Source: Nematopogon swammerdamellus (taxonomy: Eukaryota > Arthropoda > Insecta > Lepidoptera > Adelidae). Taken from it: a stretch of 64,000 nucleotides of DNA. The stretch is from NCBI GenBank assembly GCA_946902875.1, contig OX336345.1, positions 6,045,395-6,109,394 on the forward strand, written 5' to 3'. Positions 1 through 64,000 of the stretch are shown here, one piece after another; the stretch's first letter is position 1, and each line of letters opens with the position of its first letter. The notes under the pieces were generated by a model, which made no database searches, was not told the DNA's origin, and saw only the letters and a program-made list of their open reading frames with translations. The position numbers and the translations under genes were made by a program.

Positions 1-149
1 CGAGCGATGTTAATCAAATCGTGTTTTCAAAAATCTATAGATCGGCGCTGATATGTAGATGAAGCTTTTATTAAAACTGAATCTGTCAGGTAAGTAATAT
101 TGGCGGTACACTTCTTGAAATTCGAGTCAGAGGCAGTCTCACATCACCT
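1..149 (+). repeat. Dispersed direct repeat X, copy 1
   Basis: Nearly the same sequence recurs in the same orientation at 37,846-37,994. Both begin 'cgagcgatgttaatcaaat' and include 'gtcaggtaagtaatattggc'. They differ by scattered substitutions and small indels. No ORF, poly-A tail or inverted termini are visible, so the family is unclassified. The left edge may continue outside the window. Confidence 0.75.
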
Positions 150-484
150 TAACGCCGAAGCGAAACAGCACTTAGCCAAATGAGATAGCGACATTTGTTT
201 GTTTTCAAGCGGTCATTATATGTAAATTTGTAAATCGTGATGATGGTTAGACAGATAGCTGACTGAGCGCGGTCGCGAAACTCACGGAATGATAATTGTT
301 GAAATTACCCCGGAGCCGAAACTGCAGGCTAGCGGTGGCGTGTGGGTGACGCCGAGTTACCCATGTCTGCGGGCGGCGAGGCGCGGGGCTTTGCATTACT
401 CTGCAACTACCTAGCGACGAGCGACCCGCAACTGCGACTATCGCTAGTACCAACCATACACACAGAGAACAACCTTCACACTTT

Positions 485-962
485 GATTATTCCCGTCTGG
501 TGGGAGACCCGAAACTGACTGATGATCTGGAGTCCCTCAGTCACAGACGATTTGTAGGGTCACTCAGTCTGTTCTACAGGTACTATCATGGACGCTGCTC
601 GGAGGAACTTCCTTCCCTTACTCCTTGCCATCCAACCTATCTTCGCAGCACTCGCCGCAGATAAACTGAGCACCCTTTTGATGTTGACATTGGTCTTTTG
701 AGAACCCATCGGTTCTCAAAATCGTTTCTCTGTCGCACCGCTAGGGTGTGGAACTGCCGGCGAGTGTGTTTCCCGAATCCTTTAACCTGGGTGTCTTCAA
801 ACGTCGTATTAACGGGCTAGACAGCCTAGCAACAGTCCGCAAATCTGCTGACATGGCGCCTCACTGAGCGTGGTTTCGCGAAGAGAGGGGTTTTTGGCTC
901 TGTCGACTGTACCATTGATCTCTCGACACAGCTACCTATGTTGGTTTACATAAAAAAACAAA
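485..962 (+). pseudogene. Non-LTR retrotransposon 3' end with RT C-terminal remnant (LINE-E copy 1)
   Basis: The frame from 485 reads as the C-terminal tail typical of CR1/Jockey-type reverse transcriptase ORFs: a 'SHRRFVGSLSLFYRYYHGRC' segment, then a TAA at 662-664, then 'SKSFLCRTARVWN' before the frame is lost near 750. The remaining 3' part (gcgcctcactgagcgtgg, then 'tggtttacat' and an A-rich end near 950) recurs at 10,682-10,900 (-), 23,562-23,806 (+) and 59,950-60,170 (-), which defines the family's 3' end. Only the last part of the ORF is present, as expected for a 5'-truncated insertion. The in-frame stop and the frameshift make it non-functional. Clade assignment is by recognition of the motif only. 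Confidence 0.7.
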
Positions 963-1033
963 CAAAAATTCAGCACAACAGCGATTACTCTCATACACCC
1001 CGACTGTCGGAATACAGCGTGTTAGTATTACTA

Positions 1034-1101
1034 CAGCCTCCAACGGTCGAGCGGTCACGACGGATAGTCGACCGACCGCATCACTGAGCTACCGAGGCTG
1101 A
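1034..1101 (-). repeat. SINE-A head fragment
   Basis: The reverse complement contains 'tcagcctcggtagctcagtg' followed by 'cggtcggtcgac' and ends with 'gttggaggctg'. This is the SINE-A head with its 5S-like middle section mostly missing. A fragment resembling 'gattactctg..cccgac..tcgggatacagcg' (family C, compare 52,790-52,832) lies just before it at about 1,000-1,026. Confidence 0.7.
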
Positions 1102-1474
1102 AATTTTGCAATGGTCAAAATTTGGGGCTCCCCATACAAGAAACGTGTCTTTTCAAAATACTCCTGTGTCCGCCCGCTCGTCATAGAGGTTTTTTTCGAA
1201 AACTAAGCACCGTAAAAACTTGAAATTGTGTTTAATAATGATAGATCTTGATTACGAGCACATATATCGCCAGATGAATTTTTTTCGGAATAGCAAAGCA
1301 ATGTCTACTACAATTCAAGACTATTCATCAATAGCCGCCCACCCTGATCGATTTCTAGGCCAAAGAATTAATTTGTCTTTTGCGGAAACACATCTGTTAT
1401 TGTATTCCTTTCATTGTCACACTTGAAGGATTTCTTTGAGCAAGCCCACTGAAATTAACGTAACAGACGTAGAC
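1102..1474. other. No gene recognised
   Basis: AT-rich sequence. A short stretch near 1,115-1,135 resembles part of the 'ccggccaagtgcgagtcg' repeat family ('cttgtatggggagcccc' on the minus strand). I see no supported coding region. Confidence 0.4.
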
Positions 1475-1752
1475 ACATGGGAATGATGTAGGAATTATTT
1501 AAGATTTATGTAGAAATCACGTAGGAATTATGTAGGAATTATGTAGAAATAATGTAGGAATTATGTAGAAATGATGTAGGAATTATATGTAGGAATTACG
1601 TAGGAATTTAGTAGGGTTTATGTAGGTAAATAAATTAAATGTCTTAATATCAAAGACACGTGGGAATATAATGTAGGAATTTAGTAGAAATCATGTAGAA
1701 ATTTAGTAGGATTTATGTAGGTAAATTAATTAAATGTCTTAATATCAAAGGA
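1475..1752 (+). repeat. Degenerate minisatellite of 'atgtaggaatt'-type units
   Basis: About twenty short imperfect units of the form (atg)tagRaatt follow one another. A larger duplication is superimposed: the stretch ending 'gtaaatDaattaaatgtctt' plus 'aatatcaaag' occurs twice, ending near 1,651 and 1,751, each time preceded by 'tttagtagg.tttatgtagg'. Confidence 0.85.
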
Positions 1753-2054
1753 GCGTAGAGAATACGCAGGCGCCTTTGTAGTTGCACAATATTATAATGT
1801 GTTTCTCAGTAGCGTACTGTGCAACGGAGATGCCATGCCGGATACTAGAGAGTCGGGTCCTACGTCGCATGAGATCAGCCGACCGATATTCCGCTCACTT
1901 CATATTTCATAATGGTGACGGCAAACGGTACGAGAGGAGGAGAGAAACAATGTTTTTATTTTATAGAGAACCGACATGAGTGACTGTGCGCAACGATCAC
2001 TCGAATGAAGACGAGACAGTCAGACACAGCCCATAACCATAACCAATTCCTATG

Positions 2055-2361
2055 TCAGCCTCGGTAACCCAGTGGTGCGGTCGGTCGACCGTTATTAAGC
2101 ACATCTGGGCGCGGTCAGTACTTGCATGGGTGACCGTTCGACCGTTGGAGGCTGACTGTGGTTCGGATTCCACGTAAAACTGTCGATCCCTTCCCTTCTT
2201 ATCTTACTCGGTGGTAGGGTTTATTCCGCCCGGGTTGATACCACCGCACTGAATGAAACGTCGTTCGAAACTGCTGTGTAAATAGTTCGTGTTTTCCGTC
2301 CAGTTCAGTGTAGCCGACATAAAATGAAGGGAAGCACGACATGGCACCTAGACACGCAGCT
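2055..2361 (+). repeat. SINE-A, 3'-truncated
   Basis: It starts with the full SINE-A head: tRNA-like A box 'taacccagtgg' (consensus tagctcagtgg), 5S-like 'ggtcagtacttgcatgggtg', the closing 'ggaggctga' and the B-box-like 'ggttcggattcc'. The shared core follows. It stops after 'gacatggcacctag', so the tail and poly-A are missing. Confidence 0.85.
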
Positions 2362-2840
2362 TTCAAAAATGTGTGTGCATGAGGGCTAAATTTTTATTTC
2401 AGCACGGCTTCTTTTTCAGCTGTATTTCGGTGGATGTTATCTATATCACTTTATTTACGTAAATTTAAATTTAGCTTGCTTCGAGACTGCTATTAGCTGC
2501 TCAACCAATGTAAACGTTTTAGTAAATATGGTTTTTGCTTAATTTAAATTTGTGGCTTTTCACCATGAAAATTAGTAGTATGTTATAAAATAATTTATAA
2601 TATGTACTTAAAGTTAGTCCAATTCAAATGTATGTAATCGTTTTATTTGCAATATTTCAGTGCGAGTTGCTGAAGGTGAACACGATGCAAGAATGATGGA
2701 ACACGATGTTTAAATAGTAAATTAAAATATAGTTATGTAGGCACGGCCACTTAACAACACGTGCACTTAATTTATTGAATGTTAATACCATAGATATTTG
2801 AATGTTAGCATTTTCATAGCACTTATACAGATCAATATGT
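2362..2840. other. AT-rich interval, no gene recognised
   Basis: Low-complexity AT-rich DNA with no repeat family or coding signal that I can support. Confidence 0.4.
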
Positions 2841-2918
2841 TCACCCAGTTCTTGTGGGCTGACATCACGGATGTTGTAGGTGATGTAGCCAACCGTGTCA
2901 GTTTCCATAAAAAAATAA
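2841..2918 (+). repeat. SINE-A 3' end fragment
   Basis: Contains 'gggctgacatcacggatgtt', 'gatgtagccaaccgtgtcag' and 'tttccat' followed by a run of A: the diagnostic 3' tail of SINE-A. Confidence 0.8.
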
Positions 2919-2984
2919 ATACTAAGTTTTAATTACGTTAACTATGTCTACGCAAAAAATAAAAAATATTAAGTCTACGATATA

Positions 2985-3088
2985 TAGTGGATGGATGAGA
3001 AGAGCGGAAGACCGCGTGTGGTGGCGTGCCTTGGGAGAGGCCTATGTCCAGCAGTGGACCGATACAGGCTGATGATGATGATGATGAT
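2985..3088 (+). mobile_element. RTE-type non-LTR retrotransposon 3' terminus
   Basis: Carries 'gagcggaagaccgcgtgtgg' and 'ttgggagaggcctatgtcca', then 'gcagtggac', 'aggctgatgatgatgatgat'. The conserved 3' end with a (GAT)n tail instead of poly-A is characteristic of RTE-clade LINEs in Lepidoptera (recognised, not searched). Only the last 100 bp are present. Confidence 0.65.
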
Positions 3089-3196
3089 ATCCATAAAAAA
3101 AAATATAATAAAATACAAAAAACGTAGGGTTCAGTCGTTCAGTGTGTCTCCACTTTGAGTTCTTTGAGCTGAGAGTGACTGTAGAGCGGGAGAGGA

Positions 3197-3215
3197 GGGG
3201 GGGGGGGGGGGGGGG
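3197..3215 (+). repeat. Homopolymer G19 tract
   Basis: Nineteen consecutive G directly readable, inside a purine-rich stretch. It has G-quadruplex potential and is a likely sequencing-error site. Confidence 0.9.
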
Positions 3216-3492
3216 CGAGGCGGAGCGGGACGCGGCTGCTACGGCGCGACGCATTCAATCTGAAGCACTGTAACTATTCGCTAAGGACTCGATAAATTTT
3301 CAATTAAGAGCGTATTGTTCTTACTCCCCCTACTACTCCACCCCCTCCCTCCCCGTACACGTAGCGTCGCCGCCGCCCCCACCTTCTCCCCGCTTCCGTC
3401 ATTCACAGAGCACATTCGTTCGACTACTAAACTCGAACAAAGAAAGAAAAAAAGAAAAAAAATAGTTTATTGGATCAAAATTTAATTTTACA

Positions 3493-3782
3493 TTTTTTTT
3501 ATGTAATCCGGTATGGGTGTTTGAGTCGGAGGGGCCAAAGTACATGCTCCGGCCAGTCAATATCACCTCCGAGAAGGTAGGTGCCATGCTGGATACTTCC
3601 CTCGATTCTTGGCTGTACTGGACAGGACTAGAGGAGAAAACAACCGAGGCTGCTATGCGACTGTCTTAAATCTAGTACGGTGGGTCGGCTACAATTTGAG
3701 CCTACCACCTAGTAAGGGGCAAGGGAAGGACCCTACAGTTTTACACCGGTTCCGAACGGTGAACCAGCAGGACCAGATGTAG
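3493..3782 (-). repeat. SINE-B, head-truncated
   Basis: On the plus strand it opens with T-run + 'atgtaatccggtatgggtg' and runs through 'ccaatatcacctccgagaag', 'tggctgtactggac' and the shared core 'aaggaccctacagttttaca' to 'gtgaaccagcagg'. The tRNA-like head that should follow is absent. Confidence 0.85.
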
Positions 3783-4855
3783 ATTTATATGTAGGTATGT
3801 ATTTAGAAATAGATTTAAAGGTGTCCTTTTTAAACCCCCTAAAAACGGCTATTTTAAGTGTGGTTTTGAGATTCTTTTTAAATTTTGTTCTTCACCATCT
3901 TGTAGCCCTCGTCAATACACGTCATTTGACACTCTTCCTAAATATTAACGTAGCCTTAAAACTCACGACACCGAATTCGCACTCTCGCTGGAAAACCAGA
4001 GACGATACTGAAGCGATAGAAAAGACATTTTCAATCTATAAAAATATACCCTGCGATGTTTCCTGCCGGTTCTTCTTCGTGGTTGTATTCGAACCGGATA
4101 GAACAAATTGTGACAGTTCGAGTGCAGTCTAACTGCATTCATATGGAATGATCGGAGCGCCGTTACAGATTTTCCGCTTTAGTATCTGCTCCGCCAATAC
4201 TCAGTATTTGAACGTATTCTAACAGAGTCAGACAAAGGCAGCTCCATGAAGCTAATCACAGCCGACCTCTTGACTATAGACTGTAGCCTCCGGGGCGGCC
4301 GGGGCGGCTGAGAGTGAGCGTTCACCCGACTCCAGCCGCGCCGCGCTCCGGGAGCACTAAAGCCTTGAGGCATCGTCAGCCAGAGAATACGCACTCAGTA
4401 GAAAATTATTGAGTGCCAGTTTATATTATTTATTTTTTATTGTATAATTTCATCCATAGTCCACGTGGAAAATTTATTTGATTAGTTTTTCGCAGTCGGG
4501 TTTTATGAAAAACTCAGTTAATTTTTAATATAACTCCTTTTACTTCTAAACCACAAAGTGTGGTATATTTTTGAAATTGCCTTTTCAAGCGCTTGGCAAA
4601 GATACTCCACTCGATGGCTTTTGAAGAAATTATTTTTCAATGTTTGACAATATTATGGCGCACGCCATTTTGAATTTTTCACAAAACATTACTAGCCTGT
4701 ACCTGTAACACACGAACTATCGAGACAAATCCAACAATGGTTCATATAGATGGAAATATTTTATTGGTCCAAACATTTTGTATAGAAAAAACAAGCACCA
4801 TATAAAATTTACAAGAGATTGAAAGGCGAACTTATTCCTTACAGATTTTTTTTAA
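3783..4855. other. No gene; short repeat fragments
   Basis: The 111-codon open frame at 3,797-4,132 shows no recognisable domain and looks fortuitous. The piece around 4,430-4,520 ('ttgtataatttcatccatag', 'gcagtcgggttttatg') matches ends seen at 20,090-20,110 and 53,389-53,405. The piece around 4,740-4,845 ('aggcgaacttattccttaca') resembles the minus-strand tail of a non-LTR element (compare 58,960-59,055). Confidence 0.4.
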
Positions 4856-4930
4856 ATGTAATCCGGTATGGGTGGCTGTGGCGGAGGGTCCAAAGCACAT
4901 GCTCCGACCAGCCAATATCACCTCCGAGAA
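4856..4930 (-). repeat. SINE-B 3' end fragment
   Basis: Plus-strand 'gtaatccggtatgggtggct' through 'ccagccaatatcacctccga' marks the last 75 bp of a minus-oriented SINE-B. Confidence 0.8.
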
Positions 4931-5059
4931 ATTTCCTCCAGTCAACCTTTGGATGTATGAGAGTCGATTAAAGTGAAATGTAATTAGGTATTATGAAAGA
5001 CTTGAATGTGCGAATTTTAAATAAAATATTTAATATATTAATTAGTTTAGGCTCTGTGA

Positions 5060-5140
5060 GTCAACAAACGAATACACAAATACATACATACGCTGCCAAA
5101 ATCATAATCCTCCTTTTGGCTACCCCGCCGTAGCACAGGC
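5060..5140 (-). repeat. Family H fragment ('cccgactacggcgaagc')
   Basis: The reverse complement has 'actacgg..', 'gccaaaaggaggattatgat' and 'tttggcag' followed by gtatgtat repeats. The same arrangement occurs at 61,735-61,880, and a full copy lies at 52,988-53,401. Confidence 0.6.
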
Positions 5141-5656
5141 CGTAGTCTGATCAAAATAAGTAGGTACAAGCATAACTTCAAACTACAGTTCAGTTAAACC
5201 CTCGAGTACAAAACAGCAAAAACTACTTCAGGCTGCCTTCCTGAGAGCAGACAACTTTTAATCTTTATATCTCCGAATACAATCGCCGTTCTGCGCGAGT
5301 GTGGAGCGGTATAACTAGGGTCACCAGACGTCCTGCTTTTGGCGGGACAGCTTTCCTTTTAGGGTACCAGATGTAGCGCTTAAATTACATAGTATGCTGT
5401 GATTTCACTATATGAATGGATGAGAGGCGGTGGCAGCGTCTTTATTTATTTATTTAAAAAAATTTTGAAGTATTTTTATAAAGCCATAACATTAAGTATA
5501 TATGTACAAACAATTTTATACAAGTACATCAATTATGTGGGACGAGTAGAGGAAGTCTATAATGTAATATGGAAGCGCGCGAGGGCCCAGATTGCGATGG
5601 TGGAGGTTCGGCCGAACTACCACAAACATCGTGGGACATGGCCCCACCACGGCGCT

Positions 5657-5960
5657 CTTTTTGACGTGATAACGTCTAATAAATTGATGAACACCGGCTG
5701 CACACACGAAACCGTGTCACGTTCCATCTGAGCCTGTGCGTGTGAGCGAGAGCGCGTAATAAGCGATAGAGAGGCATAATCGGCCCAAGCGTCGGCTTGT
5801 AAAAGTACCAGGGCCGCAGAAAGTAAAAGGAGGTTACTCGTACCATAATATCTGGCCGGTCGGAAAAGATTTTAAATTTAGAATATTCATGAAACAAGGG
5901 TTGTATGACGTTATCACGTAAAACTATCGTCCGTAAACCGACTTTACAGACAACCAATTT
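5657..5960 (+). repeat. Repeat I copy 1 with short palindromic termini
   Basis: Begins 'ttgacgtgataacgtc' and has near its end 'atgacgttatcacgtaaaac', so the two ends carry the inverted motif gacgtgataacgtc. A second copy at 57,872-58,070 matches in the same orientation ('gatgaacaccggctgca', 'gtgtcacgttccatctga', 'gtccgtaaaccgactttaca'). Copy 1 has about 105 bp extra in the middle (about 5,785-5,905). Class is uncertain. Confidence 0.65.
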
Positions 5961-7208
5961 TTTTTAATGAAACGATGGAAACCTTAATTAAATTTTCTAA
6001 CTTTTTGCAAAAAAGTTAAAAAAGTTCTCAAAATAAACACTCGTAGAACGAAAATAGATAAGTTTCAGATGTAGAATGACCCCCTTTCTATTATACCACC
6101 TAATTATTGTAACACCGGATTAATAAAACAATATGTCCCGTTTAAAAGCGTAAAATGTCTGGTCAGATTAGGTGTAACGTACGTAAGTACTTACAACATC
6201 ACAGACGCCGCCGCCGCCGTCGCGCCTCTGCAGCCTCCGCTTCGCGCCGCCCTCAGACAAGACGGTAGTGAAGTGGGCGGCGCTTTAGTGAAAAGTATGA
6301 TGTGGCGATAATTTTCGCGAAGATGAAATCTCTGTGGTAAGCGTGCATTGGCGCGCTTGTTGATCGTTTGTTCAGTGGCGGGGCATGAACTTAATTTGAT
6401 GTGGGCAAGATAAATTATGCGAGGCCCTCTCAATTTTGCCAATACTCAATACATTCAACAACATCATCAAATCGCAATAATACAGACACTGTACTTCACT
6501 GCCTCTGCCCTGCTTTCCCATCTTATGACGAAGGCTTTATAGTAAGGTTTAGTTTGCCTTTGATTAAGTCTAAACATGTTTACTCGGGGTCTCTTTTTTA
6601 ATAGATCTAGCTGAATATTTTTCACGAATGAAAGCTGCATGAACTTTCGAGGCGCGGGGCCCCTCGGGCCGCGAGGCCGTGGGCGGTCGTCCACGTCCCC
6701 CACGCCTTGCGCCGCCTCTGCGTTTGTTCCTTTGTGTATTGCAGGCTGAGGCTTAATCTCATCGCTCTACAAGTCTATACAGTCTACACTGGCTTTATAA
6801 AATACAACGCTCAACGTGTCCTCATAAAACTTCAAAACTACTGAGTTGATTTTGAAGCGGTATTATTATTCTATCGGCCGATATTTGCCGATATACGAGC
6901 CCTGGGAATTTTAATGTAGGAAGGAAAGGAGACGGGGATGTTTGGGCCCGATTGTAATAAAATGAGGAATGGTTAAAAAATATGGTTATATTTTTCTTTA
7001 TCAAACTGTAAAATATCAACTTAATAGTTAATCTAGAAAAGTAGAAAACTTAAAAAAAAACTGTTAAAAAAAAAAGGTTACGATTAAGCTAAATATACAT
7101 GATACATATCATACATACATAGATACATGATCATACATAGATACATGATTTTAAACATTTAAAAATAAAAACACTAGCACCAAATGAATAACTCAATTAA
7201 AGTAATTG
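5961..7208. other. No gene recognised; GC-rich patch and short tandem repeats
   Basis: 6,190-6,270 and 6,640-6,730 are GC-rich with no convincing coding signal. 7,085-7,150 is a short imperfect tandem of 'catacatagatacatgat'. The open frames here are short and in conflicting frames. Confidence 0.4.
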
Positions 7209-7314
7209 CAGGGGAAGCACTGACATGGCACCTAGTTCACCCGGTGTTATGGGCTGACATCACGGATGTTGTAGGTGATGTAGCCAACCGTGTCAGTTTC
7301 CATAAAAAAAAAAA
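7209..7314 (+). repeat. SINE-A 3' end fragment with A-tail
   Basis: 'ggggaagcactgacatggca', 'gtgttatgggctgacatcac' and 'ccaaccgtgtcagtttccat' followed by about 14 A. Confidence 0.85.
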
Positions 7315-8140
7315 AAATATTAAATCCATTACAATTAACATTTTACTATTTAAAAAAAATGAAACATTCACAATAATAAAAGGACGCTAGTATTCATATA
7401 GTCTGTGATAAAAGGAAATAATTTATAAAGAAGAAGAGCTGTCATAGCTGTCCGTTGTATTTTCATTTCATAATATTTACAAAACATAAATAACTAGAAT
7501 TCTGAAAAAGTTTCGATATTATATTGCATTATTTCATTATTTTGAAGCAAACATCAACAGCAAACCTATAGAAGTGAATTTTGAGTGGGTAATAAGCGGT
7601 GGGTCTGGTTACTGCGCCTATGTTATGTCTATAATAGTTAACCTAACTTTTACTAAATCTCTTAAAACTCTGCTCTCAGTTTTCCAAAATCTGCTGAATT
7701 TTCAGTGAAGATTTAATGATATTTAGGCTATTAATGACACTATTTTCATCTTTTTACAATCGGGCCCAAGATTGTATGAAAGCGTATCCGTCTCCTTTAT
7801 GTGACCACGAATTAAGATAATAGTTACTTACCACGATATCTGTCCAACCTAACCTAATCCAACCTAACCTAATCTAACTCTAAGTGGGAGTTGAAATACC
7901 GTCGTTAAGTCTTTCTTATATCTAAATGTAATTTTAACTCCCCTCTTGTCTCTCTACTAATTAATGTACTTAATATATAAGTCTATTATATACATAATAT
8001 ATACATATATGCGTATTAAAGTATTTCTGTAGTATTCGTTTGTACTTTATCATATCGCTTTACAGCTTAATACATTGTCACAAACTATTCTTGCTCGCCT
8101 GCATATATTTCTCCGACATAGCAAAGGTTAGTTAGAATAG
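7315..8140. other. AT-rich interval, no gene recognised
   Basis: A short run at 7,846-7,884 contains 'aacctaacctaat' twice, which resembles degenerate copies of the insect telomere motif (TTAGG on the minus strand), but it is too short to call a telomeric tract. Nothing else is supported. Confidence 0.4.
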
Positions 8141-8310
8141 AATGCCTCAAGGCATAGAGCTCTCCTATTATGCATAATTTGTATAAATTTGTGTTCAATA
8201 AAGAATATATGCATACAGGCCGGCATGGCATTCGCAACCACCGCACACGGGCGTCGTTAGACACCTCATCGGTGCCTCGGCGCCATATACGCTTACAATA
8301 AAAAATTTAA
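8141..8310 (+). mobile_element. Non-LTR 3' tails, including LINE-D 3' end
   Basis: 8,141-8,210 ('aatgcctcaaggcatagagc', then 'gttcaataaagaa') looks like a LINE 3' UTR with an AATAAA signal. 8,245-8,307 ('gggcgtcgttagacacct', 'ggtgcctcggcgcc', 'cttacaataaaaaat') is the LINE-D 3' terminus also seen at 61,678-61,725 and, reversed, at 18,829-18,897, 25,797-25,868 and 28,420-28,482. Confidence 0.55.
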
Positions 8311-9235
8311 AAAACTGAATTCAAAATTGATTAAATTTTTTTTTACGAAACTCTAAGAAGTAATTTTTTATCCAACGCCGCCAATTCCTTGTCACTTGTC
8401 ACCTTGACCGGCTCTCAATCAAATACAAAACGGCGTCCGGCTACATTTAATACCGACGATCCGCTCATTCTAAAATAGCTTCTACTCCGTAAGCGGAGGA
8501 TGTATTTTTCAATGTCTTCGTTGTTGTGCGACAATAGTATGCGTAGTAACATTCGGTCGAATTTAAATAAAAGTGGCGTTAGGTTTGACGCTAGACTCAT
8601 GCGGAGTCGCGTCGTAATGTGTAGAGTTTAGTGGTGACGCGAGGCGCGGCCACAACGTGTCGATTTTGTAATGCGAGTAGCATAGGCGTGTGGAATGTCC
8701 CTGTTTACATCTGCAAAACATTATTGATTTCATATTTTTTTTGACGTGAATTTGATGAAACGTCTTTGGGCTCGTGTAAGGGGGTGCGACTAAAAAAAAT
8801 TAAAACTTTTTTTGTACTTTGCGACGCTTAGTACTCAGCAACCAGACTACGTATAACATTTCTAAATATGTCGGATGAAAGATCCATCTAACGACTTCAA
8901 ATACGTAATACATTTTTATTTTGTCATTCCATCCCTTCTGGCCCAAATCAGCCCTTGAAGTTGGCATGTTTTGAAAAATGCGAAAACACGCAAACTTCAA
9001 ACACTTCTCGCGCTTTAGTCGTTAACGCTGCATAATCGAGACAAACTCTACCGAACAGACAAAGGTTTTACCTTTATTCGATCCTTTAAACAAAACCTTT
9101 TATGTAGCCTAGGTGGAGCAATATGGGCTACCAAAGTAGAAAATTTTTCTTACGAAATTTTTCTTTCAAACTGCTCAAACCTCAAATTCACGAACTAAGT
9201 ATGACGGCTGCATGTGTACATGCAGACTCCCTCAA
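8311..9235. other. No gene recognised
   Basis: Mixed-composition DNA. The 60-70-codon open frames on the minus strand have no recognisable domain and no supporting context. Confidence 0.35.
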
Positions 9236-9672
9236 TTTTTTTATTTATTTTTTTTATGGAGAGCGCGACCTGTGGCATCGTTTCACCTACGAGTAGTTAT
9301 CTAACTATGCCACATTCTGTGATGCACGGGGATTGGGAATGCCATGCCGACCTGACAGGACCCTTTACACGCTCCTTATGAAAAACCCCAGGCTTTACTT
9401 TGGAGGAAATAGAGGAGCAGGGAGTGCGTTCCACATTTTCCCGGTTCTGTGAATAGAAGACCTACAGAACCGGTTGGTATACCTACAGAATCCGTGGTAG
9501 TTCGATTGTATAGGGGAGGGGTCCCCTGGCCAGTACACGTAGTTCGGAGGTCGAATGGTAACGACGGAATCGCGTTAAGCAGGTCCTCCGAACACTCCCC
9601 GTGAAATAGACGATAGTCTTCTTTCATAAAGGCTCTGCATTTACCTTGACGTACGAGGAAGTGTAACACTTT
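9236..9672 (-). pseudogene. LINE-D copy: RT C-terminal remnant plus 3' UTR
   Basis: Read on the minus strand from 9,672, it encodes 'YRLFHGECSEDLLNAIPSLP', then 'FDLRTTCTGQG', and, after a frame change, a 'WNALPAPLFPP'-like segment: the C-terminal end of a CR1/Jockey-like reverse transcriptase. It continues without a break into the LINE-D 3' UTR, ending in the A/T-rich tail at about 9,236-9,260 ('ttttatggagagcgcgac' on the plus strand). It is 5'-truncated with at least one frameshift, so it is dead. Confidence 0.65.
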
Positions 9673-10234
9673 TTTGCCTTTTTGTATACAAACTAATAAT
9701 AACCTGTCTAGTTTTGGAGCAACCCCCTACCCCGCCCCTACCCGCCCCCGCCCGCAGTCACCGTCCGCGCTCACGTCAGCGGTTATTAGAATAATATTGA
9801 CTCACCACTTGTCTCATGTACTCAATGCCCGCACCGTGAGACCCCTATGCACTCACGTGGCGCGCTCCACCCCGCGCTTCCACCTACATCTTACTAGCGT
9901 GACATCGTCGGAGGAGCGACAATGTAGATTCGCTGGGGTTTAGTCAAACAGTACACCACCTCCGCGGTCCCTGGACGCGCATCTCCATATTCCGTCGCCG
10001 GCAGTGCACCGCGATAGCGATAGCGAGGATGTGACAAGGTCGATTTGCAGGAGGTTAGATGGAAAAAACAAAAATTTACCGCTCTGACTGCTGCACTAAA
10101 TGTCTTCACTCAATTCGTGCGCTCCTCCCACGCACGCGGCCTCGCTCTGTCGACTCGAACCTCGTGAAAATGAGATGGCTGCTATCTCCGGACGCGCTTC
10201 AGGCCTACGGCTATTACGCCCTATTACGCGCTTT
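9673..10234. other. Unassigned, partly GC-rich
   Basis: 9,720-9,780 and 9,830-9,900 are C-rich and 10,014-10,026 repeats 'gcgata'. No repeat family or gene is supported. Confidence 0.35.
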
Positions 10235-10650
10235 AAGCGGCGGATGGCCGAGTAAGTGGTTTGGGCATCGGCTTCTCATGCGAGAAGAGGTCCGAGGTTC
10301 GAATCCGTTCGGCGATTACCAATGAGTTGTTCTGAAAAAAAAAATGTACGTGCATACCTACAACTGCTGCTTGACCGTTCGGAACCGGTGTAAAACTGTA
10401 GGTCCCTTCCCTTGCCCCTTACTAGGTGGTAGGCTCAAATTGTAGCCTACTGGGTTGATACCACCGTACTGGATGTACGATGGCCGCATAGCAGCCTCGG
10501 CTGTGTTCTCCTCTAGTCCAGTATAGCCAGCAATCCAGGGAAGCTCCGGTATGGCACCTACCTTCTCTGAGGTGATATTGGCTGGTCGGAGCATGCGCTT
10601 TGGCCCCTCCGACTCAGCCACCCATACAGGATTACATAAACAAAAATAAA
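10235..10650 (+). repeat. SINE-B, full length
   Basis: The head is tRNA-derived: A box 'gatggccgagtaagtggttt' (a 4-bp insertion relative to the other copies' tggccgagtgg), 'catcggcttctcatgcga' and B box 'ggttcgaatcc', which resembles a class II tRNA (Leu/Ser type). Then come a linker 'taccaatgagtt', the shared core 'gtaaaactgtaggtccctt'...'ttactaggtggtagg', the B-specific body and the tail 'ggattacataaacaaaa'. Confidence 0.88.
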
Positions 10651-10681
10651 AAAAGGCCAAAAATTATACGAGTATACATTT

Positions 10682-10900
10682 TTTAAATGTAAACCAGCAT
10701 GGTTGGCTGTGCCGAGAGACCAACGGTGCAGTCGACAGAGCCAAAATCACCTCTCCTCTCGAAAACACGCCCAGTTAGGTGCCATGCCAGCAGATTTGAG
10801 GACTGTTGCTAGACTGTCTAGCCTGTTAATACGACATTTGAAGACACCCAGGTTAACAGATTCGGGAAGCACACTCGCCGGAAGACAGTTTCACACCTAC
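10682..10900 (-). pseudogene. LINE-E 3' end, copy 2
   Basis: The minus-strand sequence matches LINE-E copy 1 (485-962) through the end of the RT ORF and 3' UTR: 'ggtgccatgccagcagattt' and 'aatacgacatttgaagacac' on the plus strand are the reverse complements of copy 1 segments. Only the last part of the element is present. Confidence 0.65.
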
Positions 10901-10924
10901 TATATGTACTTACTCTATTATACT

Positions 10925-11220
10925 TATTTACATACATACATACAACACGCTGTATCCACAAAATGGGGGTAAGCAGAGCAATCGGTGTTGTGCTGCAAGA
11001 ACGCTGGTAAATTACAGCCGACCACCGACCATCACGTTTAGCAAACAAAATATTAGGACAAGACAGCTCTCAAGCAGCAAGTAAAGAACGAAGATCCAAC
11101 TGCTGCAAGACTTGGTGGAAGGACCGTGCCAAAATGAGAGGTGGCTACCTCTCGCCCTTTAGCACCGCAGCTTTTCCCTTAGACGCCTTACACGACATGC
11201 GGATCCGCCTTTCACAATAT
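10925..11220 (+). repeat. Family C repeat, copy 1
   Basis: 'acacgctgtatccacaaaat', 'gggtaagcagag', 'aatcggtgttgtgctgcaag' and 'gctggtaaattacagc' recur at 43,079-43,390 and, shorter, at 13,749-13,800. In the 43-kb copy the family continues directly into the A' head sequence, so the two are related. Unclassified. Confidence 0.6.
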
Positions 11221-11231
11221 GTATCCTCCTT

Positions 11232-11458
11232 ACCTATAATAAAATCTAACGTCTGCTTTCTGTCTGAGTGTCTGAGTGTATGTCTGTCTGTCCGTTTATA
11301 ACTCGAGAACCACTGAACCGATTTTAATAAAACAAAATTCTACGGATAGCTTGATTCTTCCCATCAACTATAGCCCACTTACTATCACGCTAAATGGCTT
11401 ATGAGGTTAGCAGTGAAGTGAAATATGAGAGCGGGCGGAGCCGCGGGCACAGCTTGTC
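11232..11458 (+). mobile_element. Helitron-like non-autonomous element, 3' end
   Basis: Has 'tctgtctgagtgtatgtctg', 'ctcgagaaccactgaaccga' and ends 'gcgggcggagccgcgggcac' + 'agctt'. This layout, ending in a GC-rich hairpin then cagctag(t), matches non-autonomous Helitrons widespread in Lepidoptera. The expected terminal CTAG reads CTTG here. The other copy end at 43,609-43,633 has an intact 'cagctagt'. Confidence 0.5.
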
Positions 11459-11947
11459 ATTTATATGACAGAATAACATCGCTTACAGTAAGTTTGATAC
11501 ATAATTTGTATCAAATTAATTATGTTAGTACATTCAACATTGAATAATTGTCAAAAAATATAACAATATCGCTAGCAAGAATGACCTGCGAAATGAGCGA
11601 TGTGAACGCCGCCCTAGGTAATTGTTGTTAAAAGAAAACAAGGTGATTAATGTTGGTACGTACCTGCCCGCGCCCGCCCCTACTACCAGCCATCCGCACC
11701 TTCAGTTACTACGTGCAACAATTTTAGTACTAAGAGCATAGCTGTGTTCGGAACGCGGCAGGGCGGCGGCGCGGCGCGGTGGAGAAACGAGCAGGCCGAG
11801 GTCCGGGGTTCGATCCTTGTTTGGTGCGCGTCACATCGCGGGAATAGTTGGCCAAAATTTATAGCATCGAGCCGTCGCTCGGGGGCGGCTTCCGAAACAC
11901 ATTCAAACGAAATTGGGCGCCGCACTCGATACATCGAACATACATCG
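11459..11947. other. Unassigned; possible tRNA-like B box
   Basis: 11,790-11,815 contains 'gaggtccggggttcgatcct', which fits a Pol III B box, but no clear A box precedes it. The overlapping open frames on both strands (about 75 codons) are not supported as genes. Confidence 0.3.
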
Positions 11948-12270
11948 TACCGTGTGGGGCCGGTACTTTAAAAGAATAGCCCCACTGCATCTCTCCCCGT
12001 GTATGTCGTAAAAGGCGACTAAGGGATATGACTCCCTTATTATATTACTAGGTGGTAGGGTTTAAGCCGCCCGGCTTGGTACCACCGCACTGAATGAAAG
12101 GTCGGTCGAAACGGCTATGTAAATAGTTTGTGTTTTCCGTCCAGTTCAGTGTAGCCGGCACGACCGAAGGGAAGCACTGACGTGGCACCAAGTTCATCCG
12201 GTGTTATGGGCTGACATCACGGATGTTGAAAGTGATGAAGCCAACCGTGTCAGTTTCCATAAAAAAAAAA
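11948..12270 (+). repeat. SINE-A' (alternative head)
   Basis: The head is 'gtgtggggccggtactttaa', 'tagccccactgcatctctcc' and 'gtaaaaggcgactaaggg' instead of the tRNA/5S-like head. From 'ttactaggtggtaggg' onward it is identical in layout to SINE-A and ends 'ccgtgtcagtttccat' + A10. Confidence 0.88.
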
Positions 12271-12339
12271 CATACCTACCTACTGGCCTCTCAATAATAG
12301 GACTGCCATACGGGCGGAAGTTTAATAAAAGTTAATATT

Positions 12340-12690
12340 TAAAAAACCGGCCAAGTGCGAGTCGAACTCGCGCACCGAGGGTTCCGTATCGCCATGTCGT
12401 GGTCAGCGCCACTCACGCCAACTATGGATTAGTTAAAATGCTTCATACTCTTTTCGGTAGATGGCGCGCATAAACTTTTGAGTTTCTTTTATGGGGACCC
12501 CCGTGAATTTTTAACTTTTTCTTATTTTATTTGTTGTTATATCGGCCATAATAACGCATATTCTGTGAAAATTTCAACGGGCTACCTATTACAATTCAAG
12601 AGATACAGCCCTCGGATAGACGGACAGACAGACAGACGGCGTAGGCTTAGTAATAGGGTTCCGTACGTCGGATACGGAACCCTAAAAACA
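12340..12690 (+). repeat. Family F ('ccggccaagtgcgagtcg'), copy 1
   Basis: Starts 'ccggccaagtgcgagtcg', 'gcgcaccgagggttccgta', passes 'aatttcaacgggctacctat', 'gacggacagacagacagacg' and ends 'gtacgtcggatacggaaccc' + 'taaaaa'. The two ends both carry '(c)gggttccgta', in opposite orientation. This is a very common lepidopteran repeat; MITE-like but without a verified TSD. A more distant relative lies at 12,760-12,967, also ending 'ttacggaaccctaaa'. Confidence 0.75.
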
Positions 12691-13203
12691 AACGTGTTAA
12701 AATCTATGTTGAAAGATATGTTTGATGTATAATAAATGTTTTTTTTTATAATTTTGATTATGGCCCCTCCCTGTTTTTTTGCCTAATAATTGGAGGATTG
12801 AGTGTTACAAAACAACATGCACACCGAATTTAAATTTTCTAGAACATACCGTTTAGAAGTTAAGAGGCTGTGATATACTGACATACAGACGGACAGACGG
12901 ACAAAAGGATAACTCTCACTATAAGGGTACACCTAAATCTTTACCATTTTGTTACGGAACCCTAAAACTACATCGCATTTGCGCGTGCTTAATTTCCAAT
13001 TTATATGATGATCCAGTAGAATTTCTTACAGAAGTTCACACAGCTATATTTTTTTTACTCCATCTATTATATTAACATTTTGTTTACATATCTTAACATT
13101 ATATTAGTATCAAACCGCGATTTATTCTACATTTACCAGCCATAAAGGATTTATGCTGCATGCATAGGTTAACCTTTTATGGGTATACAATTTTTATAAT
13201 ATA

Positions 13204-13675
13204 CAAGGTGTATCAGGATATGTTTGAGAAACTTCAGGAATAGAAAGTGCTCATTATTAGAAGAAAAAAATCCATATCACTCAAATCGAAATTCCGTTGT
13301 TTTTTTTTGTCATACAAAAGTTGGAAATTGCAATAAAAACTCGATGGACAGTGAGACTGGAGAGTGCAGTGAACTAATTCAGTCCTCTTTTTTTCTTTTG
13401 AGGTCATTGAACTTTCAATGTTTGGAATTTACCTACAAGCAGTTCAATTGTACTAGTTATGTATGCAACCTACCCATTTTTTATTCATGAGTTAGAATTT
13501 ATTTTTTATTTAATAAAGGCGGACGTTAACCATCCACCAAATCTTGAAGAATAGATTTTCACCAAAAAGTACTGTAAAATGATCGAATCTGGGAAAAAGT
13601 TTCAGAGCTTTTCGTCTTCAAATATGGGCCCCTTTCGAACCCTGAAGTTTCGAAAACCTATCCTGATACATCCTG
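13204..13675 (+). mobile_element. MITE family K, copy 1 (TA-flanked)
   Basis: The termini are inverted: left 'caaggtgtatcaggata', right (reverse complement) 'caggatgtatcaggata'. Both ends are flanked by TA (13,202-13,203 and 13,676-13,677), as in Tc1/mariner-type insertions. It is 472 bp with no ORF for a transposase. Copy 2 lies in the same orientation at 15,090-15,540. Confidence 0.75.
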
Positions 13676-13744
13676 TATACTCTATGTCAAACGTTCAATA
13701 TTTCATTATTTTTTACACACATATGTTACATCATACTTACCATA

Positions 13745-13920
13745 ATACTGTATGCCCACAATCAGAGTAAGCAGAGTAAACGGTGTTGTGCTTCATGAAT
13801 AAATTAATGATCGTGTGACGTTCTCTAAGTAAAAAATCTCGTCGATCGCAGTCACTGTCGCAAAGATGCCCATGACACTGCAAGGCATATTTTTTGGGTG
13901 AGGTAGGAACCGGTCTGCGG
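13745..13920 (+). repeat. Family C fragment joined to another short repeat
   Basis: 'gcccacaatcagagtaagca' then 'aacggtgttgtgct' matches family C. 13,828-13,866 ('gtaaaaaatctcgtcgatcg', 'actgtcgcaaag') recurs at 39,187-39,226. Confidence 0.45.
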
Positions 13921-14261
13921 AAATGTGTATTTTTTATTTTTTATTTTACTCATTAATTTCATTTTAATTATGTAATATTATTCCCATTCGGAAGCGACAC
14001 GATTATGATACATCCTATCCTAAACAACAAATATAACATGTTCCAACATCAGAAGGCTCTTTAGAAGGCTACGCCGGAACTCAGCGGGTGACTCATTAGT
14101 GCAGTAACTAGCGACTGTGGACGACAGGAATTCTTAAAGGTATTTGCGGCATTCGACGTAGTTGGGCTAAATCTGCCAGTATGCAATGAGTATTGGCGGA
14201 CGCAAAATACCACGCACAATCCATACAAGGGACCCGCGCAGAGCTGTGTTTTTACATTTTA

Positions 14262-14560
14262 TTTACATAGCGGTCCCCCGACTCCTTTAAGTAAGTAAAC
14301 GGAAAATATTATTGACTTTTTAAGGGTCTGGGGTTTTTTAAATTTGTAATTTAACTTTTATTTCAAGCTTTTAAAAAAAAAACCCATCCAAATCGGTCCA
14401 TCAGTGAGACGTAATTTTTTATTACTACATTATTACTTGATTACTAACATAGCTAAGAACCATCCCCGTTAAACTAGCTTGATAATAAAAAAAAACCGCA
14501 ACCAAACCGGTCCATCCGTTTCGGAGCTAGGATGCAACAGACAGACGGGGGCGTCAAATT
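14262..14560 (-). repeat. Repeat L, copy 1
   Basis: The reverse complement matches 54,770-54,985: 'ggatggttcttagctat', 'gtaatcaagtaat', 'aaaggagtcgggggaccgct'. No coding content. Confidence 0.65.
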
Positions 14561-15089
14561 TATACTTAACAAAAATGGTCTGGTATGGCGAATAATACGA
14601 TATCGTGCTTTTTCGATTTGAAACGAATATATGTACTTACACAATTTTAAATCAAGGATCATTTTGGGTATTAGAAACCTCAATTCCTTTCAGTTTAATT
14701 ATACATTTCTATTGTTTATACGTTTGTAAGTAATCAAGATGAGGATTAAGTTTAATCATAAGCAAATATTTGTGATACCTACACATAGACATAGCTTTCA
14801 CTATTGATTTTCCAAATAAAATAAAATAAATCAAATAATATGCAAACCTTCCCGGCGAAAGGCTCGGCGGCGGTCAGACGAGTGCTTGGGTCCGGCGAGG
14901 AACGCTGCAGCGTCCGGTCACTCCGCACCTGCGCCGCCGACCCCGCCCCCCGCCCCGCTTCACCCCCGCCCCGCCGCCGCCGGACAAAACGTCTGGGCGC
15001 GCATTTCCTACTTCAAGCCGTCTTTGCATTCATTTCCAACAAGCAACTACCCACTCATTCTGCCTCCTTACAATTTGATAATTAATATA
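14561..15089. other. No gene recognised; GC-rich patch
   Basis: 14,860-15,000 is strongly GC-rich and pyrimidine-biased and gives overlapping open frames of 70-80 codons with low-complexity Pro/Arg/Ala translations. I do not support any as coding. Confidence 0.4.
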
Positions 15090-15540
15090 CAGTATGTTTC
15101 AGGATAGGCTTGAGAAATTTCAGGAATAGAAAGTATTCATTATTAGAAGAAGAAAAAATTCTTATAAATCAAATCGAAATTCCGTATTTTTTTAATAATA
15201 AAATTTTAAATTTTAATAAAAACTCGATGGACAGTGAGATTTGGCAACAGTGATGTCTAGGTCTATGGAGTGCAATGACCTAGTCCAGTCCCCTTTTTCT
15301 TTTAAAATGTCACTGGAATTTACCTACACGCAGTACAATTCTACTAGTTAAGCATGTAAGTCATTTTATTTTTATTTAAAAAAGTGGACATTAACCGTCC
15401 ACTAAAGCTCGATGAAACAATTTTCACCAAAAAGTACTATAACATGACCGAATCTGCGAAAAAGTTTCAGAGCTTTTCTTCTTTAAATATGGACCCCTTT
15501 CGAACCCTGAAGTTACGAAACCCTATCATGAAACATCCTG
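15090..15540 (+). mobile_element. MITE family K, copy 2 (TA-flanked)
   Basis: 451 bp, colinear with 13,204-13,675 ('gaataga aagt', 'aactcgatggacagtgaga', 'agtttcagagcttttc'). Ends are 'cagtatgtttcaggata' and, inverted, 'caggatgtttcatgata', with TA at 15,088-15,089 and 15,541-15,542. The matching A-to-T-type change of 'tatcagg' to 'tttcagg' at both ends fits a subfamily with compensating termini. Confidence 0.75.
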
Positions 15541-15895
15541 TAGAACTCATAATCTTTTTGTACTTCACTAAGCATAAAATTCGATATGAATTACCGAGTG
15601 TATGAACTGTGGTATAACGCAATAATATCGGCTATGCAATATCGACTACTTTGGTGCGTCGGCGTATTGCCTCGTTGCGCACCATATCGCGTAGCGATAT
15701 TCCCAGCGTGACTCGCTCCATTGCTTCTGGGCAACTTTCATACTTTGGACAACAGCGACCGTCAGAGTTCATGTTTCAAACCCGTACGTCATAACCGGGA
15801 GGACGCACTGGCCATACCATATACCATATAGACGTACGGGTCTTTAAATTTTGCGGAAGGTCAGAACTCAGAGTGATGAAAATACAATAAAATAA

Positions 15896-16160
15896 TTTAA
15901 AAAACCGCCAAAGTGCGCGCACCACAAGGTTTCCGCACCACAAAATTAAAAAAAAATACGTTTCTTGTATGGGAACCCCCCTTAATTTTTTACTTTTCTA
16001 TTTTTATATCTGCCAAAATAACACATATTCTGCGAAAATTTCAACCGGCTACCTATTACGGTTCAAGAGACACAGCTCTCGGACAGACAGGCAGACGGAT
16101 GGACGGACGGACGGACAGACAGACGGCGTGGGCTTCCGTACGGGATACGGAAACCTAAAA
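15896..16160 (+). repeat. Family F, copy 2
   Basis: Begins 'aaaaaaccgccaaagtgcgc', contains 'cttgtatgggaacccccctt', 'tttcaaccggctacctatta', 'gacggacggacggacagaca' and ends 'gggatacggaaacctaaaaa'. Confidence 0.75.
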
Positions 16161-16504
16161 AAGAACTAAAGAATGTGTATTTGTAGTTTAGGAGCTGATT
16201 GTACATAGATATGTGTGTGTATACGTATGTGTGGGTGAGGAGGGAAGGTGGAGGGAGGCCGGTCAGTAGCATCGCATGCCTTATCAGAGGAGCATCTGAG
16301 ATGCTGTATGCAGATTCCTCTCGAGATACGAGCGCACGAATAAAGGGCAGGATTCCTCAGTCCCGCCTGCCCGCGCGACCGCTCCGTCCGTCCGTCCATA
16401 CCATACTATAGCAAAAAAAGACGGGGCTGTGTCAGGAACACGACCTCATATTGTACTCACCTACATACCTATTTATACAATAATATTATTGTATAAAATA
16501 CATT

Positions 16505-16696
16505 AAGCGGCGGATGGCCGAGTGGTTTGGGCATCGGCTTCTCATGCGAGAGGTCTGAGGTTCGAATCCGGTCGGCGTGTACCAATGAGTTTTTTCTGAC
16601 TGGGTTGGTAACGCCGTACTGGGTGTAAGATGCAGGCCGCATAGCAACCTATATAGGCTGTGTTCTTCACTAGTCCAGTATAACCAGCAATCAAAT
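16505..16696 (+). repeat. SINE-B with internal deletion
   Basis: Best-preserved SINE-B head in the window: A box 'gatggccgagtggtttgggc', 'cttctcatgcgagagg', B box 'aggttcgaatccggtcggcg'. After 'gagttttttctgac' it jumps straight to 'tgggttggtaacgccgtact', so the first half of the core is deleted. The tail is missing. Confidence 0.85.
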
Positions 16697-17625
16697 GTTG
16701 TCGATAAATACACAAACTTGTAGGTTTAGACGAGGCGTAGCGTAATACAAAAAAAATAGAACATGTATAAATAAAATATTAAAAAGATAAACATTTCTCT
16801 TAAAAAAAATTTGCGTACTTAAATTTTTATTTTTTTTGCTCCCTTTGAAATAAGGTTTCCTGCCAAGATAGCCGCCTATTCAACGAAACCCTAAAATTAG
16901 GCGATTAATAACTAACTACAGTCACGTCAAGTTTATTTTTTTTCTACACAATAGAAATTCCATGTCGAAACAATAAGTTCGTTAAGTACGAAATGTGTAT
17001 AATTTTGTACAAAAAGTTCTTTGCAAAAATAAACGAAAGCCTATTCATGACAAAAGGAAGGAGTAAACAATTTGCTTGCAACAAACGGAGATGTCACAAC
17101 TAACGGCGGCCATAAAGTCATTTAAAATATTCGTTTTATTACCGGAGACACAAACAAAACCGTTACGTTCGCGAATACTTCAACTGTTTAGTGTTTTTGC
17201 CGAACTGTAAACAATACAAGATACGGGACTGTCGTAAAACCGCTTCTTCCAACCCTTCGGCGGTGTCCTTGTGGTATTATACCCGTTCGCTACGTACCGA
17301 CCGACGACGTCTTAGCCAGCTCACACACAATAAAAGGGCAAAAGAGTTCGAAATCCTTTTGCGAATGGTTTGATGGTTTTATTGCGTGCAATATTTGTTC
17401 ATTATTCGCGAGTACCGCTATGTTGTAGTCGATGAGCTGTTCAAAGCAGGGTGAAGCGAGGATGCCTCCTCGTCCGCAAGGCGGTAGGAATTGTGTGCGA
17501 CATCACAATTGTGCCAATTATATTTCTACGAATTTTCCTTTGACGATTCCTTCCTCTTCCGTCCCCGCCCCACCGCGCACCGTGCCCCTAGACCAGCGGT
17601 GTCCAACCGGTAGGTCGCGGGCCTT
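16697..17625. other. No gene recognised
   Basis: AT-rich with unremarkable short open frames. 17,590-17,625 ('cagcggtgtccaaccggt', 'aggtcgcggg') resembles one end of a hAT-type element and relates to the palindrome at 19,268-19,320. Confidence 0.4.
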
Positions 17626-18835
17626 TTTTTAGGGTTCCGTACCTCAAAAGAGGAAAAACGGAACCCTTATAGGATCACTTTGTTGTCCGTCTGGCTGGCT
17701 GTCTGTCCCTCAAGACCCTTTTTCTCAGGAACGGGTAGACGTATCAATTTGAAATTAATACCAAATATTAAGGTCTACGTTTGCTCGGAGGTGTAAAAAA
17801 ATTAAGTTTCTAAGTCAACGCAATCACAAGATACGGCCATTTATGTCATAAATTTTGCTACCGGCAAATGAAATCAAAACCTATGGAGTACTTCCCGTTG
17901 ACATAGAATCATGAAATTAGGTACGAAGCAAGGTCTAATAGCACAAGTAAAGGAAAAATTCCGAAAATTGCAAATTTGCAGTTATATCACATAAAAAAAA
18001 AGTTTGCTTCTTTTGTATGTCAAGACCCTTTTTCTCAGGAACGAGTCAAGGTATAAAGTTCAAATTAATACAAAATATTAACATCTACGATCGCTTAGAG
18101 ATGTAGGAATCTCAAGCTTCTAAATTAACACAATCAAAAGATACGGGCATTGATGTCAGATTTTGATACTCGTAAATTCACTCAAAACAAATCAAAACCT
18201 ACAGGGTACTTCCCGTTGACCTAGAATCACGAAATTCGGTACGAGGCAAGGTCTCACAGCACAAATAAAGGAAAAAATCCGAAAATTGTAAATTCGTACT
18301 TACATCACATAAAAAAAAAGTTTGCTTGTTTTGTATGTCAAGACCCTTTTTCTCAGGAACGGGTCCAGGTATCAAGCTGAAATACCACCGGCGGGGCCGC
18401 GGCGGCGGCGGCAGGGAGAATAATAAAAAAAAAATTAAATTAAATTTTAAATTATTAAAATTGTTGCGCGTTTAAAATCACGCAGTCCAAAGCACAGGTT
18501 TCTTGGTCGTTGTTTTTGCGTCAACTGGCCGGTGACGAAATATTGGATTCATGGAACAACGAATAAGTGTAATCTCGGCGTTAACTATAAAAATGAATGT
18601 TCGTTCGTTCGTTCGTCTTCTATCCGATTATGATGAAACTTTCGTGGGTTGTTGTGCGTGCACCCGCGAATGTAAAGAAAACTTAAAAAAGTTCAAATTA
18701 ATTTAAGGGATGCTTTTCGTTACGTTCATTCTAATAATCGGCACAACAATCAACGCTGACGGCACGGCACGGCGGCGCGCGGCGCCGACGGAACCCTCGG
18801 TGCGCGAGTCAGACTCGCACTTGTCCGGCTTTTTT
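17626..18835 (-). repeat. Family F, long copy with internal tandem duplication
   Basis: The outer ends are 'ttagggttccgtacctcaaa' (left) and 'ggaaccctcggtgcgcgagt', 'gactcgcacttgtccggct' (right), the minus orientation of copy 1. Inside, the segment beginning 'tcaagaccctttttctcagg' occurs at about 17,711, 18,021 and 18,339 (periods of 310 and 318 bp; the third is only about 45 bp). From 18,383 to about 18,778 lies different, partly GC-rich sequence that looks like an insertion. Confidence 0.7.
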
Positions 18836-18898
18836 ATACTAAGCGCGACATGTGGCGCCGAGCCACCCATAAGGTGTTTAACGACGCCCATGGACATT
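18829..18898 (-). mobile_element. LINE-D 3' terminus
   Basis: Plus strand 'ttttttatactaagcgcgac', 'atgtggcgccgagccaccca', 'acgacgcccatgg': the reversed LINE-D tail. It sits between family F and SINE-A. Confidence 0.55.
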
Positions 18899-18899
18899 C

Positions 18900-19128
18900 G
18901 CCTTACTAGGTGGTAGAGTTTATCCCGGCCGGGTTGATACCACCGCACTGGGCGAAACGTCGGTCGAAACGGCTATGTAAATAGTTCGTGTTTTCCGGCC
19001 TGTTCAGTGTAGTCGACATTAAATGAAAGGAAACACTGACATGGCACCTAGTTCACCCGGTGTTATGGGCTGACATCACGGATGTTGTAGGTGATGTAGG
19101 AAACCGTGTCAGTTTCCATAAAAAAAAT
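18900..19128 (+). repeat. SINE-A, head-less
   Basis: Starts inside the core ('cttactaggtggtagag') and is intact to 'ccgtgtcagtttccat' + A8. Confidence 0.85.
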
Positions 19129-19267
19129 TAGCATATTTTGTAAATTTGTCTGAAAAATACATATGTAGGTACGTACTCAACGTCATACATACAGTAGGGA
19201 CCTACTTGAAGGTGCTCGCTGGGCTTAACAGAATATGAAAGTAGCTCATAAGGCGAAACCAGTAACT

Positions 19268-19320
19268 GGTCGTCTAGGGCAGTGGTGTCCAACTGTTGGA
19301 CACCACTGCCCTAGACGACC
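19268..19320. repeat. Perfect 53-nt palindrome made of two hAT-like ends
   Basis: The 26-nt arm 'ggtcgtctagggcagtggtg' + 'tccaac' is followed by a single T and then its exact reverse complement. Each arm contains 'cagtggtgtccaac', which resembles hAT-type terminal repeats, here placed head to head with nothing between them. Confidence 0.9.
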
Positions 19321-19597
19321 TATATACGAGAACGTTTTGCATGGGAGAAGAAAATATACCATTCCCATTGTATTCTAATGTATATAGTAATGTATAGCCA
19401 CTGAAAGCCGCCGAGCTCGGTGTAGGCAGCGGGGATACGAGCGTGTTCATTAACAAGCTCTTCACGAACCGAAGGAGCATGCTGTTGTCGCAAGAGAAAA
19501 TGTATGCTCGCGGGAACATTTTATATTATATTATATATCTACCTACTCAACTTTTTATAATATATATTTTGTACATTATTAATTAAAAAAGCACATA

Positions 19598-19968
19598 TCG
19601 TCCCTCCCATGCTAAAACGACGAATGTGCAAAAAGGTCATTCTGAGATAATACTTTGTCAAAGTTTTATGCTAAAATAACCAATGTTACAAATTCGTGAT
19701 TAAGGCATGGCTAAAATTCAAGAACTTCTAAATTATCATTATTTATCATACAATTATTTCACGACTAATAAACATTAGTGTGTTTGGCACAGTAAAATCG
19801 AAAAAAGTCACATTCGTTATTATTTCACAACAAAATATCTCTGAGTACCGATAATTTAGAGATTCGTGACTTTGGCATTGCAAAGATTTGATAAAAATTT
19901 ATGAAACTACATCAAAAGGTCATTTTCGCCAAAATTGCACATTCGTCGTTTCAGCATGGGAGGGACGA
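19598..19968. mobile_element. MITE family M (TA-flanked, 34-bp TIRs)
   Basis: Left end 'tcgtccctcccatgctaaaa' + 'cgacgaatgtgcaa'; the right end reversed is the same 34 bp with one mismatch. TA flanks both sides (19,596-19,597; 19,969-19,970). The 371-bp interior has weaker symmetric subrepeats ('attcgtga' + 't/c' + 'tt..ggcat' at about 19,694 and 19,861). No transposase. A Tc1/mariner-type non-autonomous element is the simplest reading. Confidence 0.82.
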
Positions 19969-20017
19969 TATTTTACATGATATTTTGAATTATTAGTCGT
20001 CGATAGATAACTATAAT

Positions 20018-20734
20018 TTTTTCAACCGACTTCCAAAAAGGAGAAGGTTCTCAATTGGTCTGTATGTTTTTTTTTTGCGTATGTTACTTTATTGTTTATT
20101 GTATAATTTCATCAATGGGTAGGTAACCTACGCTTGGACATGTCGAAAATTCCGCCAGTTCTAGATTCAATGCGAAGAAGACCTGACAAACAAACTTCGC
20201 AAGTCACAATGTTTTGTTAGTACCTTATAAGTATTATAATATAGTAACTTATAAATAATTAAACCATACTACCGCTCACAAGAGCATTAATATTTACAGC
20301 ATAAACATGAATACTAAAGAATCTGACCACTCTGCATGAAGAAATGTATAGAAGAAATGTAAATAAGTCATATTAAAAATCTAAAGGTACAAAGTGTATC
20401 CAATTGTCACTAGATTTCTTCGGCAATTCTCAACCGATTTTATTGATTATTTTTTTCATGAATAGGGTATGTCTCAGGGGTAAGGAACTTCGTTCCAAAA
20501 ATCTGCAGTAATATTGCAAATAAATATATTACCTCCATCGCCGGATGCACGACATCCTTTTAAATCGATAAAATTACAAAACAATGTACAACTAATTATT
20601 GTCCTGTCACTTAGGTCTAATTAACGAGACGTTCGCTATACTTACCGATTGCGAGTTAAAGTAATGGTAGTATTTAGAACGCATTATCTCTCGTTATACT
20701 CACGCTCATATTCCGTGACAGTTGGACATTTCTT
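20018..20734. other. Repeat fragment then AT-rich DNA
   Basis: 20,018-20,065 ('tcaaccgacttccaaaaagg', 'agaaggttctcaatt') is a common lepidopteran repeat end. The rest is AT-rich with nothing supported. Confidence 0.35.
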
Positions 20735-20802
20735 TTTATGGAAACTGACACGGTTGGCTACATCCCCTGCAACATCCGTGATGTCAGCCCATAACATAAA
20801 GA
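20735..20802 (-). repeat. SINE-A 3' end fragment
   Basis: Plus strand 'tatggaaactgacacggttg', 'aacatccgtgatgtcagccc', 'ataaca'. Confidence 0.8.
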
Positions 20803-22268
20803 GGGGTATTTAGTTACAAAGTATTCTCACTGAAGGATTAATCGGTGACAGTTTATTGAGCGGTGCGAGCGAAGCATCTCGACGCCGAGAATTCGAGACC
20901 ACAAGGCGAAGGCGACACAACGGCAGCGGATCAACGAGTTGTTTTCGCCCGTTTCACGAAGGCCCGAATGATACCTTATGAAGCAGTGCAAAGGTATGGA
21001 ACGGGCTTCTGGAGAATATCTTTCCATAATCCAGCAATCAACGGATCTTCAAATCGCGGTTAATATGCTTTCCCCAGCGACGTTAGTCCGCCTTTGAGCC
21101 GGACTGGTATCTCCTCGGGGGTGAAATTGGCTACGCCTGCCTGAGGCTTCGACCTCGAGCACAGTCACCTAGTTCGGAAGCTATTTACAAAAATCTCGCT
21201 AGTTAGTAGGCAAGCTACTACCGCTGGGTTGGTTTGGTTTCGTGAATTCGATTAACTTCCCCGTGTGCTTTCGTGTTCGAAAAATTATTATATTTTAAGC
21301 CAAAATGTATGTTAAGCCTGAATCTATCCGTGAGAGTTTATTTGGTGAAAATCGGACGAGTACTTTTGACGCTATCGCAAGTTGTACTGACCGCGAGGAC
21401 ACAGTTGGGGGAGATGGTGGTGACGTCATAGATAATTTTGGGGAGGTGGACTGCACGGTTTTGTATAGTCGCCGGATAAGTCTTTAAGGCGTGGTAGCGT
21501 TCACGTTTGTAGGTTGTATAGTTTGGCAGGACGAAGCCGTCGAAAGTACATACTTAATGTCGCCAATTTTTTGGAATACCCCCCTTGTTGCGAAGCGTAA
21601 GACGTTCATCTAATTGACGTCAAACAATTTATATGACAAATGTTATTGCCGAAATTTTTCGCTGGTTATGTTTTCATCTTTTTCCATACAATATTTTTAA
21701 CATACATGCAATCAAGGATCGGGCGAAGTGAACTAGTGATCGACACGCAGGTCGGTTGGTACGTTTAACCGTTATTGTTAACGCTCAATGCGCACATCGA
21801 GTTTATGTATTAACCTGTTAATATTAAATATCGAAACCCCTATTTATTACGATCGCTACTAGCTACGAAGGCGATTTCGTATGCTCAAGTTTTACGCACA
21901 TTTACTTATGCAGGATTAATCAAAATTTCACTCGGAACGAGTGAGCTGCGCTCATGAAATATTCCGTCCTCCACCCCATAAGTCTTGTTATGGGCCCGGG
22001 GCGAGATTAAAACCCGAAATATCCTTCATAAATCCCGTATATAGCGACCGCCCGCCCTGTCCCGGCGCGTGGTGGGCCGGGCGGAGACTCAGGGCGGGCG
22101 GCGCTGCATCCCATCTATTATTGAAGAAGGAATCCGGCGCGGAGTCCGGCACTTGTCAATGCTCAACCTCCGATATGTCGCGTGCGGGAGTCACACCGCA
22201 CACCGACCCGGCCCGGCGGGAGCCGCGACGACATTGCGTTTGTCTCTTTAAAGAAAAAAGTAATTTAT
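20803..22268. other. Unassigned, possible small ORF at 21,305-21,487
   Basis: The 60-codon frame 21,305-21,487 (+) begins 'MYVKPESIRESLFGENR' in a favourable context (gccaaaATG) with balanced composition, unlike most frames here. It might be the start of an unrecognised element ORF or gene, but has no recognisable domain. The 167-codon frame at 21,941-22,444 runs into SINE-A' and is not supported. Confidence 0.25.
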
Positions 22269-22269
22269 G

Positions 22270-22588
22270 TACCGTGTGGGGCCGGTACTTTAAAAGAATA
22301 GCCCCACTGCATCTCTCCCCGTGTATGTCGTACAAGGCGACTAAGGGATATGACTCCCTTCTTATATTACTAGGTGGTAGGGTTTATCCCGCCCGGGTTG
22401 GTACCACCGCACTGAATGAAAGGTCGGTCAAAACGGCTATGTAAATAGTTTGTGTTTTCCGTCCAGTTCAGTGTAGACGGCACGACCGAAGGGAAGCACT
22501 GACATGGCACCTAGTTCACCCGGTGTTATGGGCTGACATCGCGGATGTTGTAGGTGTCAGCCAACCGTGTCAGGTTCCATAAAAAAAA
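22270..22588 (+). repeat. SINE-A' (alternative head), full length
   Basis: 'gtgtggggccggtactttaa' head, 'gtcgtacaaggcgactaagg', shared core, and tail 'ccaaccgtgtcaggttccat' + A9. Confidence 0.88.
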
Positions 22589-22689
22589 ATTAAAACTAGT
22601 ATGCGTGACTGTGCCGAGGTATCAAAGACGCGAGCAGCTTACAATATTTAAACAAGCACAAATGTGCATCAACTCAGGAGGTAGTTATC

Positions 22690-23043
22690 AGCTTCGGTAG
22701 CTCAGTGGTGCGGTCGGTCGACTGTTGTTAAGTAACCCTGAGCCTGAGTACTTGGATGGGTGACCGCTCGACCTTTGGAGGCTAACCGTGGTTCGGATTC
22801 CAGCACGTAAAACTGTAGGTCCCTTACTAGGTGGTAGGGTTTATCCCGCCCGGGTTGATACCACCGCACTGAATGAAACGTCGGTCGAAACGGCTATGTC
22901 AATAGTTTGTGTTTTCCGTCCATTTCAGTGTAGCCGAAATGAAATGAAGGGTAGCACTGACATGGCAACTAATTCACCCGGTGTTACGCATCACGGATGT
23001 TGTAGGTGATGTAGCCAACCGTGTCAGTTTTCACAAGAAAAAA
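22690..23043 (+). repeat. SINE-A, full length with composite Pol III head
   Basis: Order: 'cagcttcggtagctcagtgg' (tRNA-like A box), 'gttaagtaaccctgagcctg' and 'agtacttggatgggtgaccg' (5S rRNA-like box A, intermediate element and box C), 'ggaggctaacc', 'ggttcggattcc' (B-box-like), core 'gtaaaactgtaggtccctta', body, tail 'accgtgtcagttttcacaag' + A. The head's two ends pair (cagc.tc / gaggct), as in the other full copies. Confidence 0.88.
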
Positions 23044-23446
23044 AAGCAAACTCCACTCCGCTACCGGAGCTCGTAATAAAATGGCGCTCATACATATTAT
23101 AGCATCATAATACAAGGGTAAACGAGTTTGTTCTCCCTCGGGCCACATCTATTCTTCCGCTCGCATTAATACTATATCAGGTATCAATCGAGAAGGGGCA
23201 TACCCCCGCCCCGCCCCCGCCCCGCCGCCGACTCGTCCACCAGTGCCAATAAATAGTGCAGGGGTCGACAAACTGACGCTCTACACTCGGGACTGGGTCC
23301 GGTCGCCTGCGAAGCGATTCTACTCTCCCCTCCGTCCCCGCGTCACTTCAAGACAAATGGTCTTCAGATCGGCTCCGGAATATATCGCTCACGTTTCACA
23401 CTTCAACAGCTGAAGTCGTTCGCGCTGTAATGCTATATTAACCTGA
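23044..23446. other. Unassigned
   Basis: 23,195-23,230 is C-rich. No gene or repeat is supported. Confidence 0.35.
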
Positions 23447-23555
23447 GGGGCTATGGGCCTAGCCACGGTGGGGCAGGATGAGGCAGTCGCCCCAACCAGC
23501 ACCGAGGTCAAATCTGCGGCGCGCGGTCGGGAGGTTCGAATCCGGCCGACACAGA
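23447..23555 (+). repeat. tRNA-like (SINE-head-like) sequence
   Basis: 'ggcctagccacggtgg' (A-box-like) and, about 65 nt on, 'gggaggttcgaatccggccg' (good B box with a pairing T-arm-like stem). Spacing is too long for a normal tRNA without a big variable region. Its downstream end abuts LINE-E copy 3, so it may be the head of another SINE family. Confidence 0.35.
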
Positions 23556-23561
23556 TGCATA

Positions 23562-23806
23562 AAAATCGTTTCTTTGTCGCACCGCTAGGGTGTGGAACTC
23601 GTCTTCCGGCGAGTGTGTTTCCCTAGTCTTATGACCTAGGTGTCTTGAAACGTCATATCAACGGGCTAGACAGCCGAGCAACAGTCCGCAAATCAGCTGG
23701 CATGGCGCCTCACTGAGCGTGGTTTCGCGAGGAGATGTGTTTTTGGCTCTGTCGACTGTATCATTGGACCCTCGACACTGCCACCCATGTTGGTTTACAT
23801 TTAAAA
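23562..23806 (+). pseudogene. LINE-E 3' end, copy 3
   Basis: Aligns base by base with 722-950 of copy 1 ('aaatcgtttctttgtcgcac', 'tgtcttgaaacgtcatatca', 'catggcgcctcactgagcgt', 'ccatgttggtttacat' + A). It covers only the end of the RT ORF and the 3' UTR. Confidence 0.65.
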
Positions 23807-23811
23807 AAATA

Positions 23812-24170
23812 CACCAATGAGTTTTTCTGACGGAAAAAAATACCTTCATACCTACACCTGCTTCTTCACCGTTCTGTAGGTTCTGTAGACTGTAGGTTCC
23901 TTCCAGTGCCCCTTACTAGGCGTTAGGCGCAAATTGTAGCCGACTGGCTTGATACTGGCGAGGTTGCTATGCGGCCATCGTACTGGATGTAAGATGGCCG
24001 CATAGCAGCCTCGGTTGTGTTCTACTCTAGTTCAGTATAGCCAGCAATTCAAAGGGAAGTCTCCGGTACGGCGCCTAACTTCTCGAAGGTTATATTGGCT
24101 GGTCGGAGCATGCGCTTTGGGCCCACCACCGATTCAGCCACCCGTACCGGATGACATAAATTTAAAAATA
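23812..24170 (+). repeat. SINE-B, head lost
   Basis: Starts at 'caccaatgagtttttctgac' just after the head, then the core ('actgtaggttccttccagtg'), body ('gatggccgcatagcagcctc') and tail 'ggatgacataaatttaaaaa'. 23,958-23,985 carries a short local rearrangement ('tgctatgcggcc' inverted). Confidence 0.8.
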
Positions 24171-24357
24171 TAAATGACACGCGAGCATTATGCGCGCTAC
24201 CAAATTTAAATTCCAACCAACCCCTATAAATCCATAAGTTCCCTGTATGTATTGACGTTTACACGTCATAACAACGATCGCGGTCGGGCGACGCGACGGT
24301 GAGGTCTGCTCGGGCGTCAAGCCACGGCCAAGTCCACGTGATATTGTTTAAAAAAAA

Positions 24358-24448
24358 CATTATGGGAACTGACACGGTTGGCTACATCACCTACCGTGAT
24401 GTCAGCCCATAACACCGGATGAACTAGGTGCCATGTCAGTGTTTGCGG
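24358..24448 (-). repeat. SINE-A 3' end fragment
   Basis: Plus strand 'gggaactgacacggttggct', 'ccgtgatgtcagcccataac', 'ctaggtgccatgtcagtg'. Confidence 0.8.
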
Positions 24449-24449
24449 C

Positions 24450-24612
24450 AATATTACCGCATAGCAGCATCGGCTGTGTTCTCATCTAGTCAAGTATAGC
24501 CATCAATTGGAAAACTCCGGTATGGCACCTACCGTCTCATGGGTGATATTGGCTGGTCGGAGCATGTGCCTGCTCTGATTCAGCCATCCATACCTGATTG
24601 ATTACATAAACA
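24450..24612 (+). repeat. SINE-B 3' half
   Basis: 'accgcatagcagcatcggct', 'gggtgatattggctggtcgg' and 'gattacataaacaacaaaaa'. It directly abuts the SINE-A fragment. Confidence 0.8.
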
Positions 24613-25618
24613 ACAAAAACAAATAAATTATGTCAGATGTAGCAGCTATTGACAAACTCCGATGACTAAAGTGTGCGCGTCGTCCCGGCCTCATTCTCGT
24701 AATGAATGGAGTGCCTCAGCTGATGGAGACGGACGGACATATATATTTCATAATTATTTATATACATTAAATCGAGTTGAGTTGAGTCTTGAAATGGCTC
24801 AGAACCATCGATTACAAAAATACAAAGACCTTTTTACTGTTATTGCTTGAGGTGAACTATACACAAAAACTCAACAAATTAATTTAGAAGACCTTTTTAC
24901 TGTAAATTTTTGAGGTAAACTCATTTTATGGGTTGAATTGTTAAATTATTTTATTGACTAACATATAAACACAACACAAGCTCTGATAACAAATTAATAA
25001 ATTAATTTAAGTACTATAATACTAAAATAATGATATATATAAATATAAATACACGATTTAAAAATATAATAAATTTTTATGCATACATCAAATTCATTAA
25101 AAATATTTTATTCAATATAGTACTTACTTATTATTTTAAAAATGTTAATGTGTCTAATTAACATCATTAAATTTTAAAAAAATCTATCAAGTGCAGGAGA
25201 CTTGTTTATTGCTCTGTGTGATTATTATTTATGTATTAATAAATATTTTCATTTTCATTTCATTTCATACGTACGCACCCGCAGCGACTAGTCGCTCCGA
25301 GAATATCTGTAAAGAGCGCTCATCAAAATAATTCATTCTCGGTCAAATCATCTTGCGACTTGATTGAATTAACCTCAATCGACTGCGCTGTACTCCGTGT
25401 CTGTAGTGTGTGAGTGCACCAAGTACGTGAGGAGCGGCGGCGAGGGCGGAGGGAGTAAGGTGGGAGTAAGGGGGGAGTGGAGGGGGAGGGAGGAGGACAG
25501 CGCACGCGGTCGTGATAATAAATCTGCATTCTTTGGGTAATTGAGATGTTGTCTGGAGGCTTGTGAGAGCAGAGCGCAACCTGCCGCAAGTATACACACT
25601 CAATATTTACTTAACTAA
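24613..25618. other. AT-rich DNA with a LINE-type tail
   Basis: 24,827-24,915 contains two copies of 'gacctttttactgt' + 'ttgaggtgaact'-like sequence. 25,247-25,268 is an (ATTTC)n-type tail after 'gtattaataaata', which fits a plus-strand non-LTR 3' end starting near 25,190. 25,430-25,500 is G-rich. Confidence 0.4.
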
Positions 25619-25763
25619 GGCCCACTTGCACCAACACAAATTTAATATATAAACCAGTTTAACTCGCTAAACCAGTTTAAGCTAGCACCCTTTGACTGTG
25701 GGAACCGCGTTTAAATCCATAACTCGCTACTTAACTTTAAACTCGTGTTGGTGCAAGTGGGCC
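25619..25763. mobile_element. Harbinger-like MITE (TAA target duplication)
   Basis: TIR 'ggcccacttgcaccaacac' is perfect on both ends (19 bp), and TAA occurs on both sides (25,616-25,618 and 25,764-25,766). TWA duplications and a GG-start are features of PIF/Harbinger elements. It is 145 bp with no ORF, so it depends on a transposase elsewhere. Confidence 0.8.
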
Positions 25764-25796
25764 TAAGTATTGAATATGCGATATGTATTGTTGCAT

Positions 25797-25868
25797 TTTT
25801 TTTTTCATAGTAAGCGCGACTTGTGGCGCCTAGCCACCCATAAGTTGTCTAACGACTCTCTTGAAGGA
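25797..25868 (-). mobile_element. LINE-D 3' terminus
   Basis: Plus strand 'tttttcatagtaagcgcgac', 'ttgtggcgcctagccaccca', 'gtctaacgactct'. Confidence 0.55.
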
Positions 25869-26752
25869 CCCGTGACTGTAGTTGGGAGTAAATATGTGGG
25901 CGGGAGACTATGACTCATTTGTCAAGTCACTTTGGATCCCCCCCCCCCCCACCCACCCCTCTGTCATCATGTGTGCTATCTTGACTAACCCCTCTCCCTC
26001 CCACCCCCCGTTGTTTTTCACAACTTGCTGGTTTTTTAATGTATTTATCTGGATTTTAAGCATAAACGGTTGTATTTTTACTGTTGAATGCGACCAGGCG
26101 AATACTTGTTGGTGCAATTGAGCATTACCTGTTCAGTTCTTAGGAAAAATAATAGGAGTCCACGCCACCGAACACCGAAGAGAATGTTTTGGTGTGTCTC
26201 AGACCTCAGTATTTTTATCCTATATTTTGCAATACCACGTGACAGGGTGAATACCCTCCCCCCCCCCCCCCCCCTCCCTGTGACCCAGCGTGGAATTTTG
26301 ACAAACATCCTCCCCCCCAAATAGGTGGTGTGGGTAGGTGGTGAGTTCCCTTGACGGCGGCGGCGGCGAAGGTGCGTTCAAAATCGACCGAAGAAGGTTT
26401 CCTTTCTCGCTCTGCGGGCATTGATGTCTATACACTGTACTTGTGATATCTCGCCCAAATCAATCTCGACGCAAACTATTGTTTTGTTTAGTAAAAAGAG
26501 TTCTAGACTGAGAGGTCAGCGCCGATCAGTTACGCGACCGTCGCGTCGTCGGCAGCGCCGACGGTCAGGGTGACGAGAAAATAAGCGTAATGGTCGTCAT
26601 AATAACACAATACTTTTTTTCGGAATAGTTTTAAAATTTTTATTTTTAATAGATATTAGTAACAGACATTTTCATTTTCCGACATTCCAATTAGAACCAT
26701 ACGCGCTATATATTTTATGATATAATTGTTATATCCCTATTTGTAATTAAAA
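25869..26752. other. Unassigned, with two poly-C tracts
   Basis: C runs at 25,938-25,950 and 26,258-26,274 produce many overlapping Pro/Gly-rich open frames on both strands. I support none of them. Confidence 0.5.
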
Positions 26753-27224
26753 ATGTTTTTTTTTAATGGTAACTGACACGGTTAGCTACATCATCTACAA
26801 CATCCGTGATGTCAGCCCATAACACCGGGTGAACTTGATGCCACGTCTTCCCATCGCTATCCACTTCGCCATCTACTTCCCTTCGGTCGTGCCGGCTACA
26901 CTGAACTGGACGGAAAACACAAACTATTTACATACGGCACGACCGAAGGGAAGCACTGACGTGGCACAATGTTCATAGGGTGTTATTGTCTGACATCACG
27001 GATGTTGTCGGTGATGTAGTAAACCACGTCAGTATCCATTTAAAAAAAAACAGCCGTTTCGACCGACCTTTCATTCAGTGCGGTGGTACCAACCCGGGCG
27101 GGTTAAACCACCGCACTGAATGAAACCTAGTAATATAAGAAGGGAGTCATATCCCTTAATCGCCTTTTACGACATACACGGGGAGAGATGCAGTGGGGCT
27201 ATTCTTTTAAAGTACCGGCCCGGT
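26753..27224 (-). repeat. SINE-A' (minus) split by a plus-strand SINE-A 3' piece
   Basis: 26,753-26,934 is the tail half of a minus-strand copy. 26,935-27,050 is a plus-strand SINE-A tail piece ('cggcacgaccgaagggaagc' ... 'cgtcagtatccatt' + A9). 27,051-27,224 resumes the minus copy to the A' head ('gtaccggcccgg'). Between 27,069 and 27,125 an exact 19-bp inverted repeat was created by a misplaced 'accaccgcactgaatgaaa'. Confidence 0.8.
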
Positions 27225-27245
27225 TTGTTTATGCCTACTTTATAC

Positions 27246-27456
27246 TACCTGTTAAGGGGCACAGGTAGGCTCAAGCCGACTGGGTTGGTACCACCGTACT
27301 GGATGTAAGATGACCGCATAGCAGCCTCGGTTGTGCTCTCCACTAGTCAAGTATAGCCAGAAATCCAAAGTCTCCGGAATGGCACCTGCCTTCTTGGAGG
27401 TGATATTGGCTGGTCGGAGCATGTGCTTTGACCCCTCCGACGATTACATAAAAAAC
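27246..27456 (+). repeat. SINE-B, 3' two-thirds
   Basis: 'taaggggcacaggtaggctc', 'gggttggtaccaccgtactg', 'ggtgatattggctggtcgga', 'cgattacataaaaaacaa'. Confidence 0.82.
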
Positions 27457-27613
27457 AATATAATACTAGACCACTTGCCTAAGTATTTGCACTCCTATTT
27501 GTTATTTTGTATGCGCTGTATGAGTTACGTACGTTACGTTACAGCTGCAGTGAGAGTTACATTCCTGAGGTCATCGAGAGTATTTTTACGTGCGCGGCGG
27601 GGCGCGGCGGAGA

Positions 27614-27618
27614 CGGCG
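27614..27618. other. Transib target-site duplication, left
   Basis: CGGCG immediately outside CACAGTG. The same five bases follow the right end at 32,283-32,287. It fits the CGNCG target preference reported for Transib elements. Confidence 0.93.
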
Positions 27619-27657
27619 CACAGTGGGGCGATACCGTAAAAAATGGGACATAGGATA
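27619..27657 (+). repeat. Transib left terminal inverted repeat
   Basis: Heptamer CACAGTG at 27,619-27,625. About 33 of the first 37 bases match the reversed right end; the mismatches lie in the AT-rich block at 27,637-27,645 and in the last few bases. Confidence 0.92.
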
Positions 27658-27990
27658 ATTAAATTTTTTTATTTTTATTTCTGAAATTTAAGTACGCTAA
27701 ATTAATCTACCCATCATTAGAAATAACATTCATAGATTCATATTTTCTCATTTAAGCCTTATTTTTCGAGATATACCACTTTTTATTAATTTGTACTATG
27801 GAAATTGGGTAACTTTATTTTTTTTCTCGAAATGCTTAAAATAGCTAGACCCGTGGTTACTAAATAATGATTCCCCAAGGTAAAAAGATTATTACTGTGT
27901 AAAAACCGTATCCGACGACGTCCGACTTTTCCGTATAATGCCATTTTAATATTATAATAACATTTATTCCTGCAAAGCTCACCTTTATTC

Positions 27991-28258
27991 TTTTTTTTTT
28001 TTTTATTGAAACTGACACGGTTGGCTACATCACCTACAACGTCCGTGATGTCAGCCCATAGCACCGGGTGAACTAGGTGCCATGTCAGTGCTTCCCCCTT
28101 TGATCGTGCCGGCTACACTGAACTGGTCGGAGAACACAAACTATTTACATAGCCGTTTCGACCGACGTTTCATTCAGTGCGGTGGTACCAACCCGGGCGG
28201 GTTAAACCCTACCACCAAGTAAGATTAGGAGGGAAGGGACCTACAGTTTTACGAGGAA
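27991..28258 (-). repeat. SINE-A nested in the Transib leader
   Basis: Plus strand T14 + 'attgaaactgacacggttgg', 'acaacgtccgtgatgtcagc', 'ccccctttgatcgtgccggc', ending after 'acagttttacgaggaatccg'. The head is missing. The diagnostic changes (gtccgtgatg; ccctttgatcgtg; ctggtcgg) match the full copies at 42,467-42,860 and 49,801-50,186, so all three belong to one subfamily. Confidence 0.85.
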
Positions 28259-28419
28259 TCCGCTCGAATTACGAGGAATTCACTATATTCGTAACTTTCA
28301 GCTATATTCAAATAACAAATATTGTTTATTTGCATTGGATGTATATATTTGTATTTTAATGGTAAATATATTTCTCCATATCACCTATATATTTGAACTT
28401 GATGAAAATGTTTAATTTT

Positions 28420-28482
28420 TTTTTTATTGAAAGCGCGATGGCGCTGAGGCACCCAGAAGGTGACAAACGACGCCCATCTAAT
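28420..28482 (-). mobile_element. LINE-D 3' terminus nested in the Transib leader
   Basis: Plus strand 'ttttttttattgaaagcgcg', 'atggcgctgaggcacccaga', 'acaaacgacgcccatc'. It is about 400 bp upstream of the transposase start codon. Confidence 0.6.
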
Positions 28483-28802
28483 TAACTTTGTACTTTTAGT
28501 TTCATTGGTCTATTTTGATAATAATCTACGGAGCCGCTATTATCGGCTGCTATACTTACTTATAATATCTCTTATAAATGCTTACCATTATATTAGGAAT
28601 ATTTTCAACTTCGCGAGGATTAGCGGATTAGGGATATTTATGTGAATTGTCACGTATTTCCATGAAAGCTCTCGAAGAAACAATTACACTGCATTGCTAA
28701 TTGTTATCTACTTAACAAGGATTAACGATATACCAGGAATACTGCAAACTGTGCGAACTAATTAGCAGTATTCATTAGTGAACAACACAATCAATCTGGC
28801 AC

Positions 28803-28836
28803 TCAGTCTGCTCCAGTCGTTTGCACGAGTCAGTCT
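28803..28836 (+). promoter_or_regulatory. Candidate initiator / downstream promoter motifs
   Basis: TCAGTC occurs at 28,803 and again at 28,830, matching the arthropod initiator (TCAGTY). With +1 at 28,805, 'agtct' falls at about +28, four of five matches to a DPE. It is 45-80 bp upstream of the ATG. These are short motifs and could occur by chance. Confidence 0.25.
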
Positions 28837-28880
28837 TCATACCCGTGCTTTACATATTTAAAACTATTCAATACGAAAAC

Positions 28881-31037
28881 ATGGAGTCTTTTGTTAATAA
28901 CATTGATATTTACGTGTTTATGAGAAATTGTGACAGTTTTCTGAATTACGCGGTATTGGTTGCCGCTATTGCCTCAATAGTTAGTGTAAATTTGCCCGAA
29001 GAGACACAAGTGAAAGAATTTTGTCGTAAATATTGTTACAATCTACACAAACGATGGGTGAAGTCAAGCTACAACGAGGAACGTTTTCTACAGAAGAATC
29101 GAGAATGGTTGGACTCGGCCATCAAGTGGCCCGAATTCGTAAAGAAACAACTGCCTTCAGCGAGTAGCGACCTCGCGGATAACCAAAAGGTTTGCACTTC
29201 TCAAATAATTTCTCCGGGACCATCGACAGCGCCTCCTATCTTTGTAGCATCTTCACATAAATCATCGCCGAGAAAACCATTTGAAAGTTTAGGAGCCAAA
29301 CAAAAGCGAAGAAGAACCGAAGACATTCGCACAAACTATACATCGCAGGAACTAGCATTTGCGACCAAAATGCGTTTGAAGGCAAATGGGAACGAGGACC
29401 TGGGGAAAGTTTTGGACCATTTGCTTCAGAATCCAGGCGAAATCGAAAAAGTCAAAGAATTCATTGAAAAAAAGGAGTCCAAGACTATTTATTCATCTGA
29501 AAAAGCACTTGCGATTTTGGTGTCTTTAAAGCTATCAAGATGGCAATATATAACTTTAAGAGACATGGCTAAGGAAGAAGGTTCCGACCTCTATCCATCT
29601 TATTATAAAATTCAACATGCGAAAATTGAGTGTTACCCCCCAAAACAGGACATTGAAGTTACCGAAACACAGGCCAAAATTAAACTGCAAGCGCTTTTGG
29701 ACCATACTGCAAAAAGAATTTTGAAAGTGGCGAACCGAAACCTCACAGGCTGCCAGCTAACATTAACAAGCAAGTGGGGATTCGATGGCGCTTCTGGCCA
29801 AAGTACATATAAACAAAGATTTCAAGAACTGAACGAAGGAGACGACTCAAGCATTTTCATGGCAAGTTTGGTTCCTATAAAACTGGTTTATGGAGACGAA
29901 GTGATCTGGGAAAATGAGACGCCATCTTCGACGAACTACTGCCGTCCTATCTTCTTCAAATTTATGAAGGAGACAATCGATAACGTGAAAAGTGAAATGG
30001 CTACCATAGAATCCGAAATACGAGATCTCAAAACCAGCGATTACGAAAGCGTTTTGATTGAGCATTCGTTAATTATGACGATGATCGATGGTAAAATTAC
30101 GTCGATTATCTCCGGTACCTCTAATCAGTCATGTGATATTTGCAGAGCTAAACCGTCTGAGATGAATAACGTTAATATAATTAAAAGTAAAGAAGTAAAC
30201 ACAAATATGTACCGGTTCGGACTATCTACGTTGCATGCCTGGATTCGATGCATGGAATGCCTTCTCCATATTGCATACCGCATGGATTTTCAGCAGTGGT
30301 CGGCCAAAGGTAATAATAAAGAAATTATGACCGAGAAAAAAAAACAAATTCAAGATAATTTCAGGAAAGAAACTGGTTTATTGATCGACGTGGTAAAACA
30401 AGGTTCAGGAACCACGAACGATGGCAACACTGCAAGGCGCTTTTTCCAGAATCCCGAGCAAACTGCCTCTATTACCGGTCTCGATAAGGATTTAATTAAT
30501 AGATTCGCGGTGATCCTTAAGGCCATCTCCTCGGGAGAAAAAGTTTGCACTCAAAACTTTGAAATCTATGCTCAAGAAACAATTCAACTTTATATATCAT
30601 TGTATAGCTGGTATCATATGCCAGCAAGTGTTCATAAACTTTTATTCCATGGATCTGAAATAATAAAGCATTTTAACGTAATTCCAATTGGCATACTCTC
30701 CGAAGAGGCATCAGAAGCAAGAAATAAAGATTTCAAGAAGTACAGGGAACACTACTCTCGAAAATGCGATCGCAAATCGACTAATCAAGACATTCTCAAC
30801 AACTTGCTCGTATCGTCGGATCCATATTTGTCTAGTATGAAGCCAAAACTTCAAAAACAAAAGCAGCCCTTATCCAGTGAAGTGCGACATTTGCTAATTA
30901 TAGACGATAAAAATAAGGAAAATATTGAATTTATTGATACCAGTATTATCTGTGTTCAATCGGATGTGGAGGATGATGATGATTCTGACGCTGAAGACGC
31001 TTTAGGTTGTTCCAGTGATGAAAATGAAAATTTGTAG
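28881..31037 (+). CDS. Transib transposase (RAG1-core homologue), 718 aa
   Basis: DDE/RNase H-like transposase predicted to bind the element's ends and perform cut-and-paste transposition in the nucleus. I start it at the ATG 28,881 (MESFVNNID; context aaaacATGG). The frame is open 20 codons further up to a TTG, but no upstream ATG exists. Landmarks: basic patch KQKRRR (about 141-146), possible nuclear signal; D302 in WGFDGASGQSTYKQ and D403 in MIDGK as first and second catalytic Asp; E609 in LSEEASEARNKD as the Glu aligning with RAG1 E962; zinc ligands CDIC (C418, C421) and H585/H590, with the same five-residue His offset as RAG1 H937/H942; TNDGNTARRFF (512-522), a family signature; acidic C-terminus (VEDDDDSDAED). 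No stop, frameshift or intron is seen. Length is normal for the family. Family assignment is from motif recognition; activity is inferred, not shown. Confidence 0.95.
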   Translation: MESFVNNIDIYVFMRNCDSFLNYAVLVAAIASIVSVNLPEETQVKEFCRKYCYNLHKRWVKSSYNEERFLQKNREWLDSAIKWPEFVKKQLPSASSDLADNQKVCTSQIISPGPSTAPPIFVASSHKSSPRKPFESLGAKQKRRRTEDIRTNYTSQELAFATKMRLKANGNEDLGKVLDHLLQNPGEIEKVKEFIEKKESKTIYSSEKALAILVSLKLSRWQYITLRDMAKEEGSDLYPSYYKIQHAKIECYPPKQDIEVTETQAKIKLQALLDHTAKRILKVANRNLTGCQLTLTSKWGFDGASGQSTYKQRFQELNEGDDSSIFMASLVPIKLVYGDEVIWENETPSSTNYCRPIFFKFMKETIDNVKSEMATIESEIRDLKTSDYESVLIEHSLIMTMIDGKITSIISGTSNQSCDICRAKPSEMNNVNIIKSKEVNTNMYRFGLSTLHAWIRCMECLLHIAYRMDFQQWSAKGNNKEIMTEKKKQIQDNFRKETGLLIDVVKQGSGTTNDGNTARRFFQNPEQTASITGLDKDLINRFAVILKAISSGEKVCTQNFEIYAQETIQLYISLYSWYHMPASVHKLLFHGSEIIKHFNVIPIGILSEEASEARNKDFKKYREHYSRKCDRKSTNQDILNNLLVSSDPYLSSMKPKLQKQKQPLSSEVRHLLIIDDKNKENIEFIDTSIICVQSDVEDDDDSDAEDALGCSSDENENL

Positions 31038-31049
31038 AAATATTGAGTA

Positions 31050-31065
31050 AATAAATTGTAATAAA
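31050..31065 (+). terminator. Polyadenylation signals of the transposase gene
   Basis: Two AATAAA hexamers, 31,050-31,055 and 31,060-31,065, start 13 and 23 bp after the TAG stop. More AT-rich candidates follow downstream. Confidence 0.6.
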
Positions 31066-31734
31066 AATAGGAAGCTTTATGTACTTTAAAAATATTTATT
31101 TAAAAGTTATTAAGTATGTTTTATTTTTGTAAGATTGAAATAAGATTTTTTCTCAGAAATATGTAGTTTGAATTTCTTTTTGTTATGCACGATAAACATA
31201 CTTCAGAAAATTACTTTTATTCTTGACCATAATTTTTATTGATAGTTGGTATTTTTACATTAAATAGGCTCCGTTAAAAGCCATGGGTATTTGGGTAATA
31301 ATGTATTATTACTTTGAAAACTTTTATTATTACTTTTAATAATGTATTATTACTTTTCTCATCATTAATCACTATTCTTAATGTTGATGTTATTAATTTT
31401 ATACTTTGAAGTAGGTTTATAATATACTTTGACGGGGGCAATTTTTTGCCTAATTATAATAAATTATAGTAAGTTTGATATATCGAAGTGTGCAGAGCCA
31501 CCAAAATGACGAAATGAAAATACACAACGATATATATAACTTATAATAAGTTAATAATTCGGTAAGTTCCGTAAATACAAAAATATATGTAGTTAGTTAA
31601 ATATGTAGTAATTTATATATGTTTAATTACTATCGCCAGATTAATTTGTAATATTTTATGCAAATATGCGCCGTCTGATTGATTGTATTTTGTGTGTAAT
31701 AAACGTACCATTCCACTACAATAATTTTATTCAG

Positions 31735-32282
31735 ATTAGACTACTCAACTTGAAGAATCATTATTAAGTAACCACAGGTCTAGTTATTTTAAGCATTTCA
31801 ATAAAAAAAGTTACTAAATCTCCATTGTACAAACTATTGAAAAGGATTATAACACCTTAACAGAAAATCTCTGAGAACAAAATGTATTCACATATTCAGT
31901 TTTCCACATATCCCAATTTTTTTTACTAAAGAATTTTCAATGTGATATATCTAAAAAATAACAATTGAAACCGAAAATATGGAAGAGTAATACTAGTTAC
32001 AAGAAATTGTATTTTTTAAAGTTCAAATTACTATATCTCAGAAAATAAGACTTAAAATGGAAAATTTCTAAGAATAAAAGTAGTTTGTAATCATTAAGAG
32101 AATATATTAACATACTCACTTTTTACTATATTATAAATGTTTTTATAAGTGCTTATATCTCGGAAAATAATTTTTTTATCAAAAAATCTCACAGAATGAA
32201 AGTTGTTCGTAATTAATAGTAGAATCTATTTGCGTAGTCATTTCGCCCTATGTCCCGGTTTTTGCGGTATCGCCCCACTGTG
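31735..32282 (-). repeat. Transib right arm: inverted subterminal block, tandem subrepeats and TIR
   Basis: 31,735-31,818 is the inverted counterpart of 27,807-27,885 ('aatgcttaaaata' + 'ctagacc' + 'gtggttact' on the left). From about 31,860 to 32,240 segments of the type 'tatatctcRgaaaataa'...'agaatRaaagt.gtt.gtaat' repeat at 31,960, 32,030 and 32,155, so this arm is about 280 bp longer than the left. The outer 40 bp (32,243-32,282) is the TIR. Confidence 0.8.
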
Positions 32283-32287
32283 CGGCG
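32283..32287. other. Transib target-site duplication, right
   Basis: CGGCG directly after CACTGTG, identical to 27,614-27,618. Confidence 0.93.
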
Positions 32288-32521
32288 GCGCGGCGTGATG
32301 AACTGCGGGTCGCGGGGGAGAGGCGCGCGGGAGGTGCGCCCGCGCCGGAGGGAGGAGGCCGAGACCACCGGGGCAGCCGCCTCGCCCCGCGCGCCCCGAC
32401 CCACCTCTCGCCCCGCGATCCACCGCGTCTCTCTCCGCGCCGGCCGCGCGCGGTGCAGTCTATCCATCCAACTCTGCAGCGCGCGTCGCGAAAACAGCGT
32501 GTTTGTACCAACACGTTGTAA
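32288..32521. other. CpG-rich flank of the Transib insertion
   Basis: Over roughly 180 bp this is one of the most GC- and CpG-rich stretches in the window; its left continuation before the insertion is 27,585-27,613. The overlapping open frames on both strands are Arg/Pro/Ala-rich and not supported as proteins. Confidence 0.5.
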
Positions 32522-32946
32522 CGTGTGGGGCCGGTACTTTAAAATAATAGCCCCACTGCACCTCTACCCGTGTATGTCGTAAAAGGCGACTACGACTGCC
32601 TTTTTTTATGGAAACTGACACGGCTGGCTACATCACCTACAAATTCCGCGATGTCAGCCCATAACACCGGGTGAACTAGGTGCCATGCCAGTGCTTCCCT
32701 TCGGTCGTGCCGGCTCGTCCCTTCTTATATTACTAGGTGGGTTTAACCCGACCGAGTTAGTACCACCGCACTGAATGAAAGGTAGGTCGAAAAGGCTATG
32801 TAAATAGTTTGTTTTCCGTCCAGTTCAGTGTAGCCGGCACGACCGAAGGGAAGCACAGACGTGGCACCAAGTTCACCCGGTGATATGCGCTGACATCACG
32901 AATGTTGTAGGTGATGTATACAAGTGTCAGTTTCCATAAAAAAAAA
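32522..32946 (+). repeat. SINE-A' (plus) containing a minus-strand SINE-A tail
   Basis: A' head at 32,522-32,600; a minus-strand SINE-A piece at 32,601-32,715 ('tttttttatggaaactgaca' to 'ggtcgtgccggct'); then the plus-strand core and tail at 32,716-32,946 ending 'gtgtcagtttccat' + A9. Confidence 0.82.
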
Positions 32947-32981
32947 TAAGTCGCGTCTCCCGTCCGCGATCGTTCTTATCG

Positions 32982-33018
32982 CCCCCCCCCCCTTCCCCCC
33001 CCCCCCCCCCCCGCCCCC
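32982..33018 (+). repeat. Poly-C tract
   Basis: C runs interrupted only by 'tt' and one g. Its minus strand is G-quadruplex-prone. Confidence 0.9.
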
Positions 33019-33184
33019 TTCTGTTGTGCTGTGAGGCAGGAAGTGCTGAAAATAGTTCCGCGAAGTTAACCGATTTGTTATGACGTGTAAACGTCAATAC
33101 ATACCGCAAACTTATGGATTTTTCTGGGCTGGTTGGAATTTAAACTTGGAAGCGCATAATGCTCGCGCTTTTATTTTCATTTTT

Positions 33185-33582
33185 ACGTCATCCGTTATGG
33201 GTGGCTGAATCGGAGGGGCCCAGAGCACATGCTCCGACCAGTCAATATCACCTTCGAGAAGGTAGGTGCCATACCGGAAACTTCCCTTTGGATTGCTGGC
33301 TATGCTGGACTAGAGGAGAACACAACCAAGGCTGCTATGCGGCCATCTTACATCCAGTACGGTGGTTCCAAACCAGTCGGCTACCATTTGAACCTACCAC
33401 CTAGTAAGGGTCAAGGGAAGGGACCTACAGTTTTACACTGGTTCCGAACGGTGAAGCAGCAGGTGTAGGTATGCACGTAATTTTTTTCCATAGAAAAACT
33501 CATTCGTACACGCCGACCGGAATCGAACCTTGGACCTCCGCACGAGAAGCCGACGCCCAAACCACTCGGCCACCCGCTGTTA
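33185..33582 (-). repeat. SINE-B, full length
   Basis: From 'acgtcatccgttatgggtgg' (tail) through 'aatatcaccttcgagaaggt', the core 'gggacctacagttttacact' to the tRNA-like head 'ggaatcgaaccttggacctc' ... 'aaaccactcggccacccgct'. Confidence 0.88.
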
Positions 33583-33704
33583 TGTTTATAAACAGAGCGT
33601 ACTGCGCTGCTCGGTCATACCGACGTAATCGAACGAAACCATTTGGCGTAAGGCTATTAACATTTTGCATTGTACGTACTTCTACTCTTGTACTCCAGCA
33701 AGAT

Positions 33705-36700
33705 CTGCGTTTACTTACTTTACAGTTTATTTATTTACAGTCACAACATTTTATTTACTTACCTTACAGCTTATTTATTTACAGTCAAAACATTTTATTT
33801 AATTACCTTACAGCTTATTTATTTACAGTTACAAAATTTTATTTACTTACCTTACAGCTTATTTATTTACAGTCACATTTTATTTACTTACTTACAGCTT
33901 ATTTATTTACATTCACTACATTTTATTTACTTACCTTACAGCTTATTTATTTACAGTCACAACATTTTATTTACTTACCTCACAGTTTATTTATTTACAG
34001 TCAAAACCTTTTATTTACTTACCTTACAGCTTATTTATTTACATTCACTACATTTTATTTACTTACCTTACAGCTTATTTATTTACAGTCACAACATTTT
34101 ATTTACTTACCTCACAGTTTATTTATTTACAGTCACAACATTTTATTTACTTACCTTACAGCTTATTTATTTACAGTCAAAACATTTTATTTAATTACCT
34201 TACAGCTTATTTATTTACAGTTACAAAATTTTATTTACTTACCTTACAGCTTATTTATTTACAGTCACATTTTATTTACTTACTTACAGCTTATTTATTT
34301 ACATTCACTACATTTTATTTACTTACCTTACAGCTTATTTATTTACAGTCACAACATTTTATTTACTTACCTCACAGCTTATTTATTTACAGTCACATTT
34401 TATTTACTTACCTTACAGCTTATTTATTTACATTCACTACATTTTATTTACTTACCTTACAGCTTATTTATTTACAGTCACAACATTTTATTTACTTACC
34501 TCACAGCTTATTTATTTACAGTCACATTTTATTTACTTACCTTACAGCTTATTTATTTACAGTCACAACATTTTATTTACTTACCTTACAGCTTATTTAT
34601 TTACAGTCAAAACATTTTATTTAATTACCTTACAGCTTATTTATTTACAGTTACAAAATTTTATTTACTTACCTTACAGCTTATTTATTTACAGTCACAT
34701 TTTATTTACTTACTTACAGCTTATTTATTTACATTCACTACATTTTATTTACTTACCTTACAGCTTATTTATTTACAGTCACAACATTTTATTTACTTAC
34801 CTCACAGCTTATTTATTTACAGTCACATTTTATTTACTTACCTTACAGCTTATTTATTTACATTCACTACATTTTATTTACTTACCTTACAGCTTATTTA
34901 TTTACAGTCACAACATTTTATTTACTTACCTCACAGCTTATTTATTTACAGTCACATTTTATTTACTTACCTTACAGCTTATTTATTTACATTCACTACA
35001 TTTTATTTACTTACCTTACAGCTTATTTATTTACAGTCACAACATTTTATTTACTTACCTCATAGTTTATTTATTTACAGTCAAAACATTTTATTTACTT
35101 ACCTTACAGCTTATTTATTTACAGTTACAAAATTTTATTTACTTACCTTACAGCTTATTTATTTACAGTCACATTTTATTTACTTACTTACAGCTTATTT
35201 ATTTACAGTCACTACATTTTATTTACTTACCTTACATCTGATTTATTTACAGTAACAACATTTTATTTACTACCTTAGAGCTTATTTATTTACAGTCAGA
35301 ACATTATATTTACTTACATTACAGCTTATTTATTTGCAGTCACAACATTTTATTTACTTACCTTACAGCTTATTTATTTACAGTCACCACATTCTATTAA
35401 CTTACCTTGCAGCTTATTTATTTATAGTCACAACATTTTATTTACTACCTTAGAGCTTATTTATTTACAGTCAGAACATTATATTTACTTACATTACAGC
35501 TTATTTATTTGCAGTCACAACATTTTATTTACTTACCTTACAGCTTATTTATTTACAGTCACCACATTCTATTAACTTACCTTGCAGCTTATTTATTTAC
35601 AGTCACAACATTTTATTTACTTACCTCACAGCTTATTTATTTACAGTCACATTTTATTTACTTACCTTACAGCTTATTTATTTACATTCACTACATTTTA
35701 TTTACTTACCTTACAGCTTATTTATTTACAGTCACAACATTTTATTTACTTACCTCATAGTTTATTTATTTACAGTCAAAACATTTTATTTACTTACCTT
35801 ACAGCTTATTTATTTACAGTTACAAAATTTTATTTACTTACCTTACAGCTTATTTATTTACAGTCACATTTTATTTACTTACTTACAGCTTATTTATTTA
35901 CAGTCACTACATTTTATTTACTTACCTTACAGCTTATTTATTTACAGTCACCACATTCTATTAACTTACCTTACAGCTTATTTATTTACAGTCACAACAT
36001 TTTATTTACTTACCTCACAGCTTATTTATTTACAGTCACATTTTATTTACTTACCTTACAGCTTATTTATTTACATTCACTACATTTTATTTACTTACCT
36101 TACAGCTTATTTATTTACAGTCACAACATTTTATTTACTTACCTCATAGTTTATTTATTTACAGTCAAAACATTTTATTTACTTACCTTACAGCTTATTT
36201 ATTTACAGTTACAAAATTTTATTTACTTACCTTACAGCTTATTTATTTACAGTCACATTTTATTTACTTACTTACAGCTTATTTATTTACAGTCACTACA
36301 TTTTATTTACTTACCTTACATCTGATTTATTTACAGTAACAACATTTTATTTACTACCTTAGAGCTTATTTATTTACAGTCAGAACATTATATTTACTTA
36401 CATTACAGCTTATTTATTTGCAGTCACAACATTTTATTTACTTACCTTACAGCTTATTTATTTACAGTCACCACATTCTATTAACTTACCTTGCAGCTTA
36501 TTTATTTATAGTCACAACATTTTATTTACTACCTTAGAGCTTATTTATTTACAGTCAGAACATTATATTTACTTACATTACAGCTTATTTATTTGCAGTC
36601 ACAACATTTTATTTACTTACCTTACAGCTTATTTATTTACAGTCACCACATTCTATTAACTTACCTTGCAGCTTATTTATTTACAGTCACTACATTTTAT

Positions 36701-36965
36701 TTACTTACCTTACATCTGATTTATTTACAGTAACAACATTTTATTTACTACCTTAGAGCTTATTTATTTACAGTCAGAACATTATATTTACTTACATTAC
36801 AGCTTATTTATTTGCAGTCACAACATTTTATTTACTTACCTTACAGCTTATTTATTTACAGTCACCACATTCTATTAACTTACCTTGCAGCTTATTTATT
36901 TACAGTCACAACATTTTATTTACCTACTTACCTTACAGCTTTTTTATTTATAGTCCCAACATTTT
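33705..36965. repeat. 44-bp minisatellite array, about 75 units with higher-order structure
   Basis: The unit is 'cttatttatttacagtcaca' + 'acattttatttacttacctt' + 'acag' (44 bp), with variants of 40-44 bp. Variant types recur in fixed orders: a six-unit block (caca / caaa..ttaattacc / ttacaaaa / short / cattcacta / ctcacag) appears at 33,720, 34,130 and 34,560; a twelve-unit block from about 34,900 to 35,400 recurs from about 35,990 to 36,480. Because 44 is not divisible by three and lacks stops, long frames (up to 594 codons, tyrosine/leucine-rich with a 44-residue period) arise by chance. No protein is proposed. Confidence 0.95.
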
Positions 36966-37845
36966 AGAATCATAGAAATAATTTTTATGTTTTCAGTTTT
37001 AATCACTACACGGGACGAACAAGTCAAGGAGATAGAGTTTAGCCGGCCGGTTAGGTTAGTTGTATGTAACGCCAGATATTAAGAATTATTCTTCAGAAAC
37101 TGTGCTATCCCGTTGTCAACCTATTGTCATAATATTATATTTGTACTGTGAACGTGATTAAATTATTATTAACAAAATACTCTACGTCGAGACGTCGAAT
37201 AATTACTTCATACTTCTAAAACGCAATCACGACTTCAAAACTAATAGCGGCGGCTAGTAACGAGGCTCGCTCGGCTCGTCCAATAAAAGGAGAGTTAATA
37301 ACCAAACAGCAGTTATCCAAACAGAGCGAGAGGACAGCGGGGAGCGGGGGTGAGGACCCCCTCCAATTTATAGGCCTCTAAATTATGGGCGCAGTACGCG
37401 CACCGTTCGTGCCGGGGTGGACAGAACGCTGCAACCCGGGTTACAACGTTTTTTATGTGCAACCATCTATGCTCTGGTACCCGAGGATTTTACCGACTGG
37501 AGTGAATTACGATTTGGTCTTAAAATTTGTTACCTACTCGTGATAAATTGAGATAAGCATATTTTCTTTTTGTCTTCTTTAAGGCCCTGTCAACCCATAT
37601 TCACCCGTACTCCTCTTTCAAGGTGCGGCTTTCCCTGGTTAGAGTAGGATGCAACACAACCAATCAAAAATTTGGTTTTTATTTTTTTATTCCAAAACTA
37701 CGGATCGAAACAAAAAAGTAAAAAGCTACGGATTTAGATACATATTCAACAAATAAAATATACTTTTTCCAAAGCCTTGATTTGGTTACGTTGCCTTATA
37801 TACGTTTTTTCTAAATTCAGAGGCATGTTCATGAGTTTTTTCTGT
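36966..37845. other. No gene recognised
   Basis: Single-copy-looking DNA between the minisatellite and repeat X. No supported coding region. Confidence 0.35.
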
Positions 37846-37994
37846 CGAGCGATGTTAATCAAATTGTGTTTTCAAAAAGCTATCGATCTGCGCTGATAGA
37901 TGAAGTTTTACATATATTAAAACCGAATCTGTCAGGTAAGTAATATTGGCGGTACACTTCTTGAAATTCGAGTCAGACGCAGCTCATATCACCT
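37846..37994 (+). repeat. Dispersed direct repeat X, copy 2
   Basis: Matches 1-149 in the same orientation and ends at the same 'catatcacct'-like point, where a SINE-A tail begins. In copy 1 different sequence begins there. Confidence 0.75.
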
Positions 37995-38465
37995 GAAAGG
38001 GAAGCACTGACATGGCATCTAGTTCACCAAGGTGTGATGGGCTAACATCACGAGCATTGGCGTATATAGAGGGGGGGCCGGGTGGGCACGGCCCACCCCA
38101 GGATGTTGGGTTGCCAACCCAAAATTCTAGGGTGGGCACTTAAATAATTTCATACAAAAACCCTTAAATAATCTTCAGCTGAGGAATCAACATAACATTC
38201 CATTTCCATCCAGGTATTCAAAATAAACACTTTAAAAAAATTTTTTTCTTTAATTTTATTTAGGTAAAGAAATTTTCCGAAATTAATGGTCGAAATACGG
38301 CTCAACACTTCAAGTTCAAATTACCTACTTTTATTGCGTAGGTACATCGGGTTTCGGCTTCATCGGCCATCGCTTTTCAGGGGCCAGGCCCACCCTGGAA
38401 AATAACCCTAGATACGCCAATGATCACGAGTGTTGTAGCTGATGTAACCAACCGTGTCGGTCGCA
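37995..38465 (+). repeat. SINE-A 3' end, split by a hAT-type MITE
   Basis: 37,995-38,054 ('gaaagggaagcactgacatg' to 'aacatcacgag') and 38,423-38,465 ('atcacgagtgttgtagctga' to 'ccaaccgtgtcgg') are the two halves of one SINE tail. Confidence 0.82.
38055..38422. mobile_element. hAT-type MITE with 8-bp target duplication
   Basis: Ends 'cattggcgtatatagaggg' and, reversed, 'cattggcgtatctaggg'. The duplication ATCACGAG lies at 38,047-38,054 and 38,423-38,430. Subterminal 'gggtgggcacggcccaccc' and 'ggccaggcccaccctgg' mirror each other. It is 368 bp with no transposase ORF. The 8-bp duplication and CA-start, 'tggcgta' ends fit the hAT superfamily. Confidence 0.88.
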
Positions 38466-40324
38466 CGGGCATCTGAGAACACTAATTGCCTCCAATTAGA
38501 ACCCATACACTTATAAAAAAAAAATTTCTTTCTTTCTAGTGTTCGTTATGGAAGTATGGCCGATCACAGAAATTCTATGAAAATGTTCTCAAATTGACGT
38601 TTCTTTAGATTGCAGCGTTTCGTCAAAGCACGATCCACTGCAACTATCCGGCAAGTTTGCTCTGACTCCACGCTGCGGCGTGCGGTGATGCGGCCCACTT
38701 CACGACAATATCAACATTACCTAATTACTTTTGGATATAATAAAGTAGCCGAGCGAATGAACAATTTTGTTCTAATGTTGCGACTGCGATGGCAACTATC
38801 AAATGGTAAATTTATTCACATACAAACTTCAGTCCGAACTATCTCAATTTGACAAATACGCACGCTGATGTTTCGGTAAAGAGACTTGATTTTTAAAAAT
38901 CATATTAGTCACAAATTGAATGTTAATTAAGGCTATGATATATTAGAGATATAGGATTAAATGAATATTATTTGTTAAATAAATAAATAACAATTGTCAT
39001 AGGCTAAAACTACCTAAATTAAAATGACCTAAACTTAAAACAAACATCATAAAAACTAAAACTACCTAAATTAAAATTACCTAAAACTAAAACTATAAAA
39101 GAAATAATAATAAATAAATATATAAAAACCTTAACGGGAAATCCCCGAAGATGCTACACGAGCGCCTTGCCGACAGCAACTAAAAGTAAAAAATCTCGTC
39201 CATCGCTGCTGCTGTCGGAAAGGTGAATTTGTTAAATTGGAATCAGAAGTGTGAGTTAGTCATGTTAAACTGTTTACTTCCAAGGCTTCCAAGGCAATAC
39301 TTAACCCCCATTGACTTTCAGGTGCTTTCAGCGCGTCACGGCTCGGCCTCGACCTCGAGTGCCGAACTTGACATAAACTCAAATATTTCGTAAAATAATT
39401 AAGCTAGATCAATGAACTGTTTTGCACCTTATAGGCAATGATATTATCTACAAAACAATGTGAAACGTGTTTAGAAGTACAAATATTAAAAAATAATTTT
39501 TTCTTTAATTCGGGGCCCGCGCGGGCCCAATGGAAGCGAGGGGGTGTAAAAATAATCTGGGCTCGCGCGGACCCTTCTTAATGTTACCCGTCAAGTAGTT
39601 AGTGTTTTTAATTATTTATAGGTGCGATATATATGTAAGTAGGTATGTTAGTTATGTGTTAGTGCGGTACATAGATAAGTATGTTACTTAGAGAGGTGGT
39701 TCGACGTATATTAGTGAATGTGTTATGTGTATGCACGCACACGTTGTGCACTGACGTGTGAAATATTTAAAGTTAGTTTTTTTAGCTAGGTAACTTTAAA
39801 CTTAATTAGTTTTAGTTCTGTATTAGGTTTATTTAATTATAATTAGTTTAATTTTTGTTTCCTATTTTATTAAAACTATGTAAATAGTTTTTATACATTT
39901 AGATATGTTTATATATTTATAATATTATATCTTTTTAAGGCAAATAAAATAAAAAAACCATATATTTATTCGTATATTTTTTAAATATTCAGTAGTGCTT
40001 GGGTAAGCTAGATGTTCCGGCGCAGCGGTCGCACCGTCCGGCCAACCTCTAATTACTTTAATAGTTGAGTTCAACCAAATCGTGCATCCTCTTCCTCCTC
40101 CCACCCGCCGCTCTTCTATTTCACCAGCCTGTAAGTTAGGAGTACTTATCTGCAGATATAATATTATTGAAAATTTAATCTACCTTCTGGTTAGGGGGTG
40201 AAGTAGGGCTGGGGTTCAGAGCGAGCGAGGTCTTTCTCACGCATCACTTCCGTAAAAATATGTCACCGACGAAATCAGCTTACACATAAGCTGACTTCAC
40301 AATAATTGATGCTTGTGTTGTATA
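38466..40324. other. No gene; small tandem repeat
   Basis: 39,003-39,098 repeats 'aaaactacctaaattaaaat'. 39,187-39,226 matches 13,828-13,866. 39,510-39,570 has 'ggggcccgcgcgggccca', a GC-rich palindrome. AATAAA-containing AT-rich DNA lies at 39,940-39,960. The 80-codon frame at 38,610-38,852 has no recognisable domain. Confidence 0.4.
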
Positions 40325-40727
40325 TTTTTTTTTATGTAATCCGGTATGGGTGGCTGAGTTGTAGGGGCCAAAGCGCATGCTCCGACCAGCCAACACCTCC
40401 GAGAAGGTAGGTGCCATACCGGAGACTTCCCTGGATTGCTGGCTATACTGGACTAGAGGAGAACACAGCCGAGGCTGCTATGCGGCCATCTTACATTCAG
40501 TACGGTGGTATTAACCCAGTCGGCAACAATTTGAGCCTACCACCTAGTAAGGGGCAAGGGAAGGGACCTACAGTTTTACACCGGTTCCTAACGGTGAAGC
40601 AGCAGGAGTAGGTATGCACGTAAATTTTTTTGTCAGAAAAAACTCATTGGTACACGCCGACTGAATTCAAACCTGGGACCTCTCGCATGAGAAGCCGATG
40701 CCCAAACCACTCGGCCACCCGCCGCTT
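40325..40727 (-). repeat. SINE-B, full length
   Basis: Tail 'tttttatgtaatccggtatg', body 'ggctatactggactagagga', core 'ggacctacagttttacaccg', linker 'aaaactcattggtacacgcc', head ending 'ccactcggccacccgccgct'. Confidence 0.9.
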
Positions 40728-40745
40728 TTATCGTCTCATGCCCGC

Positions 40746-40835
40746 AAATACAAGGTACGCTTGTTTAACGAAAGGTAAAAAGATGTATCGGTCTTTGGCT
40801 CTTCTAGTATTTTAGTTTGGTGGCTGTATCAACAA
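40746..40835 (+). repeat. Long flanking duplication, left copy
   Basis: Begins 'aaatacaaggtacgcttgtt' and ends 'tttggtggctgtatcaacaa'. The right copy is at 41,209-41,300. The two differ by roughly a fifth of positions. Confidence 0.75.
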
Positions 40836-41208
40836 TTTTTTTTTATGGAAACTGACACTTTATGGCTGCATTACCTACTACATCCATGATGTCAGCTCAT
40901 AACACCTTGGTCAACTAGGTGTCATGTCAGTGCTTCCCTTCGGTCATGCCGGCTACACTGAACTGTAAGGAATACACTAACTATTTACATAGCCGTTTCG
41001 ACCGACGTTTCGTTCAATGCGGCAGTACCAACCCGGGCGGGATAAACCCTACCACCGACCTAGTAAGGTAAGAATGGAAGGAACCTACAGTGTTACGTGG
41101 AATCGGAACCACGGTCAGCCCTCAACCGTCGAGCCATCCAAGTACTGACCGCGCCCAGGTGTGCTTAACAACAGTCGACCGACCGCAACACAGAGCTACC
41201 GAGGCTGA
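40836..41208 (-). repeat. SINE-A, full length
   Basis: Tail 'tttttttttatggaaactga', body 'acggtcatgccggctacact' type, core 'aggaacctacagtgttacgt', head 'ccatccaagtactgaccgcg' and 'gagctaccgaggctga'. It is bordered exactly by the two copies of a ~90-bp duplication. Confidence 0.88.
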
Positions 41209-41300
41209 CAAATACAAGGTACGCTTGTTTACCGAGAGGTAACATTTATTATCGCTCTTTGGTCCATCTAGTATTTCAGTTCGGTGGCTGTATCAGCAAA
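41209..41300 (+). repeat. Long flanking duplication, right copy
   Basis: 'caaatacaaggtacgcttgt' through 'gttcggtggctgtatcagca'. See the left copy at 40,746-40,835. Confidence 0.75.
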
Positions 41301-41706
41301 CTCTATCAACTCTCTTCTCCATCATCTCCGTGGGAGCACCGGAGCGATCTGAATGATGATGTCATTAAGTGAGAATCCGTTATAGCAAGTCAAAACTTCA
41401 ACACGATGTAATCTTACGTAATATATCAGCGGCACAGCTGCGGCTATAACTCCCGCGTTCTACTCTTGGCTTCATTGAATATATAATACTTGATTTGAAA
41501 TCAAATACCTTCCCGTATTGAGAGCGTTTTCGGGAGAACGTTTTCAAATTTAGAACATGTACCGGTCGCGCGGGCTCTTTTTTCAATTCTCTTCTCCGCA
41601 GCGGGATATTTGCCGGATCGGGTGTGTTCTTATACCTCTCGTTCGTTCTTATCTAAAACAAATTTAATCTAGACCAAAAAATTACAAAATTTACTACAAA
41701 AATTAA
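41301..41706. other. No gene recognised
   Basis: Mixed sequence with nothing supported. Confidence 0.35.
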
Positions 41707-41945
41707 TCTAAGTATAAATAAAAATAATCGTCCATAGAGACCATTAGTATGGTCCCCCTGATTGAAGCGACGTTCCCCCTCTGGATCGCCAGGCTGATCC
41801 GCTGCTTGAAATGTGCCCGTAACGGCGGTCCCCAGACGCGTCCCAATTTCTTGGAAAAACTGATGGCGTCCGCGCTCTATGCCCCAAGAGTCTCTACAGC
41901 AAAGGCCACAAACTCGTAGTTGTTCTTCTTGTTCTTAAAGCCTTA
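41707..41945 (-). pseudogene. Retroelement ORF C-terminal remnant
   Basis: Minus-strand translation gives 'NNYEFVAFAVETLGA', an in-frame TAG, 'SADAISFSKKLGRVWGPPLR', 'FKQRISLAIQRGNVASIRGT' and a stop. I recognise the combination 'FV..AVETLG' ... 'QRIS.A.QRGN..S..GT' as a recurring C-terminal end of reverse-transcriptase-containing mobile-element ORFs in invertebrates, but cannot name the clade. Fragmentary, with one internal stop. Confidence 0.5.
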
Positions 41946-42084
41946 GTGAGCTGAATGAGCGTCGTTGCGACTCTACCGGCCGGCCGGAGTGAGCGATGCG
42001 AGTATGGTTGCCACCCGTATAATGTTTTCAACGGTATTGTTTGGATCTGTGGAAAAGACAAAAAAAAAACATATAATTAAAATG

Positions 42085-42262
42085 AACGTCAGGCGAAGCG
42101 GCTATGCAAATAGTTCGTGTTTTCCGTCCAGTTCAGTGTAGCCGACGTGAAATGAAAAGAAGCAACTTACATGGCACCTAGTTCTTTCGATGTTATGGGC
42201 TGACATCAGGGCGGTAGGTGATGTAGCCAACCGTGTCAGTTTCCATAAAAATAAAAAAATAC
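42085..42262 (+). repeat. SINE-A 3' half
   Basis: 'aatagttcgtgttttccgtc', 'cagttcagtgtagccgac', 'ccaaccgtgtcagtttccat' + AAAAATAAAAAAA. Confidence 0.85.
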
Positions 42263-42466
42263 GTTTTCTATCCGTAGTCTATACATGCAGCTAACGAAAT
42301 TACGTTCACGGAATCGTTCGTTCAACTAAACTACGGTTATCCAAAATACATGATGCTAACAAACGTCAAATAAATGACATCATAACTTGATTCTGTCAGA
42401 CGCAGGCAGCACTAAAAAAAAATGTCCAACTGTAAAGATAAAATGTCTCTAAAACCCATCAATTGG

Positions 42467-42860
42467 GGTATCGTATTAGCTCAGTGGTGCAGACAGTCAA
42501 CTGTCGCTATTGAATGTTAAGCAACGCTGGGTGCGGTCAGTTCTTGGATGGGTGACCGGTGACCGTTGGAGGCTGACCGAGGTTCGGATTCCTCGTAAAA
42601 CTGTAGGTCCCTTCCCTCCTAATCTTACTTGGTGGTAGGGTTTAACCCGCCCGGGTTGGTACCACCGCACTGAATGAAACGTCGTCGGTCTAAACGGCTA
42701 TGTAAATAGTTTGTGTTTTCCAACCAGTTCAGTGTAGCCGGCACGATCAAAGGGGGAAGCACTGACATGGCACCTAGTTCACCCGGTGTTATGGGCTGAC
42801 ATCACGGACGTTGTAGGTGATGTAGCCAAACGTGTCAGTTTCCATAAAAATAAAAAAAAT
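42467..42860 (+). repeat. SINE-A, near full length
   Basis: A box 'tagctcagtggtgcagacag', 5S-like 'gttaagcaacgctgggtgcg' and 'gtcagttcttggatgggtga', 'gttggaggctgacc', B-like 'aggttcggattcc', core and complete tail. Only the first eight bases of the head diverge. Same subfamily as 49,801-50,186 and the copy nested in Transib. Confidence 0.88.
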
Positions 42861-43078
42861 CGTTGTTCTACAGGCTTGCAACTATAGTTTAACATTTAAA
42901 ATAATAATTTTGGACATACATTTTTGCAAAGAAAGGTGGCAACCCTAAGGCGAGACAGTTATTCATTGATACCTCTGATTACCTTGAGTGTCGTGTCCTC
43001 AATGCACTAATTGCATTATGCGTATACCTATTAATTAATTAATTAATACATTCGTAAGTAACATGTAACAATACGTAC

Positions 43079-43390
43079 ATACATATCACACACGCTGAAT
43101 CCCGACAATCGGGGTAAGCAGAGTAATCGGTGTTGTGCTGCAAGAACTCTGGTAAATTACAGCACAACACCGAACACTACGTTTCGCAAACATTCGAACA
43201 AGATTCAATAGATCAAGCAGCAAGTAAGGCACAAAGACCCACCTGATGCATCATCTTGGCATCGCGGCATCTTGTCCTTATCCCTTAGTCGCCTTTTACG
43301 ACATGCATGGGGAGAAATGCAGTGGGGCTATTCTTTTTAAGTATCGGCCCGACACGGTACCCGGCCCGACACGGTATAATACGTTTGTCA
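43079..43390 (+). repeat. Family C repeat joined to A'-type sequence
   Basis: 'cacgctgaatcccgacaatc', 'ggggtaagcagagtaatcgg', 'tacagcacaacaccgaacac', then at 43,278-43,380 'cccttagtcgccttttacga', 'gcagtggggctattctttt', 'cggcccgacacggtac', which is the minus orientation of the A' head. The A' head therefore exists as the end of a longer repeat as well as in SINEs. Confidence 0.65.
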
Positions 43391-43633
43391 AGAAAATCGT
43401 TTCGCCTTGCAAGTTTACGATTACCTACGCTATGTCAAGCCAAAGTTTTTCAAGAAGGTTTATCGTCTTCCTGAACGCAGCTCGGCCTGAAGCTTCGCCG
43501 TTAGTTACTTACTATAATTGAGATGGTTTATCGACTTCCTGAAAGCAGCTCGGCCCTCGGCCTCGCCCATAGTTACTTAGTGTCTTCCTTGAAATACGAA
43601 TTTCACGCGAGCGGAGCCGCGGGCTCAGCTAGT
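43391..43633 (+). mobile_element. Helitron-like 3' end preceded by tandem duplication
   Basis: Ends 'cgcgagcggagccgcgggct' + 'cagctag' + T, i.e. a small GC hairpin (gagc/gctc) followed by CTAG and host T, as in Helitron 3' ends (CTRR|T). Upstream, 'ggtttatcg' + 't/acttcctgaa' + 'gcagctcggcc' occurs twice (43,459 and 43,524). Confidence 0.5.
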
Positions 43634-44021
43634 AATATAATATTTAGAACGTTTCGCAAGCAATTGAGCCTGTAAATTTATTTAATTCAATATGATTTTC
43701 TTAAGACAAAATTCTTACCATGACTAGGTTCAACAGGCATCATCAGTTATTCAAGCTTGTGTGTTCACACGTGTCAGGTGCTCGGGTGCTCGGTAAATGG
43801 GTCCACACGCGACGAATCAGCCGTTCATCGAGAAATTATTTAAAACACACAAGATCGAAACTGGTTCTCCGGGCGGGCGCGGCGGCGGCACCGATGCGAC
43901 GGCGGTACGGCGGCCCACCGAACCTGGGGACCATACACCCGCCTCCCGTTTCGATCGTTCGTCACTTAGGTCGCTTCATCCCCGACTAGGTATGTCCGTT
44001 TCATTCTGTACACCGTAATTT

Positions 44022-44272
44022 TTTTTTTAACTGGCACGGATGGCTACTTCACCTACAACATCAATGATTTCGGCCCATAACACCGGTTGAACTAGGTGCC
44101 ATGTCAGTGCTTCCCATTGGAAACAAACTAATTACATAGCCGTTTAAACCGACCTTTCAGTCAGTGCGGTGGTATCAACCCGGGCGGGTTAAACTCCACC
44201 CAGTAAGGTAAGAAGGGAAGGGACCTCAGCTTAAGTGAAATCCGAACCACGGTCAGCCTCTAACGATTTTTG
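44022..44272 (-). repeat. SINE-A, head-truncated
   Basis: 'tttttttttaactggcacgg', 'taacaccggttgaactaggt', core 'gaagggacctcagcttaagt', ending just into the head 'ccacggtcagcctctaac'. Confidence 0.82.
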
Positions 44273-45305
44273 GCGCAGCTCGGTTTCAATAATCGAACAT
44301 CTCGATGGTTTTAATGTAACAAACACGCTTTCAGGGAAGTATTTTCCATAATAGGGCACATGGGGCACGAGGCCAGGGACCCCCGGTTCCATGAGGGCCC
44401 CAAAGTGCAGACGTCGTCGTCGTTTACACCGAAAAAGTAAATATAAATGTTTAGTGTATTTTACTTAGAATTGCCGTTAAAATTTCTAAATTTAAATCGG
44501 AAATCCGATGACACCATTCTATATATTATAAAAATATTCTATACTATTTTTAAATAGTGAACCAAATTTTACAACATCTAAAAAAATCTGAAAAATACAT
44601 ATAGCGTAAATTTTCTTAATGAATTCTATAAAACGTGTACAAATATTTTAATACCTTTAAAATATCTGGATCCTCTCAATTCTTTCCTTTAGTTCTTCTT
44701 ACTCTTCAGAATCTCCTGGCTCTAACCTGGTGTTAGCAGAACACCACCAGCTTAAGCCAGATGGCACAGTTTAGGCTATAAGATGAAATAAAGAAGAAGT
44801 AGCAAGTATAAGAAGAGAAACCGTAGTATAACTATGGTTCAATACTGAAGTTTTCATTAATTTTTTTTACTTTCCAAAAGGGCCCCCAAACGTGCCCCTG
44901 CATGGTCTAAGACTTTGTTGCGCCCCTAGGCTCGATGCGCGACGGACTCGAGCGAGGATGTAGCGAGCGAAGGATACGGCATTTAAACTCGATCTTTTAT
45001 CTCTCAAATCAATTAAACGAGTACGTTGATAATGATTGTGTGAGCGCGACGAGTGATTGCAGTCTCCCCGCGCGCGCGACAGGGACGGAGCTAGCTCGTG
45101 TAATCATAGCAGCCATCGGAGTACACGCGCTGATGAATGTCTCGTAGGGAGTAATTTTAACTTGCATGTAGGTACTGCCGTTGCCGCGAATAGTGATCAT
45201 GGGGAAATAAACTTTCAGCGATTATTCCCTGTGGCGAATAGTCGAGTTATTCGCCATAATAATTATTCGATATTAAAAACGACACTAAAAATTAAATAGT
45301 AAAAC
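44273..45305. other. No gene recognised
   Basis: 44,355-44,405 and 44,877-44,925 share inverted 'gggc.c' / 'gggcccc' motifs that may be MITE ends, but I could not align them convincingly. The short open frames are not supported. Confidence 0.35.
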
Positions 45306-45626
45306 TTTTTTATGGAAACGGACACGGTTGGCTACATCACCTACAACATCCGCGATGTCAGCCCATAACACCGGCTGAACTAGGTGCCATGCCAGTGCTT
45401 CCATTCATTTCAAGTCGGCTACACAGAACCCTTTCGACCGACGTTTCATTCAGTGCAATGGTGGTATAAACCCTACCACCTAGTAAGTAAGGTAAGAAGG
45501 GAAGGGACCTACAGTTTTACGTTGAATCCGAACCACGGTCAGCCTTCAACGGTCGAGCCATCGAAGTACTGACCGCGTTCAGGGAACAACAGTCGACCGA
45601 CCGCACCACTGAGCTCCCGAGGCTGA
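45306..45626 (-). repeat. SINE-A, full length with internal deletion
   Basis: Tail 'tttttatggaaacggacacg', core 'agggacctacagttttacgt', head 'catcgaagtactgaccgcgt', 'gagctcccgaggctga'. The stretch between 'cggctacacagaac' and 'cctttcgaccgacg' is shortened. Confidence 0.86.
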
Positions 45627-45807
45627 ACCGAGGCGTAACATGATTGATCAGCCGTGCGTAGGAGCGTCGCCTGAAATAATTTAAAATTTTGAGCCCCCAA
45701 AACGTCCAGTAGGTTTTTTGCTTCCTAACTCCAGAGGGGCTGAAAGTTTCTACTGAAAAAGCCAATATTTTTATGGCGCTTCGCTGTATTTAGAGGGCGA
45801 AGAGGGT

Positions 45808-45866
45808 ACCCCCCCTCCCCCCCCCCCGCCCCCCACCCCCCCCTCTCGCCCCTCCCCCTCCCCCCA
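45808..45866 (+). repeat. Poly-C rich tract
   Basis: Almost pure C with a few t, a and g, giving false Gly/Pro-rich frames on both strands. Confidence 0.9.
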
Positions 45867-46493
45867 TTCGCGTTGTCCCGCCGCCGCGCCGACTCCGCCG
45901 CCCGCGTCGCGTCCCGCGCTCCTATTACTGTAATTACAAGGAATTACTCGGCCAATGCACTGCACCGGCTAGTCCTGTGCATGTTATTACTTGCTACATG
46001 TTCCCGCGGCTCCGCTAGCGGTAGAGTCCACGAAAACTCTGTGTATATCGCGCGAATAGTTTTCGAGTACCTAAATCAGACTAAAGCTAAGCGAATTTGT
46101 AGATTTTTTTTCCGGCTGACTTCATTGTCGATCCCACTGCTCAGCTCGTATGAATAATGGCGTGATGCTCTATGGATATACATATGGGACTTGGGAGATA
46201 TGTCGCATTATATTGGCAAAAACCGCAACCGAATAGGGGTGAGGGTTAGTTAATCGCAGGTTTGATAGCAAATTGCTGGTAGTTATATCCTGTAGTTTAG
46301 GATGTTGGAAGAATATTAGTGAAAGAATTAGCCCGAGGAGATAAATACTTTTCGAGAATTGTTTTTTCAAAATTTAAACAGGTCACTGGTCAGACATTGT
46401 TACTTTGCGGAAAAGCTAAATTCACCGCCCCGATATAACCTGTTAGTATGGCTATTCCCTAGATTCTTTTTATAAGCCGGAGGCGTGGAGGGA

Positions 46494-46628
46494 GTGCAGC
46501 CCCCGTCCGCTCTAACAAAGCGCAGGCGCCCGTGTGAGTCGTAGCGGCCTTCGGCGACCAAAGAGCCGAAGCTGCGGACGCGAGCATGGGTGCCTGCGCT
46601 TTGTTACGCAAGGACGAAGGGGCTGCAC
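46494..46628. repeat. 135-bp fold-back structure
   Basis: Outer arms 'gtgcagcccccgtccgctct' + 'aacaaagcgcaggcgccc' (46,494-46,531) and its imperfect reverse complement at 46,588-46,628. An inner pair 'gcggccttcggc' / 'gccgaagctgc' lies at 46,543 and 46,565. One long hairpin, possibly a MITE core. Confidence 0.75.
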
Positions 46629-46671
46629 TTCCCGCAGTGCCAGAGAAGAGGTAATCGTAGATAATTAGCTA

Positions 46672-47769
46672 ATGAGTTTTTTTTATACGTTTGAATTTTC
46701 TTCAAGCTATCGACTTGTTTTGGGGGCGGGGAAACTTTTTCTGCTCACTTCATTATTTCATATGCTTCATTTCTCATTTTCGCTCCCTTTTTGGAGGTAC
46801 TTTGTATGCCCCCCCTCCCTAAACGCCGGTGTCCCTCAGGGAGGTGTGCTTTCTCCACTTCTTTTCTCTGTATTTATTAATACACTAGCCCAAATTCTGG
46901 TTTGTCACTACCACTTCTATGCTGACGATTTGCAGCTTTACCGCCAGTCTTCCGTATCCGAGCTTTTGCCCACTATCAACCTTGTCAATTCAGATTTATC
47001 TGGAGTGCGTCATTGGACAGATCGTTTTGGCCTTCAAGTCAATCCATCAAAATCTCAAATCATGATAGTGGGCAGTAGCAAATTCTTGAGTAGAATAGAT
47101 AGGGACAATTTGCCGCCAGTGTCATATAACGGTGTCACTATTACATACAGCAGAGTAGTCAAGAACCTCGGCATTGTCATGGACGACTCTCTTTCTTGGG
47201 TCCAGCATGTCAGTGGGGTATGCAAGAAGGTTTACGGTGCTATGCATTCTCTAAAGCGACTCAATCGATTCCTTCCGGTCGAAACCAAGACTATGCTAGT
47301 ACAATCCCTTATTCACCCAATTCTGGATTATGGCGATATCTGCAATCTCGATTTAAACGAAGAGCTACTCAATAAGTTAGATCGTTTACTCAATTTCGGC
47401 ATCCGATTTATTTTCGGATTGCGTAAATATGATCATGTTTCTGCTTACCGTGATCAACTTGAGTGGCTCACTATTCGTCAACGTCGGAACATGCATGTTC
47501 TTTCCCTTCTCTTTACAATTCTTAACGACCCCAATTCCCCCATCTACCTCAGAGAGAGGTTTGCCTATCTCTCCTCGCATGGCGTACCGCTAAGGTCAGC
47601 TGACAGCCTCCTTCTTCTCATCCCCTCTCACAGCTCCTCTAGCTATTCCGAATCGTTTTCTGTAATGTCAGCGCGCCTGTGGAATAATCTCCCACCAGCC
47701 ATCAAAACATCTCCAACTCTTGCCACATTCAAAAAGCGTCTGAAAGAAATGTATCTCTCCAAAGAATAG
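46672..47769 (+). CDS. Reverse transcriptase C-terminal part (non-LTR), 365 codons open
   Basis: Palm-domain motifs are visible: NAGVPQGGVLSPLLFSVFIN at residues 51-70, the catalytic box FYADD at 82-86, then 'LQVNPSKSQIMIVGSS', 'VKNLGIVMDDSLSW' and the C-terminal 'SARLWNNLPPAIKTSPTLAT'. The order is normal for CR1/Jockey-like ORF2 C-termini. The N-terminal endonuclease and the first RT motifs are absent. Residues 1-45 do not look like RT and are probably flanking DNA read in frame, so the ATG is not a true start. The retained part has no stop, which suggests a fairly young insertion. Not functional by itself. Confidence 0.85.
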   Translation: MSFFYTFEFSSSYRLVLGAGKLFLLTSLFHMLHFSFSLPFWRYFVCPPSLNAGVPQGGVLSPLLFSVFINTLAQILVCHYHFYADDLQLYRQSSVSELLPTINLVNSDLSGVRHWTDRFGLQVNPSKSQIMIVGSSKFLSRIDRDNLPPVSYNGVTITYSRVVKNLGIVMDDSLSWVQHVSGVCKKVYGAMHSLKRLNRFLPVETKTMLVQSLIHPILDYGDICNLDLNEELLNKLDRLLNFGIRFIFGLRKYDHVSAYRDQLEWLTIRQRRNMHVLSLLFTILNDPNSPIYLRERFAYLSSHGVPLRSADSLLLLIPSHSSSSYSESFSVMSARLWNNLPPAIKTSPTLATFKKRLKEMYLSKE

Positions 47770-48132
47770 AGGTGATTTACTTTATTATTTACAGATATGA
47801 AGTAGTTTATGTAATGTGTGTATCAAGTATCTATTATTAGTATATAGTACATATATAAGTATGCTTCTATGTATTCTTATTTAGTATGAAAAATACATCC
47901 TATGTTTAAGTAATATATTCTAGTATTTTACCTACATATGTATAGGTATTATATGCCCGGCGTCTTGTTCACTTAATTTTATTGTTTTGTTAGTATTAAG
48001 TTTGTGTCATTTTTCTTCTGCTTTGCTACCCTTATAATAAGTTTTCATAAAAGTCAGGTTGACTGGGAGAGATTGCCTTAGGTAATAAGTCCGCCTTTTG
48101 TAAAATCGTTGTATTGGAAAGCAATAAAGCAT

Positions 48133-48153
48133 ATTCTATTCTATTCTATTCTA
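48133..48153 (+). repeat. (ATTCT)n tail of the LINE
   Basis: Four to five pentanucleotide units directly after 'gcaataaagcat'. Confidence 0.9.
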
Positions 48154-48169
48154 AACGGCCTCCGTCCTT

Positions 48170-48190
48170 GGGGGGGGGGGGGGGGGGGGG
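48170..48190 (+). repeat. Homopolymer G21 tract
   Basis: Twenty-one G in a row, 17 bp downstream of the LINE tail. Confidence 0.9.
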
Positions 48191-48433
48191 TTCATAAATC
48201 GATATACAAGCTCCCCCTCCCCACCCCCTCCGCCACCTGCCAGTAACTAACCTGCCAGTACGGTACGGTACTGCAGTACAGTAGGTACGGTACGGCAGAT
48301 GTTGAATCTTGTAATAATAATGTAGGGACTTCATAGTGATTACACCGGAGCGGGCGGCTTCTTCACGCACTGGCGACCCATCCAGCGAGCTCGAAGGGGG
48401 AAAACTAGTTCATTTTTCGACCATACAGTTTCT

Positions 48434-48943
48434 ATGGTTCCGTACCTTCAAAGGTAAAACGGAACAATTATAAGAACAGAGGTTTTTCTCGAAAACGAAG
48501 TACTAGCAACTTAAAAAACTCGATAAAGTTTGGTAGCAATGGCCCAAAGGAGCGAACAGGTTAAATTAACACATCGTTTGGGGTATCATTTGAAAGAGCT
48601 AACTAGGGATTCTAAAAAAAAATTTTTTATATTTGTAAGTTCAGTGGTTTTGTTTTTTTTTTTTTTGTCCTGGGCGGAAAGCACGAACTACATATAGTTT
48701 TACGTGGAATCGGAACAATGGCCAGCATCAACGGTCAAACGGTCATCCATTCGAGTTCTGGCCGTGCCGGGTGTGCTTAAAATCACGATCTGACGTCGAT
48801 CCCTAGCACCACCCGGCTGAAGCGATTTTAATTATTCTATTAATAAAATTATCCAAACATGCACACGCGTCACGTCTGTTTGACAGTGAGGTGGCCAGAG
48901 ACAACGGATCACCACGTGACACGATCCTGACACACCTTAATGA
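48434..48943. repeat. Family F fragment and degraded SINE-A head
   Basis: 48,434-48,480 'ggttccgtaccttcaaaggt', 'aaaacggaacaatta' is a family F end. 48,690-48,790 ('ttacgtggaatcggaacaat', 'tcaacggtcaaacggtcatc') is a decayed minus-strand SINE-A head. Confidence 0.5.
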
Positions 48944-49190
48944 ATATCACCTAAAAATTATAGAGATGAACATCGTATATCGTCGAACAATTATAGTGAT
49001 GAGTATCGTTTAACAATTATAGTGATGAATATCACTATAATTGTTAAACGATAAATAACGAAACGAAAAATAATAATTATAGAGATGAATATTGTCTAAA
49101 AGTTAAAGTGATGAATATCGTCTAACAATTATGGTGATGAATATCGTTGAACAATAATTATGGCAGTGTTGAATATCGTCTAAAAATTCG
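48944..49190 (+). repeat. Tandem repeat of 'aattatagtgatgaatatcg' units with a hairpin
   Basis: Seven or so units of about 30-35 bp with variants (atagagatga, atggtgatga). At 49,004-49,053 a unit is followed by its inverted copy, giving a perfect 23-bp stem with a GAAT loop. Confidence 0.85.
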
Positions 49191-49589
49191 CACTTTGATT
49201 GTTACCGCACATGTATGAAATGCTTACATAAAACAACGGACATTTGCGCGTGCGCATGTGCTGGTGAGGAGGCGGTCGCCGTGTTTTGTATAAGCAAATA
49301 ACATCCCATCCTTCTTCTCTTCTACCGCCGTTGGAGTATTTCTCAAACTGAAGTCGCTATCTTAGTATTCGGTCGAGCTTAGGGTAATCGCATTTGTATT
49401 TTTTTTTATTAATATATTTTTTTCCTTAAGAAAACAGATTGTACAGAAAAAAATTAACAATAAAAATATAAACACAAATTAAAAGTTTCCCTGTATAGCA
49501 GAGTTAAATTGTGGTCACAATAGGCGAGAAATGGGTCAGATTTTATTGTGCTTTATAGGTTTCTGTATCTACCCTGCACGGAAGCTTAC

Positions 49590-49735
49590 GTCGCCGTCTG
49601 TCTATCTGTCTGTTCTTCTTTCTTTCTGTCTGTCCGTCCGTCTGTCCGTCCGATGACGTATCTTTGGAACCGTAATGGGTAGCCGGTTGAAATTTTCACA
49701 GAATATGTGTTCGAATATCGGCGCGCGAGTCCGAT
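49590..49735 (-). repeat. Family F fragment
   Basis: 'gtctgtccgtccgtctgtcc', 'accgtaatgggtagccggtt', 'gaaattttcacagaatatgt': reversed middle part of family F (compare 12,545-12,630). Confidence 0.65.
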
Positions 49736-49800
49736 TCGATTTCATCTATTTGTTTAGTTTTCATAGATATTTCTAATTAGTTGTCCAGTGAAAAATACTG

Positions 49801-50186
49801 TTTTTTTTTTATGGAAACTGACACTGTTGGCTACATCACCTACAACGTCCGTGATGTCAGCCCATAACACCGGGTGAACTAGGTGCCATGTCAGTGCTTC
49901 TCCCTTTGATCGTGCCGGCTACACTGAACTGGTCGGAAAACACAAACTATTTACATAGCCGTTTTAACCGACGTTTCATTCAGTGCGCTGGTACCAACCC
50001 GGGCGGGTTAAACCCTACCACCAAGTAATATTAGGAGGGAATGGACCTACAGTTTTACGAGGAATCCGAACCTCGGTCAGCCTCCAACGGTCAGCGGTCA
50101 CCCATCCAAGTACTGACCGCACCCAGCGTTGCTTAACATTCAATAGCGACAGTTCACTGTCTGCACCACTGAGCTATCGAGGCTGA
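49801..50186 (-). repeat. SINE-A, full length
   Basis: Complete from T10 + 'atggaaactgacactgttgg' to 'ccaagtactgaccgcaccca', 'gcgttgcttaac' and 'gagctatcgaggctga'. Good reference copy for the subfamily shared with 42,467 and the Transib-nested copy. Confidence 0.9.
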
Positions 50187-50293
50187 CTGGTAGAGTAAGT
50201 CAGTCTTTTAATACCTAATAAAGAATCCGTTAGTGTGAGTAATTGTTTTTCTTGACTTTACATTTTTTTCACTGGCGGATGTCGTGTTCGCAT

Positions 50294-50420
50294 GAATAGA
50301 GTAGAATAGAATAGAATATTTATTGGTATATCACATATACAAGTCACAGACACACAATCCCACATTTTCAAATTTTACAAATTTTAGAAAATAAAATACA
50401 ATTTAATGATATTCAATAGG
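50294..50420 (-). mobile_element. Non-LTR 3' tail fragment
   Basis: (GAATA)n-type start 'gaatagaatagaatatttat' followed by AT-rich sequence: the reverse of the tail at 48,115-48,153. No RT frame is retained here. Confidence 0.5.
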
Positions 50421-50988
50421 TAATACATAATAATAAAAATCTTATATTAAAATTAAAATTTAATATTAAATAAATAGTTTCTATTCAAAGCCAATATACT
50501 AAGTTTTTTGTTTTGTTTTTAAACGTTCGTACGTAACGATTGTTACCTAACCTAATAAAATTAAATAAATAATAAAATGTCCGATATTAGTGAGTATTCA
50601 CTCAGTATTATGAAACAGCGACTCGTGCTTATGAATAAGAGCGGCCGTTGAGGTCTCGTCCAAGGTCGCAGGCTGTCCGGCGCTCACTCCCTGCGCTCAT
50701 ACACATACGTGCGCGCACGAATCCGCGCACGCGCACACATCGCGAGCGACTGCGAGAGAGAGAGCACTACAAGTCAACAAGCGGACGTGCTTGGTACGAG
50801 TTGTAATGTACATATTGTGCTCTGGCTACTTCTAGTGTTGAAGCGCATCAAATTAAATAGTTCTAAATTATTAAGAACATTGATCAAATCAAGATTTATG
50901 TGTCTTTCTACTTATTGACTGAGTGTTTTACAGAAGAAAATATATGTATTGTTTCAATTGCAGCAACCATTATTTCTTTCTTTACATA

Positions 50989-51910
50989 GGCTGTTCCGAA
51001 AATTGTTAGTGAAATGAAAAATAGTTAGAATATGAAAAAAAAATATTTACAGCTTTTCAAAATATTCCCTTCCAATCGCTATGCACTTATGCATTCGGGT
51101 GAACCAGGTTTCAAAACATTTAAAAAACGTATCTTGCGGGAGGTCGAAAAATAACCGCCGAAATTCTTCGACGGCCTCGTCTGCAGTGTTGAATTTTCGC
51201 CCGTGAAGCATTTTTTTTACCGTGGGAATTAAAAAAAAAACGCATGGAGCTAAATCTGGGCTGTACGGAGGATGGGATAACCTTTGTACCCCCGATGTTG
51301 TCAAATAGTCCATGTTTCTACCGGTGCGTGAGCGGGCGCGTTATCTTGGTGAAAAAGAATGCCACGGACGCCGCTCCTTGAGCGCTCGTTATTCAACTCC
51401 CGGAAAGCTTGAGGCAGGCAAACTTCGCAATACCAATCTTCAGTTCAGCTTGAATCTCCCGATGTGTAAAGTGTCTATTCTCCCGCAATAGCCACTTTAC
51501 CCTGATGACGTTTTCATGAGTGACTGCAGTTGATGGTCGGCCGGGTCTGGGGTCATGGTTTAGGTTCTTTCGACCACGTTTAAATTCACGAAACCAAAAA
51601 GTAACGGTTGCTAACGCAGGAGCAGACTCCCCAAAAGCAGCTTGTAAATTTTCGTGAGATTCCTTGAAGGTTAACCCTAGTTTATAATCATAGAAAATCA
51701 TAACACGAAAAGCTTCTCGCGAGACGTCCATTGTTGCAAATAAAATATGAGTGACGGATAACGGTTAAAAATATTTAAAAAAAGAACTTCACATAGGTGG
51801 CCAATAATTTTCATCAAGGAGATTTGTATTTAAATTAGCCGTCAAATCAAAATAGTTTCAGGAAAAAAAAAATTTTATTTATTCTGTGGCTAACAATTTT
51901 CGGAACAGCC
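50989..51910 (-). mobile_element. Internally deleted mariner element
   Basis: TIR 'ggctgttccgaaaattgtta' + 'g' at the left; its reverse complement ends at 51,910. TA precedes the left end (50,987-50,988); the corresponding right dinucleotide reads CA, probably a mutated TA. It is 922 bp, shorter than a full mariner (about 1.3 kb), with a broken transposase inside. Confidence 0.85.
51047..51731 (-). pseudogene. Mariner transposase pseudogene
   Basis: 51,393-51,731 encodes the N-terminal part: paired helix-turn-helix with 'REFKRGRKNLNHDPRPGRPS' and 'ENRHFTHREIQAELKIGIA'. The frame then shifts; 51,314-51,425 read in the next frame gives 'VCLPQAFRELN' and 'FHQDNAPAH' (second catalytic Asp region); 51,047-51,313 gives 'YSPDLAPCVFFLIP', where the third catalytic Asp of the usual CDFFLFP-type motif is replaced by Val. 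The segment with the first catalytic Asp is deleted at about 51,430. Inactive on three counts: deletion, frameshift, and loss of the third Asp. Confidence 0.85.
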
Positions 51911-51939
51911 CACGTATTTATCATTTGTTTTTTTATTAT

Positions 51940-52262
51940 TTTTTTTTATGGAAACTGACACGGTTGGCTTTATGACCTACAACATCCGTGATGTCAGCCC
52001 ATAACACCGGGTGAACTAGTTGCCACGTTAGTGCTTCCCTTCGGTCGTGCCGGCTACACTGAACTGGAAGGAAAACACAAACTATTTACATAGCCGTTTC
52101 AACCGACTTTTCACTTAGTGCGGTGGTACTAACCCGGGCGGGTTAAACCCTACCACCTAGTAATATAAGAAGGGGGAGTCATATCCCTTAGTCGCCTTTT
52201 ACAACATACACGGGGAGAGATGCAGTGAGGATATTCTTTTAAAGTACCGGCCCCACACGGTT
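51940..52262 (-). repeat. SINE-A', full length
   Basis: Tail 'ttttttttatggaaactgac', body, core 'aaaccctaccacctagtaat', head 'ccttagtcgccttttacaac', 'gtaccggccccacacgg'. Confidence 0.88.
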
Positions 52263-52384
52263 CATAACTTGACTAGCTTTTTCCCGCTGCTTCGCTTCGC
52301 GTGACTTCTTGCTCACAGTTCAGGCCGCCGATGACGTAGCGATATGATTTATATCCTAAATCCATCTTGCGAAGTGACATAATG

Positions 52385-52578
52385 TAACAGTTAACAGTTA
52401 CTGGATGTAAGATGGCCGCATAGCAGCCTCGGCTGTGTTCTCCTCTAGTCCAGTATAGCCAGAGATCCAGGGAAGTCTCCGGTATCGCACCTTCCTTCTC
52501 GAAGGTGATATTGGCTGGTCGAAGCATGCGATTTGACCCCTCCGACTCAGCCACTCATACCGAATTACATTTAAAAAA
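52385..52578 (+). repeat. SINE-B 3' half
   Basis: 'tactggatgtaagatggccg', 'ggtgatattggctggtcgaa', 'accgaattacatttaaaaaa'. Confidence 0.82.
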
Positions 52579-52987
52579 GTGAAAACGGTATGTAAATCGA
52601 TAAAGTGGTTCTCGAGTTATAAGAATATTCATACTATATTGACGTGCGTTAAAAGGCCGTAGAAACTTAGCTGTATGTATTAGGATTCGTCATCATTCAA
52701 AGGTTGACCTGAAGATATCACTTGCGGTTCGCCTTGTATTCTTCTCCTCTCTTGTATTTCCTCTTTGTTCCTTTTCGTGTACGCAAAACACGGATTACTC
52801 TGCGTATCCCGATTGTCGGGATACAGCGCATGGTATGTAATGTAGGTATGTATGTATGAACTAAAGCGCGCTCTTCAATCCAGCAGCGCGGGGATTGCGG
52901 GACCGGGTGGGGGAGGGCGAGGGAGGGGGGAGGGCTTGATATAAGGCTGCGCTGCGCATGTTTGTTGGTTTTTGGTTGTCTTTTTTT

Positions 52988-53401
52988 ACCCGACTGCACG
53001 AAGCAAAAAGGAGGGTAATGTTTTTCGAGTGTATGTGTGTATTATGTATATTTCTATGTCAAGCGCTGTAGCCTAAACGGCTTGATGGATTTTAAAATAT
53101 GAGGTGTCGTAAGATTCATCTTAATAATTATGGAAGTGCTATACGCTATAAAAAAAATGTGAATATTCAAAATGGTGGCCGTTAGGTGCCATCTTGTCAA
53201 AATTTTGAAAATACTTTTTCTTCAAACCCCCATAGAGTCAAGAGCTCAAGAGTCAAGAGAGTATAAAAAAATTATAAAACTTGACTGCTAAAAAATTGAG
53301 GAAACAAGGAATCTAGTTGGATTCGACGTAGATAGATAGCCCGACTACAGCATTTTAACTGATCTTTCTTTATTTCCAAAATTTTTTTAGCAGTCGGGTT
53401 T
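52988..53401. mobile_element. Family H, full copy with short inverted ends
   Basis: Starts 'acccgactgc' + 'acgaagcaaaaaggagggta' and ends 'gcagtcgggttt', so 'acccgactgc' is inverted at the two ends. Contains 'ctgtagcctaaacggcttga', common to the family. About 414 bp with no ORF; MITE-like. A family C scrap ('gattactctgcgtatcccga') lies at 52,790-52,832 upstream. Confidence 0.65.
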
Positions 53402-53755
53402 TATAATATTTTTTTTTAGTAGAACAACGTTATTTATTGTAGTGTCTGGTATTGTGGTCGCCGGTCGCCTACAACCGATCAATTTAATTCTTTCGACGTA
53501 ACGAGTCGACTCTTACGAATAAAAGCCAATGAAAATATTTCCACCCGAGGAGAGTGCGCAGGCTTTGTTCGGAGGCGGCGCAGAGGCCGAGCGGGCCTTT
53601 GACCTATATCCGTAAAGACGCAGCAGGCCCAACCTGGAGAAAGCTTACATTGAGGTCGGCACGTCACGTGGAGTGACTCTTCATCCGTTCACAGTTAGTT
53701 TTCGTTTTCTTTTTGACGTCCAAAAGAGCATTTGTGTATCTACTTGTGTCTTTTG
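53402..53755. other. No gene recognised
   Basis: Nothing supported. Confidence 0.35.
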
Positions 53756-53940
53756 TCAGCCTCGGTAGTTCAGTGGTGCGGTCGGTCGATTGTTGTGAAG
53801 CACACCTGGGCGCAGTCAGTACTTGGATGGGTGACCGCTCGAGCGTTGGAGGCTGACCATGCTTCGGATTCCACGTAAAACGGTAGGTCCCTTCCCTTCT
53901 TACTAGGTAGGTGGTAGGGTACCGGATCCCGACCGGGTGC
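53756..53940 (+). repeat. SINE-A, 5' half
   Basis: 'tcagcctcggtagttcagtg', 'aagcacacctgggcgcagtc', 'agtacttggatgggtgaccg', 'ttggaggctgacc', 'cttcggattcc', core start. Truncated after 'ggtggtagggtaccgg'. Confidence 0.86.
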
Positions 53941-54526
53941 TTCCAGTAAATACTTATAACAAAACTACATCAAACCAATACAATATATACCAATCATATC
54001 GAACTCAGTGCGGTAGGTTTGGTGTAGCGCGTGCGGCGCGACCACACACACATCAGTCATCAACTCATCACACACGGTGCCCTACAACAGACCGCCTCAG
54101 ACATACCAAATAGCATATTGAATGAGAGTAACGAGCGGGCCTGGCCCGTATATTTCCAAAGTCTACATACTGCTGGAGTTCGCGAAAGTCTTTTTAACCC
54201 CCGACGCAAACGGAGGGGTGTTTTATTTAAGTTTAACTTGTGTGTATAGGGTGTGTGTGTCGTAGTTCCCAAAATGATGTATAGATTTGGATGCGTTTTT
54301 TGAAGTGAAAACTTCTTTAGGTGGGTAAAAAATGTTAAACTCGCGTCAGATCTCGAAAAGTGTCAGATTTATTTTTATTATTTAAAATGTAACCTTAAGT
54401 CATTGCATTAAGGGTTAAGTTATGAGTTAAGTTACGAGTGGCTCGGGATCAATTCTGTTCGTCTCTCAGTGACAGTAAAGCCGAAAGCGAATCAAGGGAA
54501 TCCGATATTCGTTTGGTCGTTTATGT

Positions 54527-54602
54527 GATTTCGTGGCTCAATGGTAAGAGTGTAGGATTTGTATTTTTTTCCCATGGGTTCAAATCCCTCAAAAATTTTT
54601 TT
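54527..54602 (+). tRNA. tRNA-like sequence (probable pseudogene)
   Basis: A box 'tggctcaatggtaa' and B box 'gggttcaaatccctc' at tRNA spacing; the D-arm pairs (gctc/gagt). The anticodon stem is weak and interrupted by T7, the T-stem pairs at only three positions and the acceptor ends pair poorly. A run of T follows. More likely a decayed tRNA or SINE head than a working gene; anticodon not assigned. Confidence 0.3.
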
Positions 54603-54769
54603 GTTTTTTTTTCTTTTGTTTTCTTTTTTAAGCAATGTTACGGTGTTGAAATTTTTTTAGGGTGTTTAGTTTTTTTTATAACCACCTAAGAATTATTTTC
54701 GGAAATACAAAAAGTTTTCAATTCTGCCGGCACTCCCGGAGTGCAACTGGGGCTTTTTTTATTATTAGA

Positions 54770-55090
54770 AAGCTGGTTTAATCCGGATGGTTCTTAGCTA
54801 TTTTTGTAATCAAGTAATCAAGTAATTAAGTAATCAAAAAATTAATTATCTTAAAAAGTGGACCGATTTACATGCGGTTTTTAAAAAAATCTTGAAATAA
54901 AAGATTACAAATTTAAAAAAACTCGGAAACTTAAAAAGTCTAAAATAATTTCCGTTTACTTAATTAAAGGAGTCGGGGGACCGCTAAGTAAATGAAATAT
55001 AAAAACTTAGAGCTGCGCGGGTATTTACTAAGCGGTCCACCGACTCCTTTATTCTTTACTTTTTAAGGGTCGTGGGTTTTTTTAATTAAT
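54770..55090 (+). repeat. Repeat L, copy 2 with inverted partial copy
   Basis: 54,770-54,985 matches the reverse of 14,262-14,475. 55,025-55,085 ('taagcggtccaccgactcct', 'tttttaagggtcgtggg') is an inverted partial copy of the same element, so the locus can fold on itself. Confidence 0.65.
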
Positions 55091-55472
55091 TTTTTGTCTT
55101 TGGCGATTTTTTTTAAGACATTTTGACCAGTTTCATGGAAAGTGAGGGTTCATGGTCAGGGTGCGGTTATTTTAAACATTCTGACTGAACGCAAAAAAAA
55201 AACCTTTAGAAAACAAAACAAAACATAACCACAAGAACGAGTGTTTTCCAAACTCTGCGTTCAGCTACAATTTTCAAAATGACCGCACCTGACTATCAAT
55301 CCTGATTATGACATGACATTAGCCAAAATGACTCAAAAACACTCGACAAAAAATAAATAATTAAAGCTTTCGCAAACTATCGCAGTAAATTTTGGAAATC
55401 TGCTCCATGGCTCACCACTATGTGACTTCTCTTGGACAGTGCGTCCGCTCGTGAAAATTCCTTTTTCTTTAA

Positions 55473-55763
55473 GACGATACCCATAGCTAGCTGCTTTGCA
55501 TAGAAAAAGGTCGTAAGTCGGTGTTGTTTTTTAATTAAAAAAAAATTATGGTTATAAAATTTAAGAATCTACAACAACAGAGTTCTGTGCTTGTGGTTTA
55601 GTTATTTATCAGTGCAATAAAAATTTCGTTTTATTCTTTCACTTTTGCGTCAGATGAAAAAAATCGAAATTAAATCTTTTTTTGCCATTAATTTTTTGAA
55701 ATTAAAAAACAACACCGACTTACGACCTTTTTCTATGCAAATCAGCCAGCTATGGGTTTCCTC
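55473..55763. mobile_element. TTAA-flanked MITE with ~63-bp TIRs
   Basis: TTAA at 55,469-55,472 and 55,764-55,767. The terminal 63 bp match in inverted orientation with four mismatches, including an exact block 'gcatagaaaaaggtcgtaag' + 'tcggtgttgttttttaatt'. TTAA duplication is typical of piggyBac-type elements, but the ends lack the usual CCC start, so the superfamily is tentative. Confidence 0.8.
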
Positions 55764-55767
55764 TTAA

Positions 55768-57560
55768 CATTCGAAGTACCTATTTATGAGCGCTTCTGCG
55801 GCGCGCTGTGTGCGTAGCGCACTCCCACGCGCAGCGCCGCGTCGCGCGCCGCGAGTGTGCTCGCGGACAATACCGCTCCACGTTTATGCGAGTGCTGCGC
55901 TCGAACTCCGAGTCGTAATGTCAAACGGCCTTTATAAAGAAAATATTATGTACGAGTAATGGCCGTTTTCACAACCTACGATTAGTTTCGCCCAGCAGTT
56001 ATTTGTCGGTTAGTTTGACTGTTCACGTACAAATGACAGAGAGTTAATTGACAGCTATATTTTAGCCTAAGATGGCGAAATCGACCGTAATTATACTCAT
56101 TTACGTTGTAGTGGAGATGAGTATAGTGATGTTAATTATTCATGCATTCTTATTTTTATTTTGTAAAAATATTTTTATAAAGAGCTGACACGGATGGATG
56201 TGCCCAAAACTACGTAGGAAGATCATCAAAATCAGAATCTGAATCTTATCTTCCATTTAACGATTGTGCAAAGCCACCGGTGCCGCCTGTTTATAAAAAA
56301 AATTGTACCACTCCACAACACGCCAAAATATGCCATGCTACGCCTCGAGACGCGACAACACGCCACGACACGCAACGACGAGTTATCTACACAAGACAGG
56401 ACGCAATTACTAATGACAATAATTCTAGCTATTACGTTCGACTTACAACACGCAGTTGTTGTTACAAGAGTTGATTGTTTTTTCTCGTGTTGGCGATCGG
56501 TAACGAAACGAGGTCTCCGAGCGGCTAATATTACCTGTTATTATTGTTGCTGTTTTATTTTCATTAACTATTTAGTTAATAAGCTCTTGTTTTGGACTTA
56601 TATGAATGTAAACTTGGATTTTGTTTGAAATAAACTAATATATTTAAACTTACCATCTATCACTTACTTACTACTCGACATTATTTAATTTAAGGATAAT
56701 AATATTTTTGTCACTTTGGTCTGGCCAGTTTTACATTAATTTTAGTGTAATATAAAATATGAATGGGTTTCGAATATATTCAAAAGAAACTATTACCTCA
56801 CCTCACCTCATCTAATCTCATCTCATCTCATCTCATCTCATCTTATCTTATCTCATCTTATCTTGCAATGCCGTAGTAGTTACTCAAAGTCTTGAACCTG
56901 CAAACATGCAATTTATTTTAATTTTTACTAGCTGCTCCCGCTTCTACTCTCTTCGCTTGACTTTATAATATCACACATCTAAAGATGTTTTCTTTAGATG
57001 TGTCAGTGATAACTGCGTGGGAATTGATTCAGTAGTTCTCAATTTAGAAGCGAAGATTTAATCGACGGCGTTGCAAGGGCGGTGCGGCGTCACAGATTTT
57101 CCGATTTGTTCTTACGTTTCTACTTATTACTTCGAATTATTTTGAAGTACGAAGGTCATTATTTTCAAAATGTACTGTAATGTAAATAATTTGCTTGCTT
57201 TCAAACACACAGAGGGAAATAACATCAAAGTTAATAAATTTTCAAACTTTTTGGCCGCAGCTTGCGCGCATTCCGCCTGCAAGGTGGTGCGAACCGAGCG
57301 AACGCGCGGCGGCGGGTTTCCTTGCAGGCGCGCGCGCGTTGAAGTCTTTTGAACGTCGCGTCGTGCGCTCCGCTCGGGCGCGACACTGAGCGCGCTCGCG
57401 CGGTCCCCGCTCGTCTGAACTAACGTTCTGATTCAGGCTCACTTAATTATTTCGTCATAACGAACACACAACACTACACACGCACACACTCACACACACA
57501 CACACACACACACGTTTGACACTTTTTATTTCCTGTATTTAATTTAATTTTAAACTGTAT
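55768..57560. other. No gene; pentanucleotide and CA microsatellites
   Basis: 55,795-55,870 and 57,290-57,400 are CpG-rich. 56,794-56,866 is a (CTCAT/CTTAT)n tract. 57,463-57,513 is a (CA)n tract. The 120-codon frame at 56,266-56,628 has no recognisable domain. Confidence 0.45.
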
Positions 57561-57768
57561 TTTTTTATGTAATCCAGCTTGAGTGGCTGAGTCGGAGGTG
57601 CCAAAGCGCATGCTCCGGCCAGCCAATATCACCTCCGAGAAGGTAGGTGCCATACCGGAGACTTCCCTGGATTGCTGGCTATACTGGACTAGAGGAGAAC
57701 ACAACCGCGGTTGCTATGCGGCCATCTTACATCCAGTACGGTGGTACCAACCCAGTCGGCTACATTAT
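57561..57768 (-). repeat. SINE-B 3' half
   Basis: 'tttttatgtaatccagcttg', 'ccagccaatatcacctccga', 'ctggctatactggactagag', ends at 'cagtcggctacattattt'. Confidence 0.85.
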
Positions 57769-57871
57769 TTACAAATATATTATTACAATTAAGTTTTTTT
57801 CCAATTTTGACTTTATTTCACATATGTTATTGTTATTCAATTTTTATTCTTGCAATTATTTTTTTTTAATT

Positions 57872-58070
57872 TGTTTTTGACGTGATAACGTCACGTCTTT
57901 ATAAATTGATGAACACCGGCTGCACGCACGAAAAAGTGTCACGTTCCATCTGAGTCTGCGTGTGCAAGCGAGAGCACGTAACAAGCGATAGAGAGGCACA
58001 ATCGGTACTTTATGACGTTATCACGTAAAACTATCGTCCGTAAACCGACTTTACAGACAACCAATTTTTT
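57872..58070 (+). repeat. Repeat I, copy 2
   Basis: Matches 5,657-5,960 without its central insertion; terminal 'gacgtgataacgtc' / 'gacgttatcacgt' inversion retained. Confidence 0.65.
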
Positions 58071-58133
58071 AATTGTTAATTACAAACTTGATAATCGTAG
58101 TTGTGTTATCTTCTGAATGCACCTAATTGATTG

Positions 58134-58290
58134 GCGTACTGGATCTAAGATGCAGCAGCCTCGGTTGTGTTCTTCTCTAGTCCAGTATAGCCAGCAATCC
58201 AGGGAAGTCTCCGGTGTGGCACCTACCTTCTCGAAGGTGATATTAGCTGGTCGGAGCATGCCGATTTAGCCACCTAAACTGGATTACAAA
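58134..58290 (+). repeat. SINE-B 3' half
   Basis: 'gtactggatctaagatgcag', 'ggtgatattagctggtcgga', 'ctggattacaaaaaaaatta'. Confidence 0.82.
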
Positions 58291-59949
58291 AAAAATTATA
58301 ATAATAAAAAAAATATCTTATATTAAAATTCATTTTATATAGCCTCTACTGTCCTGCTAGCAGCCTTCGCTACTTCGTCGCTCCATCTACATAGAGATTC
58401 TCATAGCATAGCGCCCCGAGTGATGTCTGCATGCAGGAGTCAGGACCACTCCGCAACAAATAGAGGAAGGTAATGGGTGGCAATTTTTGCAGAGCATCCG
58501 TTGATGTTAGCTTTCGCAAAGTTTTCATTTAGCTACACCGGCCGGGGGCGACGCGGCGGTGCGGCTGTGTCGCACGACACACAGTAAGTACTCGTACTCC
58601 GAACGAGGCGCCCTCCCGGCGGCCTTAATGCAACCGAGAGAGCAAATTAATTACCAGTAAAAATGTTCAACATTCGCTAGTAAAAATATTTGCTCAACCT
58701 ACCCGTCGAGTGATCAGTTCCTGCAGCGAGCCTCATTATAATTATTAGCAAAATTATATATCTCTAAGTCGTTACAGAGTGGTGAGTGCCTCTTAAGTAT
58801 CTAATCAATTTTTAATGCAATATAATTACCTAATAAAATCTGCGGCATAATTAAAAAAAAAAAGTTAAAGTTTTTAAGTACTTCATCTATTGACGGGGAT
58901 GCGACGATAGTATATGTAGATACAAGTATAAGAAATCAAGTGGAATTAGTAGAGTTATTTAGATAGATAGAAAATTCTTTAATGAATGCAGAGAGGTACA
59001 TGAAGTGCAAAGGCGGACTTATTCCTTGAAGATAATTCTTCTAGCCAACCGGTGGTAAAAATGTGTAAATAAATGAATGTAGCTAGTAGCAAAGATAAGA
59101 TATGGAAATTGTAAATTAAATTTAAAAAATACATGTTAGTATAAGAAAATCTGTTTCATATAATATTTTTTTGTTTAGATTTTTCTACAATTGTTATTAT
59201 TGTGAGCCACCATCCGCATTTGATCAGGCATGGATACGTCTTAGTTTCGATTTTTTTTTTACAGGCCAACAGCCTCGTGATAATAGTTATTGAAAGGCTC
59301 GGTGCAATTACGATTGGAAAGTGACTTTTATTTCGTGTCCATGAGGTAATTTCAATACAAGGCGGTCCAACGCCACAGCGTATTGTATCGTCGTAAAGTT
59401 GAATTATCGTATTTTTACTGTCAACTGTAATTTCATACGTACTCGCCGTAGGAGGCTGCCTGCGCCCCCGCCCCGTCCGACCGCTGTAGGCTCTAGGAGA
59501 GGACGAGACGAGCGATTTATTACGCGGACGTTTTAATTTGAGAGCTCGCTACTGGCGGCGTTGGCCGCGCGGCGACCGAGCGAGGGAACCATCCGAGCCC
59601 GCCCGCGGTAAACATCTCCAGCCACCGCTCGACAACTGCCCGACGAGATAACCATTACAAAGTATAGCTTAGGAGAAAGTCCAAGAATAATGTTAAGTAA
59701 TTTCTGTAAACGAGGAGCCCGGTGGTCGCTGAATTTCAAATTACTTCCTTATGAAAACATTACGTCATACTCGCTTTAACATTTTGCATTCAAACTAATT
59801 GAAAGATTGCATAACCGAGCGCGTCGGCGCGACGACGACGACGCGGCTGGTCCGAAGAAATGTTATTAAATAAACAGTGTGATTACAGTTTTATCGTACA
59901 CTGAAAACTCTCATATGTACGGTTCATTGTTTGCTATGCGTACTTCTTT
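58291..59949. other. No gene recognised; LINE-type tail fragment
   Basis: 58,960-59,055 ('atagaaaattctttaatgaa', 'aaggcggacttattccttga') is the reverse of a non-LTR 3' UTR similar to 48,080-48,120. 59,455-59,640 is GC-rich with no supported gene. Confidence 0.4.
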
Positions 59950-60170
59950 ATGTAAAGCAACATGGGTGGCTGTGCCGACGAACAAATGGTACAGCCAAAA
60001 ATACTTTTCGTCGCGAAACGACGCTCAGTGAGGCGCCATGCCAGCAGATTTGCTGACTGTTGCCGGGCTAACCTGTTAGATGCGACGCGACGTTTGAAAA
60101 CCACCAAGGTTTGGGAATCACAATCGCCGGAAGACAGTTGCACACCCTAGCGGTGCGAATGCAAATTATT
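59950..60170 (-). pseudogene. LINE-E 3' end, copy 4
   Basis: Plus-strand 'tatgtaaagcaacatgggtg' type start, 'cagtgaggcgccatgccagc', 'agatttgctgactgttgccg', 'caccctagcggtgcga': the reverse of 722-960. Frameshifted end of the RT ORF. Confidence 0.65.
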
Positions 60171-61439
60171 TGCCAATTTGCTTGTGCCTTCTTGCAGCTT
60201 GATAAATTATTATCTTCTTCGAATACTTTGCTAAACCGGGGTGGTCGGTGTTGTGAGCACCGATGACTGTGTTCACCCCTATAATTTATCAAAATTCAAC
60301 GTGAAGGCATGTACGTGTGTTGGCGTGATTTTGCGGTGTCTTGTCCGCGACCCAGTGCGGTTCGATGGAGGCGGCGAGGCGGTGCCTGGGCGGGGGAGGG
60401 AGGCTGGGTGAAAGGGGGAAGAAATGAAATGAAATGATTTATTTTTCGTCACAACAACTCACATAATTAAAAACACAAGTGAACACATAACATGTGACGA
60501 AAAGTGAGCCCTCTCAGCTGACTCACTATGCGAGACAGCGAAGCTGATTTTCAGGGGATCCTCTTTCGTAACAAGGACAAACAAACAGCAATGACAATCA
60601 ACATATCAAAAAAAATAATAATAACTAACATAACTAAATAGCATTACATACAATTGACAAGCGTGTGTGTGTTTGTGTGAGGGTGAGTGTGTGTGACGGT
60701 GCCGTATGTGCGTTTAGTGTCCGAACCACAGAGCATCAAATACCTACCGCGCGCGCCCCCTACTAGAGACGCCCTAAGCGATAATATTTGAAACCCAAAA
60801 ACTACACGCAGTGCTGCTAGCGCTTCGTATGTGTGTGTGTGTGTGCTAGTATCGACACTACACACAAAGAGGAGCAAGTTAGGCACACGCACAAAACAAA
60901 TGCACACGCACAACACACATATGTAAGTCATAGGCCACGCCCACAGGCTTCAACGGCGTTGTAGGGAAATCGCGCTCAGGGCGCCTCTAGGAGGGGCGCG
61001 CGCATTTGATGCTCTGTGGTCCGAACCTTTGAGGAAGTGGTACCTATTTACTTTCGCACAGTGAGGAGGTAATTCTTGTAGTATATTTTTTTAAGATATA
61101 CTCGTATTAACCGACTGGAAGAAGGAGTCGAGAAGAACTCTCGAACAATGAGTTCAATTAAATTGAATTAGGAGTGTGTCGAGGCGGCGGCAGCGTGGCG
61201 CTACGCGCTGGTATCCGGTGCGGTGCGACTACGGACTACACGGCGCGCGGTAGTTGTCGCTGGAGCGTGGCGCGCTGCGAAGCGCCGCGACCGGGTAATC
61301 GATGCGTCGCGCTCGCCGCACCGTCCCTCGCGCTCGCCACGCTGTCGCGCTGCACAAGAGGGTTCCGCAGGAAATTGTTCCAGCTGGTTCCGCTCACCTC
61401 ACAGTCATCTTGTCTCAGTAGCCTCGATGTAAGCATATT
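60171..61439. other. No gene; LINE-type tail and GT microsatellites
   Basis: 60,420-60,560 starts with (GAAAT)n and 'gatttatttttcgtcaca', a minus-strand non-LTR tail. (GT)n lies at 60,658-60,680 and 60,831-60,844. 61,175-61,350 is CpG-rich. Confidence 0.4.
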
Positions 61440-61728
61440 ATGCCGCCGTCCCCTTTCCACCTCCGCACGACGTGCACTGGGCAGGGCTATGCTGGATTTA
61501 CCGCGAATGCGTAGCAATCGGTTCTGCAGATCTTTCCTCCACAGAACTGGTAAACTCTGGAACGCTCTCCCTGCCCACATATTTCCCCCCCAAGTATAGT
61601 CTCTGGTTCTTCAAGGGAGGCGTGATAGGCACATGCTGGCATGATATTCATAACCCGCGTGTATGGCCGAATATTCATGGGCGTCGTTAGACACCTAAGC
61701 GCTACAATAAAAAACGTGTACTATTTTA
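61440..61728 (+). pseudogene. LINE-D 3' end with RT C-terminal remnant
   Basis: The frame gives 'RSFLHRTGKLWNALPAHIFP' (RT C-terminal signature), then a frameshift to 'KYSLWFFKGGV', 'NPRVWPNIHGRR' and a stop, followed by the 3' UTR 'gggcgtcgttagacacctaa' and 'gctacaataaaaaa'. This copy joins the RT remnant to the tail seen alone elsewhere, which defines LINE-D. The open frame upstream of 61,380 looks like unrelated GC-rich flank. Confidence 0.68.
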
Positions 61729-61734
61729 TTACCC

Positions 61735-61776
61735 GACTACGGCGAAGCCAAGAGGATGGTTATGATTTTGGCAGAG

Positions 61777-61808
<32 letters not shown>

Positions 61809-61880
61809 GATGCATGTATGTATGTCTGTATTTATGTATGTATGTATGTATGTTTGTATGTATGTATGTATATGCGTTCG
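61735..61880 (+). repeat. Family H 5' end running into a (GTAT)n microsatellite
   Basis: 'cccgactacggcgaagccaa', 'gaggatggttatgattttgg' and then (GTAT)n with a few variants from 61,783 to 61,872. Confidence 0.75.
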
Positions 61881-63009
61881 TTTGCTTCATAAAAAAAAGT
61901 GACCGCCACCGCTTCGAGGAACTAATGACACCTCGTTTTCATCGATAGCTGCAACGAGGAGCAGGTGTCGTCACAAAAACTAACATTTGATAGGCAAACA
62001 GAGCGGGCAGCCAGCGGGCGCATGCGTGTCGCGAGCCGCACACGCGAGCCCGCTCTAATGCTCCCTAAACCTCGTTAACTTTTTTTCTTTTGACTACTGT
62101 ATTTTGAAGTTAGTAGGTAATCACGGCGACCACGAATGTTACGCCCGCGCCTCCGCAGCCACCGCCGCCCCCGTCACCCGTCCCGCTCCGCCCCCGCCTC
62201 CAGCGCCGTACTTCCTACTGCACTGCGTCCTCGTGGAACGCTGCCTCGGCTTCCTCAGAACAAATAGCCCGCTCCCACGTAATCGAACCATAATTTCAAG
62301 TCCGTTTGTCTTTGGGTAAAAAATGTACATTGTTTCGACTTCTTTACTTTACTTACAGAGATTTCTTCCATTAAGAGCGCGGTACTACAGCGTCAAAATG
62401 CCGCACCGCGCGGCACTGATTGAATAGCGAAGCGTTCGCTTGTTTTATAGTATTACACGAATATCCAAATCTGTCAAAAGAAGTAGCATTTTATCTTACA
62501 TCATCTGCAATTAGTATAAACTCAAAATAATGTTTTAGAAAGCTGCAATTTCGAAACAAAGAGAGCATTTCGGAGTATTTAAGACCATTTAGAAGTACGT
62601 TTGTTATTATTTTTTTCACATATTAATTGACATAAATAAAAATAAATATCTGTCACCAACTTTTAAATATGGTCAACTTTTAGACAGGATTTTTATATAT
62701 ATATATTTTTGAAATTCGTTGAACGAAAAACCGAAACGAAAATGTGGCAAATTTTGCAAATTGTGCCTCACGCTGTAGTACCGCAGTCTTAAATCTTTGG
62801 ATGTTTGAGAGTGATTAAAATAATTGAGTGTGAGAGTTGAAAAAAAAATTATTATAAGAAAACATATTAATAATAGAATACATATAAATTGCTAAATGTA
62901 TGAAAGGTAATATAGAAATATATATATATTCATCTTTGTCCATCTATCCATGAACAAACATTTTTACCTCAAACTAAAGTTGATCAGTTTAATATGGAGC
63001 GAGCCTACA
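61881..63009. other. No gene recognised
   Basis: 62,135-62,215 is C-rich. 62,797-62,830 resembles 4,950-4,975. Otherwise AT-rich. Nothing supported. Confidence 0.35.
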
Positions 63010-63150
63010 TATGTACTGCATATCGGCACTGCAGATCTTTCCTCTACCTACAGACCCGGTAAGCTCTAGAACTCTCTCCCCAAGGACAGCCTCGGCTCCT
63101 TCAAGAGGGGGAAGAATAGGCGCCTAGCAGGCCGTCATGGCACTTAACCC
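63010..63150 (+). pseudogene. LINE-D RT remnant
   Basis: 'ctgcagatctttcctctacc', 'ggtaagctctagaactctct', 'ccttcaagaggg' parallel the RT C-terminal segment at 61,525-61,625, with substitutions and frameshifts. Confidence 0.5.
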
Positions 63151-63240
63151 TTTTTGAGCACATGCCCGACCTGGTCCAGGTAAGTGCGTCTAGGGCGACC
63201 CTTCCCATTGCTTTTATCTAGCATTATAGACAATGCTAGT

Positions 63241-63384
63241 TGCTTAATAACAGTTGACTAACCAACCGCGCCACTGAGCTACCGAGGCTGACGAATTTTC
63301 TTATCCCTTAGTCGACTTTTACGACATGCGACGGGGAGAGATGCAGTGGGGCTATTCTTTTTAAGTACCGACCCCACACGGTAC
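63241..63384 (-). repeat. SINE-A head fragment next to an A' head fragment
   Basis: 63,241-63,292 'tgcttaataacagttgacta', 'ccactgagctaccgaggctg' is a SINE-A head end. 63,301-63,384 'ttatcccttagtcgactttt', 'gtaccgaccccacacggtac' is an A' head, same orientation, only 8 bp away. Having both heads side by side is unusual. Confidence 0.75.
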
Positions 63385-63785
63385 ATAATATATTATATAG
63401 ACGTGCGTTGGCCAGTCGCAATTATAGCTCGGTACTTTATTGTGAAAAATTTTGCTTCTATGTTACCTACTTTACTTTTATTCAAGAGAGAGTAGTGTTG
63501 TTGAAAATAAAATTGATTAAAAAGAAATGTTTTCCTTGTTTTCTTCCCTAAAACACATTGGCTGCTTGCATACTAGACGATAGCGTCGCGGCAGCGGTGA
63601 TATGACCGCGACGCGGCAGCAGGTTTCGAGCATATTGTCACGGTATTGCGTACATTTTTCCTGCCCTGCTGCCGTGACGTCACCGTCTAGATAGTGCATA
63701 AACAGTCGTTGGTTACATACATACAATGAAGTATGTAAACAATACTACAGTAAATAAATACCAATGTGATTTAAAATATGCTTAC

Positions 63786-63851
63786 CGGTAGAGTGTTCAC
63801 TATGACCTCGGAGTCCCCGAGTCCGAAGCCCTGTCCCAACACCGCCAGCAT
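63786..63851 (-). CDS. Possible first coding exon (unidentified gene)
   Basis: On the minus strand an ATG at 63,851 opens 22 codons beginning 'MLAVLGQGFGLGDSE' and ending at a strong donor, CCG|GTAAGC (63,786/63,785). Composition is gene-like and unlike the repeats around it. A TAG lies in frame 12 bp upstream of the ATG, so if coding, translation starts here or another frame is used. No protein family is recognised. The window ends before upstream context, and the downstream exon would lie to the left, where I find none. Confidence 0.3.
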
Positions 63852-64000
63852 CCGCTCGTCCTATTGCTCCAGCAGAGCTACCGGTGCCGCCGGCCCACAC
63901 CCGTTCCGTGGGCCTGCCGCCTGGCTCTACCGGCCAAGTTTTTTAAGTGAACTTTATTGTCCGTCCAATACTGAAAAAACAGATGAACATATTTGTAAAA

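Follow-up and report, generated by a model that had tools for sequence, protein, structure and literature searches.

A Transib transposon with matching ends, a 5-bp target duplication and an uninterrupted transposase gene in Nematopogon swammerdamellus

The 64,000-nucleotide stretch of Nematopogon swammerdamellus DNA that we analysed (the window) carries, at positions 27619-32282, a 4,664-bp element that is almost certainly an autonomous-type Transib cut-and-paste DNA transposon, inserted in a GC-rich site with 5 bp (CGGCG) duplicated. Its ends, its 5-bp duplication and its intact transposase uphold the family assignment made in an earlier, sequence-only reading. It is a new example of a family that is itself common and well known in insects. 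The same reading called the element structurally complete, which holds for the ends, the target duplication and the open reading frame (ORF) and fails for the 5' region, where at least two nested repeats have inserted. The boundaries of the element are as follows.

27614..27618, unstranded: target site duplication CGGCG, left copy (0.4% chance in shuffled flanks)
27619..27654, plus strand: left terminal inverted repeat (TIR), starting CACAGTGGGGCGATACCG; 33 of 36 bases equal the right end
32247..32282, minus strand: right TIR; 33 of 36 bases equal the left end
32283..32287, unstranded: target site duplication CGGCG, right copy (0.4% chance in shuffled flanks)

The CACAGTG ends, matching TIRs and CGGCG flanks that had been claimed were all found again: CACAGTG occupies 27619-27625 and its reverse complement terminates at 32282, and the two TIRs are identical over their first 18 bases (CACAGTGGGGCGATACCG). 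Both TIRs starting CACAGTG (or CAC) and a GC-rich 5-bp target site duplication on each side are marks of the Transib superfamily. A 5-bp target duplication has been reported for both Transib and RAG, and the duplication reported for Helicoverpa armigera Transib follows the pattern CNNNG.

Between these ends lies a single transposase gene, with the following features.

28881..31037, plus strand: Transib transposase of 718 codons, readable without an intron; catalytic residues D302, D403 and E612, zinc ligands C418, C421, H585 and H590
28881..29150, plus strand: N-terminal helical domain, residues 1-90, missing from the solved HzTransib chain
29259..29429, plus strand: residues 127-183, with a fold like that of the RAG1 nonamer-binding domain (weak score)
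31050..31065, plus strand: two AATAAA poly(A) signals directly 3' of the stop codon, starting at 31050 and 31060

The only stop codon in the 718-codon frame is the terminal one, so the claim of an uninterrupted transposase was correct. The start codon at 28881 lies in the context AACATGG, which we take to be a good one, and no other ORF of at least 100 amino acids (aa) lies wholly inside the element. The protein matches the chain of the Helicoverpa zea transposase (HzTransib; 6pqn) with an E value of 1.3e-167, is 55% identical to this solved transposase over the core, and has a predicted fold that matches those of HzTransib and RAG1. It is thus a RAG1-like DDE (RNase H-fold) enzyme homologous to known Transib transposases, as expected of the superfamily. 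In Pfam, the window protein drew one family, PriX, with an E value of 0.44, below the cut-off; among four homologues, RAG1 (PF12940) was matched below the cut-off in one and DDE_Tnp_1_7 above it in another, the latter probably a fused gene model. Weak PDB matches of the window protein to Vps75 and the proteasome subunit Rpn2 were dismissed as chance.

Alignment with HzTransib and the RAG1 core, which the sequence-only reading had proposed as a check, supported its choice of D302 and D403 as DDE residues and contradicted its choice of E609. A review gives the HzTransib catalytic residues as D126, D225 and E436, with spacings of 99 and 211 (PMC6941560). In our alignment to the HzTransib chain, D302, D403 and E612 fall on positions 109, 208 and 419, again with spacings of 99 and 211, while E609 falls on position 416, off the expected spacing. 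Since E612 reproduces the HzTransib spacings and E609 does not fit them, the alignment identifies E612 as the catalytic glutamate, three residues from the one originally named. To place these residues in mouse RAG1, profile positions 579-642 were mapped onto residues 935-996 of the 1,040-residue chain and the two-residue gap of 3jbw was added; with this offset, computed by hand, E612 corresponds to residue 962, H585 to 937 and H590 to 942.

Conservation was scored on the best 120 of 407 homologues found in a homology search. Among these 120, position 302 is Asp in 119, position 403 is Asp in 117, and position 612 is Glu in 116 (the rest being three gaps and one Arg). E609 is a conserved neighbour, with Glu in 107 and Asp in 10. 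The zinc-binding C-x2-C and H-x4-H that characterize the superfamily are present as well, which confirms the C-C/H-H ligands proposed earlier: C418 and C421 are kept in 120 of 120, H585 in 118 and H590 in 119. All seven catalytic and zinc residues are retained in 113 of the 120, and the window ORF departs from the near-invariant residues of these homologues at just one position.

At its N terminus the window protein is about 180 residues longer than HzTransib, as the alignment pairs residue 21 of HzTransib with residue 201 of the window protein. Of the 120 listed homologues, 101 carry the greater part of the region concerned (28881-29410), with 140 or more aligned residues ahead of residue 176. 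One 705-aa homologue, P0029, is 94% identical to the HzTransib core and has both an N-terminal extension and a methionine at residue 179; for this reason, work on HzTransib may have used a form that begins at an internal methionine. Residues 1-90 found no convincing match in the PDB, which does not establish a new fold. For a RAG1-type nonamer-binding domain, we looked for a fold like that of the RAG1 domain together with a GRP motif; the resemblance of residues 127-183 to this fold has the weak score listed above.

Judged by their sequences, intact Transib transposases are not rare. All seven residues, at least 140 residues before position 176 and a length of at least 640 aa are combined in 94 of the 120 listed homologues, and a published table for H. 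armigera gives 40 Transib sequences, 32 of them with a full-length copy, and 188 copies (PMC7764229). The earlier description of Transib copies as usually fragmentary is therefore unfair to moth Transib. In public sequence data, the Transib transposases P0002 and its relatives are also full length, the best being 52% identical over 97% of the window protein. The top named relatives among the matches listed are from the moths Manduca, Chilo and Amyelois. Most of the 120 listed homologues come from contigs of ~2-4 kb, so their transposon ends are not visible. In a tree of 122 rows built by a quick method, the window protein branches alone (length 0.43) within a 21-row group whose support of 92 lies below the mark of 95; HzTransib belongs to a separate 28-row group with support of 100 that does not include the window protein.

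We saw no second copy of the element elsewhere in the window, nor in a 205-kb sample of the same genome that is far too small for this purpose; the sample yielded one weak match of 47 bp (81%), which is to the left subterminal region. In viral contigs, 11 stretches fit patterns derived from the window protein, patterns that reach close relatives only, and none of the 11 encodes a relative. The exact 18-bp TIR occurs in two viral contigs, once in each and with no partner in the stretch examined; we dropped these matches, since by our estimate a collection this large should contain about one or two by chance.

The homology between the two ends of the element extends inward from the TIRs.

27683..27775, plus strand: left subterminal unit, one copy, ending TTATTTTTCGAGATATA; its matches to right units 1 and 2 each outscore all 500 shuffles
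27779..27879, plus strand: internal inverted repeat, left arm; 81% identity with 31749-31844 over 101 alignment columns
31749..31844, minus strand: internal inverted repeat, right arm, paired with 27779..27879
31946..31998, minus strand: right subterminal unit 3 (partial); its match to right unit 2 is equalled in none of 500 shuffles
32032..32123, minus strand: right subterminal unit 2; above 500 of 500 shuffles against the left unit
32154..32236, minus strand: right subterminal unit 1; above 500 of 500 shuffles against the left unit

The arms of the internal inverted repeat match with an E value of 1.5e-22, a score reached in none of 500 shuffles. The subterminal unit, ~90 bp long and ending TTATTTTCCGAGATATA or a close variant, has a single copy at the left end and about three copies at the right. 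The match between right units 1 and 2 outscores all 500 shuffles, and that between the left unit and right unit 3 is weak, being equalled in 9 of 500. We rejected a fourth unit at the right end, since 270 of 500 shuffles scored as well. We found no title on subterminal repeats in Transib among non-paywalled literature, searched by title only, and do not claim that such repeats are undescribed.

We also scored the ends against what we take to be the consensus nonamer of the RAG recombination signal sequence (RSS). At the right end, GCAAAAACC matches at 8 of 9 positions with a spacer of 10 (1.1% of shuffles do as well); the left end matches at 5 of 9 (59% of shuffles). An RSS-like reading was dropped because the match is at one end only. 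It is conceivable, if unlikely, that the ends are functionally unequal and that the subterminal repeats are an array of candidate extra transposase-binding sites, recognised by the nonamer-binding-like domain at the N terminus, which the solved HzTransib lacks. Were this so, this Transib would discriminate its left from its right end, which would serve a purpose like that of the 12/23 rule.

Two repeats foreign to the element lie inside it, both upstream of the transposase ORF.

27995..28262, minus strand: nested retroposon-like repeat, not Transib, poly-T side at the left; 26 other matches in the window
28416..28477, minus strand: second nested repeat fragment with poly-T; three other matches in the window and four weak ones in the 205-kb same-genome sample

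The first repeat is dispersed and most likely a retroposon tail. Eleven of its 26 matches elsewhere in the window are at least 200 bp long, the best being 96% identical, and the 205-kb sample holds a further 61 matches in 19 of 21 stretches, the top-scoring of them 98.1% identical. The nested copy is probably truncated, since four of nine aligned window copies extend beyond its end. By its right end (28249-28284), a 16-base stretch recurs 20 bases on, perhaps as a trace of the insertion event.

Elsewhere in the window, a 44-bp tandem satellite of ~75 copies occupies 33710-36966, 1.4 kb to the right of the element, and yields a spurious 594-aa ORF, and a 318-bp unit is repeated in tandem at 17710-18383 (2.1 copies, 81% matches). 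A 365-aa ORF at 46672-47769 has YADD and companion motifs that we take to be reverse-transcriptase-like, and is probably a fragment of a non-LTR retrotransposon. Searches for tRNAs and Rfam families found none.

Given the nested repeats, the Transib copy is not a fresh insertion, and it is older than the insertions it contains unless it moved with them inside. We envisage that it inserted at a GC-rich site, where CGGCG was duplicated, and that at least two retroposon-like insertions later entered the region upstream of the ORF. By its relation to HzTransib, for which cut-and-paste transposition with hairpins on the flanks has been reported, the transposase would bind both TIRs and cut at CACAGTG, leaving hairpins on the flanking DNA and releasing the element, whose ends would then be joined to a new target at positions 5 bp apart. 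Because its gene and ends are intact, the copy may still be mobile or mobilisable. The description of it as a candidate active element stands, given the intact ends, duplication and transposase, and current activity is plausible, if on balance doubtful.

The chances are only a little short of even that the copy is instead an immobile relic, Transib by origin, that makes no transposase because the nested repeats part the gene from its promoter. Both insertions sit between the left TIR and the ORF, where they may separate the promoter from the gene; however, the ORF is open and strays from near-invariant residues only once, a promoter could lie between 28478 and 28881, and the insertion of the first repeat may be recent, as its 98.1% identical relative suggests. 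An ORF intact despite signs of age would also suit a host gene domesticated from a Transib, but this is very improbable: the TIRs and target duplication are intact at the very ends, and the homologues are numerous and differ widely in sequence, as mobile elements should. That TIR-like ends and a transposase gene came together by chance or assembly we dismiss, for although the GC-rich, low-complexity flanks ease a 5-bp match and the first 8 TIR bases alone are uninformative (two occurrences in the window versus 0.93 expected), the perfect 18-bp end sequence occurs window-wide only at these two sites with up to three mismatches (0 expected from 100 shuffles), 100,000 shuffles of the flanks, run because these are GC rich, gave a 5-bp match in 0.4% of cases, and further inverted homology lies inside both ends.

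The element can be compared with known systems. With RAG1, both the core recombinase and the RAG1-like protein of ProtoRAG, the window protein shares the RNase H fold and the catalytic and zinc positions, at 16-18% identity in structural alignments; the RAG recognition heptamer is likewise reported to start with CAC. No RAG2-like ORF of at least 100 aa lies wholly within the element, by a length criterion that a multi-exon gene would escape. Transib Subgroup II has been defined by a CTT2 tail and the loss of RAG2-binding helices (PMC9435367). With HzTransib (6pqn, 6pqr, 6pqu, 6pqx, 6pqy and 6pr5), the window protein shares the DDE core, zinc ligands and fold. This related moth transposase has been reported to be functional, and its structure to have been solved together with its DNA; with 94 of the 120 listed homologues near full length and keeping all seven key residues, the rarity of the window copy and its value for RAG evolution had been overstated. 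What the element offers is a well-bounded reference copy, ends and protein together, for a Transib lineage other than that of HzTransib. If active, it would be a second moth Transib, with a natural N terminus and an unequal subterminal repeat array, and useful for probing the role of the region that the HzTransib structures lack.
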